Assembly (NCBI GenBank): GCA_944390795.1
Contig: CALXRI010000004.1
Location: 62,001 to 126,000, forward strand
Reading direction: 5' to 3'
Source of the DNA: an uncultured Victivallales bacterium
GTDB taxonomy: Bacteria; Verrucomicrobiota; Lentisphaeria; Victivallales; UBA1829
Length of the DNA: 64,000 bases
This document shows, one piece after another, positions 1-64,000 of the stretch. A model generated the notes under the pieces. That model saw nothing but the letters and a program-made list of their open reading frames with translations. It made no database searches and was not told the DNA's origin. A program made the translations under genes and the position numbers. How positions within the stretch are numbered: the stretch's first letter is position 1; the number at the start of each line of letters is the position of its first letter.

Positions 1-1
1 C

Positions 2-3000
2 AATGCCGCGGGCACATTGACAGTTTCCGATTCCGCCGTTCTTCAGGGCAACATCGCAACCGGTTCCGGCGGCGCGATTTACAATGCCGCTGATGGAACT
101 TTGATTGCCATGGTCGCGCAATTCAGCGGGAATCATGCGGATTCCGGTTCCGGCGGTGCGATTTACAATGCCGGTTCTCTGACGGTTTCCGGAACCGAAT
201 TCCTTGCGAATGAATCCGAGGATGGCGGCGCGATTTACAATGAAGGAGCGCTGCAGTTTACAGAAGGGACCAATACGGTCTTTGCCGGCAATACAGCAAC
301 CGGAAACGGCGGCGCGATCTACAACGCCTCCAGTGATCTTCAGCTTGCCTATGCCTCATTCACTGACAACAAAGCTGTGAATGGCGGCGCATTCTATAAT
401 GCCGGACAGAATGTTTCGATCACAGGTGTCGTATTCGGCGGCATGTCGGAAGACGGGACTGTAGAAGGAAATACCGCTGCAAACGGCGGCGCGATCTACA
501 ATAAGGGGACCATGCTGACGGTTACCGATGCTGTGTTCAGCGGCAACACGGCAACCGGAGACGGCGGCGCTCTCTACAATGAAGGCGCATTGACCATGAC
601 TGGCGGCAGTTTCACCGGAAATACCGCTGCAAACGGCGGCGCAATCTACCATAAGGGGACCATTCTGACGGTTACCGATGCTGTGTTCAGCGGCAATGCC
701 GCGACTGCAAACGGCGGCGCGATCTACAATGCCTCGACGGAATCCGTGCAGTTTACAGGGACCTTGTTGACCGACAACATTGCAACCGGAAACGGCGGCG
801 CATTCTATAATGCCGGACAGAATGTTTCGGTTACAGGCGTCGTATTCGGCGGCATGTCGGAAGACGGGACAGAAGAAGGAAATACCGCTGCAAACGGTGG
901 CGCGATTTACAACGCCGCAGGTGCGGTTCTGACACTGGATGCCAGCTCGGCTTTCTCGTATAATAAAGCGACTGGTTCCGGCGGTGCGATCAGCAACAGC
1001 GGCACCCTGAGTGTCAGTGCGTCCTTCAGCGACAACCGGGCTGAACAGAATGGCGGTGCGATCAGCAACAGTGGCACGCTGAATGTCAGGAATGCGTCCT
1101 TCAGCGACAACCGGGCTGAGCAGAATGGTGGTGCGATTTATACGGATACTTCGGTCACCGTGAATAACTCCGTGTTCAAGAACAACCGGACGTCCGGCGA
1201 CGGCGGCGCAATTTCCGGTTCCGGCGTGACCGTGAATGGCGGTACCTTTACAGGGAACCACGCGGATAACGGCAGCGGCGGTGCGATCAGCGGCAGCAGT
1301 CTGAGTGTCAGCAATGCGACCTTCACCCGCAATACCGCGACAAACGGCGGCGCGATTTCCGGTTCCGGCGTGACCGTGAACGGCGGTTCCTTTACAGAGA
1401 ATCAGGCGGATAACGGCAGCGGCGGTGCGATCAGCGGCAGCAGCCTGAGTGTCAGCAATGCGACCTTCGACCGCAATACCGCGACAAACGGCGGCGCGAT
1501 TTCCGGTTCCGACGTGACCGTGAAGGGCGGCACCTTCGACCGCAATACCGCGACAAACGGCGGCGCGATTCTGGCGAACGGTTCGCTCTCCGTCAATTCG
1601 AATTTCACGGGCAATAAGGCCAGCTCCAACGGCGGTGCGATTGCGGCATTTGGAGCTGATACGACCATCTCCGGCACCTTCACCGGCAACAGTGCGACTG
1701 TTGCCGGCGGCGCGGTATATCTCGATCAGGGCGGCACTCTTGCAAATATCACCCTGACTGGCAATACCGCGCAAGACGGCGCGGCGGGTTACAGTGCGGA
1801 CGGTGCATTGACAATGAATTCCGCCACAGTGACCAGCAGCAATGCAAAGAACGGTTCCGTTGTAACCAGCCTCGGCGACAAGACGGTCATCCGGAACAGC
1901 AGTCTTTACAAGAATACTGCGAGCGGCAGCGTTGTGAACGCGCCGAACGGCGAACTCTTCCTGATTTCGACGACGGTTGCGGAAAACAGCGGCGTTGCCG
2001 GAACCGATGTTGTTGGCGCGGATGTCTCGATCGTGAACTCCACAATCGCCGAAGCCAGGAAGAATGATGTGCTGGTTCAGGCGGGCGGCGACGTCCAGAT
2101 TGCAAACAGCATCGTCGTCGGAGCAGAAGCCGGAACCACGGTCATCGAAGCCGACGGCGATATCGACGGAGCCTATTCGCTTCTCGGACAGGTCGCTTTG
2201 GGCGGCACATTCAACAATGAATACGGAACCGTGACGATGAATCAGTCCTATGCCGATGTCTTCAGGTCGAATACCGTGAACGGCAACGGTCTGATATCCC
2301 TTCCGTCCGGCTCTCCGGCAATGGCGGGTGTTTGGACCGCGGTGGATACCGATTCGGCTTCCGAGGCCTACGGCAGCGTGTATTACACAACCCGTCCCGA
2401 TGGCATATGGACGCAGGGCTACAACCCGAATAACATGAATTGGAATCTGCTTGGTGCCGGATCCATCGGCGGGCGCGGAAATCTACCATCCAGCGCGACG
2501 GTTTCCGTTGGAAAGGCCGGAGGAACCTATCCGAGCATGGGGGCCAGCTGGAATCTCGCATGGACTCCGGATCCCGGACACGGCCTGAACAGCGATTTCA
2601 TCAAGCCTTCTGAAAACGGTGTCGCACACAGCATTTATGACATTTACAATGCCGTTTCGGACAGGTTGTATGCGAATCCGGGCTATCTGCTGAATTTCCG
2701 CAATGAAGTTTCTGGCGCCTCCCGCCTGAGCTACGACTTCATGCACGAGTTTGACGACCGTTACCGGACCATGGGCGAGTTCTCCGTGACGATCGGACGT
2801 TTCGACCTCGGATTCGTTCCGAGCGGCGAGACGCACATCACAGTCAACGTGAAGGGCGATGTCTCCGACGACTTTACGAGATATACGACGACGCCGTATC
2901 TCTCGGACGGCACTCCGCTGATTCCGGAGGAACTCAAGCCGATGAATTCCGAGACCGAGCCCCCCGCCGCCGAGGGGACTGCCGCACTGCCGGAGGGACT

Positions 3001-3094
3001 GGAGGAGAAAGTCATGGCCTATCTGGGACGTGCGGAAATCTTCAAGAATGATTTTGACAAGGCTCTGGACCGCCTGCTGGCCCTGAACGTCTGA
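2..3094 (+). CDS. Polymorphic membrane protein-type repeat surface protein (5' end outside window)
   Basis: The reading frame is open to the left edge: the codons before the first possible start (TTG at 17) still read as repeat (NAAGT), so the N-terminus, including any signal peptide, lies upstream. About 570 residues consist of degenerate repeats with GGAI(Y/S) and F-x-x-N motifs, the hallmark of chlamydial polymorphic membrane protein repeats, which fold as a right-handed beta-helix. From about residue 590 the repeats fade, and the last 300 residues are non-repetitive with a charged end. I see no C-terminal autotransporter barrel, so export must depend on other proteins. The TolC/HlyD/M50 genes follow at once on the same strand and are the obvious candidates. 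A surface adhesin or structural role is inference. Confidence 0.85.
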   Translation, partial: NAAGTLTVSDSAVLQGNIATGSGGAIYNAADGTLIAMVAQFSGNHADSGSGGAIYNAGSLTVSGTEFLANESEDGGAIYNEGALQFTEGTNTVFAGNTATGNGGAIYNASSDLQLAYASFTDNKAVNGGAFYNAGQNVSITGVVFGGMSEDGTVEGNTAANGGAIYNKGTMLTVTDAVFSGNTATGDGGALYNEGALTMTGGSFTGNTAANGGAIYHKGTILTVTDAVFSGNAATANGGAIYNASTESVQFTGTLLTDNIATGNGGAFYNAGQNVSVTGVVFGGMSEDGTEEGNTAANGGAIYNAAGAVLTLDASSAFSYNKATGSGGAISNSGTLSVSASFSDNRAEQNGGAISNSGTLNVRNASFSDNRAEQNGGAIYTDTSVTVNNSVFKNNRTSGDGGAISGSGVTVNGGTFTGNHADNGSGGAISGSSLSVSNATFTRNTATNGGAISGSGVTVNGGSFTENQADNGSGGAISGSSLSVSNATFDRNTATNGGAISGSDVTVKGGTFDRNTATNGGAILANGSLSVNSNFTGNKASSNGGAIAAFGADTTISGTFTGNSATVAGGAVYLDQGGTLANITLTGNTAQDGAAGYSADGALTMNSATVTSSNAKNGSVVTSLGDKTVIRNSSLYKNTASGSVVNAPNGELFLISTTVAENSGVAGTDVVGADVSIVNSTIAEARKNDVLVQAGGDVQIANSIVVGAEAGTTVIEADGDIDGAYSLLGQVALGGTFNNEYGTVTMNQSYADVFRSNTVNGNGLISLPSGSPAMAGVWTAVDTDSASEAYGSVYYTTRPDGIWTQGYNPNNMNWNLLGAGSIGGRGNLPSSATVSVGKAGGTYPSMGASWNLAWTPDPGHGLNSDFIKPSENGVAHSIYDIYNAVSDRLYANPGYLLNFRNEVSGASRLSYDFMHEFDDRYRTMGEFSVTIGRFDLGFVPSGETHITVNVKGDVSDDFTRYTTTPYLSDGTPLIPEELKPMNSETEPPAAEGTAALPEGLEEKVMAYLGRAEIFKNDFDKALDRLLALNV
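60..1725 (+). repeat. Tandem GGAI/FxxN coding repeats
   Basis: The repeats are visible at DNA level as recurring GGCGGCGCGATTTAC-like blocks roughly every 50-75 bases. Some units are nearly identical, for example the blocks at about 1204, 1356 and 1492 and those at about 466, 616 and 877. Such similarity suggests recent unequal recombination or gene conversion within the gene. They encode the beta-helix of the surface protein. Confidence 0.85.
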
Positions 3095-3141
3095 CAAGGA
3101 AGATGAAAACGATGAAAGCATACGGAACAAAGGAGGAGAAA

Positions 3142-5307
3142 ATGCGGCACGGTTCGCATCGGATTGCGCTTGGAGTTGCGGCTGTTCTGGTTCTGGCCGG
3201 AGGCTGCAAAACCGCGGATGATTACCGCAGGGAGCGGGTGAAAAACGCGGTGGAGCAGTTCAATCAGGCAAAGAAAACAGAGCTTGCCAAGGAAAAGGGC
3301 GTGCTGACGCTTCAGGACTGCATGGGGCTTGCCGTCAAGCATAATCTTGACCTGAAGGTTCAGAATCTGGAAAAGGATGCCGCCAGAAACATCATGATGG
3401 CGGAGCTCCTCGGCATGCTTCCGGATCTGACGATTTCCGACAGCTTCACCGGCCGCTCCAATCAGCCCGGCTCCAGCAGCAAGGCCGTGGCGAGCGACGG
3501 CGACACCTACGGCTACAGCACGAGCACTGACCGCAACGTCAACAATCTGAGCGTGGATCTCGCCTTCAGTCTTCTGGATTTCGGGCTCGCGTTTTTCAAT
3601 ACGCAGCAGAGCCACGACCGCATGCTGGTCAAGGAGAAACAGATTGAACGCGCCGCGCAGAATCTTTCGCTTGAAGTGGTGCGCGTCTATTTCAAGGTCG
3701 CCGCCGCCCAGCGCGCGATCAAGGTGACGACCAAACTGCTCGAGGACTGCAAGAGCCGTTACGAGCTGATTAAAAAGCTGGCTGCGGAAAACAAGATCAC
3801 GCCGTTCCGCGCAACGGATGAAACGACCCGTTTCCTCGCGATGGAAAAACGCCTGACCAACTATACACGCGGCTATGAAAGCGCATGCGTCGAGCTGCGT
3901 TCTCTGCTCGGCGTGTATCCGTCCTCCCGGATCGTGGTGGACGAGAGTCCGCTGGACACGGTTCCGGAATTCGATTTCCCCGATATCGAACTCCTGGAGC
4001 AGATGGCGATCCTGAAACGCCCCGAGCTGTATGAGATCGACATTCAGAAGCATATCAACATTCTCGAGTGTCGCAAAACCCTCCTGATGATGCTGCCGAA
4101 CGTGAGAATGTATGTGGACTTCATCAACAACAACAATTCCTTCCTCTATCATCAGAGCTGGTGGGAACTTGCCGTGAAGGCCGCCTACAACGCATTGAAG
4201 ACCCCGCAGTACATCTCCCGCTACATGGCATACAGCGATCAGGCGGATCTGGAGGAAATGCGCAGCTTCGCCCAGGCGATCGCGGTCATGTCGCAGGTCC
4301 GGATTGCAAAGGCGGACATCGTTTCAAGCCGTGAGCGTTTCGAGATCAACCGCCGGGAGCATGAGGAATACAGCAAATACCTCAAGGCCGCGCTGGCCAC
4401 CAAGAGTGTTGACGGTTCGGTTACACAGCTGGATATCGATCATCAGCGTCTGCGGACGGCGGAAACCGAGATCGAACGCCTGATGTCTCTCGGCGCATAT
4501 TATATCGCGCATTATCGCCTTCTGAATGCGATCGGCGTGAAGAATCTTGACGCAAAAACCCAGAGCGAGCTCAAGGCGGAACTCGCGGCGGCACGGGAAA
4601 GCGCGGCGGAGGAGCTGGAAAAAGCGCGTGCCGAGTATGCCGCCAGGCAGTCCGCAGTCGAGGACGCGCGCATTGCGAGAATTCTCTTCGATGACGGTTT
4701 GAAGCTCTACCGTGAGGACAACGCGCAGGATGCCGCGGTGTATTTCGAGCGTTCCGCCGCCAAGGGGAATGCCTCTGCGATGTTCTGCCTCGGTAAAATG
4801 TACTGGACCGGAAAAGGTGTGGAAAAGAACCCGCAGAAGGCCGCGGAGCTTTTTGTGCAGGCCGCGGACAAAGGCAACCTCGAAGCGATGGTGCTGACCG
4901 CATGGCTGTATTACAAGGGCAATGTCCTGCCGGAGAATCATGATCTTGCATTCAAGTATTATCAGATGGCCGCGGACAACGGCGATGAGAAGAGTCTGTA
5001 CTGGCTTGGCTGCCTTTCCTGTGAGCGCGGCGATTACAAAGAGGCTCTGGACTATTTCAAGAGGTCCGCGCGCGGAGGGGAAGCCGCATCGATGGTCTGG
5101 GTTGGCAGTCTCTACCGCAGCGGAAAAGGCTGTGAGAAGGACTATGCGAAGGCGATGCTCTGGTACAGGCGTGCCGCGGACAAGGGCAATCCCGAGGCGA
5201 TGAACAACATTTCGATGATGTATGCCGCCGGTGACGGTGTCCCTCGGAATCAGCAGGAAGCCGACAAGTGGTTCAAGATGGCGGAGGCGGCGTTTGCAAA
5301 ACGCTGA
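3142..5307 (+). CDS. TolC-family outer membrane protein with C-terminal Sel1 repeats (lipoprotein)
   Basis: This is an outer-membrane efflux channel-like protein of 721 residues. I chose the ATG at 3142 because AAAGGAGGAG sits just before it and a lipoprotein-type signal with a LAGGC box follows within 30 residues. ATGs at 3103 and 3112 are in frame but poorer. Residues about 50-475 have the helical OEP pattern (LTLQDCMGLAVKHNLDLKVQN start, long heptad segments). A charged coiled coil follows at about 475-513, then about 200 residues of Sel1-like repeats (A..G...AM..LG.MY..G.GV..). Canonical TolC proteins lack Sel1 repeats. The fusion suggests a periplasmic protein-binding platform. It lies just downstream of the repeat protein and before two HlyD-type genes. 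Confidence 0.85.
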   Translation: MRHGSHRIALGVAAVLVLAGGCKTADDYRRERVKNAVEQFNQAKKTELAKEKGVLTLQDCMGLAVKHNLDLKVQNLEKDAARNIMMAELLGMLPDLTISDSFTGRSNQPGSSSKAVASDGDTYGYSTSTDRNVNNLSVDLAFSLLDFGLAFFNTQQSHDRMLVKEKQIERAAQNLSLEVVRVYFKVAAAQRAIKVTTKLLEDCKSRYELIKKLAAENKITPFRATDETTRFLAMEKRLTNYTRGYESACVELRSLLGVYPSSRIVVDESPLDTVPEFDFPDIELLEQMAILKRPELYEIDIQKHINILECRKTLLMMLPNVRMYVDFINNNNSFLYHQSWWELAVKAAYNALKTPQYISRYMAYSDQADLEEMRSFAQAIAVMSQVRIAKADIVSSRERFEINRREHEEYSKYLKAALATKSVDGSVTQLDIDHQRLRTAETEIERLMSLGAYYIAHYRLLNAIGVKNLDAKTQSELKAELAAARESAAEELEKARAEYAARQSAVEDARIARILFDDGLKLYREDNAQDAAVYFERSAAKGNASAMFCLGKMYWTGKGVEKNPQKAAELFVQAADKGNLEAMVLTAWLYYKGNVLPENHDLAFKYYQMAADNGDEKSLYWLGCLSCERGDYKEALDYFKRSARGGEAASMVWVGSLYRSGKGCEKDYAKAMLWYRRAADKGNPEAMNNISMMYAAGDGVPRNQQEADKWFKMAEAAFAKR

Positions 5308-5327
5308 TCCGGGGTTCCGGCATTTCA

Positions 5328-5361
5328 AATCCCGTTCGTATATGCGAGCGGGATTTTTTTT
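5328..5361 (+). terminator. Rho-independent terminator after the TolC-Sel1 gene
   Basis: AATCCCGTTCG and CGAGCGGGATT form an 11-base-pair stem (one G-U pair) with a short TATATG-like loop, followed by eight or nine T residues. It separates the TolC gene from the downstream adaptor genes, so the latter may have partial read-through or their own promoter. Confidence 0.85.
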
Positions 5362-5429
5362 GTTTTCCCCTTTGCTTTTTCCGCTTCATGCAGTATAGTC
5401 ATACGGACAAATGTAAGGAAAAAACACGC

Positions 5430-6221
5430 ATGAAGAACTTATCGCCCATCCTGCCGCTCCTGTTGGTTTTCCTCGTTTCGCTCTCCGGTGCGGAAATGAC
5501 TTATGATTCCCTTCCTGTCAAAGTTGTGCTGTTTCCGTACCGCGAGGCCATTCTTTCCACGCAGATCGACGGCGTTGTCGAAAAATACAGTTTCCGGCCG
5601 GGGGAACGTTTCCGGAAGAATGACGTTCTTCTGAAGCTGGACGAGACGAAATACAACAACGATCTTCTCCGGATGCGCTCGTTGATGAAGGAGGCGGAGC
5701 TGAATGCCGCTTATGCGAAGCAGAAATGGGAGGACAACAGGCGTCTGTTCAAAGAGGATCTCCAGAGCGAGATCGAAGTGATGAAATCCGAACTGGATGC
5801 GAATGTTTCCGCCGAACGTTTCCAGACCGCCCGGATCAATTATGCCGACGCTCTGCTGCAACTGGCGTTCTGCACGATCAAGGCGCCTTTTGACGGAACC
5901 GTGGAAAAGCATCTGACACGTGAATTCGAGACCGTCCGCAATGGACAGCCGCTGATCTCGATTATTGATGACAATCGCCTTCTCGGAGTCATGAACCTGC
6001 CGACGACCTGGCTTCCGAAGATCAAAATCGGGATTCCCGTCACATTCAAGGTGAATGAAACAGGCAGTGTCGTGACCGGAACTGTTTTCGAAATCGCGGG
6101 ACGTGCCGATCACCGGAGCGAAACCATCGAAATCAAGGTCCTGCTGGACAACGCCGGACACCGCTTTTCCGCGGGGATGTCGGGGACGCTGATGAAAGTG
6201 GGAGACGGCAATGGGAAATAA
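5430..6221 (+). CDS. HlyD/RND-type periplasmic adaptor (membrane fusion protein)
   Basis: A short adaptor of 263 residues. The start at 5430 is supported by TAAGGAAA nine bases upstream and by a typical signal peptide (MKNLSPILPLLLVFLVSLSGA). Without this choice the frame would open inside the upstream gene. A lipoyl-like motif follows (ILSTQIDGVVEKYSFRPGE, about residues 40-60), then an alpha-hairpin (about 75-130), the second lipoyl half (FCTIKAPFDGTVEKH) and a beta-barrel. In tripartite systems such proteins link an inner-membrane component to a TolC channel. It overlaps the next gene by 11 bases, implying translational coupling. Confidence 0.87.
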   Translation: MKNLSPILPLLLVFLVSLSGAEMTYDSLPVKVVLFPYREAILSTQIDGVVEKYSFRPGERFRKNDVLLKLDETKYNNDLLRMRSLMKEAELNAAYAKQKWEDNRRLFKEDLQSEIEVMKSELDANVSAERFQTARINYADALLQLAFCTIKAPFDGTVEKHLTREFETVRNGQPLISIIDDNRLLGVMNLPTTWLPKIKIGIPVTFKVNETGSVVTGTVFEIAGRADHRSETIEIKVLLDNAGHRFSAGMSGTLMKVGDGNGK

Positions 6222-7608
6222 TCCGCAGCAGGAAAACGCCGAACTGAAAGCGCGCCTGCACGCTTTTGCCGCAATCATGCGCCTGGGACGCGACGCGTTC
6301 GAGCAGCCGGATCTGTCTGCCGCGGCGGTGCACATTGTGAACAACTCCCGCACCCTGCTTGCCTATGAATCCTCCTCGCTCGCGGATCTGCGCGGAAAAA
6401 TCTCCATTCTGGCGGAGTATGCGCAGGTGGAGGTGAAGCAGCACACCGAATATGCATCGGATGTGAAAATCCTCTGCCGCAGTGTCGACCTGAGCGGAGG
6501 AGCCGTCGAACTGAAAGAGGGGAACGAGCCTTTCAGAAAGTTGACGGAGAAGGCGCGCGGCGCATTTGAACGCCTGACGGATGAAGGCGGTTCCCTGCTG
6601 CTGGTTCCTCTCCGCTCAGCGCGCTTTCGAAGTTCCGCGAAAGAGCCTTTTGTCTGGCTGATGACGTTCAAGGGCGCGGTTCCTCCCCATGCCGGAGCGA
6701 CGATTCCGCTGCTTGCCTCGGATTACGGCAATGCGCTCTGGAGCCATACCCCGCGGGGCGGGGCGCGCCTTCTGCTCAGATGGCTGCGCAGGATCACGCT
6801 GATCCGTGTTCTTCTGCTTCTGCTGCTGGCATTTGTGGTCGCCATGTTCACGGTGGATGTGGAGCATACCGTTTCCGCGGAGTTCGTGGTCAAGCCCGAT
6901 GCCGAATACAATTCCTACGCGTGGTTCGACTGTGTCGTGAAGAACTGTTTCTTCAATGACGGCGACGCCGTCAAGGCCGGCGACCGGATTCTGGAATACG
7001 ACACGGACCGGATGCGCTTCCAGCTGGCAGCCTCCGAAGCGGCTTTCAAGGAGGCGAACGCCGAATACGAGCAGGTGCTGAAGGCCTCTTTCACCGACCG
7101 GGAAAATCTCGGACGCCTGAAAGTCCTTGCATTCAAGCGCGACTCCGCCAAAGTTTCGATCGAGGAGGCGAAATGGTACCTGGCGCACAGCGTGGTGACC
7201 GCCCCCGTTTCCGGCATTCTCGCCATTGCCGGGGGAAGTGCGGACAAACTTGCCGGACGAGCTCTCCGGCTCGGTGAAAAACAGTTCGACATTCTTTCCG
7301 ACAAAGGGATGATCGCCGAGATCATGGTGAATGAAAAGGACGCTTCCGTCCTGGAAGGCAATCCGCGGATTACGCTGTTTCTGCATACCCGCCCGGAACT
7401 GCCGATTCCCGTGAAGATACTGTCTTCGCGTTTCTATCCGGAGCTGACCGAGCAGAACATTTACAGCTACAATGTGAAGGCGGAAATGGAGAACAACGTT
7501 CCCGGGCTCCGCTTCGGCATGCGCGGGGTTGCCAGGGTGACCGGTGAAAAAGTCAAGCTCGGCTACTATCTGTTCCGGAGTCTGGTTCTCTGGTACCGCG
7601 GCGTGTGA
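6211..7608 (+). CDS. GAF-like/HlyD fusion inner-membrane adaptor
   Basis: 465 residues in two parts. Residues about 1-190 have no signal peptide and resemble a GAF-type sensory fold (low-confidence fold call). One membrane segment follows at about 195-215 (ITLIRVLLLLLLAFVVAMF), then a HlyD-like periplasmic part with split lipoyl motifs, a hairpin and a barrel (APVSGILAIAGGS). The topology implies a cytosolic regulatory or docking domain and a periplasmic adaptor. It begins inside the preceding HlyD gene and ends in a GTGA overlap with the M50 gene, so the three products are probably made in proportion. No ATPase domain is present. Confidence 0.8.
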   Translation: MGNNPQQENAELKARLHAFAAIMRLGRDAFEQPDLSAAAVHIVNNSRTLLAYESSSLADLRGKISILAEYAQVEVKQHTEYASDVKILCRSVDLSGGAVELKEGNEPFRKLTEKARGAFERLTDEGGSLLLVPLRSARFRSSAKEPFVWLMTFKGAVPPHAGATIPLLASDYGNALWSHTPRGGARLLLRWLRRITLIRVLLLLLLAFVVAMFTVDVEHTVSAEFVVKPDAEYNSYAWFDCVVKNCFFNDGDAVKAGDRILEYDTDRMRFQLAASEAAFKEANAEYEQVLKASFTDRENLGRLKVLAFKRDSAKVSIEEAKWYLAHSVVTAPVSGILAIAGGSADKLAGRALRLGEKQFDILSDKGMIAEIMVNEKDASVLEGNPRITLFLHTRPELPIPVKILSSRFYPELTEQNIYSYNVKAEMENNVPGLRFGMRGVARVTGEKVKLGYYLFRSLVLWYRGV

Positions 7609-9797
7609 CGACGGACATGGACATGAATATGGATATGGATATGGAACACAATCCGGCATCGGAAACCGGAGAAAACAAGATGAACCCGGAAAATTTCCGG
7701 GAAACGCCGTCCCGAAAGACACAGGAGATCCGGACAGGCGTGATCCGCTCGGACATTCAGTTCATTCCGCCCGGAGAACACGGGGATTACGCGATGATTT
7801 TCGATCCTCTTTCCGAGGCGTATTACAAACTTTCCGAGCGCTCCTGCCGGATTCTCCAGCTGATGGACCGCAGTTATCCCCTTGACGAGTTTCTGGAGCG
7901 GGTCAATTCCTTCGGCATGGATACGGATCGGGAGGAGCTTCTGGAACTGCTTCATTTTCTCCATGCGAACAATCTGATCGCTCCCGAATACGGTGTTCAG
8001 GACGCCAAGGTCCGGCGCCATCGCGAGATGAAGGAGAAGAACACCTTTTACCGGATCATGGGCATGTATCTCTTTTTCCGCCTTCCGCCGATTCATCCGG
8101 ACGCTTTTTTCACGGCGACCATGCCGCTGATCCGCTTTGTCTTCAACCGCATCACGCTGTTTTTCATCATTGCCGCCGCCGCGGGCGGATACGTCCTTCT
8201 GGTGCGTTCCTGGAACGAGGCGTATGCGACATTCGTCAACTCCCTTTCCTGGGCGGGACTTGTGAAATATTTCTGGGCGCTTCTTGTTACGAAGTCTGTG
8301 CACGAACTGGCGCACGGCTACACGGCGAAGAGCTTCGGCGCCCGTGTCCGCGCCATGGGACTGAGCTTCATCGTGTTTTATCCGCGTCTTTTTGTGGATC
8401 TGACCGACACCTGGAGGCTTTCCCGCACAAAACGGATCGCCTGCGACGGAGCCGGCATTGCAAGCGAACTGATTTTCGGCGGGCTTGCGGCGATTGTCTG
8501 GGTGTATGCCTCTCCCGGTCCCCTGAAATCCACGATGTTTTATCTTTTCACCGTCAGTGCGCTGGGAACGATTCTTGTCAACGGGAATCCCTTCATCCGC
8601 TACGACGGATACTATCTGCTGTGCGATTTTCTGAACATCGAGAACCTGATGCAGCGTTCCAGCGAGTTCATCAAGGCATGGAACCGCCGTTTTTTTCTCG
8701 GGATCGGCTCATATCCGGACAGCGGCGACTGTTCGCCGCTGACGCTGTATCTCTTCGGCATCAGCGCCTTCGTCTACCGTCTCTTCCTTTATACGTCGAT
8801 CATTCTCATCATCTACTTCAAATTCACCAAACCCGTGGCAATCATCCTGATGGTGATAGAAGTCTACACAATGCTGCTGATGCCGCTGATTTTTGAGCTG
8901 AAGGCGCTGAACGCGCTCCGGAGGAGGGTGAACTGGGGCAAGACCTTGCTGACATTTCTTTTCGTATGCGGGCTTGTCTCGCTTCTTTTCATCCCGCTCC
9001 CCTGGTCGTTCAGCCTGCCTTGCGAGATCGTGCCGGAGTCCCGCCGCATCGTGACGGTAAATGAATCGGCGTTTGCCGCGAAAGAGCTCAAAGACGAACC
9101 GCTTGTCGTGCGGAAAGGGGATCTGATTCTGCCGTTCCGCAATATTTTTCTTGATTTCAACATCCGGCGTTACGAAATTGCCGCCGAACAGAACCGTGCG
9201 GAACTGAATCTTCTGCGTTCGGATACCGCGACGATCGGTTCGAGTCCCGCCGTATATGAAAAGTTGCGTGCGAACCTTCTGACACAGAACGAGATGAAAC
9301 GCCGTCGCGCCAACATGGCAGTGAAGGCGGATGCCTCCGGAATTTTTGTTCCCGCGATCAAGGACGTTTCAGAAGGCAGATGGCTGGAGAAGGGAACGAT
9401 CCTCGGGGAAATCGTATCGAAGAAAACCGCGGTGTATGCGTATGCGCTTGATCGCGAGGTCAACAGGATTCGGAAAGGCGACCGCGTGATGATTCGTCTT
9501 CGCGGTGAATTGAAGGAATATCCGGGCAGGATCGCTTCGCTTAATCCGGTTTCGGTCAAGTTCCGCGACTCCACGCTGGTGCAGGCTCTCGGCGGAATTG
9601 TAGCCTGCTATCCGAACCAGAAGACCCATGAGTTCACTCCAGTGAACGTGCTCTACTGCATTACCGTGATTCCCGACGAACCGATTTCCTGCCGTTCGGG
9701 ACGCACCGGTCTGGCCGAGGTGAAAAAGAGCTACCGCATGTCTGTGGAACTGATCCGTTCCCTGATGCACATCTTCTACCGCGAATTTTCATTCTGA
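7605..9797 (+). CDS. PqqD-like / M50 site-2 metalloprotease / HlyD fusion
   Basis: 730 residues. After a Met-Asp-rich start (MTTDMDMNMDMDME), residues about 45-130 look like a PqqD-type peptide-binding domain (FDPLSEAYYKLSERSCRIL). Multiple membrane segments carry the M50 zinc site HELAH (residues 233-237) and the distal NPFIRYDGYYLL motif with the Asp near residue 334, both intact. After further membrane segments, the C-terminal 250 residues form a HlyD-like barrel with a lipoyl-like stretch. This matches the family annotated as putative peptide zinc metalloproteases, whose substrates are mostly unknown. It starts at GTG 7605 in a four-base overlap with the previous stop. I infer that it recognises, cuts or exports the neighbouring surface protein or a peptide. 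Confidence 0.85.
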   Translation: MTTDMDMNMDMDMEHNPASETGENKMNPENFRETPSRKTQEIRTGVIRSDIQFIPPGEHGDYAMIFDPLSEAYYKLSERSCRILQLMDRSYPLDEFLERVNSFGMDTDREELLELLHFLHANNLIAPEYGVQDAKVRRHREMKEKNTFYRIMGMYLFFRLPPIHPDAFFTATMPLIRFVFNRITLFFIIAAAAGGYVLLVRSWNEAYATFVNSLSWAGLVKYFWALLVTKSVHELAHGYTAKSFGARVRAMGLSFIVFYPRLFVDLTDTWRLSRTKRIACDGAGIASELIFGGLAAIVWVYASPGPLKSTMFYLFTVSALGTILVNGNPFIRYDGYYLLCDFLNIENLMQRSSEFIKAWNRRFFLGIGSYPDSGDCSPLTLYLFGISAFVYRLFLYTSIILIIYFKFTKPVAIILMVIEVYTMLLMPLIFELKALNALRRRVNWGKTLLTFLFVCGLVSLLFIPLPWSFSLPCEIVPESRRIVTVNESAFAAKELKDEPLVVRKGDLILPFRNIFLDFNIRRYEIAAEQNRAELNLLRSDTATIGSSPAVYEKLRANLLTQNEMKRRRANMAVKADASGIFVPAIKDVSEGRWLEKGTILGEIVSKKTAVYAYALDREVNRIRKGDRVMIRLRGELKEYPGRIASLNPVSVKFRDSTLVQALGGIVACYPNQKTHEFTPVNVLYCITVIPDEPISCRSGRTGLAEVKKSYRMSVELIRSLMHIFYREFSF

Positions 9798-9837
9798 TCC
9801 CGCCGCGCCGCACTTTGCCATCTGAGGCACGGGCAAT

Positions 9838-9874
9838 AAAAATGGCGGAGACCTCCGGACAGGGGGTTCCGCCA
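9838..9874 (-). terminator. Terminator of glutamine synthetase gene
   Basis: On the minus strand TGGCGGA and TCCGCCA form the outer stem (further pairing inside), followed by TTTTT. It lies about 70 bases after the glnN stop codon. It may also stop convergent transcription from the M50 gene, although no T tract follows on the plus strand. Confidence 0.75.
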
Positions 9875-9944
9875 GTGTGGGGGTGTATCATACGCCGCCG
9901 ACCGCGAGAGAGAAACAGCCGACGGCGTCAGAGAGAATCCGTTT

Positions 9945-12086
9945 TCAGTTGATGAAAAGCATTTCGCGGTATTTCGGGAGCGGCCAGAGATCGTCGTCCA
10001 TCTGCTTTTCCAGAACATCGACCAGTTTCCGGAGCCTGGAGAGGGCTTCCACAATCGCCACGCCGTTTTTCTCCTTGGCAAGGGTCTTTTCCAGTTCCGT
10101 TGCGGCGCTGGAGATGCCGTCAAGGAGTCCGCCGATCGTTTCCGCAAGCGCCTTCTGGGCGGCAAGACCGCTCTTCAGACCACAGCCGTCCATCACAGCA
10201 ATCGTCTTGACCAGTTCCGCAAGCTGTCTGCTTCCGGCTGCAAGGATGATTGTCCGCACCATGTTCAGAGCGAGTTCTCCTTCGATGCGGATTTTCCGCT
10301 CGTATTCCTCGGTGAAAATCTCATAGCGGGAATGGAGCTCGACCGCGGAGAAGACCTTGTATTTTTCGAAGAGGGCGATATTGTCCTTGTCAAGCAGGGG
10401 TTTGAGCGCTTCCGGCGTGTTGCGCAGATTCGGCAGCCCGCGTTTCGCGGCCTCCTTCCGCCATGCTTCGCTGTAGTTGTCTCCGTTGAAGATGATGCGC
10501 TTGTGCGCCTTGATGATCTTCTGGAGCACCTTCTGGAGCCCGGTGTTGAAGTCCGCCTTCGGCAGTTTTTCAAGCTGGGCGGCAATGTCGTCGATTGCTT
10601 CTGCGAAGATTGTGTTCAGAATCACGTTGGCGCCGGCGCAGGACTGGCTGGAACCTGGCGCGCGGAACTCGAACTTGTTGTTCGTGAAGGCGAAGGGGCT
10701 TGTCCGGTTGCGGTCGGTCGCGTCCAGCGGAAGCGGCGGGAGCGTGTCCACGCCGATGCGCATCATATCCTTGTGCTTCGAGGATTTGAGATCGCCTTTT
10801 TCAAGCTGGTCGATCACGTCCGCGAGCTGTTCGCCGATGAAGATCGAAATGATTGCCGGAGGCGCTTCGTTGGCGCCGAGCCGGTGGTCGTTGCCAGCCG
10901 ACGCGGTCGCGCTGCGGAGCAGGTCGCTGTGCTTGTCCACCGCCATGATGATGGCGCAGAGGGTTGTCAGGAAGATCGCGTTCTGGTGCGGATCGGTCCC
11001 CGGATTCAGCAGGTTGATGCTGCCGTAGGCGGGGGACCAGTTGTTGTGCTTGCCCGAGCCGTTGATGCCGGCGAAGGGCTTTTCATGGAGCAGACAGACG
11101 AGACCGTGCTTTTCCGCGGTCTGCTTGAGAACTTCCATGATAATCATGTTGTGGTCGACGGCAAGGTTGAGCTCCTCGAAGACGGGGGCGATTTCGAACT
11201 GCGCCGGGGCGACCTCGTTATGACGGGTTTTGGCGGGGATGCCCAGCTTCCAGAGTTCGGAGTCCACATCGGTCATGAACGCGAGGATGCGGGGTTTGAT
11301 CGCGCCGAAGTAATGGTCTTCCAGCTGCTGATGCTTCGGCGGCGGCGCGCCGAAGAGCGTGCGTCCGCTCTGCACCAGATCGGGGCGCGCATAGTAGAAC
11401 TGTTCGTCGATCAGGAAATACTCCTGTTCCGCGCCGAGCGTGATCCGGACGTTCTTGGTTCCATCGTCGCCGAAGCACTTCATCATGCGGCGGACGGATT
11501 TGGTCAGCGCCTGCATGGAGCGCAGGAGCGGCGTTTTCTTGTCGAGCGCTTCGCCTGTGTATGCGCAGAAGGCGGTCGGGATGCAGAGGGTTGCACCGTT
11601 GCGTCCGCGCTTGATGAAGGCGGGACTTGTCGGATCCCAGGCGGTGTAGCCGCGCGCCTCAAAGGTCGAGCGGATTCCGCCGGAGGGGAAACTTGAGGCA
11701 TCCGGTTCGCTGACGATCAGGTTTTTCCCGGAGAACGAGAGAATCGCGTTTCCGTTCGCTGTCGGTTCGAGAAAGGAGTCGTGCTTTTCCGCGGTGGTGC
11801 CGGTCAGCGGCTGGAACCAGTGAGTGTAATGGGTGGCCCCTTTTTCGAGCGCCCACTCTTTCATTGCGTGAGCAACGGCGTCGGCGATGGAGGGATCCAG
11901 CGCCTTGCCTTCCCGCACGGTGTCCATCAGTTTCTGGTAGATCGGTTTCGGGAGACGCTCCTTCATGCGTCCGCAGTGGAACACGTCTTCCCCGAAGCTG
12001 TCCGTGGTGAAGGGGTTCAGGGCAACGTTCTCCTCGTCCTCGCGGGCGAGGATGCCTTCAATGGCCATTTTCCTGTCTGCATTCAT
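9945..12086 (-). CDS. glnN: Glutamine synthetase type III
   Basis: Makes glutamine from glutamate, ammonia and ATP. The 713-residue length is that of GSIII, far above GSI or GSII. Recognisable stretches are [11 protein letters not shown] (metal-binding Glu region), [13 protein letters not shown] (the substrate-binding loop), [11 protein letters not shown] and [10 protein letters not shown]. The start at 12086 is preceded by GAGGAG at a good distance. An in-frame upstream ATG at 12122 lies too close to the predicted transcription start to be preferred. A sigma-54 promoter lies directly upstream and a sigma-54 activator gene is divergent. The gene ends at a hairpin terminator. Confidence 0.95.
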
Positions 12087-12141
12087 TTTTGTATCACTCC
12101 TCAGTGGTTTCCTGTTATTCAAATCCCGATGCTCTTCTTCT

Positions 12142-12159
12142 AAGCATGTTGCGTGCCAA
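12142..12159 (-). promoter_or_regulatory. Sigma-54 (-24/-12) promoter of glnN
   Basis: On the minus strand TTGGCACGCAACATGCTT has the invariant GG and GC dinucleotides exactly ten bases apart and a near-consensus TTGGCACG -24 element. Transcription would start near 12132, leaving a 5' untranslated region of about 45 bases before the chosen ATG. The divergent gene encodes a GAFTGA-type activator, which fits. Confidence 0.82.
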
Positions 12160-12237
12160 CTTTTTAAAATCTCTGCGCTTGAGCTCAGGAAGCTCCGGAA
12201 TGCGGCTGTATGGAATGAACCGTGCAGTGGAAAAGTT

Positions 12238-12278
12238 ACATTTTTGTCATGACATTTTTTGTATTCCTACATTTTTGT
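12238..12278. promoter_or_regulatory. Three ACA-N4/5-TGT dyads, candidate activator binding sites
   Basis: ACATTTTTGT (12238-12247), ACATTTTTTGT (12252-12262) and ACATTTTTGT (12269-12278) are three closely spaced copies of one dyad. They lie about 80-120 bases upstream of the glnN -24 box, the usual distance for enhancer sites of sigma-54 activators, and abut the -35 box of the activator's own promoter. That would allow autoregulation. Confidence 0.6.
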
Positions 12279-12281
12279 AGC

Positions 12282-12309
12282 TTGAAAAAGCCCCCTGGCG
12301 GACTATATT
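12282..12309 (+). promoter_or_regulatory. Sigma-70-type promoter of the sigma-54 activator gene
   Basis: TTGAAA (12282-12287), a 16-base spacer and TATATT (12304-12309) precede the activator's start at 12353. The -35 box begins three bases after the last ACA-N4-TGT dyad, so the activator could repress its own gene. Confidence 0.65.
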
Positions 12310-12352
12310 CTCTTTTCACAACTGGCAAAGGGGAACAGGAGAGGAGTGCCGG

Positions 12353-13903
12353 ATGGCGGAAAGAAACGATATTGAAATCGCAGTGCTCAACCAGATCAGC
12401 CATGCCATTGTGCATGAGCTGAACGTTTCGGAGCTTCTCAACAACATTCTCAACATTCTGCGCAAGGAGATGGGGCTCATCCGGGGTACGATCACCCTGA
12501 AGCATGACGATACGCTTGTGATTGAGGCCTCCAACGGTCTGACGGACGAGGAGATCAGCCGCGGCAAGTACATGATCGGCGAGGGGATCACGGGAAAGGT
12601 CGCGCAGACCGGAAAGCCCGCGCTGGTTCCCGACATCTCGCAGGAGCCTGAATTTCTCGGACGGACACAGGCGCGCGGGAAAAACGAGCATGTCGCATTC
12701 ATCTGCGTGCCGATCATGCACCTTGACAACGTCATCGGCACTCTCAGCATAGACTGTCCCGGCGGAGACCAAGAGGAGCTCAAGCGCGATCTCCGGCTGC
12801 TTGACACGGTGGCGAACATCATGGCCGAGGCGGTTGCTTCCTGTCTGAAAAAATACGATGAGCGCCGTCAGCTTCTTGAGGAAAACATGCGCCTCCGCGA
12901 GGAGCTTGGAACTACGCCCCGCCCCCCGAATCTGATCGGAAACTGCAACGCGATGCGCGCGGTCTACAAGATGATCGGACAGGTCGCGAACAGTTCCGCA
13001 ACGGTGCTGATCCGCGGCGAATCCGGAACGGGAAAGGAGCTTGTCGCCCGCGCGATTCAGATGTCCAGCGGGCGGAGGGACAAGCCGTTCATTGCGGTCA
13101 ACTGCGCCGCACTGCCGGACAATCTTATCGAAAGCGAACTGTTCGGTTATGAGAAGGGGGCGTTTACCGGAGCCGTTTCCCGCCGTATCGGACGCGCGGA
13201 GGCGGCCGACGGCGGCACGCTGTTTCTGGACGAGATCGGCGATCTGAGCCAGCATGTGCAGGTCAAGCTGCTGCGCTTCATCCAGGAACGGACCTTTTCG
13301 CGTGTCGGCAGCAACGAGGAGATCAAGGTCGACGTCCGTCTTCTGACCGCGACCAGCCGCGACCTGGAGAAGCTCATGGAGGAGGGAAAATTCCGCGAGG
13401 ACCTCTACTACCGCCTGAATGTGTTCCCGATCCATCTGCCGAGCCTCCACAAGCGCCCGAGCGACATCATCCTTCTCGCGGATCATTTCCTGGAGAAATA
13501 CAACCGTCTTCACGGGAAGAACATCGCCCGCATCTCCACGCCCGCCATCAACATGCTGATGGCCTATCACTGGCCGGGCAACGTCCGCGAGCTGGAGAAC
13601 TGCATCGAGCGCGCGGTCCTGACCGCCGGGGACACCGTGATTCACGGGTATGACCTTCCCCCTTCGCTTCAGACCGGAGAGGCTTCCGGCACGGCGGTGA
13701 TCCATCCGAACATCAAGGCGGATTTCCAGACACTGGTCAATTCCTTTGAACGCGAGCTGATCGTCGAGGCGCTGAAGGCGAATCACGGAAACGTCGCAGC
13801 GGCCGCGCGCCAGCTCGGGCTTTCGGAGCGGATCATTCATTACAAGATCAGGAATCTGGGGATTACGCCGGACTGGTACCGGCAGAGAAAAAACCAGAAG
13901 TGA
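12353..13903 (+). CDS. Sigma-54-dependent activator, NifA-like (GAF-AAA+-Fis HTH)
   Basis: 516 residues. There is an N-terminal GAF domain (about 20-165), a linker, then an AAA+ domain with Walker A GESGTGKE (about 222-229), the sigma-54 contact loop GAFTGA (about 269-274), Walker [12 protein letters not shown] and the R-finger region. A Fis-type helix-turn-helix lies at the C-terminus ([25 protein letters not shown]). The domain order and the end motif are those of NifA. No nif genes are in the window, and the divergent glnN with a -24/-12 promoter makes control of glutamine synthetase the likely job. The GAF ligand is unknown. GGAGAGGAG precedes the ATG. Confidence 0.9.
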
Positions 13904-13978
13904 GCAGCGGGGGCGCGGCGCGTTCCGGGGAAGGATGTTCCCTGCTCCTCTCATGGACTGCGGCGCGACGGGCGCGTC

Positions 13979-15454
13979 TCAGGAGAGACGCTCAATGCGT
14001 TTGATTCCGTTGCGCGCGAGGGTCAGGCGGAAACTTGCGAAGGAGTCTTTTCCGTCGTTCATGCGCGACTGGATGATAAGATGAATCCGGTAGACCCGTT
14101 TTCCCGGCACCCGGACAATGCCGGAAGCGCCGTCCGGCAGATAAATTTCCTTTACCGGATTGTCCATCTTTTCCAGAAGGCGGCGGACATTGAACCGGAC
14201 AATGTGCACCAGACCGTCCACGTTGAAGTCCGAATAGATTTCCCGGCAGTTGCGCGAACGGAGCGTCAGCTCTTCACGGGAGAGCATGATGTCCTCTCCG
14301 GGGAGCCCGTTCTCAAGTTCCGAAATATAATCCTTGTTCCGGAGGCGGACAATTTCTGGGGGCAGTCCTGACTCGCTGACAAAGGAGAAGCTTTCCCGGC
14401 AGATGCCGACCTCTTTGCCCAGCGTGCTCCGTATGGTCGTTCTGTAGTCGAACAGACGGGATTTGATCTTGGAATAAAGATAGGAGCGCCCCAGTTCCTT
14501 GATCCTGTCCTTTCCCATGTAGGCGAGAACAAGGATGGCGCAGAACGTCAGCGAGAATTCCTGGAATAGCAGATTCTGCGACAGAAACGTGACGGCTGTG
14601 GCGAACGCCATTGCGATTCCGGCAGCGATGCCGAACACGAGGTTGGTGATGAGCACACCGTCCCGCCGCGTGTCGCTTTTGAGAAAAAGAACGCTCGCCA
14701 TGACTTTTTTCAGGATGTTTTCCCGATAGATCAGCTCCTCGTTGTCACTGTTGCAGGAGGGGACGGTAGGATAGTCGCGCCATCGCCGGTAGTCGATTTC
14801 CTTCTGCATGGCATGGACGATTTCCCGCCGCAGGATTTCCCTTTCGGCGCGGGAGCCGGAAAGCGTCTCCAGAGCCGGATACAGGTGTCCGCGGTACTTG
14901 TTGACCGTAATGCTGAGAAATTCATCAACGAGCCGGAAGAGATTCCGGCATTTCCTGTCCGTTTCGGAAAATCCGGGGATCCGTTCCAGGCGCCGATAGC
15001 CGTCCAGAAGCCGGGCGGACTGTTCCTGATAGTCACGGACAGCCTGGGCGGCGGGATTGCTTTTCAGTGCGGCGGCTCCGTCCCGCAGAGCGCTTTTCAT
15101 GATGGAGCAGAACATCTTCAGACTGTTTTCATACGTGAGAATCCTGTCCGGGGAAGCGGGCTGGCGGGCCAGGCGGCGCATTGCATCTTCCAGCTTGCAC
15201 AGCGGCGAGTCCGGTCCGTCCGACATACGTGCGAGGCGGACAACCGGAGTCCGGAGACGGATGTATTTGCGGATGTCGCCGTAGAAATCGTCCGCGGAAT
15301 AGGTCCTCTTGTTGAGATGGAGATTGTTCGGAAGAAAGAGATAGGCGTCCACGCGGTATTCATTTGCCGCGCGCCCGCGGTCCAGCGGATAGGTGAACTT
15401 GGCCTCAAACTGGTATTTGTCATGGATTTTTACGTGTTCATAAACCTCCGGCAT
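13979..15454 (-). CDS. Unknown protein with two central membrane segments
   Basis: 491 residues, function not recognised. The ATG at 15454 has GGAG six bases upstream and its own promoter. The frame stays open upstream, but that extension is Pro/Arg-rich and looks non-coding. The first 330 residues are predicted soluble with long helices and many Arg residues. Two adjacent membrane segments follow at about 365-410 (LITNLVFGIAAGIAMAFATA; FSLTFCAILVLAYMG), then a soluble mixed alpha/beta tail ending in a beta-rich stretch (GKRVYRIHLIIQSRMNDGKD). It has no signal peptide. It is convergent with the sigma-54 activator gene. Confidence 0.7.
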   Translation of the reverse strand: MPEVYEHVKIHDKYQFEAKFTYPLDRGRAANEYRVDAYLFLPNNLHLNKRTYSADDFYGDIRKYIRLRTPVVRLARMSDGPDSPLCKLEDAMRRLARQPASPDRILTYENSLKMFCSIMKSALRDGAAALKSNPAAQAVRDYQEQSARLLDGYRRLERIPGFSETDRKCRNLFRLVDEFLSITVNKYRGHLYPALETLSGSRAEREILRREIVHAMQKEIDYRRWRDYPTVPSCNSDNEELIYRENILKKVMASVLFLKSDTRRDGVLITNLVFGIAAGIAMAFATAVTFLSQNLLFQEFSLTFCAILVLAYMGKDRIKELGRSYLYSKIKSRLFDYRTTIRSTLGKEVGICRESFSFVSESGLPPEIVRLRNKDYISELENGLPGEDIMLSREELTLRSRNCREIYSDFNVDGLVHIVRFNVRRLLEKMDNPVKEIYLPDGASGIVRVPGKRVYRIHLIIQSRMNDGKDSFASFRLTLARNGIKRIERLS

Positions 15455-15483
15455 CGCACACTCCTGTTTTCCGATATTTCGGG

Positions 15484-15511
15484 AATGTATCCGAAATTTG
15501 CGGATTATCAA
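15484..15511 (-). promoter_or_regulatory. Promoter of the unknown membrane protein gene
   Basis: On the minus strand TTGATA (15506-15511), a 16-base spacer and TACATT (15484-15489) stand about 30 bases before the chosen start. An almost perfect palindrome of CCGGAAAAA and TTTTTTCCGG type follows immediately upstream (about 15515-15534) and might be an operator or a terminator stem. Confidence 0.5.
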
Positions 15512-15534
15512 GATCCGGAAAAATTTTTTCCGGG

Positions 15535-16063
15535 GAAGAGGCGGAGCGGAAAGTCTTCCGCTTGCCCGCCGGATCCGCGCACCTTCATGTCGGTCGCGCC
15601 TGCAGGGAAGCTCCAGGCATCCGGGGAAGGGGTGCTCGATGAGTTCCGTCGGGAGTCCCGCTGTGTGAAAGCCGATCCGGATCGGGGATTTGCTCCCGGA
15701 AGGGACGCTGAAGCCCGGAGAAGCCGCTGGAACCGTTCGAGGAGAGGCGGGAGGTCCGGCTGCCGGAGACTCCGGTGATTTCAACGGCGACGCTGTCTCC
15801 GCAGCGGGCAATTGCCGTCGCCTCCGGAAAGCGTTGCAGGAGACGGCGCAGGAATTTCAGTGGTGAAAGATCCGGACGGGAACAGGATTTCTCCGCCGGC
15901 GGTGCCGTTGCAGCTCTCCCCGATGCGGACGTTCCGGAATGCATCCGCGCCATACGGCGCGGACTGCGCATTATCCTGGCAATGCGGAGGGTTGACCACC
16001 GGATGCAGAAGCGCCGCGCCGGAAATGCCCCGGAATGGAATTTCCCGTGTCTGCGGGGGAATG
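15535..16063. other. About 530 bases without a convincing gene downstream of uvrA
   Basis: A minus-strand frame of 160 codons (16067 to 15585) begins in an ATGA overlap with the uvrA stop. Its product is rich in Arg, Ser and Pro, the normal signature of a non-coding frame here. Parts of other minus-strand frames read more like a secreted protein (about 15781-15999, with stretches such as GGEILFPSGSFTTEIPAP), so a small decayed gene is possible. I see no terminator hairpin with a T tract after uvrA. Confidence 0.35.
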
Positions 16064-18925
16064 TCATTTCAGCATTTTGGCCAGGTACTGTCCGGTGAAG
16101 GATTTTCGATTGGCGGCAACCTCTTCCGGAGTGCCTTCCGCGATCACGCGTCCCCCCGCGTCGCCGCCTTCCGGACCCATGTCGATGATGTGGTCGGCAA
16201 CCTTGATGACATCAAGATTGTGTTCGATTACCAGCACGGTATTGCCTTTGTCCCGCAGGCGGGTCAGAACCTCCAGAAGCTGTTTGATGTCCGCCATGTG
16301 AAGTCCGGTGGTCGGCTCGTCCAGAATGTAGAGCGTATGACCGCGCGGTACGCGCGCAAGTTCCGTCGCCAGCTTGACGCGCTGAGCTTCCCCTCCGGAG
16401 AGTGTCGTGGCGGGCTGACCGAGCGTGATGTAGCCGAGACCGACGTCCTGCAGGGTCTTGAGCTTGCGGTAAACGCCCGGAACCGCGCTGAAAAAGTCCA
16501 CCGCCTCGTCCACGGTCATGTCGAGCACTTCCGCAATGTTTTTCCGCTTGTAGGCGACCGAGAGCGTTTCCTTGTTGAAGCGTTTTCCCCGGCATGCCGA
16601 GCAGGTTACGTAGACGTCCGGCAGAAACTGCATTTCGATTTTCTTGATGCCGTCTCCCTGGCACTCCTCGCAGCGTCCTCCCTTCACGTTGAAGCTGAAG
16701 CGTCCCGGCCCGAAGCCGCGGATTTTGGATTCGGGAAGCGTGGAAAAGATCGTGCGGATCGTGGAAAACAGCTCCGTATAGGTTGCAGGATTCGAGCGCG
16801 GCGTCCGTCCGATCGGGCTCTGGTCGATGACAATCGCCTTGCCGATGCGGGAAAGTCCGCGGATTTCCCGGTATTCCCCGGGTTCCTCCTCCCCGGCAAG
16901 CTGAAAGTGTTTTGCAAGCGCGGCGCGCAGTATCCCGTTGACAAGACTGCTCTTGCCGGAACCTGATACGCCGGTCACGCAGGTGAATGTCCCGAGCGGA
17001 ATCTTTACATCAATGTTCTTCAGATTGTGATGGCGCGCACCGAGAATTTCAATGCACTCTCCCGTGCCCTTTAGCCGTTTTTCCGGCACTTCAATCTTCT
17101 GTTCGCCTGTCATGTACTGCGCCGTGAGCGAACGCTTCACCCGCATGACTTCCTGCGGTGTGCCGGACGCGACAAGCTCTCCGCCGTGCACCCCTGCGCG
17201 CGGTCCGAGATCAAGCAGATAGTCCGCCGCGAAGATCGTGTCCATGTCGTGCTCGACCACAATGACGGTGTTGCCGAGATCCCGCAGCTTGCGGAGCGTG
17301 GCGAGCAGACGGTCGTTGTCCCGCTGATGCAGCCCGATGCTGGGTTCGTCGAGGATGTAAAGCACGCCGACCAGACCGCACCCGAGCTGAGTTGCGAGAC
17401 GGATCCTCTGCGCCTCGCCGCCGGAGAGGGTTCCGCTTTCCCTGGAAAGCGTCAGATAGGACAGCCCCACATCCGAAAGGAAGCGGAGGCGCGATGCGAT
17501 TTCGCGGATCACTTCGCGGGCGATCTCGTTCTTCTCTTCATCCAGACGCAGAGTCGTGATGAATTCATACGCCTTTTCGACGGAGAGCGCATTGTATTCG
17601 GCGATGGAGAGACCCCCGACCGTGACGGCGAGGCTTTCCGGCTTGAGGCGTTTCCCATGACATCCCGGGCAGACGCGGTACGTCGTATATTCCTTGAGCC
17701 GTTCCCGCACCGCCTCGCTTTCCGAATCGGACTGGCGGCGCTGCAGATTGGCGAGCACACCTTCGAATGGCGCAAAGGATTTGTAGAGCTTTCCCCGGAT
17801 GCGGAAACTGAAATCGATGCATTCCGTGCCGCTTCCGTAAAGAATCACATGACGGATGTTTTCCGGAAGATCGCGGAACGGCGTTTCCAGCATGTCCGGC
17901 ATATGAAAGTGTTCGGCAAGGCACCGCAGCATGTGATTGTAGTAGAGAATGAGGCGGCGGGGACCTCTGCGCCAGCCGGGAATCGCTCCCTTGCGGATGG
18001 AGAGTGTGTCGTCGGGGATCACCAGCTTCGGATCCATCACGAGAAGAGAACCGATTCCGTTGCAGACAGGACAGGCGCCGTAAGGACTGTTGAATGAGAA
18101 ATTGCGGGGTTCAAGCTTCCCCAGGCTGATGCCGCAGTCCGCGCAGGCCAGGAATTCGCTGATCCGCTCCTCGTTCCACTTCTTTTCGCCGGAGACGGCG
18201 CCGCGTTCCTCAATCATGACGATCAGAGTCCCCCCGCCGAGCCTGAGCGCGGTTTCAACGGAATCGTTCAGGCGGGACTGCTCCAGCTTTCCGCAGATCA
18301 GACGGTCGATGACCGCCTCGATGCTGTGGCGCCGGGTTTTCGCCAGCGGTTTCGGGTCGGAATCCAGCGGGACGATCTCCCCGTCAATGCGCGCACGGAC
18401 GAATCCGTCGCGCCGGATCTTTTCAAGGATGTCGCGGTGTTCCCCCTTTTTGCCGTTGACATAAGGCGCGAGAATCATCATCTGCGATCCTGCCGGAAGG
18501 CGCATCAGGCGCTCGCAGATCGCCTGCGCGGACTGTGCCGAGAGCTCTTTGCCGCATTTCGGGCAGTGTGGAACCCCGGTATGCGCGTAGAGCAGACGCA
18601 GATAGTCGTAGATTTCGGTTACGGTGGCAACGGTGGATCGGGGATTTGATCCCGCGGAGCGCTGCTCAATCGCAATTGCCGGAGAGAGTCCCTCGATGTG
18701 TTCCACCCTGGGTTTCTGCATCCGGTCCAGAAACTGCCGTGCGTAAGCGGAGAGACTCTCAACGTAACGGCGCTGTCCCTCGGCATACAGCGTGTCGAAC
18801 GCCAGCGAGGATTTGCCGGATCCGCTGAGCCCCGTGATGACCGTGAGCGTGTTCCGCGGAATGCGCACATTGATGGATTTGAGATTGTGCTCCTCCGCGC
18901 CTTTTATGATGATGTCGTCTTTCAT
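16064..18925 (-). CDS. uvrA: UvrABC excinuclease subunit A
   Basis: The DNA-damage recognition ATPase of nucleotide excision repair. 953 residues, a normal full length. The N-terminal Walker A GLSGSGKSSLAFDTLYAEGQ is followed by the zinc module CADC...CPVC (about 255-285) and ABC signature LSGGEAQRIRLA with DEPSIGLHQRD. The second half carries GVSGSGKSSLV, a second zinc module CEEC...CSAC, LSGGEAQRVKLA and DEPTTGLH. All ATP and zinc motifs are intact. It is transcribed alone; uvrB and uvrC are not in the window. The Shine-Dalgarno sequence is weak (AGAAGG, distant). Confidence 0.97.
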   Translation of the reverse strand: MKDDIIIKGAEEHNLKSINVRIPRNTLTVITGLSGSGKSSLAFDTLYAEGQRRYVESLSAYARQFLDRMQKPRVEHIEGLSPAIAIEQRSAGSNPRSTVATVTEIYDYLRLLYAHTGVPHCPKCGKELSAQSAQAICERLMRLPAGSQMMILAPYVNGKKGEHRDILEKIRRDGFVRARIDGEIVPLDSDPKPLAKTRRHSIEAVIDRLICGKLEQSRLNDSVETALRLGGGTLIVMIEERGAVSGEKKWNEERISEFLACADCGISLGKLEPRNFSFNSPYGACPVCNGIGSLLVMDPKLVIPDDTLSIRKGAIPGWRRGPRRLILYYNHMLRCLAEHFHMPDMLETPFRDLPENIRHVILYGSGTECIDFSFRIRGKLYKSFAPFEGVLANLQRRQSDSESEAVRERLKEYTTYRVCPGCHGKRLKPESLAVTVGGLSIAEYNALSVEKAYEFITTLRLDEEKNEIAREVIREIASRLRFLSDVGLSYLTLSRESGTLSGGEAQRIRLATQLGCGLVGVLYILDEPSIGLHQRDNDRLLATLRKLRDLGNTVIVVEHDMDTIFAADYLLDLGPRAGVHGGELVASGTPQEVMRVKRSLTAQYMTGEQKIEVPEKRLKGTGECIEILGARHHNLKNIDVKIPLGTFTCVTGVSGSGKSSLVNGILRAALAKHFQLAGEEEPGEYREIRGLSRIGKAIVIDQSPIGRTPRSNPATYTELFSTIRTIFSTLPESKIRGFGPGRFSFNVKGGRCEECQGDGIKKIEMQFLPDVYVTCSACRGKRFNKETLSVAYKRKNIAEVLDMTVDEAVDFFSAVPGVYRKLKTLQDVGLGYITLGQPATTLSGGEAQRVKLATELARVPRGHTLYILDEPTTGLHMADIKQLLEVLTRLRDKGNTVLVIEHNLDVIKVADHIIDMGPEGGDAGGRVIAEGTPEEVAANRKSFTGQYLAKMLK

Positions 18926-18956
18926 GATCGGAAAAAGCCTTCTGTTTGAACCGATT

Positions 18957-18985
18957 AATGTACAGCCGCTTCAGGAAAAGTGCAA
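18957..18985 (-). promoter_or_regulatory. Promoter of uvrA
   Basis: On the minus strand TTGCAC (18980-18985), a 17-base spacer and TACATT (18957-18962) lie about 32 bases before the start codon. I see no LexA-type palindrome overlapping it. Confidence 0.5.
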
Positions 18986-19250
18986 ACCGGTTTTTCATGA
19001 AATTGTCTGCACGTTGAACCCACTGCCCTCTGGAAGGCCGGAAATGCCTCATGAGGCAGAAAAAACTGTGCCGGTCGGTTTCTGACCGGTGGTTGACGGC
19101 ACATTCCGGATCCGGCGGGAAGAGGCACGGATTTCAAATCCGGATTTTCAACTGCTGAAACGGAGCGGACGGAACGGATGCAACTTATCTCTGATCTCTG
19201 CAGGTAGGGCGGCGGAGCTGTCCCGGAATGGCGGACCTTCCGGGATGAGT
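18986..19250. other. Intergenic stretch between uvrA promoter and Wzz-like gene
   Basis: No gene with a ribosome binding site is visible on either strand. The only structure I find is the hairpin at 19221-19245 just after the Wzz-like stop codon. Confidence 0.5.
19221..19245 (-). terminator. Hairpin after the Wzz-like gene, possible terminator
   Basis: TCCCGGAA and TTCCGGGA form a perfect 8-base-pair stem with a 9-base loop, five bases after the stop codon. It lacks a following T tract, so termination is unproven; it could instead protect the mRNA end. Confidence 0.4.
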
Positions 19251-20789
19251 TCAGGCTTCTCTGCGCAGCAGGCCTTTTGTATTCAGAATACAGAAATCAA
19301 TGACAGCCCAGACTGCATTGACGAAAAGCCATAACGCGAAAATTCCCAGCATGATCCGCTTGAGAGGCAGACTGAATTCCGAGTAATACTGGACATTCCC
19401 GACCGGAGTGTAGAACTGGCGGCTGGACAGGTAGTCCTTCAGAATCTGATCGCGGAACTGGACAACTTTGTTTCCCGCGGTAAAAAGTTCACTGTACATT
19501 TCTTTGAGCAATGCGTTGAACTGTTCCGGATTCAGTGCGGGTATTCCTTTGCCGGGTTTCGTGTCCGTCACGGAGGCCAGAAGATTCTGGAAATATGCCA
19601 GATCGGCTTCCAGTGCGGCCCGCTCATCCGCGTATTCAATGGCTTTTTGTGCGTAAGTGGCACGAAGCTTGTTGTTGATGTCATTCCGGATCATGTCGGC
19701 GAACTGGGTGAAAAAGGAATTGTCAAGCTGGAATGTGACGGGAGTTTCTGTTTTTTTCCCCGTTCCGGCATTCCCTGAGGTTTGAACCGGTGTCTGAGGC
19801 TGGAGAATATTGAAGGAGGCGAGCGCGCCTTCATATTTCTTATTGACCTTGGTCAGTTCCTGTTCAATGGCTTTCAGCTTGCTGTGGATGAAGATCTTGT
19901 CAAACGTGCCCTGATAGGCGGGATTCATCAGGACATACTGGCGGAAAACGGCGATCTGATACTGATCGATGTCCCGCAGCTGCTGCTGAATGTCTCCGAG
20001 AAACTCTCCCGACGGCAGACTGATGTTTTTGCCCTGCTGCATTTCATTGAGCAGCGAACAGACGGCAAGCAGCTTGTTGCAGTAGACTCTGGTTTTTTCC
20101 AGCAGGATCAGGCGTCCGGGCTGCTGGGAGACCTTGATGATTTCCTGCTGCATGCCGTTCATGTCAATCTGCGGGAATTCCCTTGCTTCCAGTTTCGAGA
20201 AAATCCTGAACCAGACTTCCGGAATGCTGTTCAGAATTTTTGTGATTTCCACTCTGCTGAGCGGCATCTCCGGCTTCATGGAAAGGGCAAGCTGTTCCGA
20301 GGCCAGGCTCTGAAGCTTCTGTCTGTATTCATGCTCCAGATTCTGCAGGTCAATGACGGAGATGTTGCGCTTATTCATTTTCTCCCGGTATTCCGCATCC
20401 AGCCGGGTTTTTTCCATATTGCTGTCGGACATGAAGAAAGAAGACATGAAGTCGACAAAATCAATTCGTCCTTTCAGATTGTTGGCATTATAGACTTCGC
20501 GCAGGACGGAAGGCGTGAGCAGGTCGGACGTGCTGAAGGGTTTCCCGCTGGGATAGAGGGGAACATTGTCGTTTCGGGGGAGCAGAAGTGTAATATTCCG
20601 GCTCCATATCGCATTCCGCGGAGTGAATGCATACAACAGAAGAAAAACCAGAAGCATGAGCACGAAGGAAATTCCGGCACGCAGAAGCAGACGTCTTTTC
20701 CGCAATTTGAAAAACGTGATGATCTCCTTTACAGAAAGGTCACTGGCATAATCGTCTGTTGCTTGAATATTGTTCTGAGCGTCAGCCAT
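19251..20789 (-). CDS. Wzz/chain-length-determinant-like membrane protein
   Basis: 512 residues with a membrane segment near each end (about 38-58, AGISFVLMLLVFLLLYAF; about 482-502, IMLGIFALWLFVNAVWAVID). Between them lies a long, largely helical, Gln/Leu-rich periplasmic domain. This topology is that of polysaccharide co-polymerases (Wzz/GumC type), which set glycan chain length, but no signature is strong and the C-terminal kinase found in some members is absent. The start at 20789 follows AGGGAGA; a longer in-frame start at 20819 lies close to the likely transcription start. No polymerase, flippase or glycosyltransferase is nearby, so the function is uncertain. Confidence 0.6.
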   Translation of the reverse strand: MADAQNNIQATDDYASDLSVKEIITFFKLRKRRLLLRAGISFVLMLLVFLLLYAFTPRNAIWSRNITLLLPRNDNVPLYPSGKPFSTSDLLTPSVLREVYNANNLKGRIDFVDFMSSFFMSDSNMEKTRLDAEYREKMNKRNISVIDLQNLEHEYRQKLQSLASEQLALSMKPEMPLSRVEITKILNSIPEVWFRIFSKLEAREFPQIDMNGMQQEIIKVSQQPGRLILLEKTRVYCNKLLAVCSLLNEMQQGKNISLPSGEFLGDIQQQLRDIDQYQIAVFRQYVLMNPAYQGTFDKIFIHSKLKAIEQELTKVNKKYEGALASFNILQPQTPVQTSGNAGTGKKTETPVTFQLDNSFFTQFADMIRNDINNKLRATYAQKAIEYADERAALEADLAYFQNLLASVTDTKPGKGIPALNPEQFNALLKEMYSELFTAGNKVVQFRDQILKDYLSSRQFYTPVGNVQYYSEFSLPLKRIMLGIFALWLFVNAVWAVIDFCILNTKGLLRREA

Positions 20790-20830
20790 TGTTTTTCTCC
20801 CTATCAATATTGAAAACAAGAATATCCTGC

Positions 20831-20858
20831 ACTATAGCATGAGGAGCGCGAAAAGCAA
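20831..20858 (-). promoter_or_regulatory. Promoter of the Wzz-like gene
   Basis: On the minus strand TTGCTT (20853-20858), a 16-base spacer and TATAGT (20831-20836), about 40 bases before the chosen ATG. It lies in an AT-rich island. Confidence 0.5.
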
Positions 20859-20996
20859 GCTTGAATTTGCATAAGAGTCCGTTTCCGTATCCCCTTTTTC
20901 CGTCAGATCAATACCCGGAATTCTGTCTTTTCTTTGCCGGGAGGCATGTGTTTCATGCGGAAAAAGCGTTGTCGCCGGGCTGTCCGGGAGGAAGCA

Positions 20997-21962
20997 TCAC
21001 GAACTGGCGCGACGGATGAATTTTGTGTCGAAGCTCTTCCTGACAGTTCTGGTTCCGTCCGACCGAATGATGGCAATTACCGCGCGGTTCAGTTCTTCGA
21101 CGGGATGGGCGACCGTGCTCAAGGCGGGATAGATCATGCGCCCGCTGTTGTCGTCGTCAAACCCCACAACCGCGATCCGATCCGGAATGGAAATGCCGTG
21201 GGCCGCGGCATAGTTCATGAAGCCGAGCGCCATCCGGTCCGTATCGAAAAAGACGGCATCCGCTCCGGAGTCCATGATGCGGGGGCCGAGTTCGAATCCG
21301 TCTTTGAAACTGGTATTGCGCCTGATCTGCATAAATTCGGGCCGTCTGGCGAGATCAGTCGCCTCAAATGCGGCTGCCAGTCCCGAGTCGCGGGTTTCGA
21401 TGTCGCCGCAGCGCAGGATTTTTTTCCGTCCGCTCCGGATCAGATGGATGATGGCGGAGCGGATCCCCGTGGCGCGGTTGATTGTCAGGGTGTGGCAGCC
21501 CTCGATTCCCTTCTGGTCGATGAAAATCGTCGTCAGCGGATACTCGCGGAGAATCTCCACTGCCTCTGTCGTGATGCCTTCTGTGATGGAAGGCATCACG
21601 ACCACATGATTGGTAACTCCCGACCATTCGTCAAGCATGTGGCGGAATTTCGCCGGATCGCCGTCCAGACGGCCGATCAGGGGATAGCATCCGCAGGTTT
21701 CCAGCTGGGTTTCCAGATCATGCAGCTTCTTGATGCTGACCTCGATCATGGTGTTTGCGCAGATGATTCCGACGATGTTTTTGCGGTTCAGGCGGAGGTT
21801 GCGCGCCGCCATGTTCGGGATGTAGCGGTGTTCGTGCGCCAGTTTGAGAATCAGGTCGCGCTTTTCCGGCACGACATGCGCCTGTCCTTTCAGAACACGG
21901 CTCACGGTCCGGATCGAAAGTCCGGAGAGTTCGGAGAGCTGCTTGAGTGTGATTCCTGCCAT
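20997..21962 (-). CDS. LacI-family regulator of the uxa operon
   Basis: 321 residues with an N-terminal LacI helix-turn-helix (ITLKQLSELSGLSIRTVSRVLKGQ) and hinge, then a periplasmic-binding-protein-like sensor domain (VGIICANTMIEVSIKKLHDLE; IAVVGFDDDNSG). It is the last gene of uxaB-uxaA-lacI, nine bases after uxaA, so it is made together with the enzymes and probably represses its own operon. The matching palindrome lies in the promoter of uxaB. The inducer is likely a uronate or its breakdown product, by context only. Confidence 0.9.
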   Translation of the reverse strand: MAGITLKQLSELSGLSIRTVSRVLKGQAHVVPEKRDLILKLAHEHRYIPNMAARNLRLNRKNIVGIICANTMIEVSIKKLHDLETQLETCGCYPLIGRLDGDPAKFRHMLDEWSGVTNHVVVMPSITEGITTEAVEILREYPLTTIFIDQKGIEGCHTLTINRATGIRSAIIHLIRSGRKKILRCGDIETRDSGLAAAFEATDLARRPEFMQIRRNTSFKDGFELGPRIMDSGADAVFFDTDRMALGFMNYAAAHGISIPDRIAVVGFDDDNSGRMIYPALSTVAHPVEELNRAVIAIIRSDGTRTVRKSFDTKFIRRASS

Positions 21963-21971
21963 GTCTGCGCC

Positions 21972-23444
21972 TTACAGTGTTACACCGTCCTTGAAGATTG
22001 CAATCTCCTCGAAGGCGTGTTTCTCATTTTGCGCAGGACGGCCCGAAGCGGTATCCAGAATCAGGCGGAAGAATTCCTCGTCAACAGCTCCCGCGTCCGT
22101 TCCGGATTCGACCAGACGTCCCGCGTTGAAATCAATCCAGTGCGTTTTTTTCTGTGCAAGACTGGTGTTCGATGCGATTTTCAGAGTCGGCACCACGCCC
22201 CCGAACGGAGTGCCGCGCCCGGTCGTAAAAAGAACGAGGTGCGCTCCGGCTGCGCTCAGGAGCGTTGTTGCGACCATGTCGTTTCCCGGTCCGTTCAGGA
22301 GATTGAGTCCCCTGATTTTCACGGTATCGCCCATTTCAAGAACGTCGACCACGGTTCCGGAACCGCCTTTCTGTGTGCAGCCGAGCGATTTATCCTCGAG
22401 CGTGGAGATTCCTCCCGCCTTGTTGCCGGGCGAGGGGTTTTCATAGATCGTCTGCCCGTAGCGGGTAAAATAATTTTTGAAGCCGTTGATCATTTTCACA
22501 CACTTTTCAAACACTTCCGGAGACGCGCATCGGTTCATCAGAAGCGTTTCCGCGCCGAACATTTCCGGCACTTCACTGAGAATCGTGGTTCCGCCGGAGG
22601 CCGTCAGACGATCGGAGAAACGTCCGACAAGCGCGTTCGCCGTAATGCCGGACAGCCCGTCCGAACCGCCGCATTTGAGTCCGACAACGAGCTCCGATAC
22701 GGGAATTTTCTCCCTGCGGTCATTCCGTGCGTTTTCAATCAGTTCCTCCAGAAGCCGCATTCCGGTTTCGAACTCGTCCGTTTCGTCCTGGGCGACCATG
22801 AAGCGGACGCGCTTCTCATCGTGCGCGCCGACTTCCTTGCGGAATTCCCCGATCGTATTGTTTTCGCATCCGAGTCCGACGACAAGGACGCCGCCCGCAT
22901 TCGGATGTCTTACAAAATCCGCCAGAATTTTCCGCGTCAGGGCGTGATCGGCGCCGAGCTGGGAACAGCCGTAGGGATGGGGCAGGGCTACGGCTCGTTC
23001 GACGGTTCCGTCAGGCAGCTTCCGGTTGATCGCCTTCGCCAGATTTTCCGCAAGCGCGTTGACGCATCCTACGGTCGGCACGATCCAGAGGTTGTTGCGG
23101 ATGCCGACGCGTCCGTCCGCGCGGCGGTAGCCGAGGAAGAAATCCTTCCTGCCGTTGCAGGGAGCTCCGGACAGGTCGGGATGATACTGATATTCCAGAA
23201 CGCCGTCGAGGCGCGTCCGGATATTGTGCGTGTGCACTTTTTCTCCCGGCGCGATGTCGGTTCCGGCAGTGCCGATGGGCATGCCGTATTTGATGATGTC
23301 CTCTCCGGCGGCGACGGCCCGGAGCGCAAACTTGTGCCCGCGTCCGATGTCTTCCCTGAGGACGACTCCCGCGTTTTCCCCGGCCTTGAGATCCTCCAGC
23401 GCGACCGCTACATTGTCGGAGGGATGGATTTTGATGAACCGCAT
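21972..23444 (-). CDS. uxaA: Altronate dehydratase
   Basis: Removes water from D-altronate to give 2-keto-3-deoxygluconate in galacturonate breakdown. 490 residues, the usual length of UxaA, containing both the N-terminal SAF-like part (IGRGHKFALRAVAAGEDIIKYG; GEKVHTHN) and the large metal-dependent dehydratase part (LPHPYGCSQLG; GLKCGGSDGLSGITAN; CTQKGGSGTV). It lies ten bases after uxaB and is probably translationally coupled. No isomerase (uxaC) or kdgK/kdgA is in the window. Confidence 0.95.
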   Translation of the reverse strand: MRFIKIHPSDNVAVALEDLKAGENAGVVLREDIGRGHKFALRAVAAGEDIIKYGMPIGTAGTDIAPGEKVHTHNIRTRLDGVLEYQYHPDLSGAPCNGRKDFFLGYRRADGRVGIRNNLWIVPTVGCVNALAENLAKAINRKLPDGTVERAVALPHPYGCSQLGADHALTRKILADFVRHPNAGGVLVVGLGCENNTIGEFRKEVGAHDEKRVRFMVAQDETDEFETGMRLLEELIENARNDRREKIPVSELVVGLKCGGSDGLSGITANALVGRFSDRLTASGGTTILSEVPEMFGAETLLMNRCASPEVFEKCVKMINGFKNYFTRYGQTIYENPSPGNKAGGISTLEDKSLGCTQKGGSGTVVDVLEMGDTVKIRGLNLLNGPGNDMVATTLLSAAGAHLVLFTTGRGTPFGGVVPTLKIASNTSLAQKKTHWIDFNAGRLVESGTDAGAVDEEFFRLILDTASGRPAQNEKHAFEEIAIFKDGVTL

Positions 23445-23454
23445 GGCAGACCCC

Positions 23455-24921
23455 TCAGAGAACGGTTCTCACGGCGGCGCGGATGCCGTTGCGGTTGATG
23501 CATGCGAGTTTTTCCGCAACGAATGCGGAAAGTCCCGGGACTTCGTTGAGGTCCGTTCCCCAGAACGCGGTATTGCCGAGCACGGATTTGACCAGCGCCG
23601 CCGTGTCGCCGTTTTTCCGGAATGCGCTTGTCGCGTCCGCGAAGAAGCGCAGCACGTCCTCGGAATCCGCCACGGGATAACTTCGGCCGTCCGCACTGCC
23701 AAGCGCCGCGCCGTCTTTCATTTCAATCATGTAGAAGCGGATCAGCGCCGCCAGGGAGAAGGCGAGCACTTCCGGCAGTTTTCCCTTCATCGCGACATAA
23801 TCCAGCAGACTGGGCATGACGCGGACTTTCCATTTCGATACCGAATTCAGGGAGATGGAAAGCAGCCTGTGCTGGGCGAACGGGTTTTTGAAGCGTTCGA
23901 TCACGGAGTCCGCGAAGAAGCGTTTTTCAGACTCGGGGAGCGGAACCGTATGGAAAATTTCGTCGTTGATCGCCTTGCAGACCATTTTCCCGAAATCGGG
24001 GTCATTCATCATTTCATCCACGAAAGTCAGTCCGCCGAGACTGGCCGCAAGAACGTCGGCGGTGTGCGCCCCGTTCAGGAAACGGACCTTTCTCGTGCGA
24101 TACGGCGTCTGATTGTCCGTGATCACCACCTGAAGCCCGGCTTCCGCCAGCGGGAGCTCCTTTGCGAGCGACTGCGGACCCTCGATCACGAAGAAGTGGA
24201 AAATCTCCCCGCAGTCGATCAGATTGTCATGATAGCCGAGTTCCGCTTCGATCTTCGACGCTTCCGCGCGCGGATATCCGGCGACGATGCGGTCGACAAG
24301 CGTGTTGACGAAGAGATTGTCATTTCTGATCCACGCCGTGAACGCTTCGGGAAGATTCCAGTCCTTCGCATACTTCAGAATGCAGTCGCGGAGTGTTGCG
24401 CCGTTCTTGTCAATCAGCTCGCAGGGAATCAGGATCAGCCCCTTGTCCGGAGACCCGTTGAATGTCTTGAAACGCTCGTAAAGAAGACTTGTCAGCTTGG
24501 CCGGATAGGTGTTCTGGCATTTCCCCGGCGTATAGGGCTCGGGTTTGTATTCAATTCCGGCTTCGGTCGTATTGGAGAAGACAAAGCGCAGATCCTTCGA
24601 GCAGGCGCACGCGACGGTCTCCGCCCACTGGGCATAGGGGTTCAGACAGCCTTTGACACATTTGATGATTTCTCGCTTCTCTTCCACTTTCCCGTTTGCC
24701 ACGCCGCGCAGAATCAGCGTATACAGCCCGTCCTGGGCGTTGAGCATATCCCCCATGCCCTTTTCCAGCGGCTGAACGATCTGAACCATGCCGTTGAACT
24801 TTCCCCGCTTGTTCATCTCATTAATCATCCAGTCGATGAATGCGCGGAGGAAGTTTCCCTCGCCGAACTGCATGACCTTGACCGGATATGCCGGCTGTTC
24901 CGTACGTTTCAAAAGCTCCAT
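23455..24921 (-). CDS. uxaB: Tagaturonate reductase
   Basis: NADH-dependent reduction of D-tagaturonate to D-altronate, the step before UxaA. 488 residues of the mannitol dehydrogenase superfamily. The N-terminal nucleotide-binding start is MQFGEGNFLRAFIDWMI, and RKVRFLNGAHTADVLAA is the conserved catalytic stretch of the UxaB/UxuB group. First gene of the operon, with a strong regulated promoter. Fructuronate reductase is the alternative, but pairing with UxaA rather than UxuA favours tagaturonate. Confidence 0.93.
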   Translation of the reverse strand: MELLKRTEQPAYPVKVMQFGEGNFLRAFIDWMINEMNKRGKFNGMVQIVQPLEKGMGDMLNAQDGLYTLILRGVANGKVEEKREIIKCVKGCLNPYAQWAETVACACSKDLRFVFSNTTEAGIEYKPEPYTPGKCQNTYPAKLTSLLYERFKTFNGSPDKGLILIPCELIDKNGATLRDCILKYAKDWNLPEAFTAWIRNDNLFVNTLVDRIVAGYPRAEASKIEAELGYHDNLIDCGEIFHFFVIEGPQSLAKELPLAEAGLQVVITDNQTPYRTRKVRFLNGAHTADVLAASLGGLTFVDEMMNDPDFGKMVCKAINDEIFHTVPLPESEKRFFADSVIERFKNPFAQHRLLSISLNSVSKWKVRVMPSLLDYVAMKGKLPEVLAFSLAALIRFYMIEMKDGAALGSADGRSYPVADSEDVLRFFADATSAFRKNGDTAALVKSVLGNTAFWGTDLNEVPGLSAFVAEKLACINRNGIRAAVRTVL

Positions 24922-24969
24922 TTTTCTGTCTCCCGGATTTAGGAATCATGGTTTGACAATTTACTGGTT

Positions 24970-24998
24970 ACTATATTTGCCATCGTTGGCAATTTCAA
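24970..24998 (-). promoter_or_regulatory. Promoter of the uxaB-uxaA-lacI operon
   Basis: On the minus strand TTGAAA (24993-24998), exactly 17 bases, then TATAGT (24970-24975). The spacer is filled by a palindrome that looks like a LacI-family operator. Confidence 0.8.
24977..24992. promoter_or_regulatory. LacI-type operator within the uxa promoter spacer
   Basis: TTGCCATCGTTGGCAA is a palindrome of 6-base arms around TCGT, with the central CG typical of LacI/GalR operators. It occupies 16 of the 17 spacer bases between -35 and -10, so a bound repressor would exclude RNA polymerase. The operon's own LacI-family product is the likely ligand protein. Confidence 0.75.
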
Positions 24999-25087
24999 GC
25001 TGCGAAACGATTTTTTCCTTGTATTTTTCCGTTTTCCTGATCCGCTGTCACGATGTCCGGCAAGGAGGGAAAAACAAAAGGCAAAAA

Positions 25088-25105
25088 AATTAGCTTATTC
25101 TAATT
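25088..25105. promoter_or_regulatory. Metalloregulator-like dyad 1 at the feo promoter
   Basis: AATTAGCTTATTCTAATT is a perfect 6-base-arm dyad (AATTAG-N6-CTAATT) that overlaps the first bases of the -35 box. TTAG-N6-CTAA resembles the half-site geometry of DtxR/IdeR/MntR-type boxes; a Fur site is less like it. A second copy lies in the leader. Confidence 0.55.
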
Positions 25106-25131
25106 GAAAAATCTTTTTCCCGTGTTATATT
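25104..25131 (+). promoter_or_regulatory. Promoter of feoAB
   Basis: TTGAAA (25104-25109), a 16-base spacer and TATATT (25126-25131). Transcription from about 25138 would give a leader of about 110 bases before the first feoA start, carrying a hairpin and a second dyad. Confidence 0.7.
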
Positions 25132-25152
25132 GCGGATGTTTTGAAAGGTAAC

Positions 25153-25186
25153 GCGCACCGTTTCCTGCCGGAAAGGTGCGCATTTT
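25153..25186 (+). promoter_or_regulatory. Hairpin in the feoAB leader
   Basis: GCGCACC-G-TTTCC pairs with GGAAA-GGTGCGC across a TGCC loop, giving a 12-base-pair stem with one bulge, followed by ATTTTA. The short T tract makes an attenuator possible; mRNA stabilisation is the alternative. No known metal riboswitch was recognised. Confidence 0.5.
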
Positions 25187-25199
25187 ACGGAGAGTTGAG

Positions 25200-25213
25200 T
25201 TAGTTTAAGCTAA
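25200..25213. promoter_or_regulatory. Metalloregulator-like dyad 2 in the feo leader
   Basis: TTAGTTTAAGCTAA repeats the TTAG-N6-CTAA pattern of the site at 25088-25105, 110 bases apart. Two sites flanking a promoter could support looping or cooperative repression by an iron-sensing DtxR-type protein, none of which is encoded in the window. Confidence 0.5.
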
Positions 25214-25248
25214 TTCAGCTTGCGCTGACCGAGGGAAAGGACTGGCTG

Positions 25249-25566
25249 ATGAGAAGGAAGGAACGAAGTGCCGCTGCGTGCGGATGCATGCGGCAAAAAA
25301 TCTGTGAGCGCCGCAGCGCGCAAAGGGAAATGACTCTGGCGGAGCTCCCGGTCGGGACCTCGGCGACGATTCTGAAGGTGATGCCGCACTGGCGCGGGAG
25401 AAAGAAATTCGCCGATGTCGGGATTGTTCCCGGAACCGAGCTTCTGATGGAGGCTCATGCCCCGTTCGGAGGGCTGATGCGGGTCCGCGTCATGGAGACC
25501 AGCATGGCGCTGCATCGGGATGATGCGGCGCATGTCATGATGCGGCGCATGGAGGCTGCGGAATGA
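25249..25566 (+). CDS. feoA: FeoA ferrous iron transport accessory protein
   Basis: A small SH3-like cytoplasmic partner of FeoB. The conserved core starts at MTLAELPVGTSATILKV, and typical FeoA proteins begin about there (ATG at 25330, 78 residues). The ATG at 25249 is used because AAAGGA lies at good distance, whereas the inner start has only GGG immediately before it. If so, the protein has an unusual 27-residue basic, Cys-containing extension (CGCMRQKICERR). It ends in an ATGA overlap with feoB. Confidence 0.85.
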   Translation: MRRKERSAAACGCMRQKICERRSAQREMTLAELPVGTSATILKVMPHWRGRKKFADVGIVPGTELLMEAHAPFGGLMRVRVMETSMALHRDDAAHVMMRRMEAAE

Positions 25567-27716
25567 AGAAATGCTTCACGATTGTTCTTGCGGGAAATCC
25601 CAACTGCGGCAAAACCAGCATTTTCAATGCCCTGACGGGGGCGCGCCAGCATGTCGGGAATTATCCCGGCGTTACCGTGGAGAGCAAGATCGGGCGTTTC
25701 TCCCTGAACGGAACGGAGATCCTTCTGATCGATCTTCCGGGGATTTATTCCCTCTCCTCGAGTTCTCCGGAGGAGGAGGTTGCATTCCGTGAGCTGACGA
25801 AACCGGGGGTCGATCTGATCCTGAACGTGGTGGATTCCACCATCCCCCGGCGCAGTCTTTATCTGACGACCCAGCTTGCCGAACTGCATATTCCGATGCT
25901 TCTGGCGTTCAACATGAGCGACGATGCGGATCGGAAGGGACTGAAATTCGATCTGCCGAAACTGGAACGCTGTTTCGGATTCCCGGCTGTCCGGACGGTC
26001 GGATGCAGAAGCGGCGGCATCGGACAGCTGCTGGATGCGCTCGGCACCGCGCTGAAAAAAACGGAGTCCCGCACCGCCCCTGCGCTTTCCTATGGTGCGG
26101 ATATCGACGCGTCCATCGGGAAAATTGCAAATGCGATTGCCCCCCTGGCCCCGGAGCGCTTCAGGCATATTCCCGCACGCTTTTTTGCCGTCAAACTGCT
26201 GGAACACGACGCCTGTGTCCGGAATCTTCCGGAATTCCGGAGTGTTCATCCGCTGGTCGGGAACGAGATCCGGCATCTGCTTGAAAAGCATGCCATCGAC
26301 ACGGATACTTTCATGGCTGACCGCCGTTACGCCATACTCGCAGGAGCCTGCCGGAATGCGATCGGCATGACCGGGGAGCGAAGACGGGAAATCTCCGATA
26401 AAATCGATGCCGTGATGACCAGCAGATACATCGGTCTGCCGCTCTTTTTCCTGATTATGTATGCAACCTTCTGGCTTACCTTCACCTGCGCCGAGCCTTT
26501 GATGGGAATCATTGAAGAGGTCTTCGCAGCGCTCGCGGGGGGTGTCAAGATGCTCTGGCCGGAAACGACCCTGCCTTATCTGCGTTCGCTTCTGGCCGAC
26601 GGCGTCATCGGCGGCGTCGGCGGTGTGCTGGTCTTTCTGCCGAACATCCTTTTTCTCTTTCTGGCCATTGCGATTCTGGAGGATTCCGGCTATATGGCGC
26701 GCGCGGCTTTCGTGATGGACGGTGTAATGCGCCGGTTCGGGCTGCAGGGACGCTCCTTTGTGCCGCTGGTGCTTGGTTTCGGCTGCACGGTGCCGGCCAT
26801 CATGGCGACCCGCTGCATTGAGTCCGAACGCGACCGGAAGACTACGATCATGGTGCTTCCGCTGATGAGCTGCGGAGCGCGCCTTCCGATCTACGCGCTC
26901 ATCATTCCGGCCTTTTTCGCGGCGGAGTATCAGGCTTTTGTCATGTGGCTGATCTATCTGATCGGCGTCGGGATCGCGCTGATCGCCGCAAGGATCATGA
27001 AGGCCACCCTGTTCAAAGGAGACGGCGAAATCTATCTGATGGAGCTGCCGCCCTACCGTATGCCGACGCTCAGAAGCCTGCTGCTTCACATGTGGGACCG
27101 TGCCGGAATGTATGTGCGGAAGGCCGGGACGATCATTCTGGCGACAAGCATCCTGCTGTTCATCTGCAACACCTGGCCGGAAAAAACGGCGTTCTCAAAA
27201 GATTATGACAAGGCGGCGCAGCTCGTGAACGGAAACCCCGCTTTGAGCGGGGATGCCAGGGAAAACGCCCTGTCCGCACTGGAAAATGAGAAGCAGGCGG
27301 AATTGATGGAATACACGATTTCCGGACGGATCGGACACGCGCTTGAACCGCTCTTCCGCCCGATCGGATTTGACTGGAAACTGACAACCGCATCCATCGG
27401 CGCTCTTGCCGCAAAGGAGGTTTTCGTTTCCCAGCTCGGGATTCTCTACGCGGAAGGAGAGGCCGATGAGGACTCCGTTCCGCTCCGGGAGCAGCTGATC
27501 CGGAATTACACCCCGCTGCAGGCCTTCTGCATCATGCTTTTCTGCCTGCTTTCAATTCCCTGCTTTGCCACGCTTGCAATTATGCGAAGGGAGCTTAATT
27601 CCTGGAAGCTGACTGCCGCGGTGGCCGCCGGCATGTTTCTCCTGGCATATCTTGTCACGTTTCTCGTTTATCAGGCAGGATCTTTGTGCGGGATTGGAAC
27701 TGCGCTGGCGGGATGA
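25563..27716 (+). CDS. feoB: FeoB ferrous iron transporter with GTPase domain
   Basis: 717 residues. The N-terminal G domain has G1 GNPNCGKTS (residues 10-18), G3 DLPGIYSL and G4-like NMSD, followed by a guanine-dissociation-inhibitor-like segment, then about ten membrane segments with the two Gate motifs (GFGCTVPAIMATR; SCGARLPIYALIIPAFF). It imports Fe(II) through the inner membrane. Translation is coupled to feoA. No feoC is seen. The region between its stop and the rubrerythrin terminator carries no further gene. Confidence 0.97.
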   Translation: MKKCFTIVLAGNPNCGKTSIFNALTGARQHVGNYPGVTVESKIGRFSLNGTEILLIDLPGIYSLSSSSPEEEVAFRELTKPGVDLILNVVDSTIPRRSLYLTTQLAELHIPMLLAFNMSDDADRKGLKFDLPKLERCFGFPAVRTVGCRSGGIGQLLDALGTALKKTESRTAPALSYGADIDASIGKIANAIAPLAPERFRHIPARFFAVKLLEHDACVRNLPEFRSVHPLVGNEIRHLLEKHAIDTDTFMADRRYAILAGACRNAIGMTGERRREISDKIDAVMTSRYIGLPLFFLIMYATFWLTFTCAEPLMGIIEEVFAALAGGVKMLWPETTLPYLRSLLADGVIGGVGGVLVFLPNILFLFLAIAILEDSGYMARAAFVMDGVMRRFGLQGRSFVPLVLGFGCTVPAIMATRCIESERDRKTTIMVLPLMSCGARLPIYALIIPAFFAAEYQAFVMWLIYLIGVGIALIAARIMKATLFKGDGEIYLMELPPYRMPTLRSLLLHMWDRAGMYVRKAGTIILATSILLFICNTWPEKTAFSKDYDKAAQLVNGNPALSGDARENALSALENEKQAELMEYTISGRIGHALEPLFRPIGFDWKLTTASIGALAAKEVFVSQLGILYAEGEADEDSVPLREQLIRNYTPLQAFCIMLFCLLSIPCFATLAIMRRELNSWKLTAAVAAGMFLLAYLVTFLVYQAGSLCGIGTALAG

Positions 27717-27837
27717 GTTCATGGTGCGGACGGGAAAAGAGGAAGCGCGGCGCATTCCGGAATGCGCTGCGCCGTTTCTCCCGCATTCCCGCGTGCTGTG
27801 ACCGGTTTTTCCGGCAGATGTCGGAATGCGTGATTTT

Positions 27838-27873
27838 AAAAAAAACAACGGGAAGAGCTGCCTCTTCCCGTTG
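27838..27873 (-). terminator. Terminator of rubrerythrin gene
   Basis: On the minus strand CAACGGGAAGAG and CTCTTCCCGTTG form a perfect 12-base-pair stem with a 4-base loop, followed by eight T residues. It lies 18 bases after the rubrerythrin stop codon. It may also help end feoAB transcription from the other side, though without a T tract there. Confidence 0.92.
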
Positions 27874-27891
27874 CCCTGAGAGCGGATGCAA

Positions 27892-28428
27892 TCAGTAGTT
27901 TTCCGCTTCGATTTCGAAGAAGGCTTTCGGATGTTTGCAGGTCGGACAGATTTCCGGCGCTTTTTCTCCGATGTAGACATGACCGCAGTTGCGGCATTCC
28001 CAGCGGCGCGGACCGGTTCTGACCCAGACTTCATTCTTCTCGACGTTGCTGAGGAGTTTTCTGTAACGTTCCTCATGACGTTTTTCAATGACCGCAACGC
28101 GTTCGAAGAGTCTTGCAATCTCGTCGAATCCTTCGGCCTTCGCCTCTTCCGCGAAATTCTTGTACATTTCAGTCCACTCTTCATGCTCGCCCGCTGCCGC
28201 GGCGGCAAGATTTTCACTTGTGGTGCCGATTCCGTTCAGCGCTTTGAACCAGAGCTTCGCATGCTCTTTTTCATTGTTCGCGGTCATTTCGAAAATCGCG
28301 GCGATCTGTTCATAGCCTTCCTTGCGGGCAACGCTCGCAAAATAGGTGTATTTATTCCTGGCCTGGGATTCTCCGGCAAACGCGTATGCGAGATTTGCCG
28401 CCGTTTTGCTTCCTTTCAGTTCCGCCAT
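27892..28428 (-). CDS. Rubrerythrin
   Basis: A peroxide-reducing protein of anaerobes. 178 residues: a ferritin-like four-helix di-iron domain with the Glu ligands in [22 protein letters not shown] and VIEKRHEER, then a C-terminal rubredoxin-like Fe(SCys)4 site (CRNCGHVY...CPTCKHP). AAGGAGAG precedes the ATG. Convergent with feoAB, linking iron uptake with oxidative-stress defence by location only. Indicates an anaerobic or microaerophilic host. Confidence 0.95.
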
Positions 28429-28472
28429 GATGACTCTCCTTGTTTTCAGGTGGATTTTTTGATCCGGAAAGA

Positions 28473-28501
28473 TGCCGTTAAACTATTCCCTGTTTGCGAT
28501 A
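28473..28501 (-). promoter_or_regulatory. Possible rubrerythrin promoter
   Basis: On the minus strand a TTGACT, 17-base spacer, TAGTTT arrangement lies about 50-80 bases before the rubrerythrin start. The -35 is strong and the -10 weak. Edges may be off by a few bases. Confidence 0.4.
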
Positions 28502-28581
28502 AAGTCAAGTCCCCTTCCAAATAAAAATCTGTTTTTTTAGTAATTTTTCCTGTTTTATGCCGGCTATTTTTTTTAGCTGAA

Positions 28582-28610
28582 TTGATTTTTCCGGGAGAAG
28601 GATTTATATT
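28582..28610 (+). promoter_or_regulatory. Promoter of the 149-residue unknown gene
   Basis: TTGATT (28582-28587), a 17-base spacer and TATATT (28605-28610), followed by the start codon at 28647 with AAAGGAGAG. It may also drive the phosphodiesterase gene downstream. Confidence 0.55.
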
Positions 28611-28646
28611 TTCCTGCGATGAGGAAGATTGCGGAAAGGAGAGTGC

Positions 28647-29096
28647 ATGATGCCAGGCTGGATCACCTATCCCGGGGGAAAAGGCCCCGGACGGCGGATG
28701 CCGGTGATTTTCATACCGGCGCTTCACAGCAGATGGATGCTGCTTGCGGGGGATTTCAGGGAAAACCAGAAGCCGCTCCTGGAAAAGAAGGCTTCCATCG
28801 GCTTTTTCTGCGGTCTTCTTTCCGGTCAGGCCGCCGGCGATTATCCGGCGCTTTCCAGGGATTTGGAATATTTCATGGAGCCCTATGATCCGGTGTATCT
28901 GATGACCTCCGCTGCTCTGGATCTTTCCATTCGGATTTCTGTGGCGGATTCCGGCCTCTCCGGCACTTACGGCTTCCGGGATGTGCTTCCCGGGGGGGCT
29001 CTCAACGTGCGCGGTTCGCTTCCGGTTTCACCGGCTGTCACGGTATACGAATGCCGCTATTTCGGTTTCAGCCCGTACATCCTGAAAGAGAAGTGA
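28647..29096 (+). CDS. Hypothetical protein, 149 residues
   Basis: Not recognised. The start at 28647 has AAAGGAGAG at ideal spacing and a promoter upstream, which supports it as a real gene. The product (MMPGWITYPGGKGPG start) has no signal peptide or clear membrane segment. It contains a Gly-rich central part and beta-like stretches toward the C-terminus (VSPAVTVYECRYFGFSPYIL). It precedes the phosphodiesterase gene by 66 bases on the same strand and could be co-transcribed. Confidence 0.6.
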   Translation: MMPGWITYPGGKGPGRRMPVIFIPALHSRWMLLAGDFRENQKPLLEKKASIGFFCGLLSGQAAGDYPALSRDLEYFMEPYDPVYLMTSAALDLSIRISVADSGLSGTYGFRDVLPGGALNVRGSLPVSPAVTVYECRYFGFSPYILKEK

Positions 29097-29162
29097 GACT
29101 GGATGCGGGGGGGGACCTGAAAAAACGGAATGCGGGAAAAACGAAAACGGAGAGAGGAAAGA

Positions 29163-29723
29163 ATGAAAGTTCTGTTTTTTTCCGATGTGCATGGTTCTCC
29201 GGAATCGCTGCGTCTGCTGTTGCGCCGTGCGGAAGAGCGGAATCCGGACGTGTTTGTCCTGCTGGGGGATGCGCTCTACCACGGACCGCGCAATCCGCTG
29301 CGGGCGGACTATGCGCCGCAGGAGACCGCCCGGCTGCTCAATTCCATCCGGGACAGGATCCTTGCGGTCCGCGGAAACTGCGATGCGGAGGTGGATCAGC
29401 TGCTTCTTGAATTTCCGGTCATGAGCGACTGTTCCATGCTTTTTGCGGACGGACGCAGGTTTTTTCTGACGCACGGGCATTTGTGGTCGCCGGAGAAACT
29501 GCCGCCGGTCGCGGAGGATTCCGTTTTTGCGTACGGACATATCCATCTTCCCGTTCTGGAACGCCTTCCGTCCGGAGTGACCGCATTCAATCCCGGTTCC
29601 ATATCTCTGCCGAAGGGGGGGAATCCGGCGTCCTTCGGATTTTTCTCCGGGGATATGCTTCAGATTCTGAATCTGGAAACCGGGGATGAGATTCTTTCGC
29701 TCCGGCTGCCCGGGAAGAAATAG
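29163..29723 (+). CDS. YfcE/MJ0936-type metallophosphoesterase
   Basis: 186 residues of the calcineurin-like phosphodiesterase fold. Metal ligands are visible in order: FSDVHG (Asp and His), LLGDALYHG, VRGNCDAE, LTHGHLWSP and YGHIHLP. This set is typical of the YfcE family of Mn-dependent phosphodiesterases, with broad activity in vitro and unclear physiological substrates. The start at 29163 follows GAGAGGAAAG; a TTG-initiated longer frame was not used. Convergent with the CstA gene. Confidence 0.87.
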   Translation: MKVLFFSDVHGSPESLRLLLRRAEERNPDVFVLLGDALYHGPRNPLRADYAPQETARLLNSIRDRILAVRGNCDAEVDQLLLEFPVMSDCSMLFADGRRFFLTHGHLWSPEKLPPVAEDSVFAYGHIHLPVLERLPSGVTAFNPGSISLPKGGNPASFGFFSGDMLQILNLETGDEILSLRLPGKK

Positions 29724-29794
29724 AAAGACACTCCGGACCGGGCGCCGGACCGCCGCCGCAGGGGGCATCTCCCGGTTCGTGGAAAATTCCTTCG

Positions 29795-31258
29795 TTACTG
29801 GAGATCCTCCACCCGGATCGACTGCATGGCGGCGCCGCGCCGCATGGTCCATATCGCCAGCACAAGCGTGATGATCCCCGCGAAGGCATAGGCGACAGGC
29901 AGATCCAGTCCGAAGCCGTATGGCAGAATCGGCGAATGCGCCGGTGAAGTCCAGAGAATGAATGATGTGACGATGAATGTCATGAACATTCCCGGAAGAA
30001 GCGTGACCCAGGCAGGTTTCTTCTGCATGACCAGCCAGACGGTCGCCGCAAGCAGCGTGGACGCCCCCAGCACCTGATTGCCCCAGGCGAAGTAATTCCA
30101 GAGATTGTTGAAGGATTTCGCGCTGCTGTTCGACCACCAGAGCAGAAGCGCCACAATCACGATCAGCGGAATGCAGACGGCAAGACGGCTCCTGAAAGGC
30201 TTCTGGTCGATCTTGAAGATCTCCGCCAGACTCAGGCGCAGACTGCGCATCGCGGTGTCTCCGGACGTGATCGCCAGAATGATGACCGCGATCAGCGTGA
30301 TTCCGCCCATGCCTTTTCCGAGGAAGGTTTTCGTAATGTATTCCAGCGCCAGATTCGGACTCTGATGCATGAGTTCGGGGAAGAGATTGTAGATGGCAAG
30401 TCCGCCGGCCGCCCAGATCATGGCAATGACTCCCTCCACGATCATCATGCCGTAGAAATTGCGCCGCCCGTAGCGCTCGGTTTCCATGGTGCGGGCGATG
30501 ATCGGCGACTGCGTCGCGTGAAACCCGGAGAGAATGCCGCAGGCGATTGTGACGAAGAGCAGCGGAATGATCGGCTCTTTGAACATGCCCTCCTTGAACT
30601 GCGCGGACTCTTCAAAAAGCTCCGGCTGCGAGAGTCCCTCTTTCGCCAGCACGAAGAACAGTGCGAGACTTCCGATCATCAGCATGGCGCCGAAGAACGG
30701 GTAGATCATCCCGATGATCTTGTCCACAGGGAACATCGTCGCGCAGATGTAGTAGAGGAAGATCACGCCGACCGCGAGCCAGAAGAATTCGTGTCCCGGC
30801 GTGAGAATGTTGAAAATTGTCGCGGGGACGTTGATGAAGACCGCAACGACAAGAAGAAGCAGGAGGCACATGAACACGGAGAAGAAGGCATAGTAGGGTT
30901 TTCCGAGCGTGATCCTGATCAGTTTCGGCAGATTCGCCCCGCCATGACGGATCGACATCATGCCTGAGACGAAGTCGTGAACCGCACCGCCGATGATGTT
31001 GCCGATCGGAATGATGAGGAACACGACCGCGCCGAATTTGATGCCGAGGATCACGCCGATCACCGGTCCGACGCCCGCGATGTTGAGAAGCTGGATCAGC
31101 ATGTTCTTCCAGTTCGGGATGACGACGAAATCCACGCCGTCGTGAAATTTTTTCGCCGGGGTCTCCCGGTCGTCCGGTTCAATGATTTTTTCCACGAAGC
31201 GACCGTAGGTGAAATACCCGACGATCAGCAGAACGATGCCGCCCAGAAACCAGAACAT
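29795..31258 (-). CDS. CstA-family carbon starvation/peptide or pyruvate transporter
   Basis: 487 residues, mostly membrane segments, with the CstA N-terminal signature (KNMLIQLLNIAGVGPVIGVILG; GNIIGGAVHDFVSGMMSIRHGG). It is shorter than the 700-residue E. coli CstA, as in many other bacteria. Family members take up peptides or pyruvate. AAAGGAG precedes the ATG. It lies 60 bases after the NSS transporter gene and is probably in one operon with it, so both may serve amino-acid or peptide uptake. Confidence 0.88.
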   Translation of the reverse strand: MFWFLGGIVLLIVGYFTYGRFVEKIIEPDDRETPAKKFHDGVDFVVIPNWKNMLIQLLNIAGVGPVIGVILGIKFGAVVFLIIPIGNIIGGAVHDFVSGMMSIRHGGANLPKLIRITLGKPYYAFFSVFMCLLLLLVVAVFINVPATIFNILTPGHEFFWLAVGVIFLYYICATMFPVDKIIGMIYPFFGAMLMIGSLALFFVLAKEGLSQPELFEESAQFKEGMFKEPIIPLLFVTIACGILSGFHATQSPIIARTMETERYGRRNFYGMMIVEGVIAMIWAAGGLAIYNLFPELMHQSPNLALEYITKTFLGKGMGGITLIAVIILAITSGDTAMRSLRLSLAEIFKIDQKPFRSRLAVCIPLIVIVALLLWWSNSSAKSFNNLWNYFAWGNQVLGASTLLAATVWLVMQKKPAWVTLLPGMFMTFIVTSFILWTSPAHSPILPYGFGLDLPVAYAFAGIITLVLAIWTMRRGAAMQSIRVEDLQ

Positions 31259-31318
31259 GATTTCTCCTTTTTTATTTGAATTATTGTTTTTTATATTGCC
31301 GCTTTTTATGCTGCAGTG

Positions 31319-32716
31319 TCACAACCCGAACAGATGAAACCGCTTGACGATGCCGATGATCCAGATCGCCAGAATAATCAGCGGCAGCCCCCAGCGCATG
31401 CAGGGAACGAGATAATGCGGAAGCTTCCAGCCGATTCCGTGATTGAGTTCTCCGTAGAAATTTTCACTGCCCCAGCCGAAGCGGTTGGTGCAGAAGATTG
31501 TCAGGTAGAGCGCCCCCAGCGGCAGGAGATTGTCGCTGACAATGAAATCTTCAAGGTCCAGCACGCTCGAGCCTTTTCCCAGCGGCTGGAACTTCTGCCA
31601 GAGATTGTAGCCGAGAATGCAGGGCATCGAAAGCAGCGCGAGAGCGACTCCGAAAATCGCGCAGGATTTCCGGCGGCTCCAGCGGAATTCGTCCATGCCG
31701 AATGCCGCGAGATTCTCGAACACCGCGATCAGCGTGGAGACGGCGGCGATGCAGAGAAAGAGGAAAAAAAGAAATCCCCAGAACGGCCCGCCGCTCATAT
31801 TGTGGAAAACGTTCGGAAGCGTGATGAAGATCAGGGAAGGGCCCGCGTTCGGCGCAATCGAAAACGCCGCGCACGAGGGAAAGATGATGAGACCCGAACA
31901 GATTGCCATCAGCGTGTCCAGCGCGATGATCCAGACTCCCTCCATCGGCAGCGAACGGTCGCGTCCGATGTAACTGCCGCAGATCGCGATGCTCCCGATG
32001 CCGAGACTCAGCGTGAAGAACGCCTGCGCCATCGCCGCGTGAACGGTCTCCCAGATTCCGCCGCTCAGGAATTTGTCCACATCTGGATAGAGGAAGAAAC
32101 GCACGCCTCTGACCGCGTCGGGAAGACGGAGCGACTGCGCGACCAGGAGCAGAAGCAGCAGGAAAAGTCCGATCATCATGACCTTGATGACCTTTTCGAT
32201 CATTCTCCGGACCCCGCCCATGCAGACGAACACCGTCAAGGCCAGCACCAGAAGCATGAAGAGCGTCTGAAGTCCCGGCGAGGCGAGAAACGATTCAAAG
32301 AAGGTCCGGCACTGCGCCGCGTCCATCGTCCGGAATTTTCCCGCGGCGAAATAGCACGCGTAGGCGAGCAGCCAGCCGGAGATGACCGTGTAGAACATCA
32401 GCAGAAACAGGTTGCCTGTGAAAAGCGCGTAGGCCGGGAAATCCCAGCGGAATCGGGTTTCCGGATTCTGGAGCTTCCGGAACGAACCGGGAAACGTGCA
32501 GCGTCCCGCGCGGCCCAGGGAGAGTTCCATCATCATGACCGGAAAGCCGAGAATCGCCAGAAAAAAGAGATAGAGGAAGACGAAGAGCCCTCCGCCGTAC
32601 TGTCCCGTGATGTAGGGAAAGCGCCAGACATTCCCCAGCCCGATGGCGCATCCCGCTGTCATCAGAATGAAGCCCAGTCTGGATGCGAACTGCTCTCTTG
32701 CCGTTTCCGAATTCAA
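31319..32716 (-). CDS. Neurotransmitter:sodium symporter (NSS/SNF) family transporter
   Basis: 465 residues with about 11-12 membrane segments. The family N-terminus is clear (FASRLGFILMTAGCAIGLGN, then VWRFPYITGQYGGGLFVFLY), including the residues that form the Na+ and substrate sites in LeuT. I start at TTG 32716 because CAGGAG lies six bases upstream; an in-frame ATG at 32764 would add 16 residues (MCACLETSP) without a ribosome site. Likely a Na+-coupled amino-acid importer; the substrate cannot be read from sequence. Divergent from adenine deaminase. Confidence 0.9.
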   Translation of the reverse strand: MNSETAREQFASRLGFILMTAGCAIGLGNVWRFPYITGQYGGGLFVFLYLFFLAILGFPVMMMELSLGRAGRCTFPGSFRKLQNPETRFRWDFPAYALFTGNLFLLMFYTVISGWLLAYACYFAAGKFRTMDAAQCRTFFESFLASPGLQTLFMLLVLALTVFVCMGGVRRMIEKVIKVMMIGLFLLLLLLVAQSLRLPDAVRGVRFFLYPDVDKFLSGGIWETVHAAMAQAFFTLSLGIGSIAICGSYIGRDRSLPMEGVWIIALDTLMAICSGLIIFPSCAAFSIAPNAGPSLIFITLPNVFHNMSGGPFWGFLFFLFLCIAAVSTLIAVFENLAAFGMDEFRWSRRKSCAIFGVALALLSMPCILGYNLWQKFQPLGKGSSVLDLEDFIVSDNLLPLGALYLTIFCTNRFGWGSENFYGELNHGIGWKLPHYLVPCMRWGLPLIILAIWIIGIVKRFHLFGL

Positions 32717-32797
32717 AATCAACTCCTGTCCTCTGCGCGGCGACGTTTCCAGGCATGCGCACATGCGTTCTCAGGCCGCGCAATCCATAAAGACATA

Positions 32798-32826
32798 AAA
32801 ATACCATCTTTCCGTTGAAAATACAA
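32798..32826 (-). promoter_or_regulatory. Promoter of the NSS-cstA operon
   Basis: On the minus strand TTGTAT (32821-32826), 17 bases, TATTTT (32798-32803), with GATGG immediately before the -10. The same layout and GATGGTAT sequence recur in the divergent promoter for adenine deaminase. Confidence 0.6.
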
Positions 32827-32846
32827 GTTTTGACGAAAGAAAAGAG

Positions 32847-32875
32847 TTGTATTTCCCCGTTTTTGATGGTATCTT
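32847..32875 (+). promoter_or_regulatory. Promoter of the adenine deaminase-hpt operon
   Basis: TTGTAT (32847-32852), 17 bases, TATCTT (32870-32875), again preceded by GATGG. It is a mirror image of the divergent NSS promoter; the two -35 boxes are 20 bases apart. Confidence 0.6.
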
Positions 32876-32923
32876 TCGCTCCCGTTGCGCAGACGGGATC
32901 TGCCGCGAACCGGAGGAGACCGC

Positions 32924-34636
32924 ATGAAATCGGATTTGAAGGATCTGGAAACAATCATTGATCAGGCGCAGGGAAATGCGAAAGCTTCCCTGGTCATTAA
33001 GAATGTCACGATATTTCATCTCGCGTCGGGGAAGATGCGGCGGGGGGATGTTGCCGTGTGCGGCGGCCGGATCGCCGGCGCCGGGGAGTCTTACGACGGG
33101 GAAACGGAAATCGACGGGAGCGGGCTTTTCGCAGTGCCGGGATTTGTCGACGCCCATGTGCATGTCGAATCCTCGATGATCACTCCGTTTGAATTCGAGC
33201 GCTGCGTTCTCCCGCGCGGCGTGACGACAGCGGTCTGCGACCCGCATGAGCTGGCGAATGTCGCGGGGACGCGCGCGCTTGACTATTTTCTGGAGTCCGC
33301 GCGAAGAATGTGCATGGATCTGCGCGTGGCGGTCAGTTCCTGCGTGCCTGCCACGCCGCTGGAGACCTCCGGCGCCTCGCTTTCCGTGGATGACATCCGC
33401 CGTTACGCGGCAGACCCGCATTGTCCGGGACTTGCCGAACTGATGAACGTGCCCGGCGTGCTTTCGAAAGTTCCGGAGGTGCTTGAAAAAATCGGACTTT
33501 TCCGGGGGCGGATCGACGGTCACTGTCCGATGCTTTCCGGAAAGGCCCTCAACGCCTATCTTGCCGCCGGTGTCCGCAACTGTCACGAGTGCAATTCGCT
33601 CGCCGAAGCGGAGGAGAAGCTTGCCAAGGGAATGCAGATTCTGATCCGGGAGGGCTCCGTGGCGCGCAATCTGGACGCGCTGCTGCCGCTGATTACAGTT
33701 GCCAACGCCCCGTTCCTCTGCTTCTGCACGGACGACCGCAATCCGCTGGATATTGCGCGGCAGGGGCATCTGGACTGCATGATCCGCCGGGCGATCGCGA
33801 AAGGCGCCGATCCGCTCGCCGTCTACCGGGTTGCCTGCTGGTCGCCCGCCCGCCACTTTGGGCTTTCCGACCGGGGGCTGATTGCGCCGGGATACCGGGC
33901 GGACATTGTGCTTTTGTCCGATCTGGAAAAATGCCGCGTCGCAAAAGTGCTGAAAAACGGCAGGCTGGTGAACGATGCGCTTTTCGCCGCGCGCGGGGCC
34001 GCGCCCGATCCGTCGGAATTCCTGCATTCCGTCCGGCTCGGAAAGGTGTCCGCGGAGACGTTCCGGGTGATTTCCTCCAAAGCGGAAACGCCGGTCATCG
34101 GAATCCGGGAGCTCTCGCTCATTACCGATCATCTGGAGCTGGAACTGCCGTTTGACGGAGCGGAAAAACGATGCGCGCCGGAGCTTGACATCGCCAAGAT
34201 TGCCGTTCTGGAGCGTTACGGGAAAAACGGAAACATCGGACTGGGGTTCGTCAAAGGATTCGGGCTGCGCTCAGGAGCGATCGCCTCCAGCGTCGGGCAC
34301 GACAGCCACAATCTCTGCGTTGTCGGCGTCTCCGATTCGGATATGGCGCTGGCGGTGAACGCCCTGATCGAATCCGGCGGCGGATTTTCCGTCGCGAACC
34401 GCGGCGAGGTGCTTGATGTGCTTCCGCTGCCCCTCGGGGGATTGCTCTCCCTGCACGATTTCGCCTCTGTGGAACAGGAGCTGCGGCGGATTCACGCGTC
34501 CGTGAAGGCGACCGGATGTCCGCTGGAAACGCCCTTTCTCCAGCTCGCGTTTCTGCCGCTTCCCGTGATTCCGTTTCTCCGCCTCACGGACCGGGGAATG
34601 GTGGATGTTGCAAAGTTTGATTTCATCGGAGTGTGA
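32924..34636 (+). CDS. ade: Adenine deaminase
   Basis: Converts adenine to hypoxanthine and ammonia. 570 residues of the amidohydrolase superfamily, AdeC type. Metal-binding VDAHVHVESSMITP, the downstream DPHELANVAG, GHCPMLSGKALNAYLAAG and the C-terminal AdeC domain (GHDSHNLCVVGVSDSDMALA) are intact. ATG 32924 has GGAGGAG at good distance; a longer frame to 32885 was rejected. The next gene, three bases on, handles the product hypoxanthine. Confidence 0.95.
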   Translation: MKSDLKDLETIIDQAQGNAKASLVIKNVTIFHLASGKMRRGDVAVCGGRIAGAGESYDGETEIDGSGLFAVPGFVDAHVHVESSMITPFEFERCVLPRGVTTAVCDPHELANVAGTRALDYFLESARRMCMDLRVAVSSCVPATPLETSGASLSVDDIRRYAADPHCPGLAELMNVPGVLSKVPEVLEKIGLFRGRIDGHCPMLSGKALNAYLAAGVRNCHECNSLAEAEEKLAKGMQILIREGSVARNLDALLPLITVANAPFLCFCTDDRNPLDIARQGHLDCMIRRAIAKGADPLAVYRVACWSPARHFGLSDRGLIAPGYRADIVLLSDLEKCRVAKVLKNGRLVNDALFAARGAAPDPSEFLHSVRLGKVSAETFRVISSKAETPVIGIRELSLITDHLELELPFDGAEKRCAPELDIAKIAVLERYGKNGNIGLGFVKGFGLRSGAIASSVGHDSHNLCVVGVSDSDMALAVNALIESGGGFSVANRGEVLDVLPLPLGGLLSLHDFASVEQELRRIHASVKATGCPLETPFLQLAFLPLPVIPFLRLTDRGMVDVAKFDFIGV

Positions 34637-34639
34637 CAA

Positions 34640-35170
34640 ATGAAAATTCTGCTTACGGAAACGGAGATTGCCGAACGTGTCGCGCAGCTGGGACGGGAGA
34701 TCACGGAGGCCTACCGCGGAAGGGAGCTGACCGTTATCACTGTGATGAACGGCGCAGTGGTTTTCGCCGCGGATCTGCTGCGGAAAATCGATCTGCCGCT
34801 CCAGCTTGACAGTTTTGCGGCATCCAGTTATGAGAATGACCGCAGTTCCGGGAAAATCACCATCCGATCCGCCTTGAAACTGCCCGTCCGCGGACGGCAT
34901 GTCCTTCTGGTCGATGATATTCTGGATACGGGGCTTTCCATGAAATGCGCCATGGAATATTTCCGCAGTCTGGATGCGGCGAGCGTCCGGACCTGTGTTC
35001 TGATGGACAAAATGCGCAAAGACAAAGTCTGCGCGCATGCCGACTGGGTGGGGTTCCGGATTCCGGACCGTTACGTCGTCGGCTACGGTCTGGACTCCGG
35101 CGAATATTACCGCAACCTTCCCTATGTCGGCATCCTCACGGACGAACTGGACGGACAGGAAAAGGCATAA
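34640..35170 (+). CDS. hpt: Hypoxanthine phosphoribosyltransferase
   Basis: Makes IMP from hypoxanthine and PRPP. 176 residues with the PRPP-binding loop VLLVDDILDTGLS and the family's N-terminal LTVITVMNGAVVFAADLLR. It follows adenine deaminase by three bases, so the pair forms a two-step salvage route adenine to hypoxanthine to IMP. Confidence 0.95.
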   Translation: MKILLTETEIAERVAQLGREITEAYRGRELTVITVMNGAVVFAADLLRKIDLPLQLDSFAASSYENDRSSGKITIRSALKLPVRGRHVLLVDDILDTGLSMKCAMEYFRSLDAASVRTCVLMDKMRKDKVCAHADWVGFRIPDRYVVGYGLDSGEYYRNLPYVGILTDELDGQEKA

Positions 35171-35203
35171 TCCTGAAAAACCGCTGCGTGCGTGCAGGGC
35201 ATG

Positions 35204-35240
35204 AAAAAACTCCGGGCGGGATTCTGCTCCCGGCCGGAGT
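35204..35240 (-). terminator. Terminator between hpt and the secreted protein gene
   Basis: ACTCCGG..GGGA pairs with TCCC..CCGGAGT, followed on the minus strand by six T residues. It clearly serves the minus-strand gene ending at 35269; the stem could also stop hpt transcripts weakly. Confidence 0.85.
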
Positions 35241-35268
35241 CTGTTTCCGAACGCGGAACGGCGGACAA

Positions 35269-36231
35269 TCAGTAATACTGCTGCTGATCCGGATTCCGCG
35301 GATACCCGTTGTTCATCGGCTGTTGCATTCCGTCCGGCGGCTGCTGACCTGGAGGCATGTTTCTGCTGCGTTCCTCCTCCGCTTTCAGCCTGGCTTCCTC
35401 TGCGCGGCGGGCCGCTTCCGCCTTCGCCCGTTCCACCGCGTCATCCGTCAGTTTTTTCGCCGTGTTCCATTTCCTGTCCGCATAAATATAGCCGAGCTTT
35501 TCGTTTGCGGCGCGCTGTTCCGCCTGAAGTTTTCGGAGAAGGCTGTTGGAGTATGCGAATTTCTTCGCGGTATAGTTTTCCACCTTTCCATTGATGAAGT
35601 CTTCTCTTGTCTTCTGGTTGAAAATCTTGTCGAACCTGATCCTGGACTCGGGCAGCAGATCGAACATGGCAATATGCCGTTCGTTGACCTGAATGCTGCC
35701 GCCTCCGTAGCCGTAGCCGTAAAAAGTGCCGGAGACAGCGAAGGTCCGGTTCCCGCGCTGATAAAAGACCTTGACCTGATCCTTTGGCTTCTGCATGGCG
35801 AATTTCTGTTCCGCCTCTTTTTCCGCAGCGGCTCTGACCTGTTTGGCGTCCTGCGGATATTTTTTGTCGACCTGCGGCGCGATCACCTTCTGCAGTTCCT
35901 CGAAATTCCGGACATCCGCCGGTTTTTCCGGAGTCATGACGACGACATTCCCCACCTGTTCGTAGAGGGTGTCCAGAACCGCTTCGTCATTAAAGTTCTC
36001 ATTGCGGTCCAGGAAACCTTTCACGATGTCATTGATCTGTTTCACACGCTTGTTGGAAAGCGGATAGTCCCGGGCGGAAACCCTGTCCTTGAACGTCACC
36101 GGACGTTTCTGCTCCTCTTTCGCGCGGTTCGGGTTGTCTCTGTCGTAATTCGGATTCATTCTTCTGGGTGCCTGTGCGCAGAGAAGGGCCGCACAGGAGA
36201 GGAGAGAACAGATCGTCAGCAGTGTCCGCAT
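35269..36231 (-). CDS. Secreted hypothetical protein with charged and Pro/Gln-rich tail
   Basis: 320 residues with a signal peptide (MRTLLTICSLLSCAALLCAQA). The mature part is polar and helical. It contains a glycine/tyrosine patch (FYGYGYGGGS, about residue 170), an Ala/Glu/Arg helix near 265-290 and a Pro/Gln/Asn-rich end (NPDQQQYY). No catalytic motif was recognised. It is divergent from RNase HIII and alone in its transcription unit, bounded by a good terminator. A periplasmic or envelope role is inferred from the signal peptide only. Confidence 0.7.
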   Translation of the reverse strand: MRTLLTICSLLSCAALLCAQAPRRMNPNYDRDNPNRAKEEQKRPVTFKDRVSARDYPLSNKRVKQINDIVKGFLDRNENFNDEAVLDTLYEQVGNVVVMTPEKPADVRNFEELQKVIAPQVDKKYPQDAKQVRAAAEKEAEQKFAMQKPKDQVKVFYQRGNRTFAVSGTFYGYGYGGGSIQVNERHIAMFDLLPESRIRFDKIFNQKTREDFINGKVENYTAKKFAYSNSLLRKLQAEQRAANEKLGYIYADRKWNTAKKLTDDAVERAKAEAARRAEEARLKAEEERSRNMPPGQQPPDGMQQPMNNGYPRNPDQQQYY

Positions 36232-36284
36232 ATTTACTTTATCCTTGATTTTTACTGTTTTCCGCCTTTTTTCCTGAAATCATT

Positions 36285-36313
36285 TTGGAAAAACGCACAT
36301 TCTAATCTATATT
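36285..36313 (+). promoter_or_regulatory. Promoter of rnhC
   Basis: TTGGAA (36285-36290), a 17-base spacer and TATATT (36308-36313), about 40 bases before the start codon. Confidence 0.55.
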
Positions 36314-36354
36314 GCCAAGTATGCTTTGTCAAACCCGCTGGAAGGAAAAAAACT

Positions 36355-37356
36355 ATGGAAAAGGCCGTTGCGGCTGGAAAAAGGATGCAGGGGGACGTCG
36401 CTCAGCCCCGGAAAAATTTCGTTTTCGAACTTCTCCGTCCGGAGATGCTTGCGCTCCGGAAGATTCTGCTGGAACGCGACTGGAGCCTTGCGGAGGCTCC
36501 CTATATGGTGTTCAAGGCATCTGCCGGAAAGGTTTCCGTCGCCGCTTACGAGAGCGGGAAACTTGTTGTGCAGGGTGCGGATGCGCAGGATTTTGTTGAA
36601 TTCATACTCGAACCGGAAATTCTCCGTGAGAAAGCCTTCGGGCAGTCGCGGGAAATCAGGGCATCGGCGGCGCCTTTTGTGCCGCATGCCGGATTGGATG
36701 AAAGCGGGAAGGGGGACTTTTTCGGTCCGCTGGTCATTGCCTGCGTATTTGTTGCAGACGAAACGGTTGCGCGCGGACTTGCGGAAATCGGCGTCAAAGA
36801 CTCCAAAATGATTAAGAATGACAGGATGATCGTTCGGATCGCCGCGGAGATCCGGCGCATGGTGAACGGGAAATTCTCCGTCGTCGCGATCGGTCCGGAA
36901 TCGTACAACAGTTTTTATGAGAGAATCCGGAGTCTGAACCGTCTGCTGGCATGGGGGCACGCCCGCGCACTGGAGAATCTCCTCCAGAAAGCTCCCGAGT
37001 GCAAGGCCGCGCTTGCGGACAAGTTCGGAGACGAGAGCCTGATCCGGAACGCCCTTCTGAAAGCGGGCCGCTCGATCCGTCTGGATCAGCGGACGAAAGC
37101 GGAGAGCGACATTGCCGTCGGGGCCGCTTCCATCCTTGCACGCGCGGAGTTTGTACGCCGCATGACCGAACTCGGAGAAAAACATGGCGTGACGCTTCCC
37201 AAGGGTGCGGGTGAGTCTGTCGACCGTGTGGCCGCCCGCCTTGCATGCGCCGGCGGCGCCGCGCTGCTGCGTCAGGTTGCGAAAATGCATTTCCGCAACT
37301 CCTTCAAGGCGCTCGGACTTCCCGTACCGGAGAAAAACTCCTGGCGCCAGGCGTGA
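36355..37356 (+). CDS. rnhC: Ribonuclease HIII
   Basis: Cleaves RNA in RNA/DNA hybrids. 333 residues: an N-terminal TBP-like substrate-binding domain (about 20-95) and a C-terminal type-2 RNase H domain. The catalytic DESGKGDFFGPLV motif, VKDSK and the AESDIAVGAASILAR region are intact. RNase HIII rather than HII is shown by the GKGDFFG sequence and the N-terminal extension. ATG 36355 follows GGAAGGAAA; the frame is open far upstream but that part is not coding. Confidence 0.95.
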   Translation: MEKAVAAGKRMQGDVAQPRKNFVFELLRPEMLALRKILLERDWSLAEAPYMVFKASAGKVSVAAYESGKLVVQGADAQDFVEFILEPEILREKAFGQSREIRASAAPFVPHAGLDESGKGDFFGPLVIACVFVADETVARGLAEIGVKDSKMIKNDRMIVRIAAEIRRMVNGKFSVVAIGPESYNSFYERIRSLNRLLAWGHARALENLLQKAPECKAALADKFGDESLIRNALLKAGRSIRLDQRTKAESDIAVGAASILARAEFVRRMTELGEKHGVTLPKGAGESVDRVAARLACAGGAALLRQVAKMHFRNSFKALGLPVPEKNSWRQA

Positions 37357-37609
37357 AAGGCGTTTCCCTGCGCGGTCTTTTCTCCTTCCGTGGGGAGGCG
37401 GAGAATATTCCCCGATTCACAACGCCTCGAAGTGAATGCCGCGATGGAAGCGGACAGCGTCTTCCCGCTTCTGTCTGCGGCGGCGCCTGATGCCGAGGAG
37501 GAAAATATTTCTTTTCAATATGCGTTCTGTTTTCCCGGAGACCGACGACACCTGCATGCGGACTGCTTTTTCATCGGCATAAGCTGTGAGCAGGAGCGTG
37601 CAACTCAAA
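37357..37609. other. Intergenic stretch after rnhC
   Basis: No gene or terminator with a T tract is evident. Possible short frames lack ribosome sites. It leads into the inverted repeat and promoter of the first glycan locus. Confidence 0.5.
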
Positions 37610-37644
37610 AGCCTCTTTCTTTGCAGAAAAAAAAGAAAGAGGCT
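37610..37644. repeat. 13-base-pair inverted repeat next to the regulator promoter
   Basis: AGCCTCTTTCTTT and AAAGAAAGAGGCT are perfect inverted copies with a 9-base purine-rich loop, ending two bases before the -35 box at 37646. It may be an operator for the following GntR-type regulator or a terminator stem for rnhC. No T run follows on the plus strand, whereas TTTT follows on the minus strand. Confidence 0.6.
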
Positions 37645-37645
37645 C

Positions 37646-37673
37646 TTGACAATTGCTTTCTTTGGGATATAAT
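37646..37673 (+). promoter_or_regulatory. Consensus promoter of the first glycan locus
   Basis: TTGACA (37646-37651), 16 bases, TATAAT (37668-37673): both hexamers match the consensus exactly, the strongest promoter in the window. Such a promoter in front of a regulator gene suggests it is normally repressed. Confidence 0.8.
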
Positions 37674-37719
37674 TAATTATGTCATTATATTGTTAATATG
37701 AATTTTCGTGCGTAATATC

Positions 37720-38763
37720 ATGGTTACAACAAAATATTCTCAAATTCAGGCCAAGATCGTGGAGTATATCGTCCGGCATCATGTCCGAAAAGATGAACTG
37801 CTCCCGACAGAGAAGAAAATGGCGGAATTGTTCGGAGTCAGCATCATAACGGTGCGGAAAGCAGTCTCGAACCTGGAGCAGGAAAAAATAATCCGGAGGG
37901 AACAGGGACGCGGGACTTTTCTTCAGAAGGAACTGTCGGACTCTCCTCCTGAAAATGGAGAGCTGCTCTACTTGAACCTGATTCAATACGGGAACGAGGA
38001 TCATATGCCGGTTTTATTCCCCTGGCTTGAGTCGCATAAGGAGGCCATGCGGAAACTCGGATGGAAAATCTCCATTTTCATCACAGACAGAAAACCGGAC
38101 ACGGCAATTTTGAAACGTCTCCGCGGCGTCAAGGGCATCATTGCGACAAATGAGATCAGCGAGGAGTGGATTTCCACTCTGCGCTCCCTGAACATTCCCG
38201 TCGTCATCATGGGGGCGATCAATGTGCCCCGGAAGGAGATTCCACTGGTGGCTTTCGATTATGAGAAGATGACGGAAATGCTTGCGCTGAAACTTCTGGC
38301 GGAAGGCGGAAGGCGGTTCGCACTGTTTCCCGGAGGATGCGATTATGCACCCGCCCGCGAGATGTTCCATTCATTATCCAGAGTCCTTGAAGCGCACGGG
38401 ATTCCCTTTTCGGAAGAACAGGTCTGTTATGCCCGCAGGAACGGCAGAAGCGGAAGCGCAATCGTCGACACGATGGCTTTCCTGAAGCAGCACCCTGATA
38501 TTGACGCCTTTCTTGTGGAATCGCAGGCGTTTATTCCGATGATGGCGGCCCTTTACGGTTCCACAAGATGTCCGCTCACCGGAATTCTTTCTGTCCGCCC
38601 GCGTTTCATGAACTTTGCACGCAATATATACGAGGCAGTCTTCACGGAAGACATTGCGGAGAAATCTCTTGATACGCTTCTGAAACTGATTCACGGGGAA
38701 AAGGTGCCGCAACGCCAGAAAATCGCCCCGGAATTTTCAAACACACTGGAGGTAGTGGAATGA
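37720..38763 (+). CDS. GntR-type regulator with LacI-like sensor domain
   Basis: 347 residues. A GntR winged helix-turn-helix (residues about 5-70; LLPTEKKMAELFGVSIITVRKAVSNLEQE) is followed by a periplasmic-binding-like sugar-sensor domain as in AraR, with FALFPGGCDYAPAREMF and related stretches. No good ribosome site precedes either ATG 37720 or GTG 37708, so the start is uncertain. It ends in an ATGA overlap with the beta-helix gene, and so is locked to that gene's translation. It probably senses a sugar derived from the glycan that the locus degrades. Confidence 0.85.
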   Translation: MVTTKYSQIQAKIVEYIVRHHVRKDELLPTEKKMAELFGVSIITVRKAVSNLEQEKIIRREQGRGTFLQKELSDSPPENGELLYLNLIQYGNEDHMPVLFPWLESHKEAMRKLGWKISIFITDRKPDTAILKRLRGVKGIIATNEISEEWISTLRSLNIPVVIMGAINVPRKEIPLVAFDYEKMTEMLALKLLAEGGRRFALFPGGCDYAPAREMFHSLSRVLEAHGIPFSEEQVCYARRNGRSGSAIVDTMAFLKQHPDIDAFLVESQAFIPMMAALYGSTRCPLTGILSVRPRFMNFARNIYEAVFTEDIAEKSLDTLLKLIHGEKVPQRQKIAPEFSNTLEVVE

Positions 38764-40586
38764 GTCGAGTGAAATTTTTCAATGTGCTGGCCCCGTTGTT
38801 TCTGCCGCTGCTCATGTTTGCACAGGAACGGGCGGAATGGATGCCCGAGGAGGCCGCCGGCGGATATGAATCGGAGGGAGGGGAACGAATTCAACTCCCC
38901 GTGACTCTGACAAAACTTCCCAAAAAGACCGCCGATGTTTCCCGGTTTTCCCGCAAGTATGTCATCGACACTCAAAAATTCAATATATATAAATATGGCA
39001 CTCATCCGGAATCCACTGTGAAAGGAATCAATGCCGCGCTCCGGTATGCTGGAGAACAGGGATTCAACCGGATCGTGTTTCCCCGTGGAACCTATATGGT
39101 TCCCGAAGACCAGGCGGTTGTCATTGATCTGAAAAACACTGTCATCGATTTCAATGGCGCCACATTCACGATCGTTCCGAACGGAAAAACGCATTATTCG
39201 ATCATTCAAGTCGTGCAGGGCGCCGAGAATCTCCGGCTGACCAACGGAATCATCCGCGGCGACAAGGCGCGGCACGACTACAAAACCGTCAAGGGCACGC
39301 ACGAAGGCGGCTGCGGACTGTCGCTCGTCAGCGGCCGGGAGCTGGAAATCGATCATATGACGATTCTGGACTGCACCGGGGACGGGGTCGGTGTAAGCTC
39401 CATGGGCACAAGGACGCGCAAGGAGCTCCTGGAGCGGATTTTCCTGCGGATTTATCCGAAAAAACATCTGGAATCCGGCGCTTTCAATGAAAAAGGGGAA
39501 AAAATCCCCTCTGGAGAAAAGACCCGGACATCCGCTCCGATCGACATGGCAAAATTCGAAGATGAGTTCGAAATCGGTTATCTGGCCGGATATCAGGGGT
39601 TTCCCTTTGTGCTGGGACGTGTGTTCCAGGCGCTGTTTTATGACAAGGACGGAAAATTTCTTGAAAAACGCAAATGCCTCCAGTACAGAAAGATAAAACG
39701 GCCTGAAAACGCCATGTTCCTGAATCTGGAATTCAATCAGCCCGAGGTGACCGATCAGCCCTTCCACTCCGGAGCGGCGGCGAATTCCTGGGTCTTGAGC
39801 ATCAACAATTTCCTGCCGCCCGTGGATGTGCATTTTCATCACAACCGGATGAGCGGAAACCGGCGCCTCGGTTTGGGACTCTGCGGCGGGCAGCGCTGGA
39901 TCATCGAGCATAATGAGTTTTCCGGCAACGGCGGCACTCCGCCGGCATACGGGGTCGATCTGGAGGACGGCTGGGAACTGGTCTATGACATCGTGTTCCG
40001 CCACAATGTGTTCCGCGGCAATGCCGGCGGTTCTCTTGTGGTCTGCGCCGGAAGTGAACTTCTCTTCGAACGCAATCTCTTTGAATCGACGCCCGAACGG
40101 ATCAGCCGGATTCTTTTTTACGGAAGAGCCTACAACTATTTCTTTCTCAACAACACGATCCGGGGCGGCACGGTCGGTTTCGGTTCCCGCACGGGAATTG
40201 CGACAATTTCCGGAAACACTTATGAAAACTGCACGATCAGGATTTCCTATGACGGGAAAGGTGTGGCGGACGGGCTTTACAGAAAAAGCAAGAGCGACCA
40301 GATCCGGACGCCCCCGCTGGTGCTGAAGAATGAAACTCTCCGCAACATCTCACAGCTGAACGGCACCTATCTGTCCTTCGTGAAATCCGCTCTTTACAAG
40401 GTGAATGCCGAAGCCGGAGCGGATACGAAACTGATTTCTTTCCTCGACTGCCGCATTCAGGACTCCACACTCCGTTTCCGCCAGGGAAGGGAAAAAGTGT
40501 TTGTCCGGTTCAGCGGAAATCGGGGGGCCTTTGAGGAAAAGGGCCGCGGACTTCATCGCAGACAGATGCTTTCCGCACAGCAATGA
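38760..40586 (+). CDS. Secreted right-handed beta-helix protein, probable polysaccharide lyase or hydrolase
   Basis: 608 residues with a signal peptide (MSRVKFFNVLAPLFLPLLMFA). From about residue 80 it shows the pectate-lyase-like beta-helix pattern: VKGINAALRYAGEQGFNRIVFPRGTY, the family start, then repeated N-rich rungs (LRLTNGIIRGD, HNRMSGN, RHNVFRGNAGG, NNTIRGG). A mixed insertion sits at about 220-300. Catalytic residues cannot be assigned by eye. GGAGG precedes the ATG, which overlaps the regulator's stop. A role in plant or mucin glycan breakdown is inference. Confidence 0.75.
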   Translation: MSRVKFFNVLAPLFLPLLMFAQERAEWMPEEAAGGYESEGGERIQLPVTLTKLPKKTADVSRFSRKYVIDTQKFNIYKYGTHPESTVKGINAALRYAGEQGFNRIVFPRGTYMVPEDQAVVIDLKNTVIDFNGATFTIVPNGKTHYSIIQVVQGAENLRLTNGIIRGDKARHDYKTVKGTHEGGCGLSLVSGRELEIDHMTILDCTGDGVGVSSMGTRTRKELLERIFLRIYPKKHLESGAFNEKGEKIPSGEKTRTSAPIDMAKFEDEFEIGYLAGYQGFPFVLGRVFQALFYDKDGKFLEKRKCLQYRKIKRPENAMFLNLEFNQPEVTDQPFHSGAAANSWVLSINNFLPPVDVHFHHNRMSGNRRLGLGLCGGQRWIIEHNEFSGNGGTPPAYGVDLEDGWELVYDIVFRHNVFRGNAGGSLVVCAGSELLFERNLFESTPERISRILFYGRAYNYFFLNNTIRGGTVGFGSRTGIATISGNTYENCTIRISYDGKGVADGLYRKSKSDQIRTPPLVLKNETLRNISQLNGTYLSFVKSALYKVNAEAGADTKLISFLDCRIQDSTLRFRQGREKVFVRFSGNRGAFEEKGRGLHRRQMLSAQQ

Positions 40587-40604
40587 CAATCAACAGGAGA
40601 TAAC

Positions 40605-42563
40605 ATGAAAACAGCCATTCTTGCCGTATGTCCCCTCGCACTCTGCGGATTGATTTCCGCTGGAGAGGGGGTCGTTGCCATCACTTCCGATTATCCGGGA
40701 GGAAATGTCAAGGTAAGCCGTTTGAGCCCAGGCCGAGCGGAGATTGAGGCGGATCTGCGCGATACGGGACAGCCGTGGTTTTACTGGAACTTCGAGGCGA
40801 CGGCAACAGAACCCGGTTCTGTCAGATTCCTCTTCCCGGTCAATCAGAAGCAGATCAGCGCCCAGGGGCCCGCGGTCAGTCTTGACGGCGGAAAATCATG
40901 GCGCTGGCTCGGCAGGGAAAAAACAAGCTTCCTTGCCGCCGAACCGGAGGGAAAACGCGACAGTTTCTCATGGAATTTCACGCAAAAGGGCGAGAAGGTC
41001 CGTTTTGCTCAGGGATTTCCCTATCAGAAGGCGGATCTTGACAAGTTCCTTGAAAAATACGGGAATAATCCGAATCTGAAAGTGAACACACTGACGAAAA
41101 CCCGGAAGGGCGCCTCTTCGCCACTGCTCGTCATCGCCGGCGGGAAAGATGCGAAGAACATTCTTCTGACCGCGCGGCATCATGCCTGTGAAGCGATCGC
41201 CAGTTACGCATTGGAAGGATTTCTGGAAGAGGCTCTCTCCGACACCCCCATGGGCCGGGCATTTCGTGAAAAATACGCCCTGCACGTCGTTCCCTTTGTC
41301 GATCTCGACGGTGTCGAGGCCGGCGATCAGGGCAAGGGACGGAAACCGCATGACCACAACCGCGATTACGGCATTCCGGAGCCCATCTATCCGGAAATCC
41401 GGGCGATTAACGACCTGGAACGGGAAAAACGTTTTTTCCTCTGTCTCGACCTGCACGCCCCCTCTGTTCGCGATGACATTCACGAGGCTTTCTATTTTGA
41501 CGGTTTCCGTTCTCTGGAAAACAATGCCAACACGGTGGAATTTGCAAAGTGGCTTGCGGCGGAATCTCCGGGCATGATCGGAAACACTCTGAATCTGCTC
41601 AAGGCAAAGGCCAGAAAACCTTCCGGCACGGATGGCGTATCATTCGCCCATCACTTCGGCGCCAGTCCGGACGTGACATACTGTGCAACGATTGAAATTC
41701 CCTATGCAAAACGCCAGGCCGCCTATGACTTTTCCGTCGCAAGGGAATACGGACGCGGACTCCTGCGCGCCATGATGCGCATGGAATTCCGGAAAGATAA
41801 AACGAAACGAACCGGTTATGACGATTTCATGAAGATGGGCCGGTCGCTGAACGGAAGTCCCGCGAATTTCATCCGGAAAGCCGAAGCGATTCTCAACGAT
41901 CCGAACATGCCGCAGCTTTATAAAATGCAGGCGAAACTGCGTCTCGGATGGCTCTATCCCCGGATGCGGAAATACGATGAGGCGATTGAGTGCGACGAGG
42001 AAGTGATGAACTCCCCCTGGGCGACAGCCAGACAGAAGGCGGAAGCGGCCGTTCAGAAAACGGAGGCTCTGTGCGCCGATCCTGTCACTCCGGACGAGGA
42101 ACTTGCAAAATGGGAGAAGGAACTTGGAGAACTCCGCCTTTCCGGACTGGCGGACTACAACGCATGCGAAGCCCTCTATCAGCGCGCGATCAGGAAAAAG
42201 AACGCGGAAAAGGCGTATGAAACGGCGACCCGGCAGCTTGTCTGCGCTCCCGCTCATTTCACGGGCAAAGTCAGGAACCGCATCGCGGCGTTTTATCTGG
42301 CGAAAGGCGACCGGGAGAAGGCCGCTCAATACAGCCGTGAAACGGCCGCATATCTGCGCAAACAGCTGATTCCCCGTATGCCGCCGGGCATATTCGGTCC
42401 CCAGCAGGCGGAGGAGCTTGTGAATGCCCTTCTCATGATTCCCGATACTCCGAAACAGGAGATCGTGGAGGCGGCAAACCTGGCATTGAATCACAAATAC
42501 TGTCAGGCGTCTGTCAGGAAAAGACTGAATGCGGTTCTTCAAAGGCTCAATGCGCCGGAATAA
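40605..42563 (+). CDS. Secreted M14-family zinc carboxypeptidase-like protein
   Basis: 652 residues with a signal peptide (MKTAILAVCPLALCGLISA). After a beta-rich domain (about 25-140) comes an M14-like catalytic domain. RHHACEA supplies the HxxE zinc pair, DLDGVEAGDQG and HDHNRDYG follow, CLDLHAP gives the third zinc ligand, and EIPYA near residue 365 is the candidate catalytic Glu. The last 250 residues are helical and TPR-like (KYDEAIECDEEVM; KAYETATRQLV). It follows the beta-helix gene by 18 bases with AGGAG before the ATG. Its presence in a glycan locus suggests action on a peptide-bearing or amidated substrate. Confidence 0.75.
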   Translation: MKTAILAVCPLALCGLISAGEGVVAITSDYPGGNVKVSRLSPGRAEIEADLRDTGQPWFYWNFEATATEPGSVRFLFPVNQKQISAQGPAVSLDGGKSWRWLGREKTSFLAAEPEGKRDSFSWNFTQKGEKVRFAQGFPYQKADLDKFLEKYGNNPNLKVNTLTKTRKGASSPLLVIAGGKDAKNILLTARHHACEAIASYALEGFLEEALSDTPMGRAFREKYALHVVPFVDLDGVEAGDQGKGRKPHDHNRDYGIPEPIYPEIRAINDLEREKRFFLCLDLHAPSVRDDIHEAFYFDGFRSLENNANTVEFAKWLAAESPGMIGNTLNLLKAKARKPSGTDGVSFAHHFGASPDVTYCATIEIPYAKRQAAYDFSVAREYGRGLLRAMMRMEFRKDKTKRTGYDDFMKMGRSLNGSPANFIRKAEAILNDPNMPQLYKMQAKLRLGWLYPRMRKYDEAIECDEEVMNSPWATARQKAEAAVQKTEALCADPVTPDEELAKWEKELGELRLSGLADYNACEALYQRAIRKKNAEKAYETATRQLVCAPAHFTGKVRNRIAAFYLAKGDREKAAQYSRETAAYLRKQLIPRMPPGIFGPQQAEELVNALLMIPDTPKQEIVEAANLALNHKYCQASVRKRLNAVLQRLNAPE

Positions 42564-42565
42564 GA

Positions 42566-42610
42566 CGGGAGGGAAGGGGAGCGGAATGCAGCGGACTGCA
42601 TTTCCTCCCG
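42566..42610 (+). other. Stem-loop between the M14 and pseudopilin genes
   Basis: CGGGAGG pairs with CCTCCCG outside and GAATGCAG with CTGCATTTC inside, with a CGGA loop. There is no T tract, so it is more likely an mRNA-stabilising or processing structure that sets different expression levels for the flanking genes than a terminator. Confidence 0.4.
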
Positions 42611-42714
42611 CCGCGGAATGACAGAGAAAAGGCCGTTCGGGGATGGATGACGGAGCTGGGACCTTTTGAAATCCGCATGAGCAGGACGGCAACAGAAATC
42701 CGGAAGGAAAAATC

Positions 42715-43554
42715 ATGAAACAGATTGTCTCAAGACGAGTTGAAACTTCCCGGTCGGGAGGGAGAAGGCCGAGGTTCTATTTTACATTGATCGAACTTCT
42801 GGTTGTAGTTGCCATCATTGCAATTCTTGCTGGAATCCTGCTTCCGGCCTTGCATATGGCCAGAAACACGGCAAAGACAATTTCCTGTCTGTCAAATATG
42901 AGACAGCACACGATCGGCGTCCAGATTTATATGAACGATTACGGATATACTCCGGCGTCCACCGTTGTCATCATGGGAATGTCCGGCGTCATGGGGGATT
43001 ATATCATTAACAACCGGATCAACTGGTACATGCAGATCTCCATGGCGGGAGGATGCAACAGGAATACCGTCACCTGTCCGGCATCCCTTTCCCGCAGCGT
43101 GGATACCGGGCACTACGGCGCCTTTTTCATGGGGCAGGCATGGGGAGCCAAAACAAGCACAATCAAAAACCCGTCAAACCGGATGGCGACATGGGATATC
43201 GGCATGAGTGGCGGGACCTACAGCAATCCGAGCGGCTACAGCAGTTCCGCATACTCCTGGTTTATTCCGGGTACCGCCCGGAACTGTCAGGCCGGCAAGT
43301 TGCAGAAGGTGATGTCCTCCTCTCTGCTCACCTCTTACGGCGTGCAGAAAAGCGACGTTTATTTTGATTACACGCAGGGGCGCCACAGACAGAAATGCAA
43401 TGTTTCGTTTCTGGACGGACATGCGGAAAGCGCCGCCTCCAGGAGAATTCTATTATCAGTGGCTCTGGAGCTTTTTCCCGGAAAAGGTTTCCTTTGTGAA
43501 CTGGATGTCGCCGCACCGTTTTTACCGGCCGCTGGAATCCGGATTCCGGCATGA
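42715..43554 (+). CDS. Pseudopilin-like protein (prepilin-type N-terminus), C-terminus altered
   Basis: 279 residues. After a 22-residue basic leader comes the prepilin motif [24 protein letters not shown], whose hydrophobic helix would anchor it in the membrane or pseudopilus. The globular part ends with the family's H-x-DG motif ([18 protein letters not shown]). Normally such proteins stop within a few residues of this motif; here the frame runs another 40 residues of atypical sequence, over a region that in another frame encodes a carbohydrate-binding-like domain. A deletion at the 3' end is likely. The residue at -1 is Tyr, not Gly. Confidence 0.8.
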
Positions 43555-44077
43555 GGTATCCGCGGAGGATGGAATGATCCGTTTCTGCATGCGGATTGAC
43601 TGGGAGATTCTTTACGACCGTCTTCCGGACGGGGAGACACGCTGGACCCTCGGGGTGATTCCCTGGCTCCGGACCGGAGGATTCACCTGGGGCAACGGCG
43701 GACAGGTGCATGAACTGAACCGGTTTGGAAAACTGGAATTCCGGGGAATCGGGAAAATTCTTCCGGACATCCGCCGCCGCCTGGTCCTTTCCGCCTGGGG
43801 CGCCTACTTGAGAAATGCACCTCCTCTGAAGGTTTTCTGGCATGACGAGATTCATGGAGATCGCGGATTTTACAAGAAGATTCTTCTGCCGTATCTGGAG
43901 CGTCTGGAAGCTTACGGGAAATCCGTTTCCCCGGAGATGAGCACGGAAACGGCGGATGAACTGTTCCGGGAAGCGGTTCCCGAGTGGTTTGAATTGAAAT
44001 ACCGTGTGGCTGAATTGCGGCGGAACACTCTGCGCAGACAGCTGACCGAAGAAGAAAATGCCGGATGCGGCAACTGA
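43430..44077 (+). pseudogene. Headless carbohydrate-binding (CBM9-like) domain, probable remnant of a glycoside hydrolase gene
   Basis: In the frame one base ahead of the pseudopilin, about 215 codons read as well-formed protein ([50 protein letters not shown]). It looks like the C-terminal CBM9-like domain and helical tail of large hydrolases. It has no ribosome site or credible start: the frame opens only at a TTG at 43364 inside the pseudopilin gene. I read it as the 3' end of a gene whose front was lost by deletion. Frameshift fusion to the pseudopilin is the alternative. Confidence 0.55.
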
Positions 44078-44092
44078 TCAACAGGGAATGTT

Positions 44093-46267
44093 ATGAAAAA
44101 AGACAAGTTTCATCTGCCGGAATGCGGCATTTACATCGGTTCGGCCATCTATGTGTCCTATGCCGATTACACCGTCGGAACCGGAAGACTCTTCACAACA
44201 TGGGTGCCGGAAAATCACGATCCCGAATGGTATCTGGAAAAAACCATAACGGAAAATCAGGGAAATATCGTCCAGCTCTGGCCTGGCGGCGTAAAACAGC
44301 AGCTGCGGGCGGCGGCATGGTGGCGCGGCATGGTCGCGGACGGTACTGAAATTCCCGTTCCCGACTGGAAAAACCGGAAAATGCTCCGTCCGGAAGACTG
44401 GGATGAAATTGCGGGAAATGACGCCCGGCAGGGCGAAGGCATGCTCCGTTTCGTGGAAAAGGCGCGGGAAATGGGACTGTATTCCATGCTGATTTACGGC
44501 TCCGACATTGTCAACGATTCCTATGCGAAAGCCGTGAGTGAACTTGGCGATGCGTTTCTCGGGCATGATCTCGGAGAGGTCTTCACATTCCGTTTTGAAG
44601 ATGAGGAGGAAGCTCTTGTGAAAAGCGACGCAGCGGAGTTTTCCCTCTCGAAAATTGCAGAAAATTTCAAGGCAACCGTCCGCCGGACGCTTGCCGGGGA
44701 GAGAAAACGCGGCTACCGCTGTGTCATGTCCACCGGCGTCTCCTTCGCTGTTGATTATGAAGTCGCTGCCGGTCTCGACATTCCTGTGTTTGAGGATTAC
44801 GCGGAGAACACGGCCTCCGGACTCTGCCGGGGCCTGATGCGCCAGTGCGGACTTCCCGCATGGGGAACCCATATGAATCATGAGTGGTATTCCTGGCTTC
44901 CCTATGAGAGCAGATATCGTATGGAATCCTTCCGCAGCGGCATGTACATCAAATACATGTCCGGCTCCAAGATTCTGATCAATGAATGCGGCAACTGGTA
45001 TCTCCAGTCGAATCTCTGCCAGGATTCCCCGATGGTGACCAGTGTCCCGAAGCTGCAGCCGCCGTCCCAGAAGGGAATCGGGCTCGGAAACGATTTCGAT
45101 TATTCCGCCGGATTTGTGGAAGAGGCCCGGAAATGCTATCCGGCGATCGGATATGATTCCGCGCCGGCAGCGGAATACCGGCGCATGATTTCCGATTTTT
45201 ACAATTATGTCAAGAAAAATGGGACTCCCGCCGGACAGCCGGAAGCGAAGATCGCGCTTGCCAAGGGAAATCTGGATCTCGGAGCAAGCGCATCGGGATT
45301 CAATCCGAACTGCGCGGTGGGCAGCTATGTGCTCGCGGACCGGAATCCCGCGTGGTTTGCCGGACAGCCGGAACGCGGCTGGGACATTGCATACAACGTT
45401 TTCTTCCCGCGTCCGAATGTAACCGGAAAATATTACAACCGCTATCTCTCCGGAACTCCCTTCGGGCAGGTGGACATTGTATCGTTCGCCTGTCCGGTTT
45501 CGGCGGAATTTCTGCTGGAAAACTATAAACTGCTGATCTTCACTGGCTGGAACACCTGCTCGGAGGAGCAGTACCGTATTCTGACGGATTATGTGAAAGG
45601 CGGAGGAACTCTTTTCCTCGGGATTGCACATCTGTCCACGGACGACACGCGCAATTATACCGCTTATCAGAGAGAAAAGCTGGTCCGCGGCGGAGATTTT
45701 TCAGAACTTTGCGGTGTCCGGGCAAGAGGACGCGGGAGACGTTTTCACTGGGCGACATGCGCCGAGCATGTGACGGAATTCGAATTCCCATTTCCGCGCC
45801 GCTTCGGTATCATGGCCGCGTGTCTGGCAGAACTGGAAATTGGGGACGGAGTGGAACCGCTTCTCGTTGAGGATGAACGCATGGAGCCTGTCATGATCCG
45901 GCATAAATGCGGAAAGGGTGAAGTTTATCTGCTCACCACATGGAATTATCCCGGTGCGCTGGATCAGGACAAGGGGCCGAGCGCCGAACTGCATTCTCCC
46001 GGAATCATCGGTTATGTTCTGCGCTCGCTGGCATCCCGGGCTCGGGGGACAATTTTCATCACGGACGACGGAATCATGCCGGCCAGGGAGTGCGAACACG
46101 TCATGTACAGCTATTTCCCCCAGGATCATTCCGTCTGTCTTATGAATATCGATTTCGATCACTCTCACACGTTTTATCTGCATCTGCCAGATGGCGTCCG
46201 GGAAACGACTTTGACTCCTTCGGAATTCCGCAGATTTAAGTTGCCATGCCGCAGCGGTGTTTCCTGA
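44093..46267 (+). CDS. Large cytoplasmic glycoside-hydrolase-like protein
   Basis: 724 residues, no signal peptide. The first 400 residues look like a TIM-barrel enzyme (GIYIGSAIYVSYADYT; LGHDLGEVFTF; INECGNW), and about 470-560 resemble the glutamine-amidotransferase-like trimerisation domain of GH42 enzymes (YKLLIFTGWNTCSEEQYRILT, then DYVKGGGTLFLGIAHL). The beta-rich end could be a domain closing the barrel. No family can be named with confidence. AGGGAA precedes the ATG, 15 bases after the remnant. It probably acts on oligosaccharides after uptake. Confidence 0.65.
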   Translation: MKKDKFHLPECGIYIGSAIYVSYADYTVGTGRLFTTWVPENHDPEWYLEKTITENQGNIVQLWPGGVKQQLRAAAWWRGMVADGTEIPVPDWKNRKMLRPEDWDEIAGNDARQGEGMLRFVEKAREMGLYSMLIYGSDIVNDSYAKAVSELGDAFLGHDLGEVFTFRFEDEEEALVKSDAAEFSLSKIAENFKATVRRTLAGERKRGYRCVMSTGVSFAVDYEVAAGLDIPVFEDYAENTASGLCRGLMRQCGLPAWGTHMNHEWYSWLPYESRYRMESFRSGMYIKYMSGSKILINECGNWYLQSNLCQDSPMVTSVPKLQPPSQKGIGLGNDFDYSAGFVEEARKCYPAIGYDSAPAAEYRRMISDFYNYVKKNGTPAGQPEAKIALAKGNLDLGASASGFNPNCAVGSYVLADRNPAWFAGQPERGWDIAYNVFFPRPNVTGKYYNRYLSGTPFGQVDIVSFACPVSAEFLLENYKLLIFTGWNTCSEEQYRILTDYVKGGGTLFLGIAHLSTDDTRNYTAYQREKLVRGGDFSELCGVRARGRGRRFHWATCAEHVTEFEFPFPRRFGIMAACLAELEIGDGVEPLLVEDERMEPVMIRHKCGKGEVYLLTTWNYPGALDQDKGPSAELHSPGIIGYVLRSLASRARGTIFITDDGIMPARECEHVMYSYFPQDHSVCLMNIDFDHSHTFYLHLPDGVRETTLTPSEFRRFKLPCRSGVS

Positions 46268-46809
46268 GGGGGCCGTCCGCCGGAGTCTGAATTGTTCAGA
46301 AAGCGCGGAACAGAGGATGCCGCCTTCCATTTCCTCCGAAAGTCAGACTCCTTCCGCATGAAGAGCCAAGCCGCTGCGCCCTGTTTCTGCTCCGGCGCCG
46401 TTTGGATTCTTCCCGGCGCCCTATGATTCCGCAATATGGAAAAGCCGTTTTCCGCAACGTGCGGGAACGCGGCGGAAGGAAGCGACGGTGTGAACGGAAT
46501 CCGCTGAAAAATGATGCCGCAAGAGTGTTTCAGGCGCTTGCCTCCTTCTCGAAAAACTGTTTTCCGGTGCAAGGCATGTTGCGGAATTTCCTTCTGCATT
46601 GCTTGCTCGCAATCTGGCAGACTGAATGCGTTACGCGGCGGACGATGATTTCCGGTGGCTTGCATTCCTATGTGCTGCCGCGGCTCCTCCGATGGCTGCC
46701 TGCGCCTGGCTGTGTGTGACAGGGCTCCGGATGCCGCTGCAGCGCATTTGCCGTATGAGATCCTCTCTGTCTGACTGCAAAAAAACTCTTTTTTTTATTT
46801 TTTCATCTC
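46268..46809. other. About 540 bases without a visible gene
   Basis: Between the two glycan loci I find only short frames without ribosome sites. No strong terminator hairpin was seen after the hydrolase-like gene. The last part is AT-rich and leads into the next promoter. Confidence 0.45.
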
Positions 46810-46837
46810 TTGAAAAACCCGGAGCGGCTGTTATATT
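46810..46837 (+). promoter_or_regulatory. Promoter of the second glycan locus
   Basis: TTGAAA (46810-46815), 16 bases, TATATT (46832-46837); transcription would start near 46844, at the first of three GTTGCA repeats. Confidence 0.7.
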
Positions 46838-46843
46838 GACAGT

Positions 46844-46870
46844 GTTGCACGCAAGTTGCAGAAAGTTGCA
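46844..46870. promoter_or_regulatory. Three GTTGCA direct repeats, candidate operator
   Basis: GTTGCA at 46844-46849, 46855-46860 and 46865-46870, spaced 11 and 10 bases, so all face the same side of the helix. They cover the predicted transcription start and end 14 bases before the regulator's ATG, ideal for autorepression by the GntR-type protein encoded next. Confidence 0.65.
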
Positions 46871-46884
46871 GATAGGGGTAATGG

Positions 46885-48315
46885 ATGAATTCCGAATATA
46901 AAAACAGGAATGGGAAATCCGTGCAGATCATTACGGATATCACAGCCAGGATTCGAACCGGCGATTTTCCCGCCGGAACCCGTCTGCCGCCGGAGAAAGA
47001 GCTTGTCAGGGAATACGGCGTCAATGTATACGGCGTCAGAAAAGCGATTGCCGTTCTGAAGGAGCAGGGGTTGCTTTATTCCGTTCCGAAGGTTGGTGTT
47101 TTTGTGGTAAGGGATATCCGGCTTTCCGGAGAGAATCCTCCTTTCTATTTCGGTCCCGATCTGGGAAAACAGACCCTTCGTCTGGCAACGCAGAGCAATC
47201 TGGAGACGCAGCTGAAGTTCTGGAAAAGCGTGGAAAAAGTTCATCCGGGCGTTTCCGCGGTTTCCATCTGGGATTCCTCTGCGGATTCGGGATGTCCCGG
47301 TGAGACGGCGCGCGCGGATATTTTCGAATACGGCACGTTTGACGCCGCTTACTACAGACGGAAGGATTTTCTGAATGTCCGGAAGCATTTCGCCTGGGCT
47401 TTTCCCGCTGGAGAGCCGATGCCGGATGAACACGGGATTCCGATCTATTCGGTTCCCGGACTGCTGATGGTGAATCTCGACATGCTGAAAAAAATCGGCG
47501 TTTCCCAGGAGCATTACCGCAACTACGAGGAACAGAACGCCTATCTGGAGCGGATTCTCTCGGCAGCGGAACGGAAGGGACTGCCTCTTCCGGGAACTTC
47601 TCTGGGAGCCATTAAAAGCATCGGGCGCAGGCATCTTGCCGGAATGTATGCCATGATTCTTGATCCCGCGGCGAAACTGGAAGATTTCCGAAAGCGTTTT
47701 TCTCCGGTCATTCACCGTGCGACCGCTCTCTGGCGGCGGTACAGGACCAGTTATCCGAATATCGCCGTTCCGGCGTTTCAGGATTTTCTTGCCGGACGGA
47801 CACCTTTTTTCCGCGGCTCGGTGGCGGATTTCATCAGCATGAAGGAGCGGAAGCCGGAATTCCCCTGCGCAGCGTCCATGCTGTTTGCCGATGATGACAC
47901 CTACAACCGGATTCTGATGACCCTGTCCATTCATGCCGGAACGGAACATCCCGTGGAGGCGATTTATCTGGCACGTCTTCTGCGCGGCCCCGAATTTCAA
48001 GGCAGATTTGCGGAAATGGGCGCGCTTCCGGCCGATCCTCTCTGCTGGAAGGACTATCCTGCGGAATCCTCGGATCTGGCGAAGAATCTTGCCGCTCCGC
48101 TTGTCTTCCGTTCTCCGGAGGAGTTTTATGTCTGCGTCAATATATTGAACGTGGAACTCATGAGAATCATTCTCGGGCAGAAGGAACAGGCGGCTGCCGA
48201 ATATGACGTTTTCATGTTTGGCAGATCCTATCTGGCGTTCCGCGAGGAACGGATGACGGAGGAGGAAAAAGAGCGGTTCCGCGAAAGCGGAAGACGGGAT
48301 GCGGCTGCCGTTTGA
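46885..48315 (+). CDS. GntR winged-helix regulator fused to a MalE-like solute-binding domain
   Basis: 476 residues. Residues about 5-75 are a GntR DNA-binding domain (RLPPEKELVREYGVNVYGVRK). The remaining 400 resemble a type-1 extracellular solute-binding protein rather than a LacI-type sensor: IPIYSVPGLLMVNLDMLKKIG (the pattern of sugar-binding proteins of ABC importers), FQDFLAGRTPFFRGSV and the C-terminal helical lobe. There is no signal peptide, so it would bind its sugar in the cytoplasm. It heads a locus with a pseudopilin and four large or small glycan-related genes. AGGGG precedes the ATG. Confidence 0.78.
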   Translation: MNSEYKNRNGKSVQIITDITARIRTGDFPAGTRLPPEKELVREYGVNVYGVRKAIAVLKEQGLLYSVPKVGVFVVRDIRLSGENPPFYFGPDLGKQTLRLATQSNLETQLKFWKSVEKVHPGVSAVSIWDSSADSGCPGETARADIFEYGTFDAAYYRRKDFLNVRKHFAWAFPAGEPMPDEHGIPIYSVPGLLMVNLDMLKKIGVSQEHYRNYEEQNAYLERILSAAERKGLPLPGTSLGAIKSIGRRHLAGMYAMILDPAAKLEDFRKRFSPVIHRATALWRRYRTSYPNIAVPAFQDFLAGRTPFFRGSVADFISMKERKPEFPCAASMLFADDDTYNRILMTLSIHAGTEHPVEAIYLARLLRGPEFQGRFAEMGALPADPLCWKDYPAESSDLAKNLAAPLVFRSPEEFYVCVNILNVELMRIILGQKEQAAAEYDVFMFGRSYLAFREERMTEEEKERFRESGRRDAAAV

Positions 48316-48420
48316 TGAAACTGCCGCATACAGGAAGAAAAGAAATGCCCTTTTCGGTATCTTTGCTGTGATGGCAGATTGTCCGTAAGTACTGAAGAAA
48401 ATCAAAGAAGGAGGCGGGAA

Positions 48421-49146
48421 ATGATTCGGAGAAGGCGGATTCTATTTACATTGATCGAGCTTCTTGTTGTGATTGCGATCATCGCGATTCTTGCGGCGCT
48501 GCTGCTGCCGGCGCTGGGCAGGGCGAGAGAACAGGCCAGAACGGTCAGCTGCGCCGGCAATCAGAGACAGATTGCGCTCGGCCTGAACATGTACAGCATG
48601 GACTGCAAAGATTATTATCCGCCTGCCGCCAAAGCTTCCTACTATACCTGGGTGGACAAGGTTTATTCCTATGTGAGTCCGGGAAACACGCTGACCGGCG
48701 GATATGCCGTGTATGTCCCTTCCAAGCTCTTCCGCTGCCCGAGCAGCAACCAGCAGGAATTTTACACCACGCGCCTCTCCTACGGGTTTCATATGTATTT
48801 GAACACCTCGGAATCCGCCACTCCCGGATTTGTTCCGAAGACAGTCAACATTCCGTTTCCATCGGAAGCGCTGCTTCTTTCGGAGCTTTACGACAAATAC
48901 ATAATCGGAAATTATGAAGTCGCTCCGCGGCACGGAACCAGGGGGGATCCGGATGAAATGGTCAGCTATGCCAATTATACCTATTTGTCCGGCAGAGCCA
49001 ATATGGCGACTGTTGCCGGGAATGTGGTGAAGCATACGGCCAGGTATTTCATGTATGCCTATCGTCCCGTCTATCAGGATCCGACGGTGACTCTGCCCTA
49101 TAATCAGTCGTTTTCCAAAAACCCGAAACGTCCTCCCATGGATTGA
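48421..49146 (+). CDS. Pseudopilin-like protein (prepilin-type N-terminus)
   Basis: 241 residues starting [20 protein letters not shown], with a long hydrophobic helix ending [18 protein letters not shown], as in the large Lentisphaerota/Planctomycetes pseudopilin group. AAGGAGG precedes ATG 48421, so a longer frame from 48379 was rejected. The residue at -1 of the cleavage motif is Leu. The globular part contains Cys and Tyr-rich stretches. No secretion ATPase, secretin or prepilin peptidase is in the window, so it depends on genes elsewhere. It sits between the regulator and a secreted hydrolase-like gene. Confidence 0.85.
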
Positions 49147-49158
49147 AAGGAGTTTCCT

Positions 49159-51888
49159 ATGTTGTGCCGATGTCAGTTTCCTGCCGCCGTTCTGGTCTTT
49201 TTTGCTCTCTGCCGGGCGCTTCAGGCGGAGCCCGTGGAAATCATGACCGGAAACCGGGGATTTGAAGAGGTGAAGGACGGTCTGCCGGAACGCTTTCATG
49301 TTTCCGGCGGACGCCTGACCAGCTCGCCGGAAAGGACGAGTGGAAAATTCGGCGCCGAATATGTGACGGAAAAAGGCCGTCCCCTGAATTTTTTCGCAAG
49401 CCGGTGGGACAACCCGACACCGGTCCGGTGCGGAGACGTCTACACCTTCAGTTTCTCCGCGAAGGGCAGCGGGAGCGTCGGCTATCTGATTCCGCAGTAT
49501 TCCGGCAATATGTTCCGGAAGTCCCTGTTCGGCCCCTATGAGGAACTGACACCGGAATGGAAGCGCTATTCCTTCAAAATCCGGATTGAGCGCAAGGACA
49601 TCAACAACATTTTGCCGGGCGTCAGCGTTTCCTCCGGCGGACATGCGTTTCTGGACGACTTGTCCGTGACCTATGATCCGGCGGACAACGGCGGACGGCT
49701 TCTTCCCGTCGAAGCGCCAGCAGTCACAGCTCTTCCGGTGAAAACGGCCTTTCGGAATGCGCGGGGTGTTCTCCGCATCAACGGGAAAAGCGTTTCCTCC
49801 GTGGAGCTGAAGGAGGGTTTCAATGTCCTCGAAGTGGAACTGACGCCTTCCGGAGACAATCCGTCATTCCGGATGGAGGCGCCTGCCGGACTGGAAGCGC
49901 TGCGCAGAGGATGGAAGGAAGCCCCCGCCGGATTCGGAGCGGACTGTTCGTCCCCGGAATTCGACGACAGCGCGTGGGAAACTGCCCGGACGGACGCTTC
50001 CGGAGAAATCGTCTCCCGGCGCGGCGGACGCACGCGCTTCCGTTCGGTCGTTTTGTGGAACCGGGATTATTTCGGCAAAGAGAGCATGCTGAACCGGAAA
50101 CAGAAGGAGTGGCTTCTTCCTGCCGGTTCCATCCAGCCTCTGCTGCTGAAACTGGGGCCGAGTCCCTTCATCCGTCCCTGCAAGACACTGTATCTGGAAC
50201 TCTGGCTGCCGGACGGCGTGACCCTGATGGATCTGAAGCAGGAGAAACCCCGTTACGTGCTGAATCAGGAACCGGACAGAGTGGAAAGTAAGGGCAGATG
50301 CCAGGTCGCGGGGAAGACATATGCAAAATACGTGCTCCAATGGGAGCGGGAAAAATTAAAGCCGTGGGGCTCCAACGGACAGGAGCCGCAAAGCGTGATT
50401 CCGCTGAAAGTGTCCGCCGCGGTTACGCCGGAGACGGAAGCGTCCATTCTGTTCGGCCGGGTCGTTCCGGGGGATTTTGTCGAGATTCCGAAGCGGATTC
50501 CCGTAAAATTCTTTCCTCCCGTCCGCGGAAAACAGCCGAAGCGTCTCCGGCTGCAGACCTATGCGCCTGTTCCGCTTTTCGCGCTTTCCGCACTTCCCTT
50601 TGAAGTGCTTGACGCCCTGATTCTTCAGGAAAAGAAGATCGGTGTCAATCAGGCGCTCGGCGCCGTCTACATGAAAGGATGGGAGACATATACCCGGCGT
50701 CTGATTGAAAACTGCGACCGCGCCGGAATTGACCGCTTCGCATGGCCGCCGCATAATTTCCCCCTGCATTCGATGTATCTGGGAAGCGGAGCCCCCCGGG
50801 ATTGCGGCTTTGCGCAGCTGGCCGCGGATCCTGCGAAACAGGCCGTCTATTTTCCCGCGGGACCGCAGACGGAATGGGGGGCCGATCCCTGGAACGGGGC
50901 GATGTACTGTCCTTCCCGTATGCTGGACACGCCGGAAGGAAAGGCCTTTTTCGCCTCCATGGCGGAAAAAGGATTCCGTCACTCGATTTCTCTGCAGCCG
51001 GGAGTGAAAGGAATTTTTCTGGACTGGGAGCAGGAGATCTGGCTTTCGCGGAACCGCATTCCCGGAAAAGGTTCCTACTGCTTCTGCGAACGCTGCCGCG
51101 GCGCCTTTCAAAAGGAATGGAAACTGTCCCGTCTCCCGGATGCGAAGGAAATTCACGAGAAGTTTCTCCAGCAGTGGGAAACATTCCGTTCGAATCAGGA
51201 CCGCCGCCTGAATGCCGTGATTCATGACGTATGCAGGAAGATGGGCTTGAAGCTGATGTTTTACACGCAGACGCAGATGAAAAGCCATTACACGCATGAC
51301 GGCGGTGCATTCGACTATCTGTTTCTCGGGCATCCGTCCGGCAACGCCATCAATTCCGGCAATCAGAAGGAGCAGGACGATTTTGCCGCAAAGCTTCCCG
51401 GGAAACGTATGATCGCGCAGGTCTTTCCGGGCGTCACCTCCCGGGGCGCGGCGCAGGACGGCAATCCGGACGGTTTTGTCGTTCCATCCCGCTGGAAAGG
51501 CATTCTGCTGCGTCTGTTCGCCACATACCGGACGGGAGCGGACATCTGCACGCCGACCGATCATATCGGCGGCGTCGGATATTATATCGGCGAGGCGATG
51601 CGCGCAGTTGCGGATTTTGAGGATTTCTTTCTTTCGGGAAAACGCTCCGACCGTTCCGATGCGGTTCGCGGCATCCGCTATCCGAATCTTCTCGTTCTTG
51701 AGAAAAACGGGAAAAAACTGCTTCTGCTGTTCAATGAATCGGAAAAAGACCTGGAGATCTCCGTTTGTCCGGGCAGCGGAGAAACGGCGAAGGCCTATTA
51801 TTCCGGACGCATTTTTCCCGGCGGAAAAAACGCCGCGCTCCGCATCCCCCCCGAGAATGCGGAGATCCTGCTGATGGAACAGAAATAA
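49159..51888 (+). CDS. Secreted multidomain glycoside-hydrolase-like protein
   Basis: 909 residues with a signal peptide (about 1-23, VLVFFALCRALQA). Residues about 30-175 form a CBM4/9-like jelly roll (NRGFEEVKDGLPERFHVSGG; YTFSFSAKGSGS), and about 230-290 a galactose-binding-like segment (FDDSAWETAR). The C-terminal half looks like a TIM barrel with GIFLDWEQEIWLS near residue 620 as candidate catalytic strand and CFCERCRGAF, a Cys cluster seen in some GH42-like enzymes. The family is not assignable by eye. It follows the pseudopilin by 12 bases with AAAGGAG. Confidence 0.7.
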   Translation: MLCRCQFPAAVLVFFALCRALQAEPVEIMTGNRGFEEVKDGLPERFHVSGGRLTSSPERTSGKFGAEYVTEKGRPLNFFASRWDNPTPVRCGDVYTFSFSAKGSGSVGYLIPQYSGNMFRKSLFGPYEELTPEWKRYSFKIRIERKDINNILPGVSVSSGGHAFLDDLSVTYDPADNGGRLLPVEAPAVTALPVKTAFRNARGVLRINGKSVSSVELKEGFNVLEVELTPSGDNPSFRMEAPAGLEALRRGWKEAPAGFGADCSSPEFDDSAWETARTDASGEIVSRRGGRTRFRSVVLWNRDYFGKESMLNRKQKEWLLPAGSIQPLLLKLGPSPFIRPCKTLYLELWLPDGVTLMDLKQEKPRYVLNQEPDRVESKGRCQVAGKTYAKYVLQWEREKLKPWGSNGQEPQSVIPLKVSAAVTPETEASILFGRVVPGDFVEIPKRIPVKFFPPVRGKQPKRLRLQTYAPVPLFALSALPFEVLDALILQEKKIGVNQALGAVYMKGWETYTRRLIENCDRAGIDRFAWPPHNFPLHSMYLGSGAPRDCGFAQLAADPAKQAVYFPAGPQTEWGADPWNGAMYCPSRMLDTPEGKAFFASMAEKGFRHSISLQPGVKGIFLDWEQEIWLSRNRIPGKGSYCFCERCRGAFQKEWKLSRLPDAKEIHEKFLQQWETFRSNQDRRLNAVIHDVCRKMGLKLMFYTQTQMKSHYTHDGGAFDYLFLGHPSGNAINSGNQKEQDDFAAKLPGKRMIAQVFPGVTSRGAAQDGNPDGFVVPSRWKGILLRLFATYRTGADICTPTDHIGGVGYYIGEAMRAVADFEDFFLSGKRSDRSDAVRGIRYPNLLVLEKNGKKLLLLFNESEKDLEISVCPGSGETAKAYYSGRIFPGGKNAALRIPPENAEILLMEQK

Positions 51889-51963
51889 ACTCCGGGTTCA
51901 GGAGTCCTCCCGGCCGGAGGGCGCCCGGATGCATTCAGAAACAACAGACAGAAAGGAATTCCC

Positions 51964-52527
51964 ATGAACAAACAACTGATTTGTGCAGTGCTCGCTTCCC
52001 TGGCCGTCTTCAGCGTTTCCGGCGCTGCGGACGAGGGGAAGATGGATCTCGGCAAGGTGAATCCGGAGAACGGACAGCCGCAGGGCTGGGTCCTGAACGC
52101 GGTCAAGCTCTCCAGGACTCCCGATCCCGTTCCTCCCGTTGCGGCGGTCAAAAAAGATGCCGACGGCACGGCGTATCTGCATCTTGCCGGCGGCAATACG
52201 ACCATCAACCATTTCTATCTTCCGGATTTCTTCCCCGCTGCGGGCGGCAGGACGAGCATTGAATTCACCTTTGATGTCCGCCCGCTTACCGGAGGAGGCA
52301 TTGCCTGCGGAGCGTATCTGTTCAGCGGGAAGAAATGGCTGCGGACGGCCTTCGCAAACAAATGGGGGCTGAAGAAAGGCGAGTGGCAGAAAGTGACGGT
52401 CTCGATGCCGATTCAGGCGGAGTTCCGGGGAAGTCCGGTGGATTGCGTCCGTCCGCTTCTGCTCTGCGGGCAGAAGGAGAAGGTGGATTTCCGGAACATT
52501 GCATGGAAAATTGTTCCGTCGAAATGA
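51964..52527 (+). CDS. Small secreted beta-rich protein, possible carbohydrate-binding module
   Basis: 187 residues with a signal peptide (MNKQLICAVLASLAVFSVSGA). The mature part has alternating beta-strands ending WQKVTVSMPI and VDFRNIAWKIVPSK, the layout of a CBM4/9-type jelly roll in which the last strand carries the ligand face. No enzyme motif. AAAGGAA precedes the ATG. It lies between two hydrolase-like genes of the same locus, suggesting a soluble glycan-binding helper. Confidence 0.65.
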   Translation: MNKQLICAVLASLAVFSVSGAADEGKMDLGKVNPENGQPQGWVLNAVKLSRTPDPVPPVAAVKKDADGTAYLHLAGGNTTINHFYLPDFFPAAGGRTSIEFTFDVRPLTGGGIACGAYLFSGKKWLRTAFANKWGLKKGEWQKVTVSMPIQAEFRGSPVDCVRPLLLCGQKEKVDFRNIAWKIVPSK

Positions 52528-52561
52528 ATGTTTGAATCCCGGAGCGGCGGCGGAGGGCATC

Positions 52562-55228
52562 ATGGATTTTGTGGAAGAACTGCATACATGGCAGGAGATC
52601 CCCTGTGCGGGAAATCCGGAATCTCCCGGGAACATCCGGGTGCATTCCGATTTTCCGGACCCGGAAGGGGTGCTGGATTCGGCATACGCTTTTCTGAAAC
52701 GTCTGAAATCCTTTCCCCTTCGTGTCGAAATCGTCGGAAAGCAGACGGGCTGTTTCGAGGAGTACGTGTTCGAAACGGAACCGGGAGTCTGCCGGATTTC
52801 CGCCTCGGATACCGAGGGAGTCCGGCGGGGCGTCTACCGGATCGGGGAGATCCTGCGCGAATACACACCTTCGTCGCTGCCGGTCTCCCGGGAGACATTT
52901 CACCCGTTTTTTCATATCCGGATCAGCCGTTACCGCTTCGGCTCCCACACCTGTTCCGGCGAGAAATATGAACTGGATCCGGATTCCGACTACTATCCGG
53001 AGCCGTTTCTGGACCGTCTCGCCTCCGAGGGCGTCAACGCCGTCTGGTTCAACGCGCCCCGGTTCGAGGATTTCTTTCTGACGGAATGGACCCCCGGAAA
53101 CGCGGAGAAGAAACGGGCATACTACGCCAAGCTCCGGGAGAATGTGGAACGCTGCCGCAGATACGGGATCCGGATTTTTCCATATCTCGTGATTCCCGAG
53201 GCATGGTCGTTTGACCATCCGCTTCTGCGGAAATATCCCGGTCTGGCCGGTCCGGCGCTTACAGGACGGAAGTTTTTCTGCCCGGCCTTTGAAGGCAAGC
53301 GCTATCTGCATGACTCCATGCGACAGCTTTTCCTGGATGTGAAGCATCTGGGCGGATTCCTGATCATCGTGCAGGGAGAAGGGGCCGCGGTCTGCCAGGA
53401 GTTCCTGCAGTTCGGGGAGATTCCCTGCCGGAAGAAATGCGGTCTGAGTCCCGGTGAAATTTTTGCGGAGAGTCTCCGCGCCATGTACGAGGGAATCCGT
53501 TCCGCGTCTCCGGAGGCGGAAATGTTCGCCTGGTTTTATCAGCCTTTCGCAAAAAATCCCGCGGAATACCTCCGGGAGACCTTTGCGCTTCTGCCGCGGG
53601 GAATCGTGTTCCAGTACAACGCGGAATCCGGCAGCCGCCCGGTGCAGCTGGGGAAAGAGCGCGAAATCGGCGACTACTGGCAGTGCGTCACAGAGCCGTC
53701 GCCCGCATTCCGGAAATTCGCCGCGATGATCCGAACGGCGGGACAGCGTCTTTCCGCGAAGATTCAGGTCGGCGCATCCCATGAAGTCGGATCGGTTCCC
53801 TACGTCCCGGTTCCCGCGCTCACTTACCGGAAATACAAGGCCCTGCGGGAGGAGGGGGCTGACAATGTCATGCAGGTCTGGGGAACGGGGGGAACGCCCG
53901 GCATGATGAATTTCACGGCGGGCCGTCTGGCCTTCACGGATTTTTCCCGGGTCTCCGAGGAGGAATTTCTGCTCTCGCTCGGCAGAACCCTGTGGGGCAG
54001 GGAACTTGCTCCGCAGGCCGCCTGCGCCTGGCGGATGCTCTCCGAGGCATACCATGAAAATTATCCTTATTCCAATATGGTTCAGTATTTCGGACCGGTC
54101 GCGGACGGCGTCAACTGGCCGCTGTATGCCGTTCCCGCGCGGAAGCCGCTTCTTCCGACATGGAGCCTGAACGGCGGCGAGATCAGCGGGGACAATCTCT
54201 GCGAATGCCTCAACAATCACACGTTTTCCGAAATCGTGACACTCTTCGGGAACCTTTATACGCAGTGGAAGGCGGGAGTGGATGTCTTCCGGACCATGGA
54301 GCGGACCCATTCCCTCACGGCGGAGCAGAAGCGGGAAATCGTGCGGATGGAGGCTTTGGAGATCCAGTTCGGAAGCGCCTGGCGCATCTTCCGTTTCTAT
54401 CAGCTCCGGAACCGGATGTTCGCGGAAAGAAATACGGCCTGCGCGCATGAAATGCGGACGCTCGCCGGGGAGGAGACGGCGGCGCGCCTCCGAATGCTGG
54501 AACTGATTGCCATGGATCCCGTTCTGGGATACAACCCGGAGGCGAGGGGCTTCAAATATGACGAACGTTCCATCCGCGCCGGACTTGCCTCCATGGAGCG
54601 GACCCGCAGGGAGCTTGACCGTCTCGAGGCGGGGGATTTTTCGGATCCCTTTGTCCGGCACGGGGCCTGCCTGGACGGGCGTGCCGTCCGTCTGGAACAC
54701 TTTTCATGGAGCGGGAGCTGCCGGGACGGCGTGCTCCGGATTCATGTGGAGTGCCCCGGACATTTCCGGGTGCTGGACGAGCTGTTCTTCGCCTTTGACA
54801 ACGACGGGGCGGACTATCCGATTCACGGTCACGCGGATTCCTTTGCGCGCATCTTTATCAAGCCCGATGCCGCGCAATGGACGATCCGGCGCGGGGAGGA
54901 CTCCTGGGAGACGGATCTGGAAATCCCGGTTTCCGCGCTTCCCGGAGGCTCTCTGAAGAATGTGCGGATGAACCTGACGCGCCTGATCGACAGTTACGAT
55001 CATCGGTGCTCCTGGCCGGGGAAGGAGGGCGGTTTCCTGCGGCCCCGCCTGAACCTGGCGTTTTACGATCCGCAGGACATGGGCGATCTTCTGACGCCGG
55101 AAAGACCGGGGAATGTCCCTTCCGCATCAGGGCGGATGGATCTTTCCCGCGATTCCGGCATGCGGAACAGCGGGAATGGCGCAGCGCAACCTGCCACTGC
55201 TTCAATGAAAAAAGGATGTGCATCATGA
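52562..55228 (+). CDS. Large hydrolase-like protein with GH20/GH67-type N-terminus and CBM9-like C-terminus
   Basis: 888 residues, no signal peptide at the chosen start (ATG 52562 with GGAGGG). Residues 1-110 have the alpha/beta layout found before GH20/GH67/GH84 barrels (GVCRISASDTEGVRRGVYRIGEIL is typical when split at GV). A TIM-like barrel follows with LGGFLIIVQGEGAAVC near residue 265 and FAWFYQPFAKNP near 320. The helical part at about 560-720 resembles DUF4838/GH67-like tails. About 720-870 looks CBM9-like (DELFFAFDNDGADYPIHG; NVRMNLTRLID). It ends in an ATGA overlap with the next gene. Substrate unknown. Confidence 0.65.
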   Translation: MDFVEELHTWQEIPCAGNPESPGNIRVHSDFPDPEGVLDSAYAFLKRLKSFPLRVEIVGKQTGCFEEYVFETEPGVCRISASDTEGVRRGVYRIGEILREYTPSSLPVSRETFHPFFHIRISRYRFGSHTCSGEKYELDPDSDYYPEPFLDRLASEGVNAVWFNAPRFEDFFLTEWTPGNAEKKRAYYAKLRENVERCRRYGIRIFPYLVIPEAWSFDHPLLRKYPGLAGPALTGRKFFCPAFEGKRYLHDSMRQLFLDVKHLGGFLIIVQGEGAAVCQEFLQFGEIPCRKKCGLSPGEIFAESLRAMYEGIRSASPEAEMFAWFYQPFAKNPAEYLRETFALLPRGIVFQYNAESGSRPVQLGKEREIGDYWQCVTEPSPAFRKFAAMIRTAGQRLSAKIQVGASHEVGSVPYVPVPALTYRKYKALREEGADNVMQVWGTGGTPGMMNFTAGRLAFTDFSRVSEEEFLLSLGRTLWGRELAPQAACAWRMLSEAYHENYPYSNMVQYFGPVADGVNWPLYAVPARKPLLPTWSLNGGEISGDNLCECLNNHTFSEIVTLFGNLYTQWKAGVDVFRTMERTHSLTAEQKREIVRMEALEIQFGSAWRIFRFYQLRNRMFAERNTACAHEMRTLAGEETAARLRMLELIAMDPVLGYNPEARGFKYDERSIRAGLASMERTRRELDRLEAGDFSDPFVRHGACLDGRAVRLEHFSWSGSCRDGVLRIHVECPGHFRVLDELFFAFDNDGADYPIHGHADSFARIFIKPDAAQWTIRRGEDSWETDLEIPVSALPGGSLKNVRMNLTRLIDSYDHRCSWPGKEGGFLRPRLNLAFYDPQDMGDLLTPERPGNVPSASGRMDLSRDSGMRNSGNGAAQPATASMKKGCAS

Positions 55229-58200
55229 AACGATTTTCCTGTCAGCGTTTCGACCGCTGCCCGGATCACGGATATCCTCATGGGTGGAAACTGGAAAAGG
55301 ACAGTGCGAACAGCAACTGTCTGGGAGAGGTCCGCGCGGGGATTTTCGAGCTTCTTTTTCCCGGGAACAGGCATATCGCCGTGACGCCGGAACTGACTGA
55401 TTTCGAGTGCGGAATGGAAATCGTGACGGGAAAAATCTTTCCCTGCGCCGGCCTCCGCATTTTTATCGGATATCAGGAAGAGCGGCGCACCGGATATCTG
55501 CTGACCTGCCGCTGGGGGACGCAGATTCCGCATCCGTGCCGCCGTCCCTTCCGGGGAATGGCTCCGGAACATTTTTCCGCGGCTCTCTTCCTGTATGACG
55601 GCCGGGAACAGGGGATTTCCGCGACTCCGCTGAAGGAGGATCGGGGCCCTTCCGGCCTCTGTTCTCCCGACTGTCCGCTCAAACTGGGGCTGAAGGTGAA
55701 GAACGGAATCCTCCGTGTTCATGTGAATGGAGCGTCTGCGGGCGTTTTCACGCTTCCCGGCTATCGCGGGGGAATGCTGGGACTGGACCGGAATCCGCAG
55801 GATTTCAAGGACAGTCTGGGAATTCTCTCCTTTCACCTGGATCTTCCGGAAGAGGCGTTTTCAGAGGAGATCCTCCTTCCGGAGCGGAGCATGGAGTTCC
55901 CACCCGGAGTGAACGGAATCGTTTCCCCCGTCCATTATCATGCATCGGTCATGCGCAGGTGCGGGATTCCGGTACTGAAGATGCGTCTCACGGGCGGACC
56001 TCCGAAGGAATCCCCTTATCCGGAGATCGAACGGTTCCGCCTGGGAGAGCGTATGACCTCCCCGTATCTCCGGCTGATCCGGGCGGACGGAAGCGAATGC
56101 GGCAAGTACTGCTTCTGTCGCGGGACAGTCGGGCTGGATGCGGAATGCTGGAATGAGCTCTGTTCGGTCTATCCGCCATCTTCGCATGTCTTTCCCGTCG
56201 AAACGGAATTTATCCTGCGCGAGTGGTCGGATGAGATGCGCTTTGTTGCGGGATATGAAAAATATGAGGCGGAAGACTCCAATTCCACTGCGGGCGGTCC
56301 GACGGAGGCTTTTCTGGATGCGCAATGGAATGTCCTCTGCGCCGGACCGGCGGAGGACGAGCGCGCGGAACTTCTCTCTGTTCCCGATAAAAAAATTGTC
56401 GCCGGAATCCCGCGGGACATTCCGGATTTTGAAAAGGCGCTTGCGTTCGCCCGCCGGAACTTTTTCTACGCCCCGGATGAGGAACCCCGCGTCGTTCTGC
56501 GTTTTCTCTCCCGCCATGCCGGAGACGGCGTTTCGAGTCTGCGGGCGCTTCTGGTTCTGGAGAATGCCTTCGGCGAACCCGCGGACTGGAGCGCGGAGGT
56601 GAGTCTGAAACGGACGGCGGCTCCGGAGAATGCCGCCGGTTACGCCGTATTCTCCGGCGACGGACTTCTGCCGGAACTTCCATGTGGTGTCTGGCATCTC
56701 CGCGGGGAAGTCTTTTTCTCCGGCGTCCGGCATGAGGTCCGGAGGGCTCTGGAAATTCTGACGAATGATCTGAGTCTTCCGCCGCCTCAGGTGTCCGGAC
56801 TTCCGGCGCTTCACTGCAACATCATTGCGGGGATTTCGTCCGAACACTTCAATCCGTGGTCGGAAACGGTCAATGACATCATGCACTATCACAGCTCGGG
56901 ATCGTTGTTTTTCAAAGTCGCGCAGCGTCTTCAGGCGCCCCGTCTGCTGCATGTCTACGGACGCCCGTATCTGTTCTGGCTGCGCGGCGGCTGTTTCGCC
57001 CCCGGAGGAATCGAGGGAAATGCCGGGCTGATCCGGGAGGCCGATTACACCGCCATAGAACGCTACCGCCCGGACTGCTGGTGCCGCGCGCATTACAATT
57101 CCCCGGATCTCCGGCGGACTCTGATCCGTTTCCTGAAGAGCGGCGCCTTCCATGCGCTTCCCGGCGGATGCCTTTCCGCCGCGACGGTTCCGGAAGATCC
57201 GCAAATCCCGCTTTCCGAGGCGCAGTTCCGGGAACTTTACGAATGCTTTTTCAACGAATGGCTTGACTGGTGCGACCGGGAAAGCGGCGCATTTGTTCTG
57301 GATTACGCGGACGCCTTGAAAAAGGCGGGGGCAAAGGGGCTTTACGCCTTCTGCAGCGCGGGGTATCCCACTTATGCCAGTGTCGGGAAATCCGATTATT
57401 TCCTGCGTTTCTGCGGACTGGATCCCCGCAACGGGCCGCCGGTCGAACAATATGCATGGGGCCCGAACGGCGTGGAGGATTATCCCTGGTCCTCCCGGTA
57501 TCCGCTGTCCCGCGGCGTCTTTCAGATGGCGGCGGGGAAACTCTCCTTTCCGAATGCCCCGCAGAATCCGGAATGCTTCGGGACGAACGGGGAAACGGCC
57601 GACTCCCATGTCGTTTATGCGCATCCTCCCTTCGGACGATCCTCTCCGCCGGCGGGCTTTCTGGAAAAGCTCTTTTACAATTACAGCTACGGAATCTGTT
57701 ATTTCCGCGACGGGGCTTTTCATTACTGGAACGATCACGGGTATCATATCCGGATGTGGGAGAAACATCATTATGAGGACATGTTCCGTGCCTACCGGTT
57801 CATCCGGAGGCATTCCCCCGTCCGTCCGGCGGTCCGCTCCGTCGGCTTTGTGCTCAGTCTGGATTCCTGCGCCGCGCACAGGAGGGATTGCGACGATATT
57901 CCGGAAATTGCGCCGGGAGGCGGGATTTACAACACCGCGGAGGAGTTTGTTCCCTTCATTTACGAACAGCGCCGGAAACACGGGGGAAGCGCGGGATTCG
58001 TCACACGCATGGAGGATCTGGCGGGACTGCGCGGGGAGGATGTTTCGCTTCTGGTGGTGCCTCCGCTGGAGGGGGTGCCGGAAAAATATCAGAAGGAGCT
58101 CCGGCGTCTGCACGGGGAAGGGACGTCGCTGCTCGGTTCGGAATCGCCCGGAACTCTGGCCGACCTTTTCGGGCTGGACGCGCGCTCCGCACCGCTGGAG

Positions 58201-58761
58201 ATCAGGAAAATTCTGCCATGTGAAGCGCTTGCCTGCCCGGCGGATCTTTCGGAAGTTCCGGAACGGCGCACGCTTTTCGCCGGATGGGACGCCGCCTCCG
58301 GCGCAACGCTTCTGCTGCGTTCGGAAACGGATGCGCCTGTGCTTTCCGAATTTGCCTCAGGCGGTCCTCCGTGCGCGTTTTTTCATCTGCCGCCTTCCGC
58401 GGTCCGCCGCGCCCGGGAATATTTTCCCAGTTACGGCGCGGAGTCCCTCGGCACGCTGGTGAATCTGGCCGCGGGGGCGGTCTGCCGGAGACTGGAACGC
58501 TCCGGCGTTTCCCTCTCCGAAGGCAGCCTTCTGGATTTTCAGGACACCGCCGGAGAGAGACATTTCATCATCTCCGAAGATCACTGGCCGGAGGGGGAGA
58601 AAACCATATTCCCGACTCTGGTTTTCCATATGCGGGGGATCTCGCGTGAAAAAATCGAATCCTCCGTTCCGTATGAGATTCTGTGGGAGAAGGAGGACGC
58701 TCTGGCAATCTCCTTTATGCTGAAAGCGCATGAAAGCGCAATCGTAAGCGTCCGGACCTGA
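55225..58761 (+). CDS. Very large cytoplasmic protein, glycoside-hydrolase-like
   Basis: 1178 residues, starting at ATG 55225 inside the previous stop, with AAAGGA upstream; no signal peptide. The first 200 residues are beta-rich and might bind carbohydrate (GVNGIVSPVHYHAS follows). A central TIM-barrel-like region is suggested at about 560-880 (CDRESGAFVLDYADALKKAG; FYNYSYGICYFRDGAFHYW). About 900-1000 looks like a glutamine-amidotransferase-like fold (DVSLLVVPPLEGVPEKYQKE) as in GH42 relatives. Catalytic residues were not identified. It is the last gene of the locus and shares its lower domains with the 724-residue protein at 44093. Confidence 0.6.
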   Translation: MKRFSCQRFDRCPDHGYPHGWKLEKDSANSNCLGEVRAGIFELLFPGNRHIAVTPELTDFECGMEIVTGKIFPCAGLRIFIGYQEERRTGYLLTCRWGTQIPHPCRRPFRGMAPEHFSAALFLYDGREQGISATPLKEDRGPSGLCSPDCPLKLGLKVKNGILRVHVNGASAGVFTLPGYRGGMLGLDRNPQDFKDSLGILSFHLDLPEEAFSEEILLPERSMEFPPGVNGIVSPVHYHASVMRRCGIPVLKMRLTGGPPKESPYPEIERFRLGERMTSPYLRLIRADGSECGKYCFCRGTVGLDAECWNELCSVYPPSSHVFPVETEFILREWSDEMRFVAGYEKYEAEDSNSTAGGPTEAFLDAQWNVLCAGPAEDERAELLSVPDKKIVAGIPRDIPDFEKALAFARRNFFYAPDEEPRVVLRFLSRHAGDGVSSLRALLVLENAFGEPADWSAEVSLKRTAAPENAAGYAVFSGDGLLPELPCGVWHLRGEVFFSGVRHEVRRALEILTNDLSLPPPQVSGLPALHCNIIAGISSEHFNPWSETVNDIMHYHSSGSLFFKVAQRLQAPRLLHVYGRPYLFWLRGGCFAPGGIEGNAGLIREADYTAIERYRPDCWCRAHYNSPDLRRTLIRFLKSGAFHALPGGCLSAATVPEDPQIPLSEAQFRELYECFFNEWLDWCDRESGAFVLDYADALKKAGAKGLYAFCSAGYPTYASVGKSDYFLRFCGLDPRNGPPVEQYAWGPNGVEDYPWSSRYPLSRGVFQMAAGKLSFPNAPQNPECFGTNGETADSHVVYAHPPFGRSSPPAGFLEKLFYNYSYGICYFRDGAFHYWNDHGYHIRMWEKHHYEDMFRAYRFIRRHSPVRPAVRSVGFVLSLDSCAAHRRDCDDIPEIAPGGGIYNTAEEFVPFIYEQRRKHGGSAGFVTRMEDLAGLRGEDVSLLVVPPLEGVPEKYQKELRRLHGEGTSLLGSESPGTLADLFGLDARSAPLEIRKILPCEALACPADLSEVPERRTLFAGWDAASGATLLLRSETDAPVLSEFASGGPPCAFFHLPPSAVRRAREYFPSYGAESLGTLVNLAAGAVCRRLERSGVSLSEGSLLDFQDTAGERHFIISEDHWPEGEKTIFPTLVFHMRGISREKIESSVPYEILWEKEDALAISFMLKAHESAIVSVRT

Positions 58762-58782
58762 TGCATTTCCCGGACGGAAGCG

Positions 58783-60036
58783 TCAGATCTTTCTTTCCAG
58801 CAGTGCGCCGAACGCTCCGTCATGAACTTCCGAAGGCAGAAACAGCCTGCTGTTTTTCAGCGTGAAATCCGGGTGCAGCGCAAGGAAATTCTCAATCTGA
58901 AGCGCATTTTCCTCCGGTTCGATGCTGCAGGTGGAGTAAAGCAGCCGCCCGCCCCGGCGCACCAGGCGCGAAAGCGAGTCCAGAATGTCCGCCTGCAGCA
59001 GGACGAGTTCCTCCAGGCGTCTGGCCTGATAGCGCCACGGCGCGTCCGGCCGTCTGCGGATCACGCCGCTGTTGCTGCAGGGAACATCCGCCAGAATCAG
59101 ATCGAAGGATTCCGGTTCAAACGGATTCTCCTGCGCGGACGCCTGAAGCGTGCGTGCGCGGACTCCGGCGCGTTTCAGGTTGATGTTCAGCTGACGCAGA
59201 CGCTGCGGGGAGCGGTCTGTCGCGGTCAGTCTGCAATCGCGTCCCGCGGCCAGATCGGACAGCATGATCGTTTTTCCGCCCGGAGCCGCGCAGGCGTCCA
59301 GCACGCGGCCCGAGACATCGCCCTCCAGAAGCGAGAGCGCCAGCGCAGTCGCGGGATCCTGCACATAGACCATTCCTTTTTCCAGCCAGTTCCGGCGGAA
59401 GAATCCCTCCGGATCGGCCGTCTGATAAAAGCGGAATTCCGGCGGAAGATCGTCCGCGGCGACCGGGGTGCAGCGGAGTTCGTTCAGCTCCTGTTCCGGA
59501 AGTTCGGCGCGAAGGCGGAAAGCCGTCTGCGGGTTCGAGGCGTAGCAGGAGAGTAGGCGCGAAGCCGTCTCCTTCCCGAACTGGGCGAGCCACTTTTCCC
59601 GCAGCGCCTCGGGGAAGGAACACTGCGGAATCCGTTTCGCTTCCGGCGAGGACAGAACCGCCCGGAGAATCGCATTGACGAATGCTCCCGGCCCGTTCCC
59701 GAAACGCCGTTTCACGGAGTCCACCGCGATGTTCACCGCCGACTGCGGCGCGATTCCCGTCTGGAACAGCGCCTGAGTCAGGGCGCACGCCACGACCACG
59801 CGCATCTCCTGTTTCACATTGCCGCGCTTCGCATGAGTCCGGATCAGCGAATCGACGAAGCCCTTGTGACGGAAATATTCAAAAAGAAGCGAGGCGACGG
59901 CGGATTTTTCATGACCGTTTTCCGCGCGGAGCTGCTCCAGGCAGTCGTCCAGCGTGGCGTTTCCGCTTTCCCATTCCTTCAGGGATTCCGCGCCGCGTTC
60001 GAGGATTTTTTCTGAGACAGAATTTCGTTTTACCAT
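58783..60036 (-). CDS. rsmB: RsmB/NOP-type 16S rRNA (cytosine-C5) methyltransferase
   Basis: 417 residues: an N-terminal NusB-like RNA-binding domain (about 10-135) and a Rossmann methyltransferase. The SAM loop is ACAAPGGKT, motif IV DVPCSNSG carries the release Cys, and motif VI YSTCSIEPEEN carries the catalytic Cys, both present. NusB fusion makes RsmB likelier than other RsmF/Nop proteins. ATG 60036 follows AAAGGGG; an in-frame ATG at 60051 lies before the ribosome site. Convergent with the glycan locus and divergent from proC. Confidence 0.93.
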   Translation of the reverse strand: MVKRNSVSEKILERGAESLKEWESGNATLDDCLEQLRAENGHEKSAVASLLFEYFRHKGFVDSLIRTHAKRGNVKQEMRVVVACALTQALFQTGIAPQSAVNIAVDSVKRRFGNGPGAFVNAILRAVLSSPEAKRIPQCSFPEALREKWLAQFGKETASRLLSCYASNPQTAFRLRAELPEQELNELRCTPVAADDLPPEFRFYQTADPEGFFRRNWLEKGMVYVQDPATALALSLLEGDVSGRVLDACAAPGGKTIMLSDLAAGRDCRLTATDRSPQRLRQLNINLKRAGVRARTLQASAQENPFEPESFDLILADVPCSNSGVIRRRPDAPWRYQARRLEELVLLQADILDSLSRLVRRGGRLLYSTCSIEPEENALQIENFLALHPDFTLKNSRLFLPSEVHDGAFGALLERKI

Positions 60037-60097
60037 CGTTTCCCCTTTCATTCGGCGGTAAAATAGCGCATAAAATGTGAAATTTCATCTTTTTTCA

Positions 60098-60126
60098 TTC
60101 ACAAAATTCCGGAATTATGATATATT
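60098..60126 (+). promoter_or_regulatory. Promoter of proC
   Basis: TTCACA (60098-60103), 17 bases, TATATT (60121-60126), in an AT-rich island between rsmB and proC. The spacer holds the palindrome ATTCCGGAAT. Confidence 0.55.
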
Positions 60127-60198
60127 ATCGGGAAGGAACCCGGTCATGGAGCGGGAAACACGGCTCTTCCGCCGGGCTTAACCCATGGAGATGGAAAC

Positions 60199-61008
60199 AT
60201 GCTGAATGATAGAATCGCATTTATCGGCGCAGGCAAGATGGCCTGTGCGATCGCAAGCGGACTTCGCGGCAAAGGGATTCCCGCCGCACAGCTTTCCGCC
60301 TATGATCCGTCCGGAGCCGCGGCGGAATCTTTTACCGCTCTGACAGGCGCGCCATGCGCTCCCGACATGGGCGGAGCGCTGAAAAATGCGCAGATCGTAA
60401 TTTTTGCTGTCAAGCCGCAGTATGCGGCGACGGCCTTCAGCGAGGCGCGCGAATTTCTCGGCGGAAAACTGCTGATCTCCATTGCCGCCGGTCTTACCGT
60501 CAGCAGACTGACCTTGCTTTCCGGCGGAATGGAGCGGATCGTCCGGGTCATGCCGAACACTCCCGCTCTTGCCGGAGCCGGCATGAGCTGTTTCTGCGGC
60601 GCGCCCGGGGCGACGGAGGAGGACCTGTGCAAGGCCGAAGAAATTCTTTCCGCGTTCGGACTCTGCCGCCGCGTGCCGGAATCCATGCTGGACGCGGTCA
60701 CCGGACTCAGCGGAAGCGGGCCCGCCTATGTTTTTGAATTCATCATGGCGCTTGCCGACGGCGGCGTTTACGCCGGTCTCCCGCGCGACGCCGCCCTTGA
60801 ACTTGCCGCGCAGACCGTTTACGGGAGCGCCCTGATGGTGCTCCGGCGCGGGAAGGAACATCCGGCCGTGCTTCGCGACGCGGTCATTTCGCCCGGAGGA
60901 ACCACGGCCCGCGGCGTGGCGGCCCTTGATGCCGGCGCATTCCGCAGTGTCGTGATGAACGCCGTGATTGCGGCGGCGGAACGGTCCGCGGAACTGGGAA
61001 AACAGTGA
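60199..61008 (+). CDS. proC: Pyrroline-5-carboxylate reductase
   Basis: Last step of proline synthesis: reduces pyrroline-5-carboxylate with NAD(P)H. 269 residues: Rossmann IAFIGAGKMACAIASGL, VMPNTPALAGAGM and the ProC signature around DAVTGLSGSGPAYVFEFIMA, then SPGGTTARGVAALD. GGAGATGG precedes the ATG. It shares four bases with the next gene (GTGA), so they form one unit. Confidence 0.97.
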   Translation: MLNDRIAFIGAGKMACAIASGLRGKGIPAAQLSAYDPSGAAAESFTALTGAPCAPDMGGALKNAQIVIFAVKPQYAATAFSEAREFLGGKLLISIAAGLTVSRLTLLSGGMERIVRVMPNTPALAGAGMSCFCGAPGATEEDLCKAEEILSAFGLCRRVPESMLDAVTGLSGSGPAYVFEFIMALADGGVYAGLPRDAALELAAQTVYGSALMVLRRGKEHPAVLRDAVISPGGTTARGVAALDAGAFRSVVMNAVIAAAERSAELGKQ

Positions 61009-62279
61009 CCGCTTCCCCGATGCAGACTGTTTTTCCATTGCCGCGCGGCGGAACGTCAAGATGCCTTGCGGTCCGGCTTTCGGAAAAGGGGCTCCGGAGC
61101 GTTCGAAGAAGACACCCCTGGATTTTCGCGGATTCCATCGAAAAACTTGCCCCGGATGCGGCTCCGGGGGATGTCGCGGTGGTTTACGACGGGAAAAAAA
61201 TCATCGGCGCCGGCATTGCCGACCCGGATTCGAATGTGCGTGTGCGCCTCCTGTCCTTCGGCGCGTCCCGCGAGAAGGTCGGGCCGGAACTCTTCCGGCG
61301 TCTGGCCGGAACCGCGGCGGAGCGCAGGACGGAGGCGGGGGTGCCCGGTCCGGAGACGGACGCGTGGCGGCTTCTCAACGGGGAATCGGACGGTTTTCCG
61401 GGGCTTGTCGCGGATCAATATGCCGACGTGCTGGTGCTGAAAATTTATACGAGCGCCTTTCTCCCGCATGTCGGGGATGTCGCGGACGCCCTTTTTGCGC
61501 GGTATCCCGCCTTGAAACGCCTGGCTCTGCGCTTTTCGCGCGAGCTCTCCGCCATGAGTGCGGAGCGGCGGCTCCGCCTGGCGGACGGCATGCTGTTTCC
61601 CTGTGAACCGGAATGGAACGGCGAGGTTGTTTTCCGGGAAAACGGACTCCGTTTTCTCGCCGATGTCAGGAGCGGTCAGAAAACGGGTTTTTTCCTGGAT
61701 CAGCGGGAGAACCGGGCGAGAGCGGGAGCGCTTGCCGCCGGAACCGATTCCGTGCTGAATGTTTTTTCCTATTCCGGCGGCTTTTCCCTCTATGCCGCGA
61801 GAAGCGGGGCGAAGCGGGTGACGGACATTGATTTCAGCCGTCAGGCGATTGCCGCGTCCATGCGGAATTTTGAACTGAACCGGGAGATCCCGGCCGTTGC
61901 GCGCTGCCGTCACAGGGGAATCGCCGACGACGCCTTTCATGCGATGGGGGAGCTGGAACGGGCAGGGGAGCGTTTCTCCGTCGTGATCGTCGATCCGCCT
62001 TCCTTTGCGAAATCCGCCTCCGAACGCTCGCAGGCCCTGAAATCCTATTCCCGGCTTGCGAAATCCGCCGTCCGGCTGCTGGAGCGGAACGGAATTCTGG
62101 TTTTCGCCTCCTGTTCCAGCCGTGTCGGAGCGGACGAGCTTTTCGAGGAAGTGCACCGCGCCGCGGCGGACGCCGGGCGGCCTCTGACGGAATTTGACCG
62201 CCGTGCCGAGGCTCCCGACCACCCCGCGCTGTTTCCGGAATCGCACTATCTCAAATGTCTTTACGCGCGCGTTCCGTGA
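61005..62279 (+). CDS. RlmI-type class I rRNA (cytosine-C5) methyltransferase
   Basis: 424 residues. After a short extension, a PUA-like domain (about 20-95; RHPWIFADSIEKL, VRLLSFG), the linker typical of RlmI (LLNGESDGFPGLVADQYADVLVLK) and a Rossmann methyltransferase (SGQKTGFFLDQRENR; VLNVFSYSGGFSLYAA; VDPPSFAKSA; FASCSSRV). RlmI methylates 23S rRNA at C1962 in E. coli; orthology is by motif only. Starts with GTG overlapping the proC stop. An inner ATG at 61020 is a possible alternative. Confidence 0.9.
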   Translation: MTASPMQTVFPLPRGGTSRCLAVRLSEKGLRSVRRRHPWIFADSIEKLAPDAAPGDVAVVYDGKKIIGAGIADPDSNVRVRLLSFGASREKVGPELFRRLAGTAAERRTEAGVPGPETDAWRLLNGESDGFPGLVADQYADVLVLKIYTSAFLPHVGDVADALFARYPALKRLALRFSRELSAMSAERRLRLADGMLFPCEPEWNGEVVFRENGLRFLADVRSGQKTGFFLDQRENRARAGALAAGTDSVLNVFSYSGGFSLYAARSGAKRVTDIDFSRQAIAASMRNFELNREIPAVARCRHRGIADDAFHAMGELERAGERFSVVIVDPPSFAKSASERSQALKSYSRLAKSAVRLLERNGILVFASCSSRVGADELFEEVHRAAADAGRPLTEFDRRAEAPDHPALFPESHYLKCLYARVP

Positions 62280-62401
62280 AAAAACGATGCGCGTCATGCG
62301 CGGCATCCCTTCCCGTCCGCTTCCTGATTGTCATCGTTCCGGAATCCGGAACAATCTGCGCGCAGACGGCATGAAAAACCTTTTTTTTCCGGATCCGCAT
62401 C

Positions 62402-62430
62402 TTGACGCGAAGTTAGACCATCCATAAAAT
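62402..62430 (+). promoter_or_regulatory. Promoter of the third regulator gene
   Basis: TTGACG (62402-62407), 17 bases, TAAAAT (62425-62430), about 27 bases before the ATG at 62457. A dyad GGAAAACGGAGTTCC-like stretch lies just downstream of the start site and may be an operator. Confidence 0.6.
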
Positions 62431-62456
62431 ATATTCCGGAAAACGGAGTTCCATAC

Positions 62457-63575
62457 ATGGCATTTCCATCGAAACAGAAGGCGATCTACGACCGTCTTGT
62501 GCGGGAGATTGCGGAGCGGTATCCGCCGGGTGCGAAACTTCCGCCGGAACGGGCGCTTGCCGCTCGGCTGGGGATTGCGCGCATGACTTTGCGCGGCGCC
62601 ATGGCGCGTCTTGCGCGTGAAGGCCGGATCGAAAGAAATGTCCGCGGCACCTTTGCATCCGGAGAAAATCCTCCGCCTGCTCTCGGGGAGAAAAGGCGGA
62701 TTGTGCATGTTCTGCTTCCCTGTCCGGATTACACGGTCCGTTCGGGCGCCTCTTCCTGTTCGGCCGTCCGTTCCCTGATCCGCGGCGCTGTCCGGGCCGC
62801 GCTCCGCTACGATGCGCAGGTTGTCACGATTCCGGTTTCGGATACGAACGATCCCGCCGCGTTTGACCGGAATCAGCTTGCGCCCCTCAGAAAGAACGAT
62901 ATTGTTCTCTTTGTCGGTTCCTGGTATGAAAATCTCTTCCCTCTGCTTGCGGAACGTCAGTGCCGGGTCGGGTTCATTGTCAACGGCGTGGAACGGATTC
63001 CCGCATGCTTCCGGGACGGGAATCTGGCATATTGCGTCTTCTCCCGTCCGATTCTGGCAAATTATCTGCCCGAGGCGCTGCGTCATGCGAAACGCCTGCG
63101 CTTCCGGAAGGTTCTTCTCTTTCTCCGCAGGGATTTCTCCTTGTGCCGCTATCGCACCGAACTTCTGGATGCGGCGTTGAAGAAGGAGACCAGGGAAAGT
63201 CTGCCGATGCAGCTGAAAACTTTCATCTGCCGGAATGACGCTTCCCTGGCGGAAGAGTGCGCGCGGATCCGTTCTCTTTATGAGCGAGAGGCTTTTGACG
63301 CATTGATCTTCGATGCGGAAACGAAGGCCCGGTTCCCGCTTTCTCTTCACCGCCTCTGCAATCTTCCGTCCCATGTCGCGATTTATGTCCGCGGAATTGA
63401 TTTTCTCTGCGGGAGCGCGGAGGAAAGAAAACACCTTTATTTTTCCCGTCCCGCGTTTCGCGAGTGCGGCAGCGCTCTCGCCGACTATTTCCTTTCCGGA
63501 GAGCGGCACGGGGGGAAAATCCTGAATTTCAGGCATATCCTTGTGAATGGAGACAAAATATGGAGGAAAAGATGA
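62457..63575 (+). CDS. GntR-type regulator with C-terminal sensor domain
   Basis: 372 residues. GntR winged helix at about 5-70 ([21 protein letters not shown]). The remainder has the alpha/beta pattern of a LacI-like sensor ([42 protein letters not shown]) but is divergent. GGAG precedes the ATG. It ends in an ATGA overlap with a 41-codon gene, which itself overlaps a pseudopilin gene: the same regulator plus pseudopilin order as in the second glycan locus. Confidence 0.82.
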
Positions 63576-63697
63576 AAGACCAGAAAGGCGGAAACGGGGA
63601 GCGGATGATCCGCATTCCGGAGCTCATGCTGCCGGAAGCTGCCGGTGTACCAGAACTCATGTCTGCCGGGAATTCCGGGAAACGGAGGCGGTCATGA
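63572..63697 (+). CDS. 41-residue coupled small ORF
   Basis: A short frame ([20 protein letters not shown] start) with GGAGG five bases before the ATG, an ATGA overlap with the upstream regulator and a second ATGA overlap with the downstream pseudopilin. The product is polar, with no signal peptide or membrane segment. It may be a real small protein or a relay that couples pseudopilin translation to the regulator. Confidence 0.5.
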
Positions 63698-64000
63698 AAC
63701 AACGCTTTACATTGATCGAGCTGCTGATCGTGATCGCCGTCATTGCGATTCTGGCGGCCCTGCTTCTGCCTGCGCTCAACAACGCCAGAAGCATTTCCAT
63801 CGGGATCAAATGCCTGTCCAACATCCGGCAGATCGGCGGCATTTATGCGCTCTACGGGACGGACTACCGCGATCAGATTCCTTCTCCTTATTCCATGCGG
63901 AACAATTCCGGAGCGGATTATTCTTTCTTCGGAAAACTTGCCTCTCTTTATAAAATTCCGTTCGGGAAAAATGCGGAAAACGGGATTTTCCGCTGTCCGG
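63694..64000 (+). CDS. Pseudopilin-like protein (cut by window end)
   Basis: The first 102 codons are present. [20 protein letters not shown] has an extremely short leader (four residues) with Arg, not Gly, at -1, followed by the standard hydrophobic helix and [25 protein letters not shown] precedes the ATG at suitable distance, and the start overlaps the 41-codon frame. It is the third pseudopilin of the window. Confidence 0.9.

Follow-up and report, generated by a model that had tools for sequence, protein, structure and literature searches.

How might a giant repeat protein leave the cell when its locus encodes an outer-membrane channel, periplasmic adaptors and a membrane protease, and no motor gene? 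The question is raised by the genes on the + strand at positions 2-9797 of the window, the 64,000-nucleotide stretch of an uncultured Victivallales genome that was analysed here. An earlier note had named these genes from the DNA letters, and all of them were confirmed. The reading that we favour, and consider somewhat better than evenly supported, is that they form a machinery that exports giant surface proteins under the guidance of a leader, a Lentisphaeria variant, lacking SecA2, of a module that combines M50/HlyD, GAF/HlyD and HlyD proteins.

The giant protein and its N-terminal leader

The window opens within the gene of a POMP/beta-helix repeat protein (Pfam PF02415, NCBIfam TIGR01376), of which it holds the C-terminal 1,030 residues (2..3094, +). 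The start of the gene lies at position 51466 of contig C4, 10.5 kb upstream of the window, and the full-length product has 4,542 residues, with a DUF4347 domain at residues 308-453. Directly 5' of the giant gene, and outside the window, there is a second TolC-type gene (558 aa). Pfam and NCBIfam scans of the full protein found no autotransporter domain, only the Pmp repeat being in common, which agrees with the earlier description of a repeat protein without an autotransporter barrel. RTX repeats were not detected in the giant either. The open frames of giants extend up to 16,206 codons.

The earlier note had suggested looking upstream of the window for a leader shared by such proteins, and one is present there. 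The N-terminus of the giant reads MRKQRRQRKIEIFRLEDRVLFEAAGA, with the core FRLEDRVLFEA, in which LEDRVLFEA corresponds to residues 15-23. A search of the 3.44-Mb genome finds this motif a single time, precisely at the start of the giant. Giants throughout the order carry the leader LE[DE]R[VI]LF[DE][AG], and a pattern search of 41 genomes returned 16 forward matches versus 0 for the reversed control. The proteins described by the LEPR-XLL model (NF012209) are likewise very large and carry an N-terminal leader with an LE-x-R-hydrophobic core, but they read LEPRILLSA where the giant of the window reads LEDRVLFEA; the model has no match in this giant at E up to 0.1 and 0 matches in its genome. 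The available portions of the literature that mentions LEPR-XLL assign no export or sorting role to the motif.

The giants could also be ordinary Sec substrates, with the adaptor and protease genes acting later, between the periplasm and the surface. A housekeeping SecA is present, and the N-terminus of the giant has a basic start, as this explanation would have it. However, the giant has no Sec signal: there is no hydrophobic core in its first 45 residues, where the best 15-residue hydropathy mean is 1.27 and is broken up by charges, and the conserved motif that makes up the leader, at residues about 4-33, is charged. We regard this explanation as improbable.

At the other end of the protein, the stretch that follows the repeats terminates in RAEIFKNDFDKALDRLLALNV. 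It contains a helix motif common to the giants, the profile of which finds the giant of the window at E 0.0012 and no unrelated open reading frame at E below 0.7.

The channel, the adaptors and the M50-HlyD fusion

The gene that follows the giant (3103..5307, +) encodes an OprM-like outer-membrane channel lipoprotein of the TolC family (PF02321, 3.3e-18) with the lipobox LAGGC and four C-terminal Sel1 repeats (PF08238, 2.2e-32), an extension that is seen only in close relatives. Between this gene and the HlyD triad lies an intrinsic terminator (5327..5356, +) with a 13-bp stem, a 4-base loop and a T-rich tail. The terminator is strong, and the giant and TolC-Sel1 genes on the one side and the triad on the other are probably two transcription units.

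The first protein of the triad (5430..6221, +, with its ATG at 5430) is a periplasmic adaptor of the HlyD/RND type (PF13437, 4.4e-18; TIGR01730, 135 bits, over the cut-off of 94.9), with an N-terminal hydrophobic signal in its hydropathy profile. The second (6211..7608, +) consists of a GAF-like domain, one transmembrane helix at about residues 195-213 and a periplasmic HlyD adaptor (TIGR01730, 8e-12). Its topology is positive-inside, with an N-terminal domain of the cytosolic type, and its structure model (pLDDT 86.7) matches MacA and MexA. The HlyD part of the earlier designation GAF-HlyD is thus borne out. The GAF domain is not called by Pfam in the protein of the window or in its order-level relatives but only in SecA-associated homologues, although the predicted secondary structure of the N-terminal domain is compatible with such a fold. 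The three genes of the triad overlap by 11 and 4 bases, as expected from their reported overlapping frames.

The third protein (7605..9797, +) is a fusion, delineated by Pfam, NCBIfam, alignment and a structure model, of a PqqD/RRE-like domain (about 45-121), an M50 intramembrane metalloprotease, a periplasmic HlyD domain (about 465-711) and a conserved C-terminal end. The HExxH motif and the downstream DG motif of M50 (site-2) proteases are intact and lie in transmembrane helices (HELAH, 233-237; GNPFIRYDG, 327-335), and H233, E234, H237 and D334 are invariant among 22 aligned homologues. The PqqD-like part, proposed in the earlier note, gives a weak sequence match (Pfam E 0.065), and no PqqD appears among the PDB matches of the N-terminal domain profile, which are themselves weak and probably due to chance. 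On the other hand, the three strands and three helices of the modelled domain fit such a fold, and among NCBIfam models the whole protein best matches that of the daptide M50 protease (E 1e-46, under its curated cut-off). In PDB fold searches, for this protein as for the GAF-like one, the best 50 matches were all adaptors and bear on the HlyD parts. The daptide protease MpaP, described as an intramembrane site-2 protease with a fused RRE, removes the leader and is encoded next to peptides that carry an ELExMEAP motif (PMC10036551). The fusion described here resembles MpaP and other RRE-M50 proteases in having a putative N-terminal domain of the leader-binding type and an M50 protease, and differs from them in the additional C-terminal periplasmic HlyD domain and in its neighbours, which are TolC and giants and not enzymes of RiPP pathways.

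Type I secretion

Neither the window nor the upstream genes that were read contain an ABC or RND gene, which upholds the statement that the locus has no ABC ATPase or RND pump. In its adaptor and TolC-family channel, and in putative substrates that are giant repeat proteins conserved at the C-terminus, the locus nevertheless resembles type I secretion (HlyB/HlyD/TolC), including that of LapA-type adhesins. It differs in the missing ABC exporter, in a genome without a detected HlyB/HlyD pair, in the N-terminal leader and in the M50 fusion. In LapA-type adhesins, LapG is an analogue for the holding and cutting of an N-terminus. The giants might be type I substrates that exit C-terminus first through an ABC/HlyD pair encoded elsewhere, with the triad only holding or cutting their N-terminus.

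The shared C-terminal helix motif fits such a route, as do several rumen relatives: in three of them a HlyB-like type I ABC protein adjoins the TolC, giant and triad genes, and in two to three more a matching type I HlyD adaptor occupies the same place. Hence, the term ABC-free used in the earlier note fits this genome, in which no HlyB/HlyD-type exporter was found (no type I HlyD match; best ABC match 31% identical), but does not hold universally. As the missing ABC engine, however, the HlyB/HlyD pair of the relatives was dismissed, as its distribution does not follow that of the giants, which are found in 8/17 genomes with the pair and 10/24 without it (p = 0.76); in eight genomes the pair is present while both the M50 fusion and the DUF4347 giant are absent. 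An ABC and adaptor pair on contig C16 of the same genome was also set aside, since it is MsbA-like and occurs in M50-negative genomes that have no triad. Given also the lack of RTX repeats, type I secretion is an unlikely explanation.

Conservation and co-occurrence with giants

The gene neighbourhood is conserved: the order and strand of the triad (HlyD, GAF-like-HlyD, RRE-like-M50-HlyD) are the same in 56 of the 73 named loci; of these 56, the giant was seen in 24 and TolC in 23. The expected co-occurrence of the M50 fusion with repeat giants holds for DUF4347 giants in both samples. Among 41 relatives these were found in 18/23 genomes with the fusion versus 0/18 without it (Fisher 1.7e-7), and in the phylum sample in 42/80 versus 11/308 genomes (5e-24), in tests that treat related genomes as independent. 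The two also switch together within genera (g26 and g13). DUF4347 does not mark the system exclusively, since 11 phylum genomes carry the domain without the fusion; G093 is a clear case inside this order. Victivallis vadensis DSM 14823, with three loci, is a cultured host.

Alternatively, the triad might export some other cargo, such as a small peptide or molecule of the RiPP or efflux type, and be close to giants only incidentally. Its M50 protein comes closest to proteases of RiPP maturation, its adaptors score as efflux-type, a terminator divides it from the giant unit, and about 45 kb lie between the two units in G001. The correlation of giants and triad at the order and phylum levels argues against such a cargo, as does a leader type that changes with the exporter type (see below), and among the listed open reading frames of at least 100 aa the loci showed no short gene resembling a precursor. 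We find this explanation hardly probable.

The SecA2-bearing version

According to the available text of Kamneva, Poudel and Ward 2015 (PMC4452313), M50/HlyD, GAF/HlyD and HlyD proteins, sometimes with an OEP nearby and with no ABC transporter, constitute a conserved module with a secondary SecA, for which that text names no substrate. The same paper reports the SecA2-type operon in Methylobacterium extorquens AM1, a laboratory strain. The suggestion that no secretion system of this kind had been described is not supported. The M50 proteins of the module and of the window are homologous, and the window has both the M50-HlyD fusion and a separate HlyD adaptor with an OEP nearby. By comparison with the published module, the genome studied here contains no secondary SecA (one SecA only), and leader-bearing giants are linked to the set. 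A published link between giants and the module was not found in the literature covered, which did not extend to subscription papers and bioRxiv.

More than one SecA match was found in 1/44 M50-positive genomes of the order, a doubtful case, versus 25/36 outside it. Outside the order, a SecA-like protein of roughly 650-700 aa comes next after the triad in 16/20 loci, and most large proteins adjoining the triad begin with LEPR-XLL-type leaders. The LEPR-XLL model matches 22/25 genomes with the M50 fusion and a second SecA versus 6/363 others (2e-27). Two points appear to be new: the SecA-bearing version outside the order coincides with the LEPR-XLL leader, and this order has lost the secondary SecA and has a changed leader. 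The window thus holds a new version of a system that was already known, though not characterised, and its substrate signal can be put to the test.

A possible export route

Since the set travels across the phylum with giants sharing one tag, the gut Lentisphaeria set probably recognises this N-terminal tag and manages their export without the additional ATPase found in its known relatives. From the arrangement of domains we infer the following route. In the cytoplasm, the PqqD/RRE-like domain of M50-HlyD would bind the N-terminus of the giant, a K/R-rich stretch followed by FxLE[DE]R[VI]LF[DE][AG], and the intramembrane protease would remove or clip the leader. The three barrel-sandwich adaptors (HlyD, GAF-HlyD and M50-HlyD) may form or gate a periplasmic conduit to the OprM-like TolC lipoprotein encoded beside the giant gene, through which the giant would reach its putative location at the surface. 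The amphipathic helix conserved at its C-terminus could serve as a further element for recognition or retention. Elsewhere in the phylum SecA2 would power this step, with LEPR-XLL as the leader, whereas in this order the energy source would most likely be the housekeeping SecA/SecYEG.

More tentatively, and as a possibility that we hold with less than even confidence, this would amount to a route without a dedicated ATPase, in which RRE-M50-HlyD reads an LE-x-R leader, and two adaptors and an OprM-like channel pass giants of multiple thousands of residues across the outer membrane powered only by the proton-motive force or by the housekeeping Sec motor; LEPR-XLL would then be the same signal in the ancestral, SecA2-driven type.

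The link between leader and exporter gives a testable function both to the module of 2015, which came without a substrate, and to the unexplained LEPR-XLL motif. The Lentisphaeria version, in turn, poses the question of how the products of such frames, the longest of 16,206 codons, may be exported without a SecA2 motor.

Giant protein and its gene neighbourhood

The window, which spans positions 62001-126000 of contig C4, opens with the C-terminal end of a 4,542-residue repeat protein whose gene starts at position 51466 of the same contig. The genome (3.44 Mb, 95% complete) has as close relatives Lentisphaeria/Victivallales MAGs, and the M50 protein of the nearest is 92–93% identical. The N-terminus of the giant, MRKQRRQRKIEIFRLEDRVLFEAAGAAEAVEAVENA, is devoid of a hydrophobic signal core; a DUF4347 domain occupies residues 308-453, POMP/beta-helix repeats are numerous, and no autotransporter domain was found in the protein. 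A 558-aa TolC-family gene lies upstream of the giant gene and the TolC-Sel1 gene downstream, both products having lipoprotein-type N-termini. A strong terminator (5327-5356) separates the giant/TolC-Sel1 unit from a triad consisting of HlyD (5430-6221), GAF-like-HlyD (6211-7608), which overlaps both adjacent triad genes, and RRE-like-M50-HlyD (7605-9797), which overlaps the preceding gene. A gene resembling that of type III glutamine synthetase runs on the minus strand (9945-12122) and ends just past the M50 gene. A sigma-54 activator-like GAF-AAA-HTH protein encoded further downstream (12353-13903, plus) could be a regulator of the neighbourhood.

Residues H233, E234, H237 and D334 of the M50 fusion are kept in 22 of 22 aligned homologues, all from this order. 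In its structure model, of mean pLDDT 80.6, a region of three strands and three helices (residues 52-121, approximately) is followed by membrane helices and then a MacA/MexA-type adaptor domain. Among NCBIfam models it matches the daptide intramembrane metalloprotease best, at E 1e-46 but under the curated cut-off. In the daptide system, MpaP joins an RRE domain to an intramembrane site-2 protease; its gene lies beside precursors that carry an ELExMEAP motif, and the authors of that work hold MpaP responsible for removing the leader (PMC10036551). In the second adaptor, the GAF-like domain is predicted to be cytoplasmic and the adaptor part periplasmic because basic residues lie N-terminal of its single, strongly hydrophobic segment.

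Conservation and co-occurrence

The order HlyD, GAF-HlyD, M50 on one strand recurs in 56 of 73 loci from named genomes; a giant could be recognised nearby in 24 and TolC in 23, many contigs being too short to judge. Giants across the order share a leader at about residues 4-33 (LEDRVLFEA, LEERVLFEA, LEDRILFDG, LEERILFDG, LENRMLFDA and similar). A degenerate DNA pattern of this leader, run on 41 genomes with the reversed pattern as a control, gave 16 forward matches in 12 genomes and 0 reversed ones. The one match in the window's own genome is the start of the giant gene, and 11 of the 12 matching genomes carry the M50 fusion. Leader motifs also begin open frames of 16,206, 20,466 and 19,216 codons (genome G011, contig C15, loci L098 and L331; G052, contig C142; G055, contig C1), among the largest bacterial frames met in the present analysis.

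A search for DUF4347, run independently of the leader, found it in 18 of 23 relatives with the M50 fusion and in 0 of 18 without it (Fisher 1.7e-7, related genomes treated as independent). Four of the five M50-bearing genomes lacking DUF4347 are 56-80% complete, and the fifth has a partial M50 match only. Among 388 genomes of the phylum, 42 have both, 38 the M50 fusion only, 11 DUF4347 only and 297 neither, kinship being ignored in the test. The two features also differ together inside genera g26 (G040 versus G247 and G256) and g13 (G027 versus G047 and G168), the latter having G093 and G099 among its exceptions.

ABC exporters and the C-terminal motif

The earlier note would have counted an ABC exporter upstream in the operon against its proposal. 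None was found there in the window's own genome, which also has neither member of a HlyB/HlyD pair, but some rumen relatives do encode a HlyB-type ABC protein, along with a T1SS HlyD, immediately upstream of TolC, giant and triad (L135, 2-3237; L137, 2-2238; L143, 2-2997). These rumen Lentisphaerae thus combine two export systems in a single gene cluster. The type I adaptor is also visible in L147 and L169, and probably in L146. On contig C16 of the own genome, an MsbA-like ABC gene adjoins an efflux-type adaptor gene; homologues of this pair also occur in triad-less genomes.

Complete giants of the order have a common helix-like C-terminal end, AEIFKNDFDKALDRLLALNV in the window's giant, AEVFRDEFDEAIEAMLTMS in the 16,206-codon frame and ADAFKGDLEKLLEELIEA in a further example. 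A profile built from ten rumen-clade tails and searched against 2,078 tails matched that of the window (E 0.0012), and no unrelated tail among them scored below E 0.7. Type I secretion uses C-terminal signals, and the shared motif therefore keeps type I-like export of the giants alive as an alternative. Many genomes of the order carry a homologous HlyB/HlyD pair at other sites, but it does not track DUF4347 giants, which occur in 8 of 17 genomes with the pair versus 10 of 24 without (p 0.76). Where examined, its surroundings are different, sometimes with other large repeat proteins next to it. Those of G002 and G025 (L313, 14387-18000; L314, 823-6558) have no LEDR leader and may be the pair's own substrates.

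Relatives with a second SecA

Outside the order, a SecA-like protein of ~650-700 aa follows HlyD, GAF-HlyD and M50 in 16 of 20 loci; the one scanned has SecA_DEAD and preprotein cross-linking domains. This module is that reported by Kamneva et al. 2015, who name no substrate for it in the sections consulted (PMC4452313). In nine such loci, a large neighbouring protein begins with a leader (e.g., LEPRILLSA, LEQRMLLSG, LEDRVLLSA), and the LEPR-XLL model NF012209 matches in 22 of 25 genomes that carry the M50 fusion together with a second SecA, versus 6 of 363 others. More than one SecA domain match was found in 1 of 44 M50-bearing genomes of the window's order, the doubtful case G259, versus 25 of 36 outside it. 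In a quick tree with long branches, M50 proteins of the type lacking SecA2, the secondary SecA, form one side of a branch (SH-aLRT 100), and two Desulfobacterales and one planctomycete sequences group with them. The Lentisphaeria-type fusion in Desulfobacterales L158 and L161, the latter with a full triad, suggests horizontal transfer or a binning error in the MAG.

Proposed mechanism

Both the M50/GAF-HlyD/HlyD/SecA2 module and the LEPR-XLL motif were known before; a literature search outside subscription journals found no paper linking the two. The lineage lacking SecA2, which has a leader type of its own, and the C-terminal motif both appear undescribed in the literature searched. On balance, we lean towards leader-guided export of the giants, a case whose observed part is gene order, motifs, co-occurrence and absences, and whose biochemical steps we infer throughout. 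The RRE-like domain of the M50 fusion would bind the leader, M50 would cut it, and the adaptors together with TolC would make up the conduit. Energy would come from SecA2 or, in the window's order, from the housekeeping Sec motor.

Follow-up and report, generated by a model that had tools for sequence, protein, structure and literature searches.

A repressor-like site beyond a terminator-like element in iron-uptake leaders of Victivallales suggests a new twist on repression

In the Victivallales, a group of gut bacteria, iron-uptake genes carry one repressor-like site at the promoter and a second after a stop signal, an arrangement that suggests a new twist on repression. We propose that the efficiency of termination at a leaky intrinsic terminator would be set by a metal-sensing repressor that sits on the DNA in front of the polymerase, its operator held at a constant spacing from the terminator, and that this roadblock-gated terminator, with operators for initiation and termination served by one sensor, may be a standard regulon-wide promoter design in this order and a new class of attenuator; we regard the proposal as evenly poised between right and wrong. 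Its parts, namely DtxR-type operators, roadblocks and intrinsic terminators, are of known kinds, and our comparison suggests that the new element is the fixed coupling of the operator to the terminator U-tract. No account of an operator whose spacing to a terminator U-tract is fixed was recognised in the open-access literature searched.

The window, by which we mean the whole 64-kb stretch of DNA analysed, contains two exact TTAG-N6-CTAA dyads upstream of feoAB, TTAGCTTATTCTAA at 25090-25103 (dyad1) and TTAGTTTAAGCTAA at 25200-25213 (dyad2), at a spacing of 110 bp. Only 0.08 dyads are expected in 64 kb, and a count of two was reached by 1 of 100 shuffles; the two sites, and the 12-bp hairpin between them, are as described in the earlier note. 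With its flanks, dyad1 (AATTAG-CTTATT-CTAATT, 25088-25105) has exact 6-bp arms and is a predicted operator that abuts or overlaps the -35 box of a predicted sigma-70-like promoter on the forward strand (TTGAAA-16-TATATT, 25104-25131; 10 of 12 matches), which is similarly positioned with respect to dyad1 in related genomes. The -35 hexamer TTGAAA (25104-25109) adjoins dyad1 and is followed after 16 nt by the -10 hexamer TATATT (25126-25131). The leader hairpin, GCGCACC(G)TTTCC-TGCC-GGAAAGGTGCGC at 25153-25181 on the same strand, has 12 bp, one bulged G and a folding energy of about -18.4 kcal/mol, and its 3' end lies 18 nt before dyad2. It runs into a weak U-tract, ATTTTACG (25182-25189, forward strand), at -18 to -11 from dyad2. 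Dyad2 itself (AGTTAG-TTTAAG-CTAATT with its flanks, 25198-25215) is a predicted operator that lies within the transcribed leader, about 62 bp past the predicted transcription start (set 7 nt after the -10 hexamer).

The genes behind this leader, both on the forward strand, are feoA (25249-25566; Pfam PF04023 over residues 28-99, E 2.2e-14) and feoB (25563-27716; Pfam FeoB_N, Gate and FeoB_C). The FeoB of the window is 88% identical over its full length to that of a genome of the same genus (G002) and 88% identical to that of CALXSJ010000006.1, and the closest named relatives of its genome by FeoB are metagenome genomes of Victivallales and Lentisphaeria. FeoA of the window is extended at its N-terminus by a stretch that includes a CGC motif, and an internal start near 25330 is possible. 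N-terminal FeoA extensions with cysteine clusters are frequent in the lineage (CSCGCG, CPCCCG; L030, L031, L051, L055, L057 and others), and the cluster is a possible metal- or cluster-binding element.

A scan for the dyad near iron genes, suggested by the earlier note, found it recurring at iron-linked genes. The 3.44-Mb draft genome from which the window comes has nine exact dyads, against 77 matches to a control pattern read backwards, and eight of the nine form four pairs, 95-120 bp apart. These pairs precede feoAB, a DUF3793-flavodoxin operon, an ExbB-family/DUF2149 operon and a prepilin-like gene that comes after a ZIP transporter gene. The ninth dyad (C22:48264) is single, lies among transposase-like open reading frames (read by eye) and is probably there by chance. 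A relaxed scan (6-bp arms, up to two mismatches) recovered all eight paired sites among 23 sites, against 22 for the control; the other 15 look like background.

Across 137 genomes of the order Victivallales (Lentisphaeria), there are 51 pairs in 35 genomes against 16 control matches, and pairs at other spacings (60-89 and 121-151 bp) add 27 places each, with 6 and 10 control matches, respectively. A stricter pair pattern was positive in 15 of 387 genomes from the phylum, 14 of them from the same order and one from the same class, with one control match, and was absent from the genomes in this set assigned only to the same phylum. Sorted into motif-based classes, with Pfam run on examples, the first genes after 45 pairs comprise 14 FeoA, 9 prepilin-like, 7 DUF3793, 3 FMN-binding, 3 of one small protein and 1 DtxR, with 8 unclassified.

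Several of these loci merit separate mention. The prepilin-like genes (type II secretion or pilus; including those at L013, L112, L113, L115, L118, L127, L128 and L141), together with a gene of one kind that follows the pairs at L124 and L125 and whose product at L124 was checked and has secretin domains, indicate that secretion-like proteins may be iron-controlled. At L154 (G039:C341:70565-70724), at least four TTAG-N6-CTAA dyads lie within 160 bp with no promoter-like -10 between them, unlike in most pairs. Between the dyads of the ExbB/DUF2149 operon (L010, about 7256-7300, minus strand) we noted by eye a short leader open reading frame (MSAVFN) with a good ribosome-binding site.

Most oriented pairs share a common layout: dyad1, a sigma-70-like promoter, a hairpin and/or a U-tract, dyad2 and then the gene. 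The paired sites, the place of the promoter, the hairpins, the register between U-tract and dyad2 and the association with iron-type and dtxR genes can all be read directly from the DNA. By position, dyad2 lies 3' of the predicted promoter and 5' of the start codon, that is, as an operator inside the transcribed region, at a median of 24 nt from the start codon. The 51 pairs were oriented by the -10 hexamer alone, which gave a unique orientation for 43, both orientations for 1 and none for 7; the promoter consensus and the formula of the terminator score were taken from general knowledge. The best hairpin-plus-T element lies 16-22 nt before dyad2 in 31 of the 43 oriented pairs and elsewhere in 3, and 9 have none. 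With a score threshold (-30) chosen after a first look at the data, 25 of the 43 have a terminator-like hairpin, and in all 25 the gap to dyad2 is 16-22 nt, against a mean of 1.6 such hairpins (maximum 5) and of 0.3 at 16-22 nt (maximum 2) in 100 rounds of dinucleotide shuffling of the inter-dyad sequence. A hairpin followed directly by a U-tract, as in an intrinsic terminator, is accordingly found in 25 of 43 pairs and is weak in the window, with its 4 T.

The register is clearest when the pairs are aligned on dyad2. For this we used 45 pairs, the 43 oriented ones and two found later (L155 and L159), or 44 after one near-identical pair was removed. A T-tract occupies positions -19 to -12, position -16 being a T in 40 of the 45, and at least 5 T fall in this interval in 34 of 44 pairs (31 of 41 after stricter removal of related pairs), against a mean of 2.2 and a maximum of 8 in mononucleotide shuffles. 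The T-richest 8-mer begins 17-22 nt before dyad2 in 36 of 44 pairs. An 8-mer containing at least 6 T is likewise present in 36 of the 44, and among these the distance from U-tract to dyad2 has a standard deviation of 2.7, against 9.3 for dyad1 to dyad2, 10.4 for the -10 hexamer to the T-tract and 34 for dyad2 to the start codon. The window is less typical: just 4 T fall in its -19 to -12 register, against 5-8 T in those 34 of 44 pairs, it is one of the 8 of 44 exceptions when the U-tract is placed by the T-richest 8-mer, and a fixed-rule terminator scan of the window did not list the feoAB leader hairpin.

Hairpins accompany the T-tract less regularly. A hairpin of -8 kcal/mol or lower precedes the fixed T-tract in 19 of 35 pairs (shuffles: mean 3.4, maximum 6), and one of even -5 kcal/mol is missing in 13 of 35 pairs with a U-tract. 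At most loci the inter-dyad sequences are unrelated, with 44 of 45 sharing fewer than 30% of 8-mers with each other. RNAalifold on four leaders from the same genus gave 9 base pairs, 3 of them changed on both sides, at a weak energy of -4.1. Because the stems are too unlike one another in length and sequence for covariation analysis, we relied on the register test instead: what is kept of the leader stem singled out in the earlier note is its structure and its constant spacing to dyad2, and its sequence differs.

Pairs at other spacings served as a second set, in which 44 pairs lay in the loci returned and 22 were uniquely oriented under a slightly wider -10 rule (15 had no -10 and 7 had both orientations). 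At least 5 T fall at -19 to -12 in 16 of the 22, one of which (L257) was known beforehand and had prompted the search, against a shuffle mean of 2.0 and maximum of 8; without related pairs the count is 11 of 17, or 10 without L257 (shuffles: mean 1.5, maximum 6). An offset scan of this set peaks at -19 to -12, tied with the neighbouring window. The register is kept although the spacing of the dyads has changed, and the U-tract therefore follows dyad2.

Further leaders show what can become of dyad2. In feoAB of six relatives from the same family (L033, L034, L055, L056, L057 and L058), dyad2 is a degenerate TTAG-N6-CAAA with 2-4 T in register; eight feoAB leaders with an intact pair at about the usual spacing have 4-7 T. 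This variant occurs in 6 of the 137 genomes of the order, against 0 for the control. Genomes of genus g5 have two FeoB copies, the closer one 69-74% and the second 64-67% identical, and the closer copy carries an exact dyad in 6 of 11 genomes. In five of these six (L272, L274, L275, L276 and L279), a CAAA variant with 4-5 T lies about 297 bp after dyad1. The sixth, G007 (L282, about 610, reverse strand), has a lone dyad before FeoB with 7 T in the usual register and no partner in the stretch examined. In these leaders dyad2 may be decaying, may serve as a weaker operator or may be part of a different layout; the CAAA variant in the place of dyad2 in one group, and about 297 bp after dyad1 in the other, implies that dyad2 can decay or move.

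The identity of the sites points to a regulator of the DtxR/IdeR type. The IdeR half-site TTAGGNNNNCCTAA is 14 bp long and bound by one dimer, the full IdeR/DtxR box measuring 19 bp (PMC8464063), and the dyad matches the half-site geometry TTAGG-N4-CCTAA in its TTAG...CTAA arms and its spacer of 6. Position 5 of the half-site (G) is not conserved here (4 of 44 dyad1, 8 of 44 dyad2), nor is position 10 (C; 6 of 44 and 3 of 44). Among 26 distinct dtxR-type genes preceded by a sufficient length of sequence, an exact dyad was found in the 320 nt upstream of 7 and in none of the other 19; dyads upstream of both iron genes and dtxR are where operators of a DtxR/IdeR-type regulator are expected. In Victivallis vadensis DSM 14823 (G052 contig 61, identical to NZ_QEKH01000061.1 across 5975 compared bases), a DtxR-FeoA gene stands behind the complete unit of dyad, promoter, terminator and dyad, and in G001 a pair precedes genes for DUF3793, a flavodoxin, a small Cys-containing protein and a DtxR-type protein (named by similarity to Pfam-checked relatives). 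Between dyad2 and dtxR of V. vadensis (L269, about 1606-1740), an apparent Cys-rich open reading frame of 45 codons, read by eye, overlaps the dtxR start.

The DtxR dimerisation domain was found in all 21 genomes searched. The genome of the window has two DtxR-type genes, a DtxR-FeoA fusion on C13 assigned by Pfam and a gene on C65 that lies 3' of a flavodoxin-like gene and was recognised by eye; no exact dyad was found within 320 nt upstream of either. The C13 fusion stands beside a second feoB (L109:1203-4170, G000:C13) and has MntR, DtxR and IdeR as relatives in the PDB. We infer that the regulator is a DtxR/IdeR-type protein that binds TTAG-N6-CTAA, and we infer likewise both the binding protein and the metal. 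The earlier suggestion of a DtxR-like rather than a Fur-like regulator fits in its first half, given the half-site geometry and the dtxR genes preceded by dyads; its second half does not follow, as Fur-family genes are present in 18 of the 21 genomes, with two in that of the window. One of the seven dtxR-type genes with a dyad belongs to a Sedimentisphaerales (Planctomycetota) genome (L194, exact dyad 73 nt before the SLEDYLE motif), and the motif may extend beyond Victivallales.

Taken together, we consider it rather probable that a DtxR-type repressor loaded with iron prevents initiation when bound to dyad1, and that the same repressor on dyad2 stops the polymerase on the U-tract, from where the terminator releases it. 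In this model, feoAB would belong to an iron-type regulon whose DtxR/IdeR-type repressor binds TTAG-N6-CTAA as a single dimer. With metal, repressor on dyad1 would block the promoter, and repressor on dyad2 in the leader would be a roadblock to any polymerase that escaped dyad1; the RNA 3' end of the blocked polymerase would rest on the U-tract of the intrinsic terminator, and the hairpin would then release it. Without metal, both dyads would be free and the polymerase would read through, so that the terminator must be leaky on its own. One sensor would thus exert dual control, through a dyad1 that blocks initiation and a dyad2 that makes a leaky terminator efficient. The place of the proposed roadblock would be consistent with the behaviour of EcoRI Gln111, a rigid roadblock at which RNA polymerase halts, leaving the RNA end 14 nt before the site (PMC5499547): a point 14 nt upstream of dyad2 falls inside the U-tract, 4-6 nt past the stem where the gap is 18-20. 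Under a forward-translocation model of termination, a roadblock could be expected to hinder release, with repression resulting either way. The combined repressor and RNA-level control put forward earlier agrees with a promoter dyad plus control after initiation, and the hairpin is best read as a terminator tied to dyad2.

Plain repression from two operators is an unlikely account, in which a DtxR-type protein would occupy both dyads, dyad2 would be an ordinary roadblock or auxiliary operator, and the terminator would be a separate, constitutive damper. Repressor roadblocks are well known (PMC10310618, PMC4132739), and the terminator-like element is missing in some pairs (for example, L130, L131 and L148). 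However, this account leaves unexplained why the distance between U-tract and dyad2 is fixed while the other spacings vary.

It is improbable that dyad1 controls the promoter of a short, terminated, RyhB-like small RNA, with the gene expressed by partial readthrough. Promoter and terminator would yield an RNA of about 40-60 nt, as estimated from the spacings, but the unrelated inter-dyad sequences are unlike a conserved regulator RNA, and the register of dyad2 is again left unexplained.

We rejected looping, an RNA hairpin at dyad2, a known RNA family and a second promoter at dyad2 on phasing, flanking pairing, Rfam and promoter score, respectively. DNA looping around the promoter, between dimers on dyad1 and dyad2, would suit two operators 85-120 bp apart, as in the analysed set, but is very improbable: the spacings are not convincingly phased with the helix (Rayleigh p about 0.15 for 10.5 bp, 0.66 for 10.0 and 0.03 for 11.0, uncorrected), and oriented pairs are found also at 67-89 and 121-141 bp. 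There is equally little to be said for an RNA-only switch in which dyad2 acts as an RNA hairpin in translation or antitermination: RNA folding places dyad2 of the window within a 13-bp hairpin, yet the flanks of dyad2 are complementary over 0-1 bp in 29 of 45 pairs and over at least 2 in 16, transcription reaches dyad2 after the U-tract, the stem is disrupted in the CAAA variant, and Rfam gave no family at the gathering score, its one match, to Phe_leader, falling below threshold (22 against 55 bits). That dyad2 overlaps a second promoter is hardly credible despite its closeness to start codons, as the promoter score around it (7.38) equals that of shuffles (7.18), against 9.56 for the first promoter.

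We therefore return to the terminator gated by a roadblock, for which the nearest precedent is YtgR of Chlamydia, a PVC-group bacterium as well. At the trpRBA intergenic region of Chlamydia trachomatis, this DtxR-family protein represses a promoter and, depending on iron, ends upstream transcripts at its operator (PMC6504234; follow-up PMC7755916). The likeness lies in one DtxR-family repressor serving both promoter repression and transcript ending, as proposed here; in contrast, YtgR uses one operator, and the portion of the source available describes no hairpin and U-tract at a fixed distance from it (PMC6504234). With the IdeR/DtxR operators of Actinobacteria, the dyads share the 14-bp TTAG-N6-CTAA geometry and the place before iron uptake genes and, in some genomes, the regulator gene (PMC8464063); here, however, positions 5 and 10 are free, single half-sites are paired around a terminator, the lineage is Victivallales, and the regulators examined include DtxR-FeoA fusions with MntR as best PDB match.

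Roadblocks of LacI, PurR, CcpA and CodY likewise place an operator in the transcribed region, where it blocks elongation (PMC10310618, PMC4132739). In vivo, polymerase blocked in the LacI system is cleared mainly by Mfd (about 90%), and leakage past LacI roadblocks placed 30-60 bp from the promoter rises as the promoter gets weaker, very close ones also leaking more (PMC4132739). In the window, dyad2 stands about 60 bp past the predicted start. In Victivallales, a built-in terminator would remove the stalled polymerase, instead of mainly Mfd, which scored over the cut-off in 20 of 21 genomes. Attenuators such as the trp leader, TRAP and riboswitches also have a terminator hairpin between promoter and gene, whereas the leaders described here have no Rfam match at the gathering score, and the decision to terminate would rest with a protein bound to the DNA in front of the polymerase.

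Roadblock repression leaks and needs Mfd, and a terminator under the blocked polymerase would, if our reading is true, solve both problems. It would then offer a simple design rule for tight two-layer repression and turn the response of intrinsic termination to an obstacle ahead into a testable question. We found no account of a DtxR regulon or of iron control in Lentisphaerota or Victivallis in the open-access literature searched, and the layout would, if confirmed, give a first picture of iron control in Lentisphaerota.
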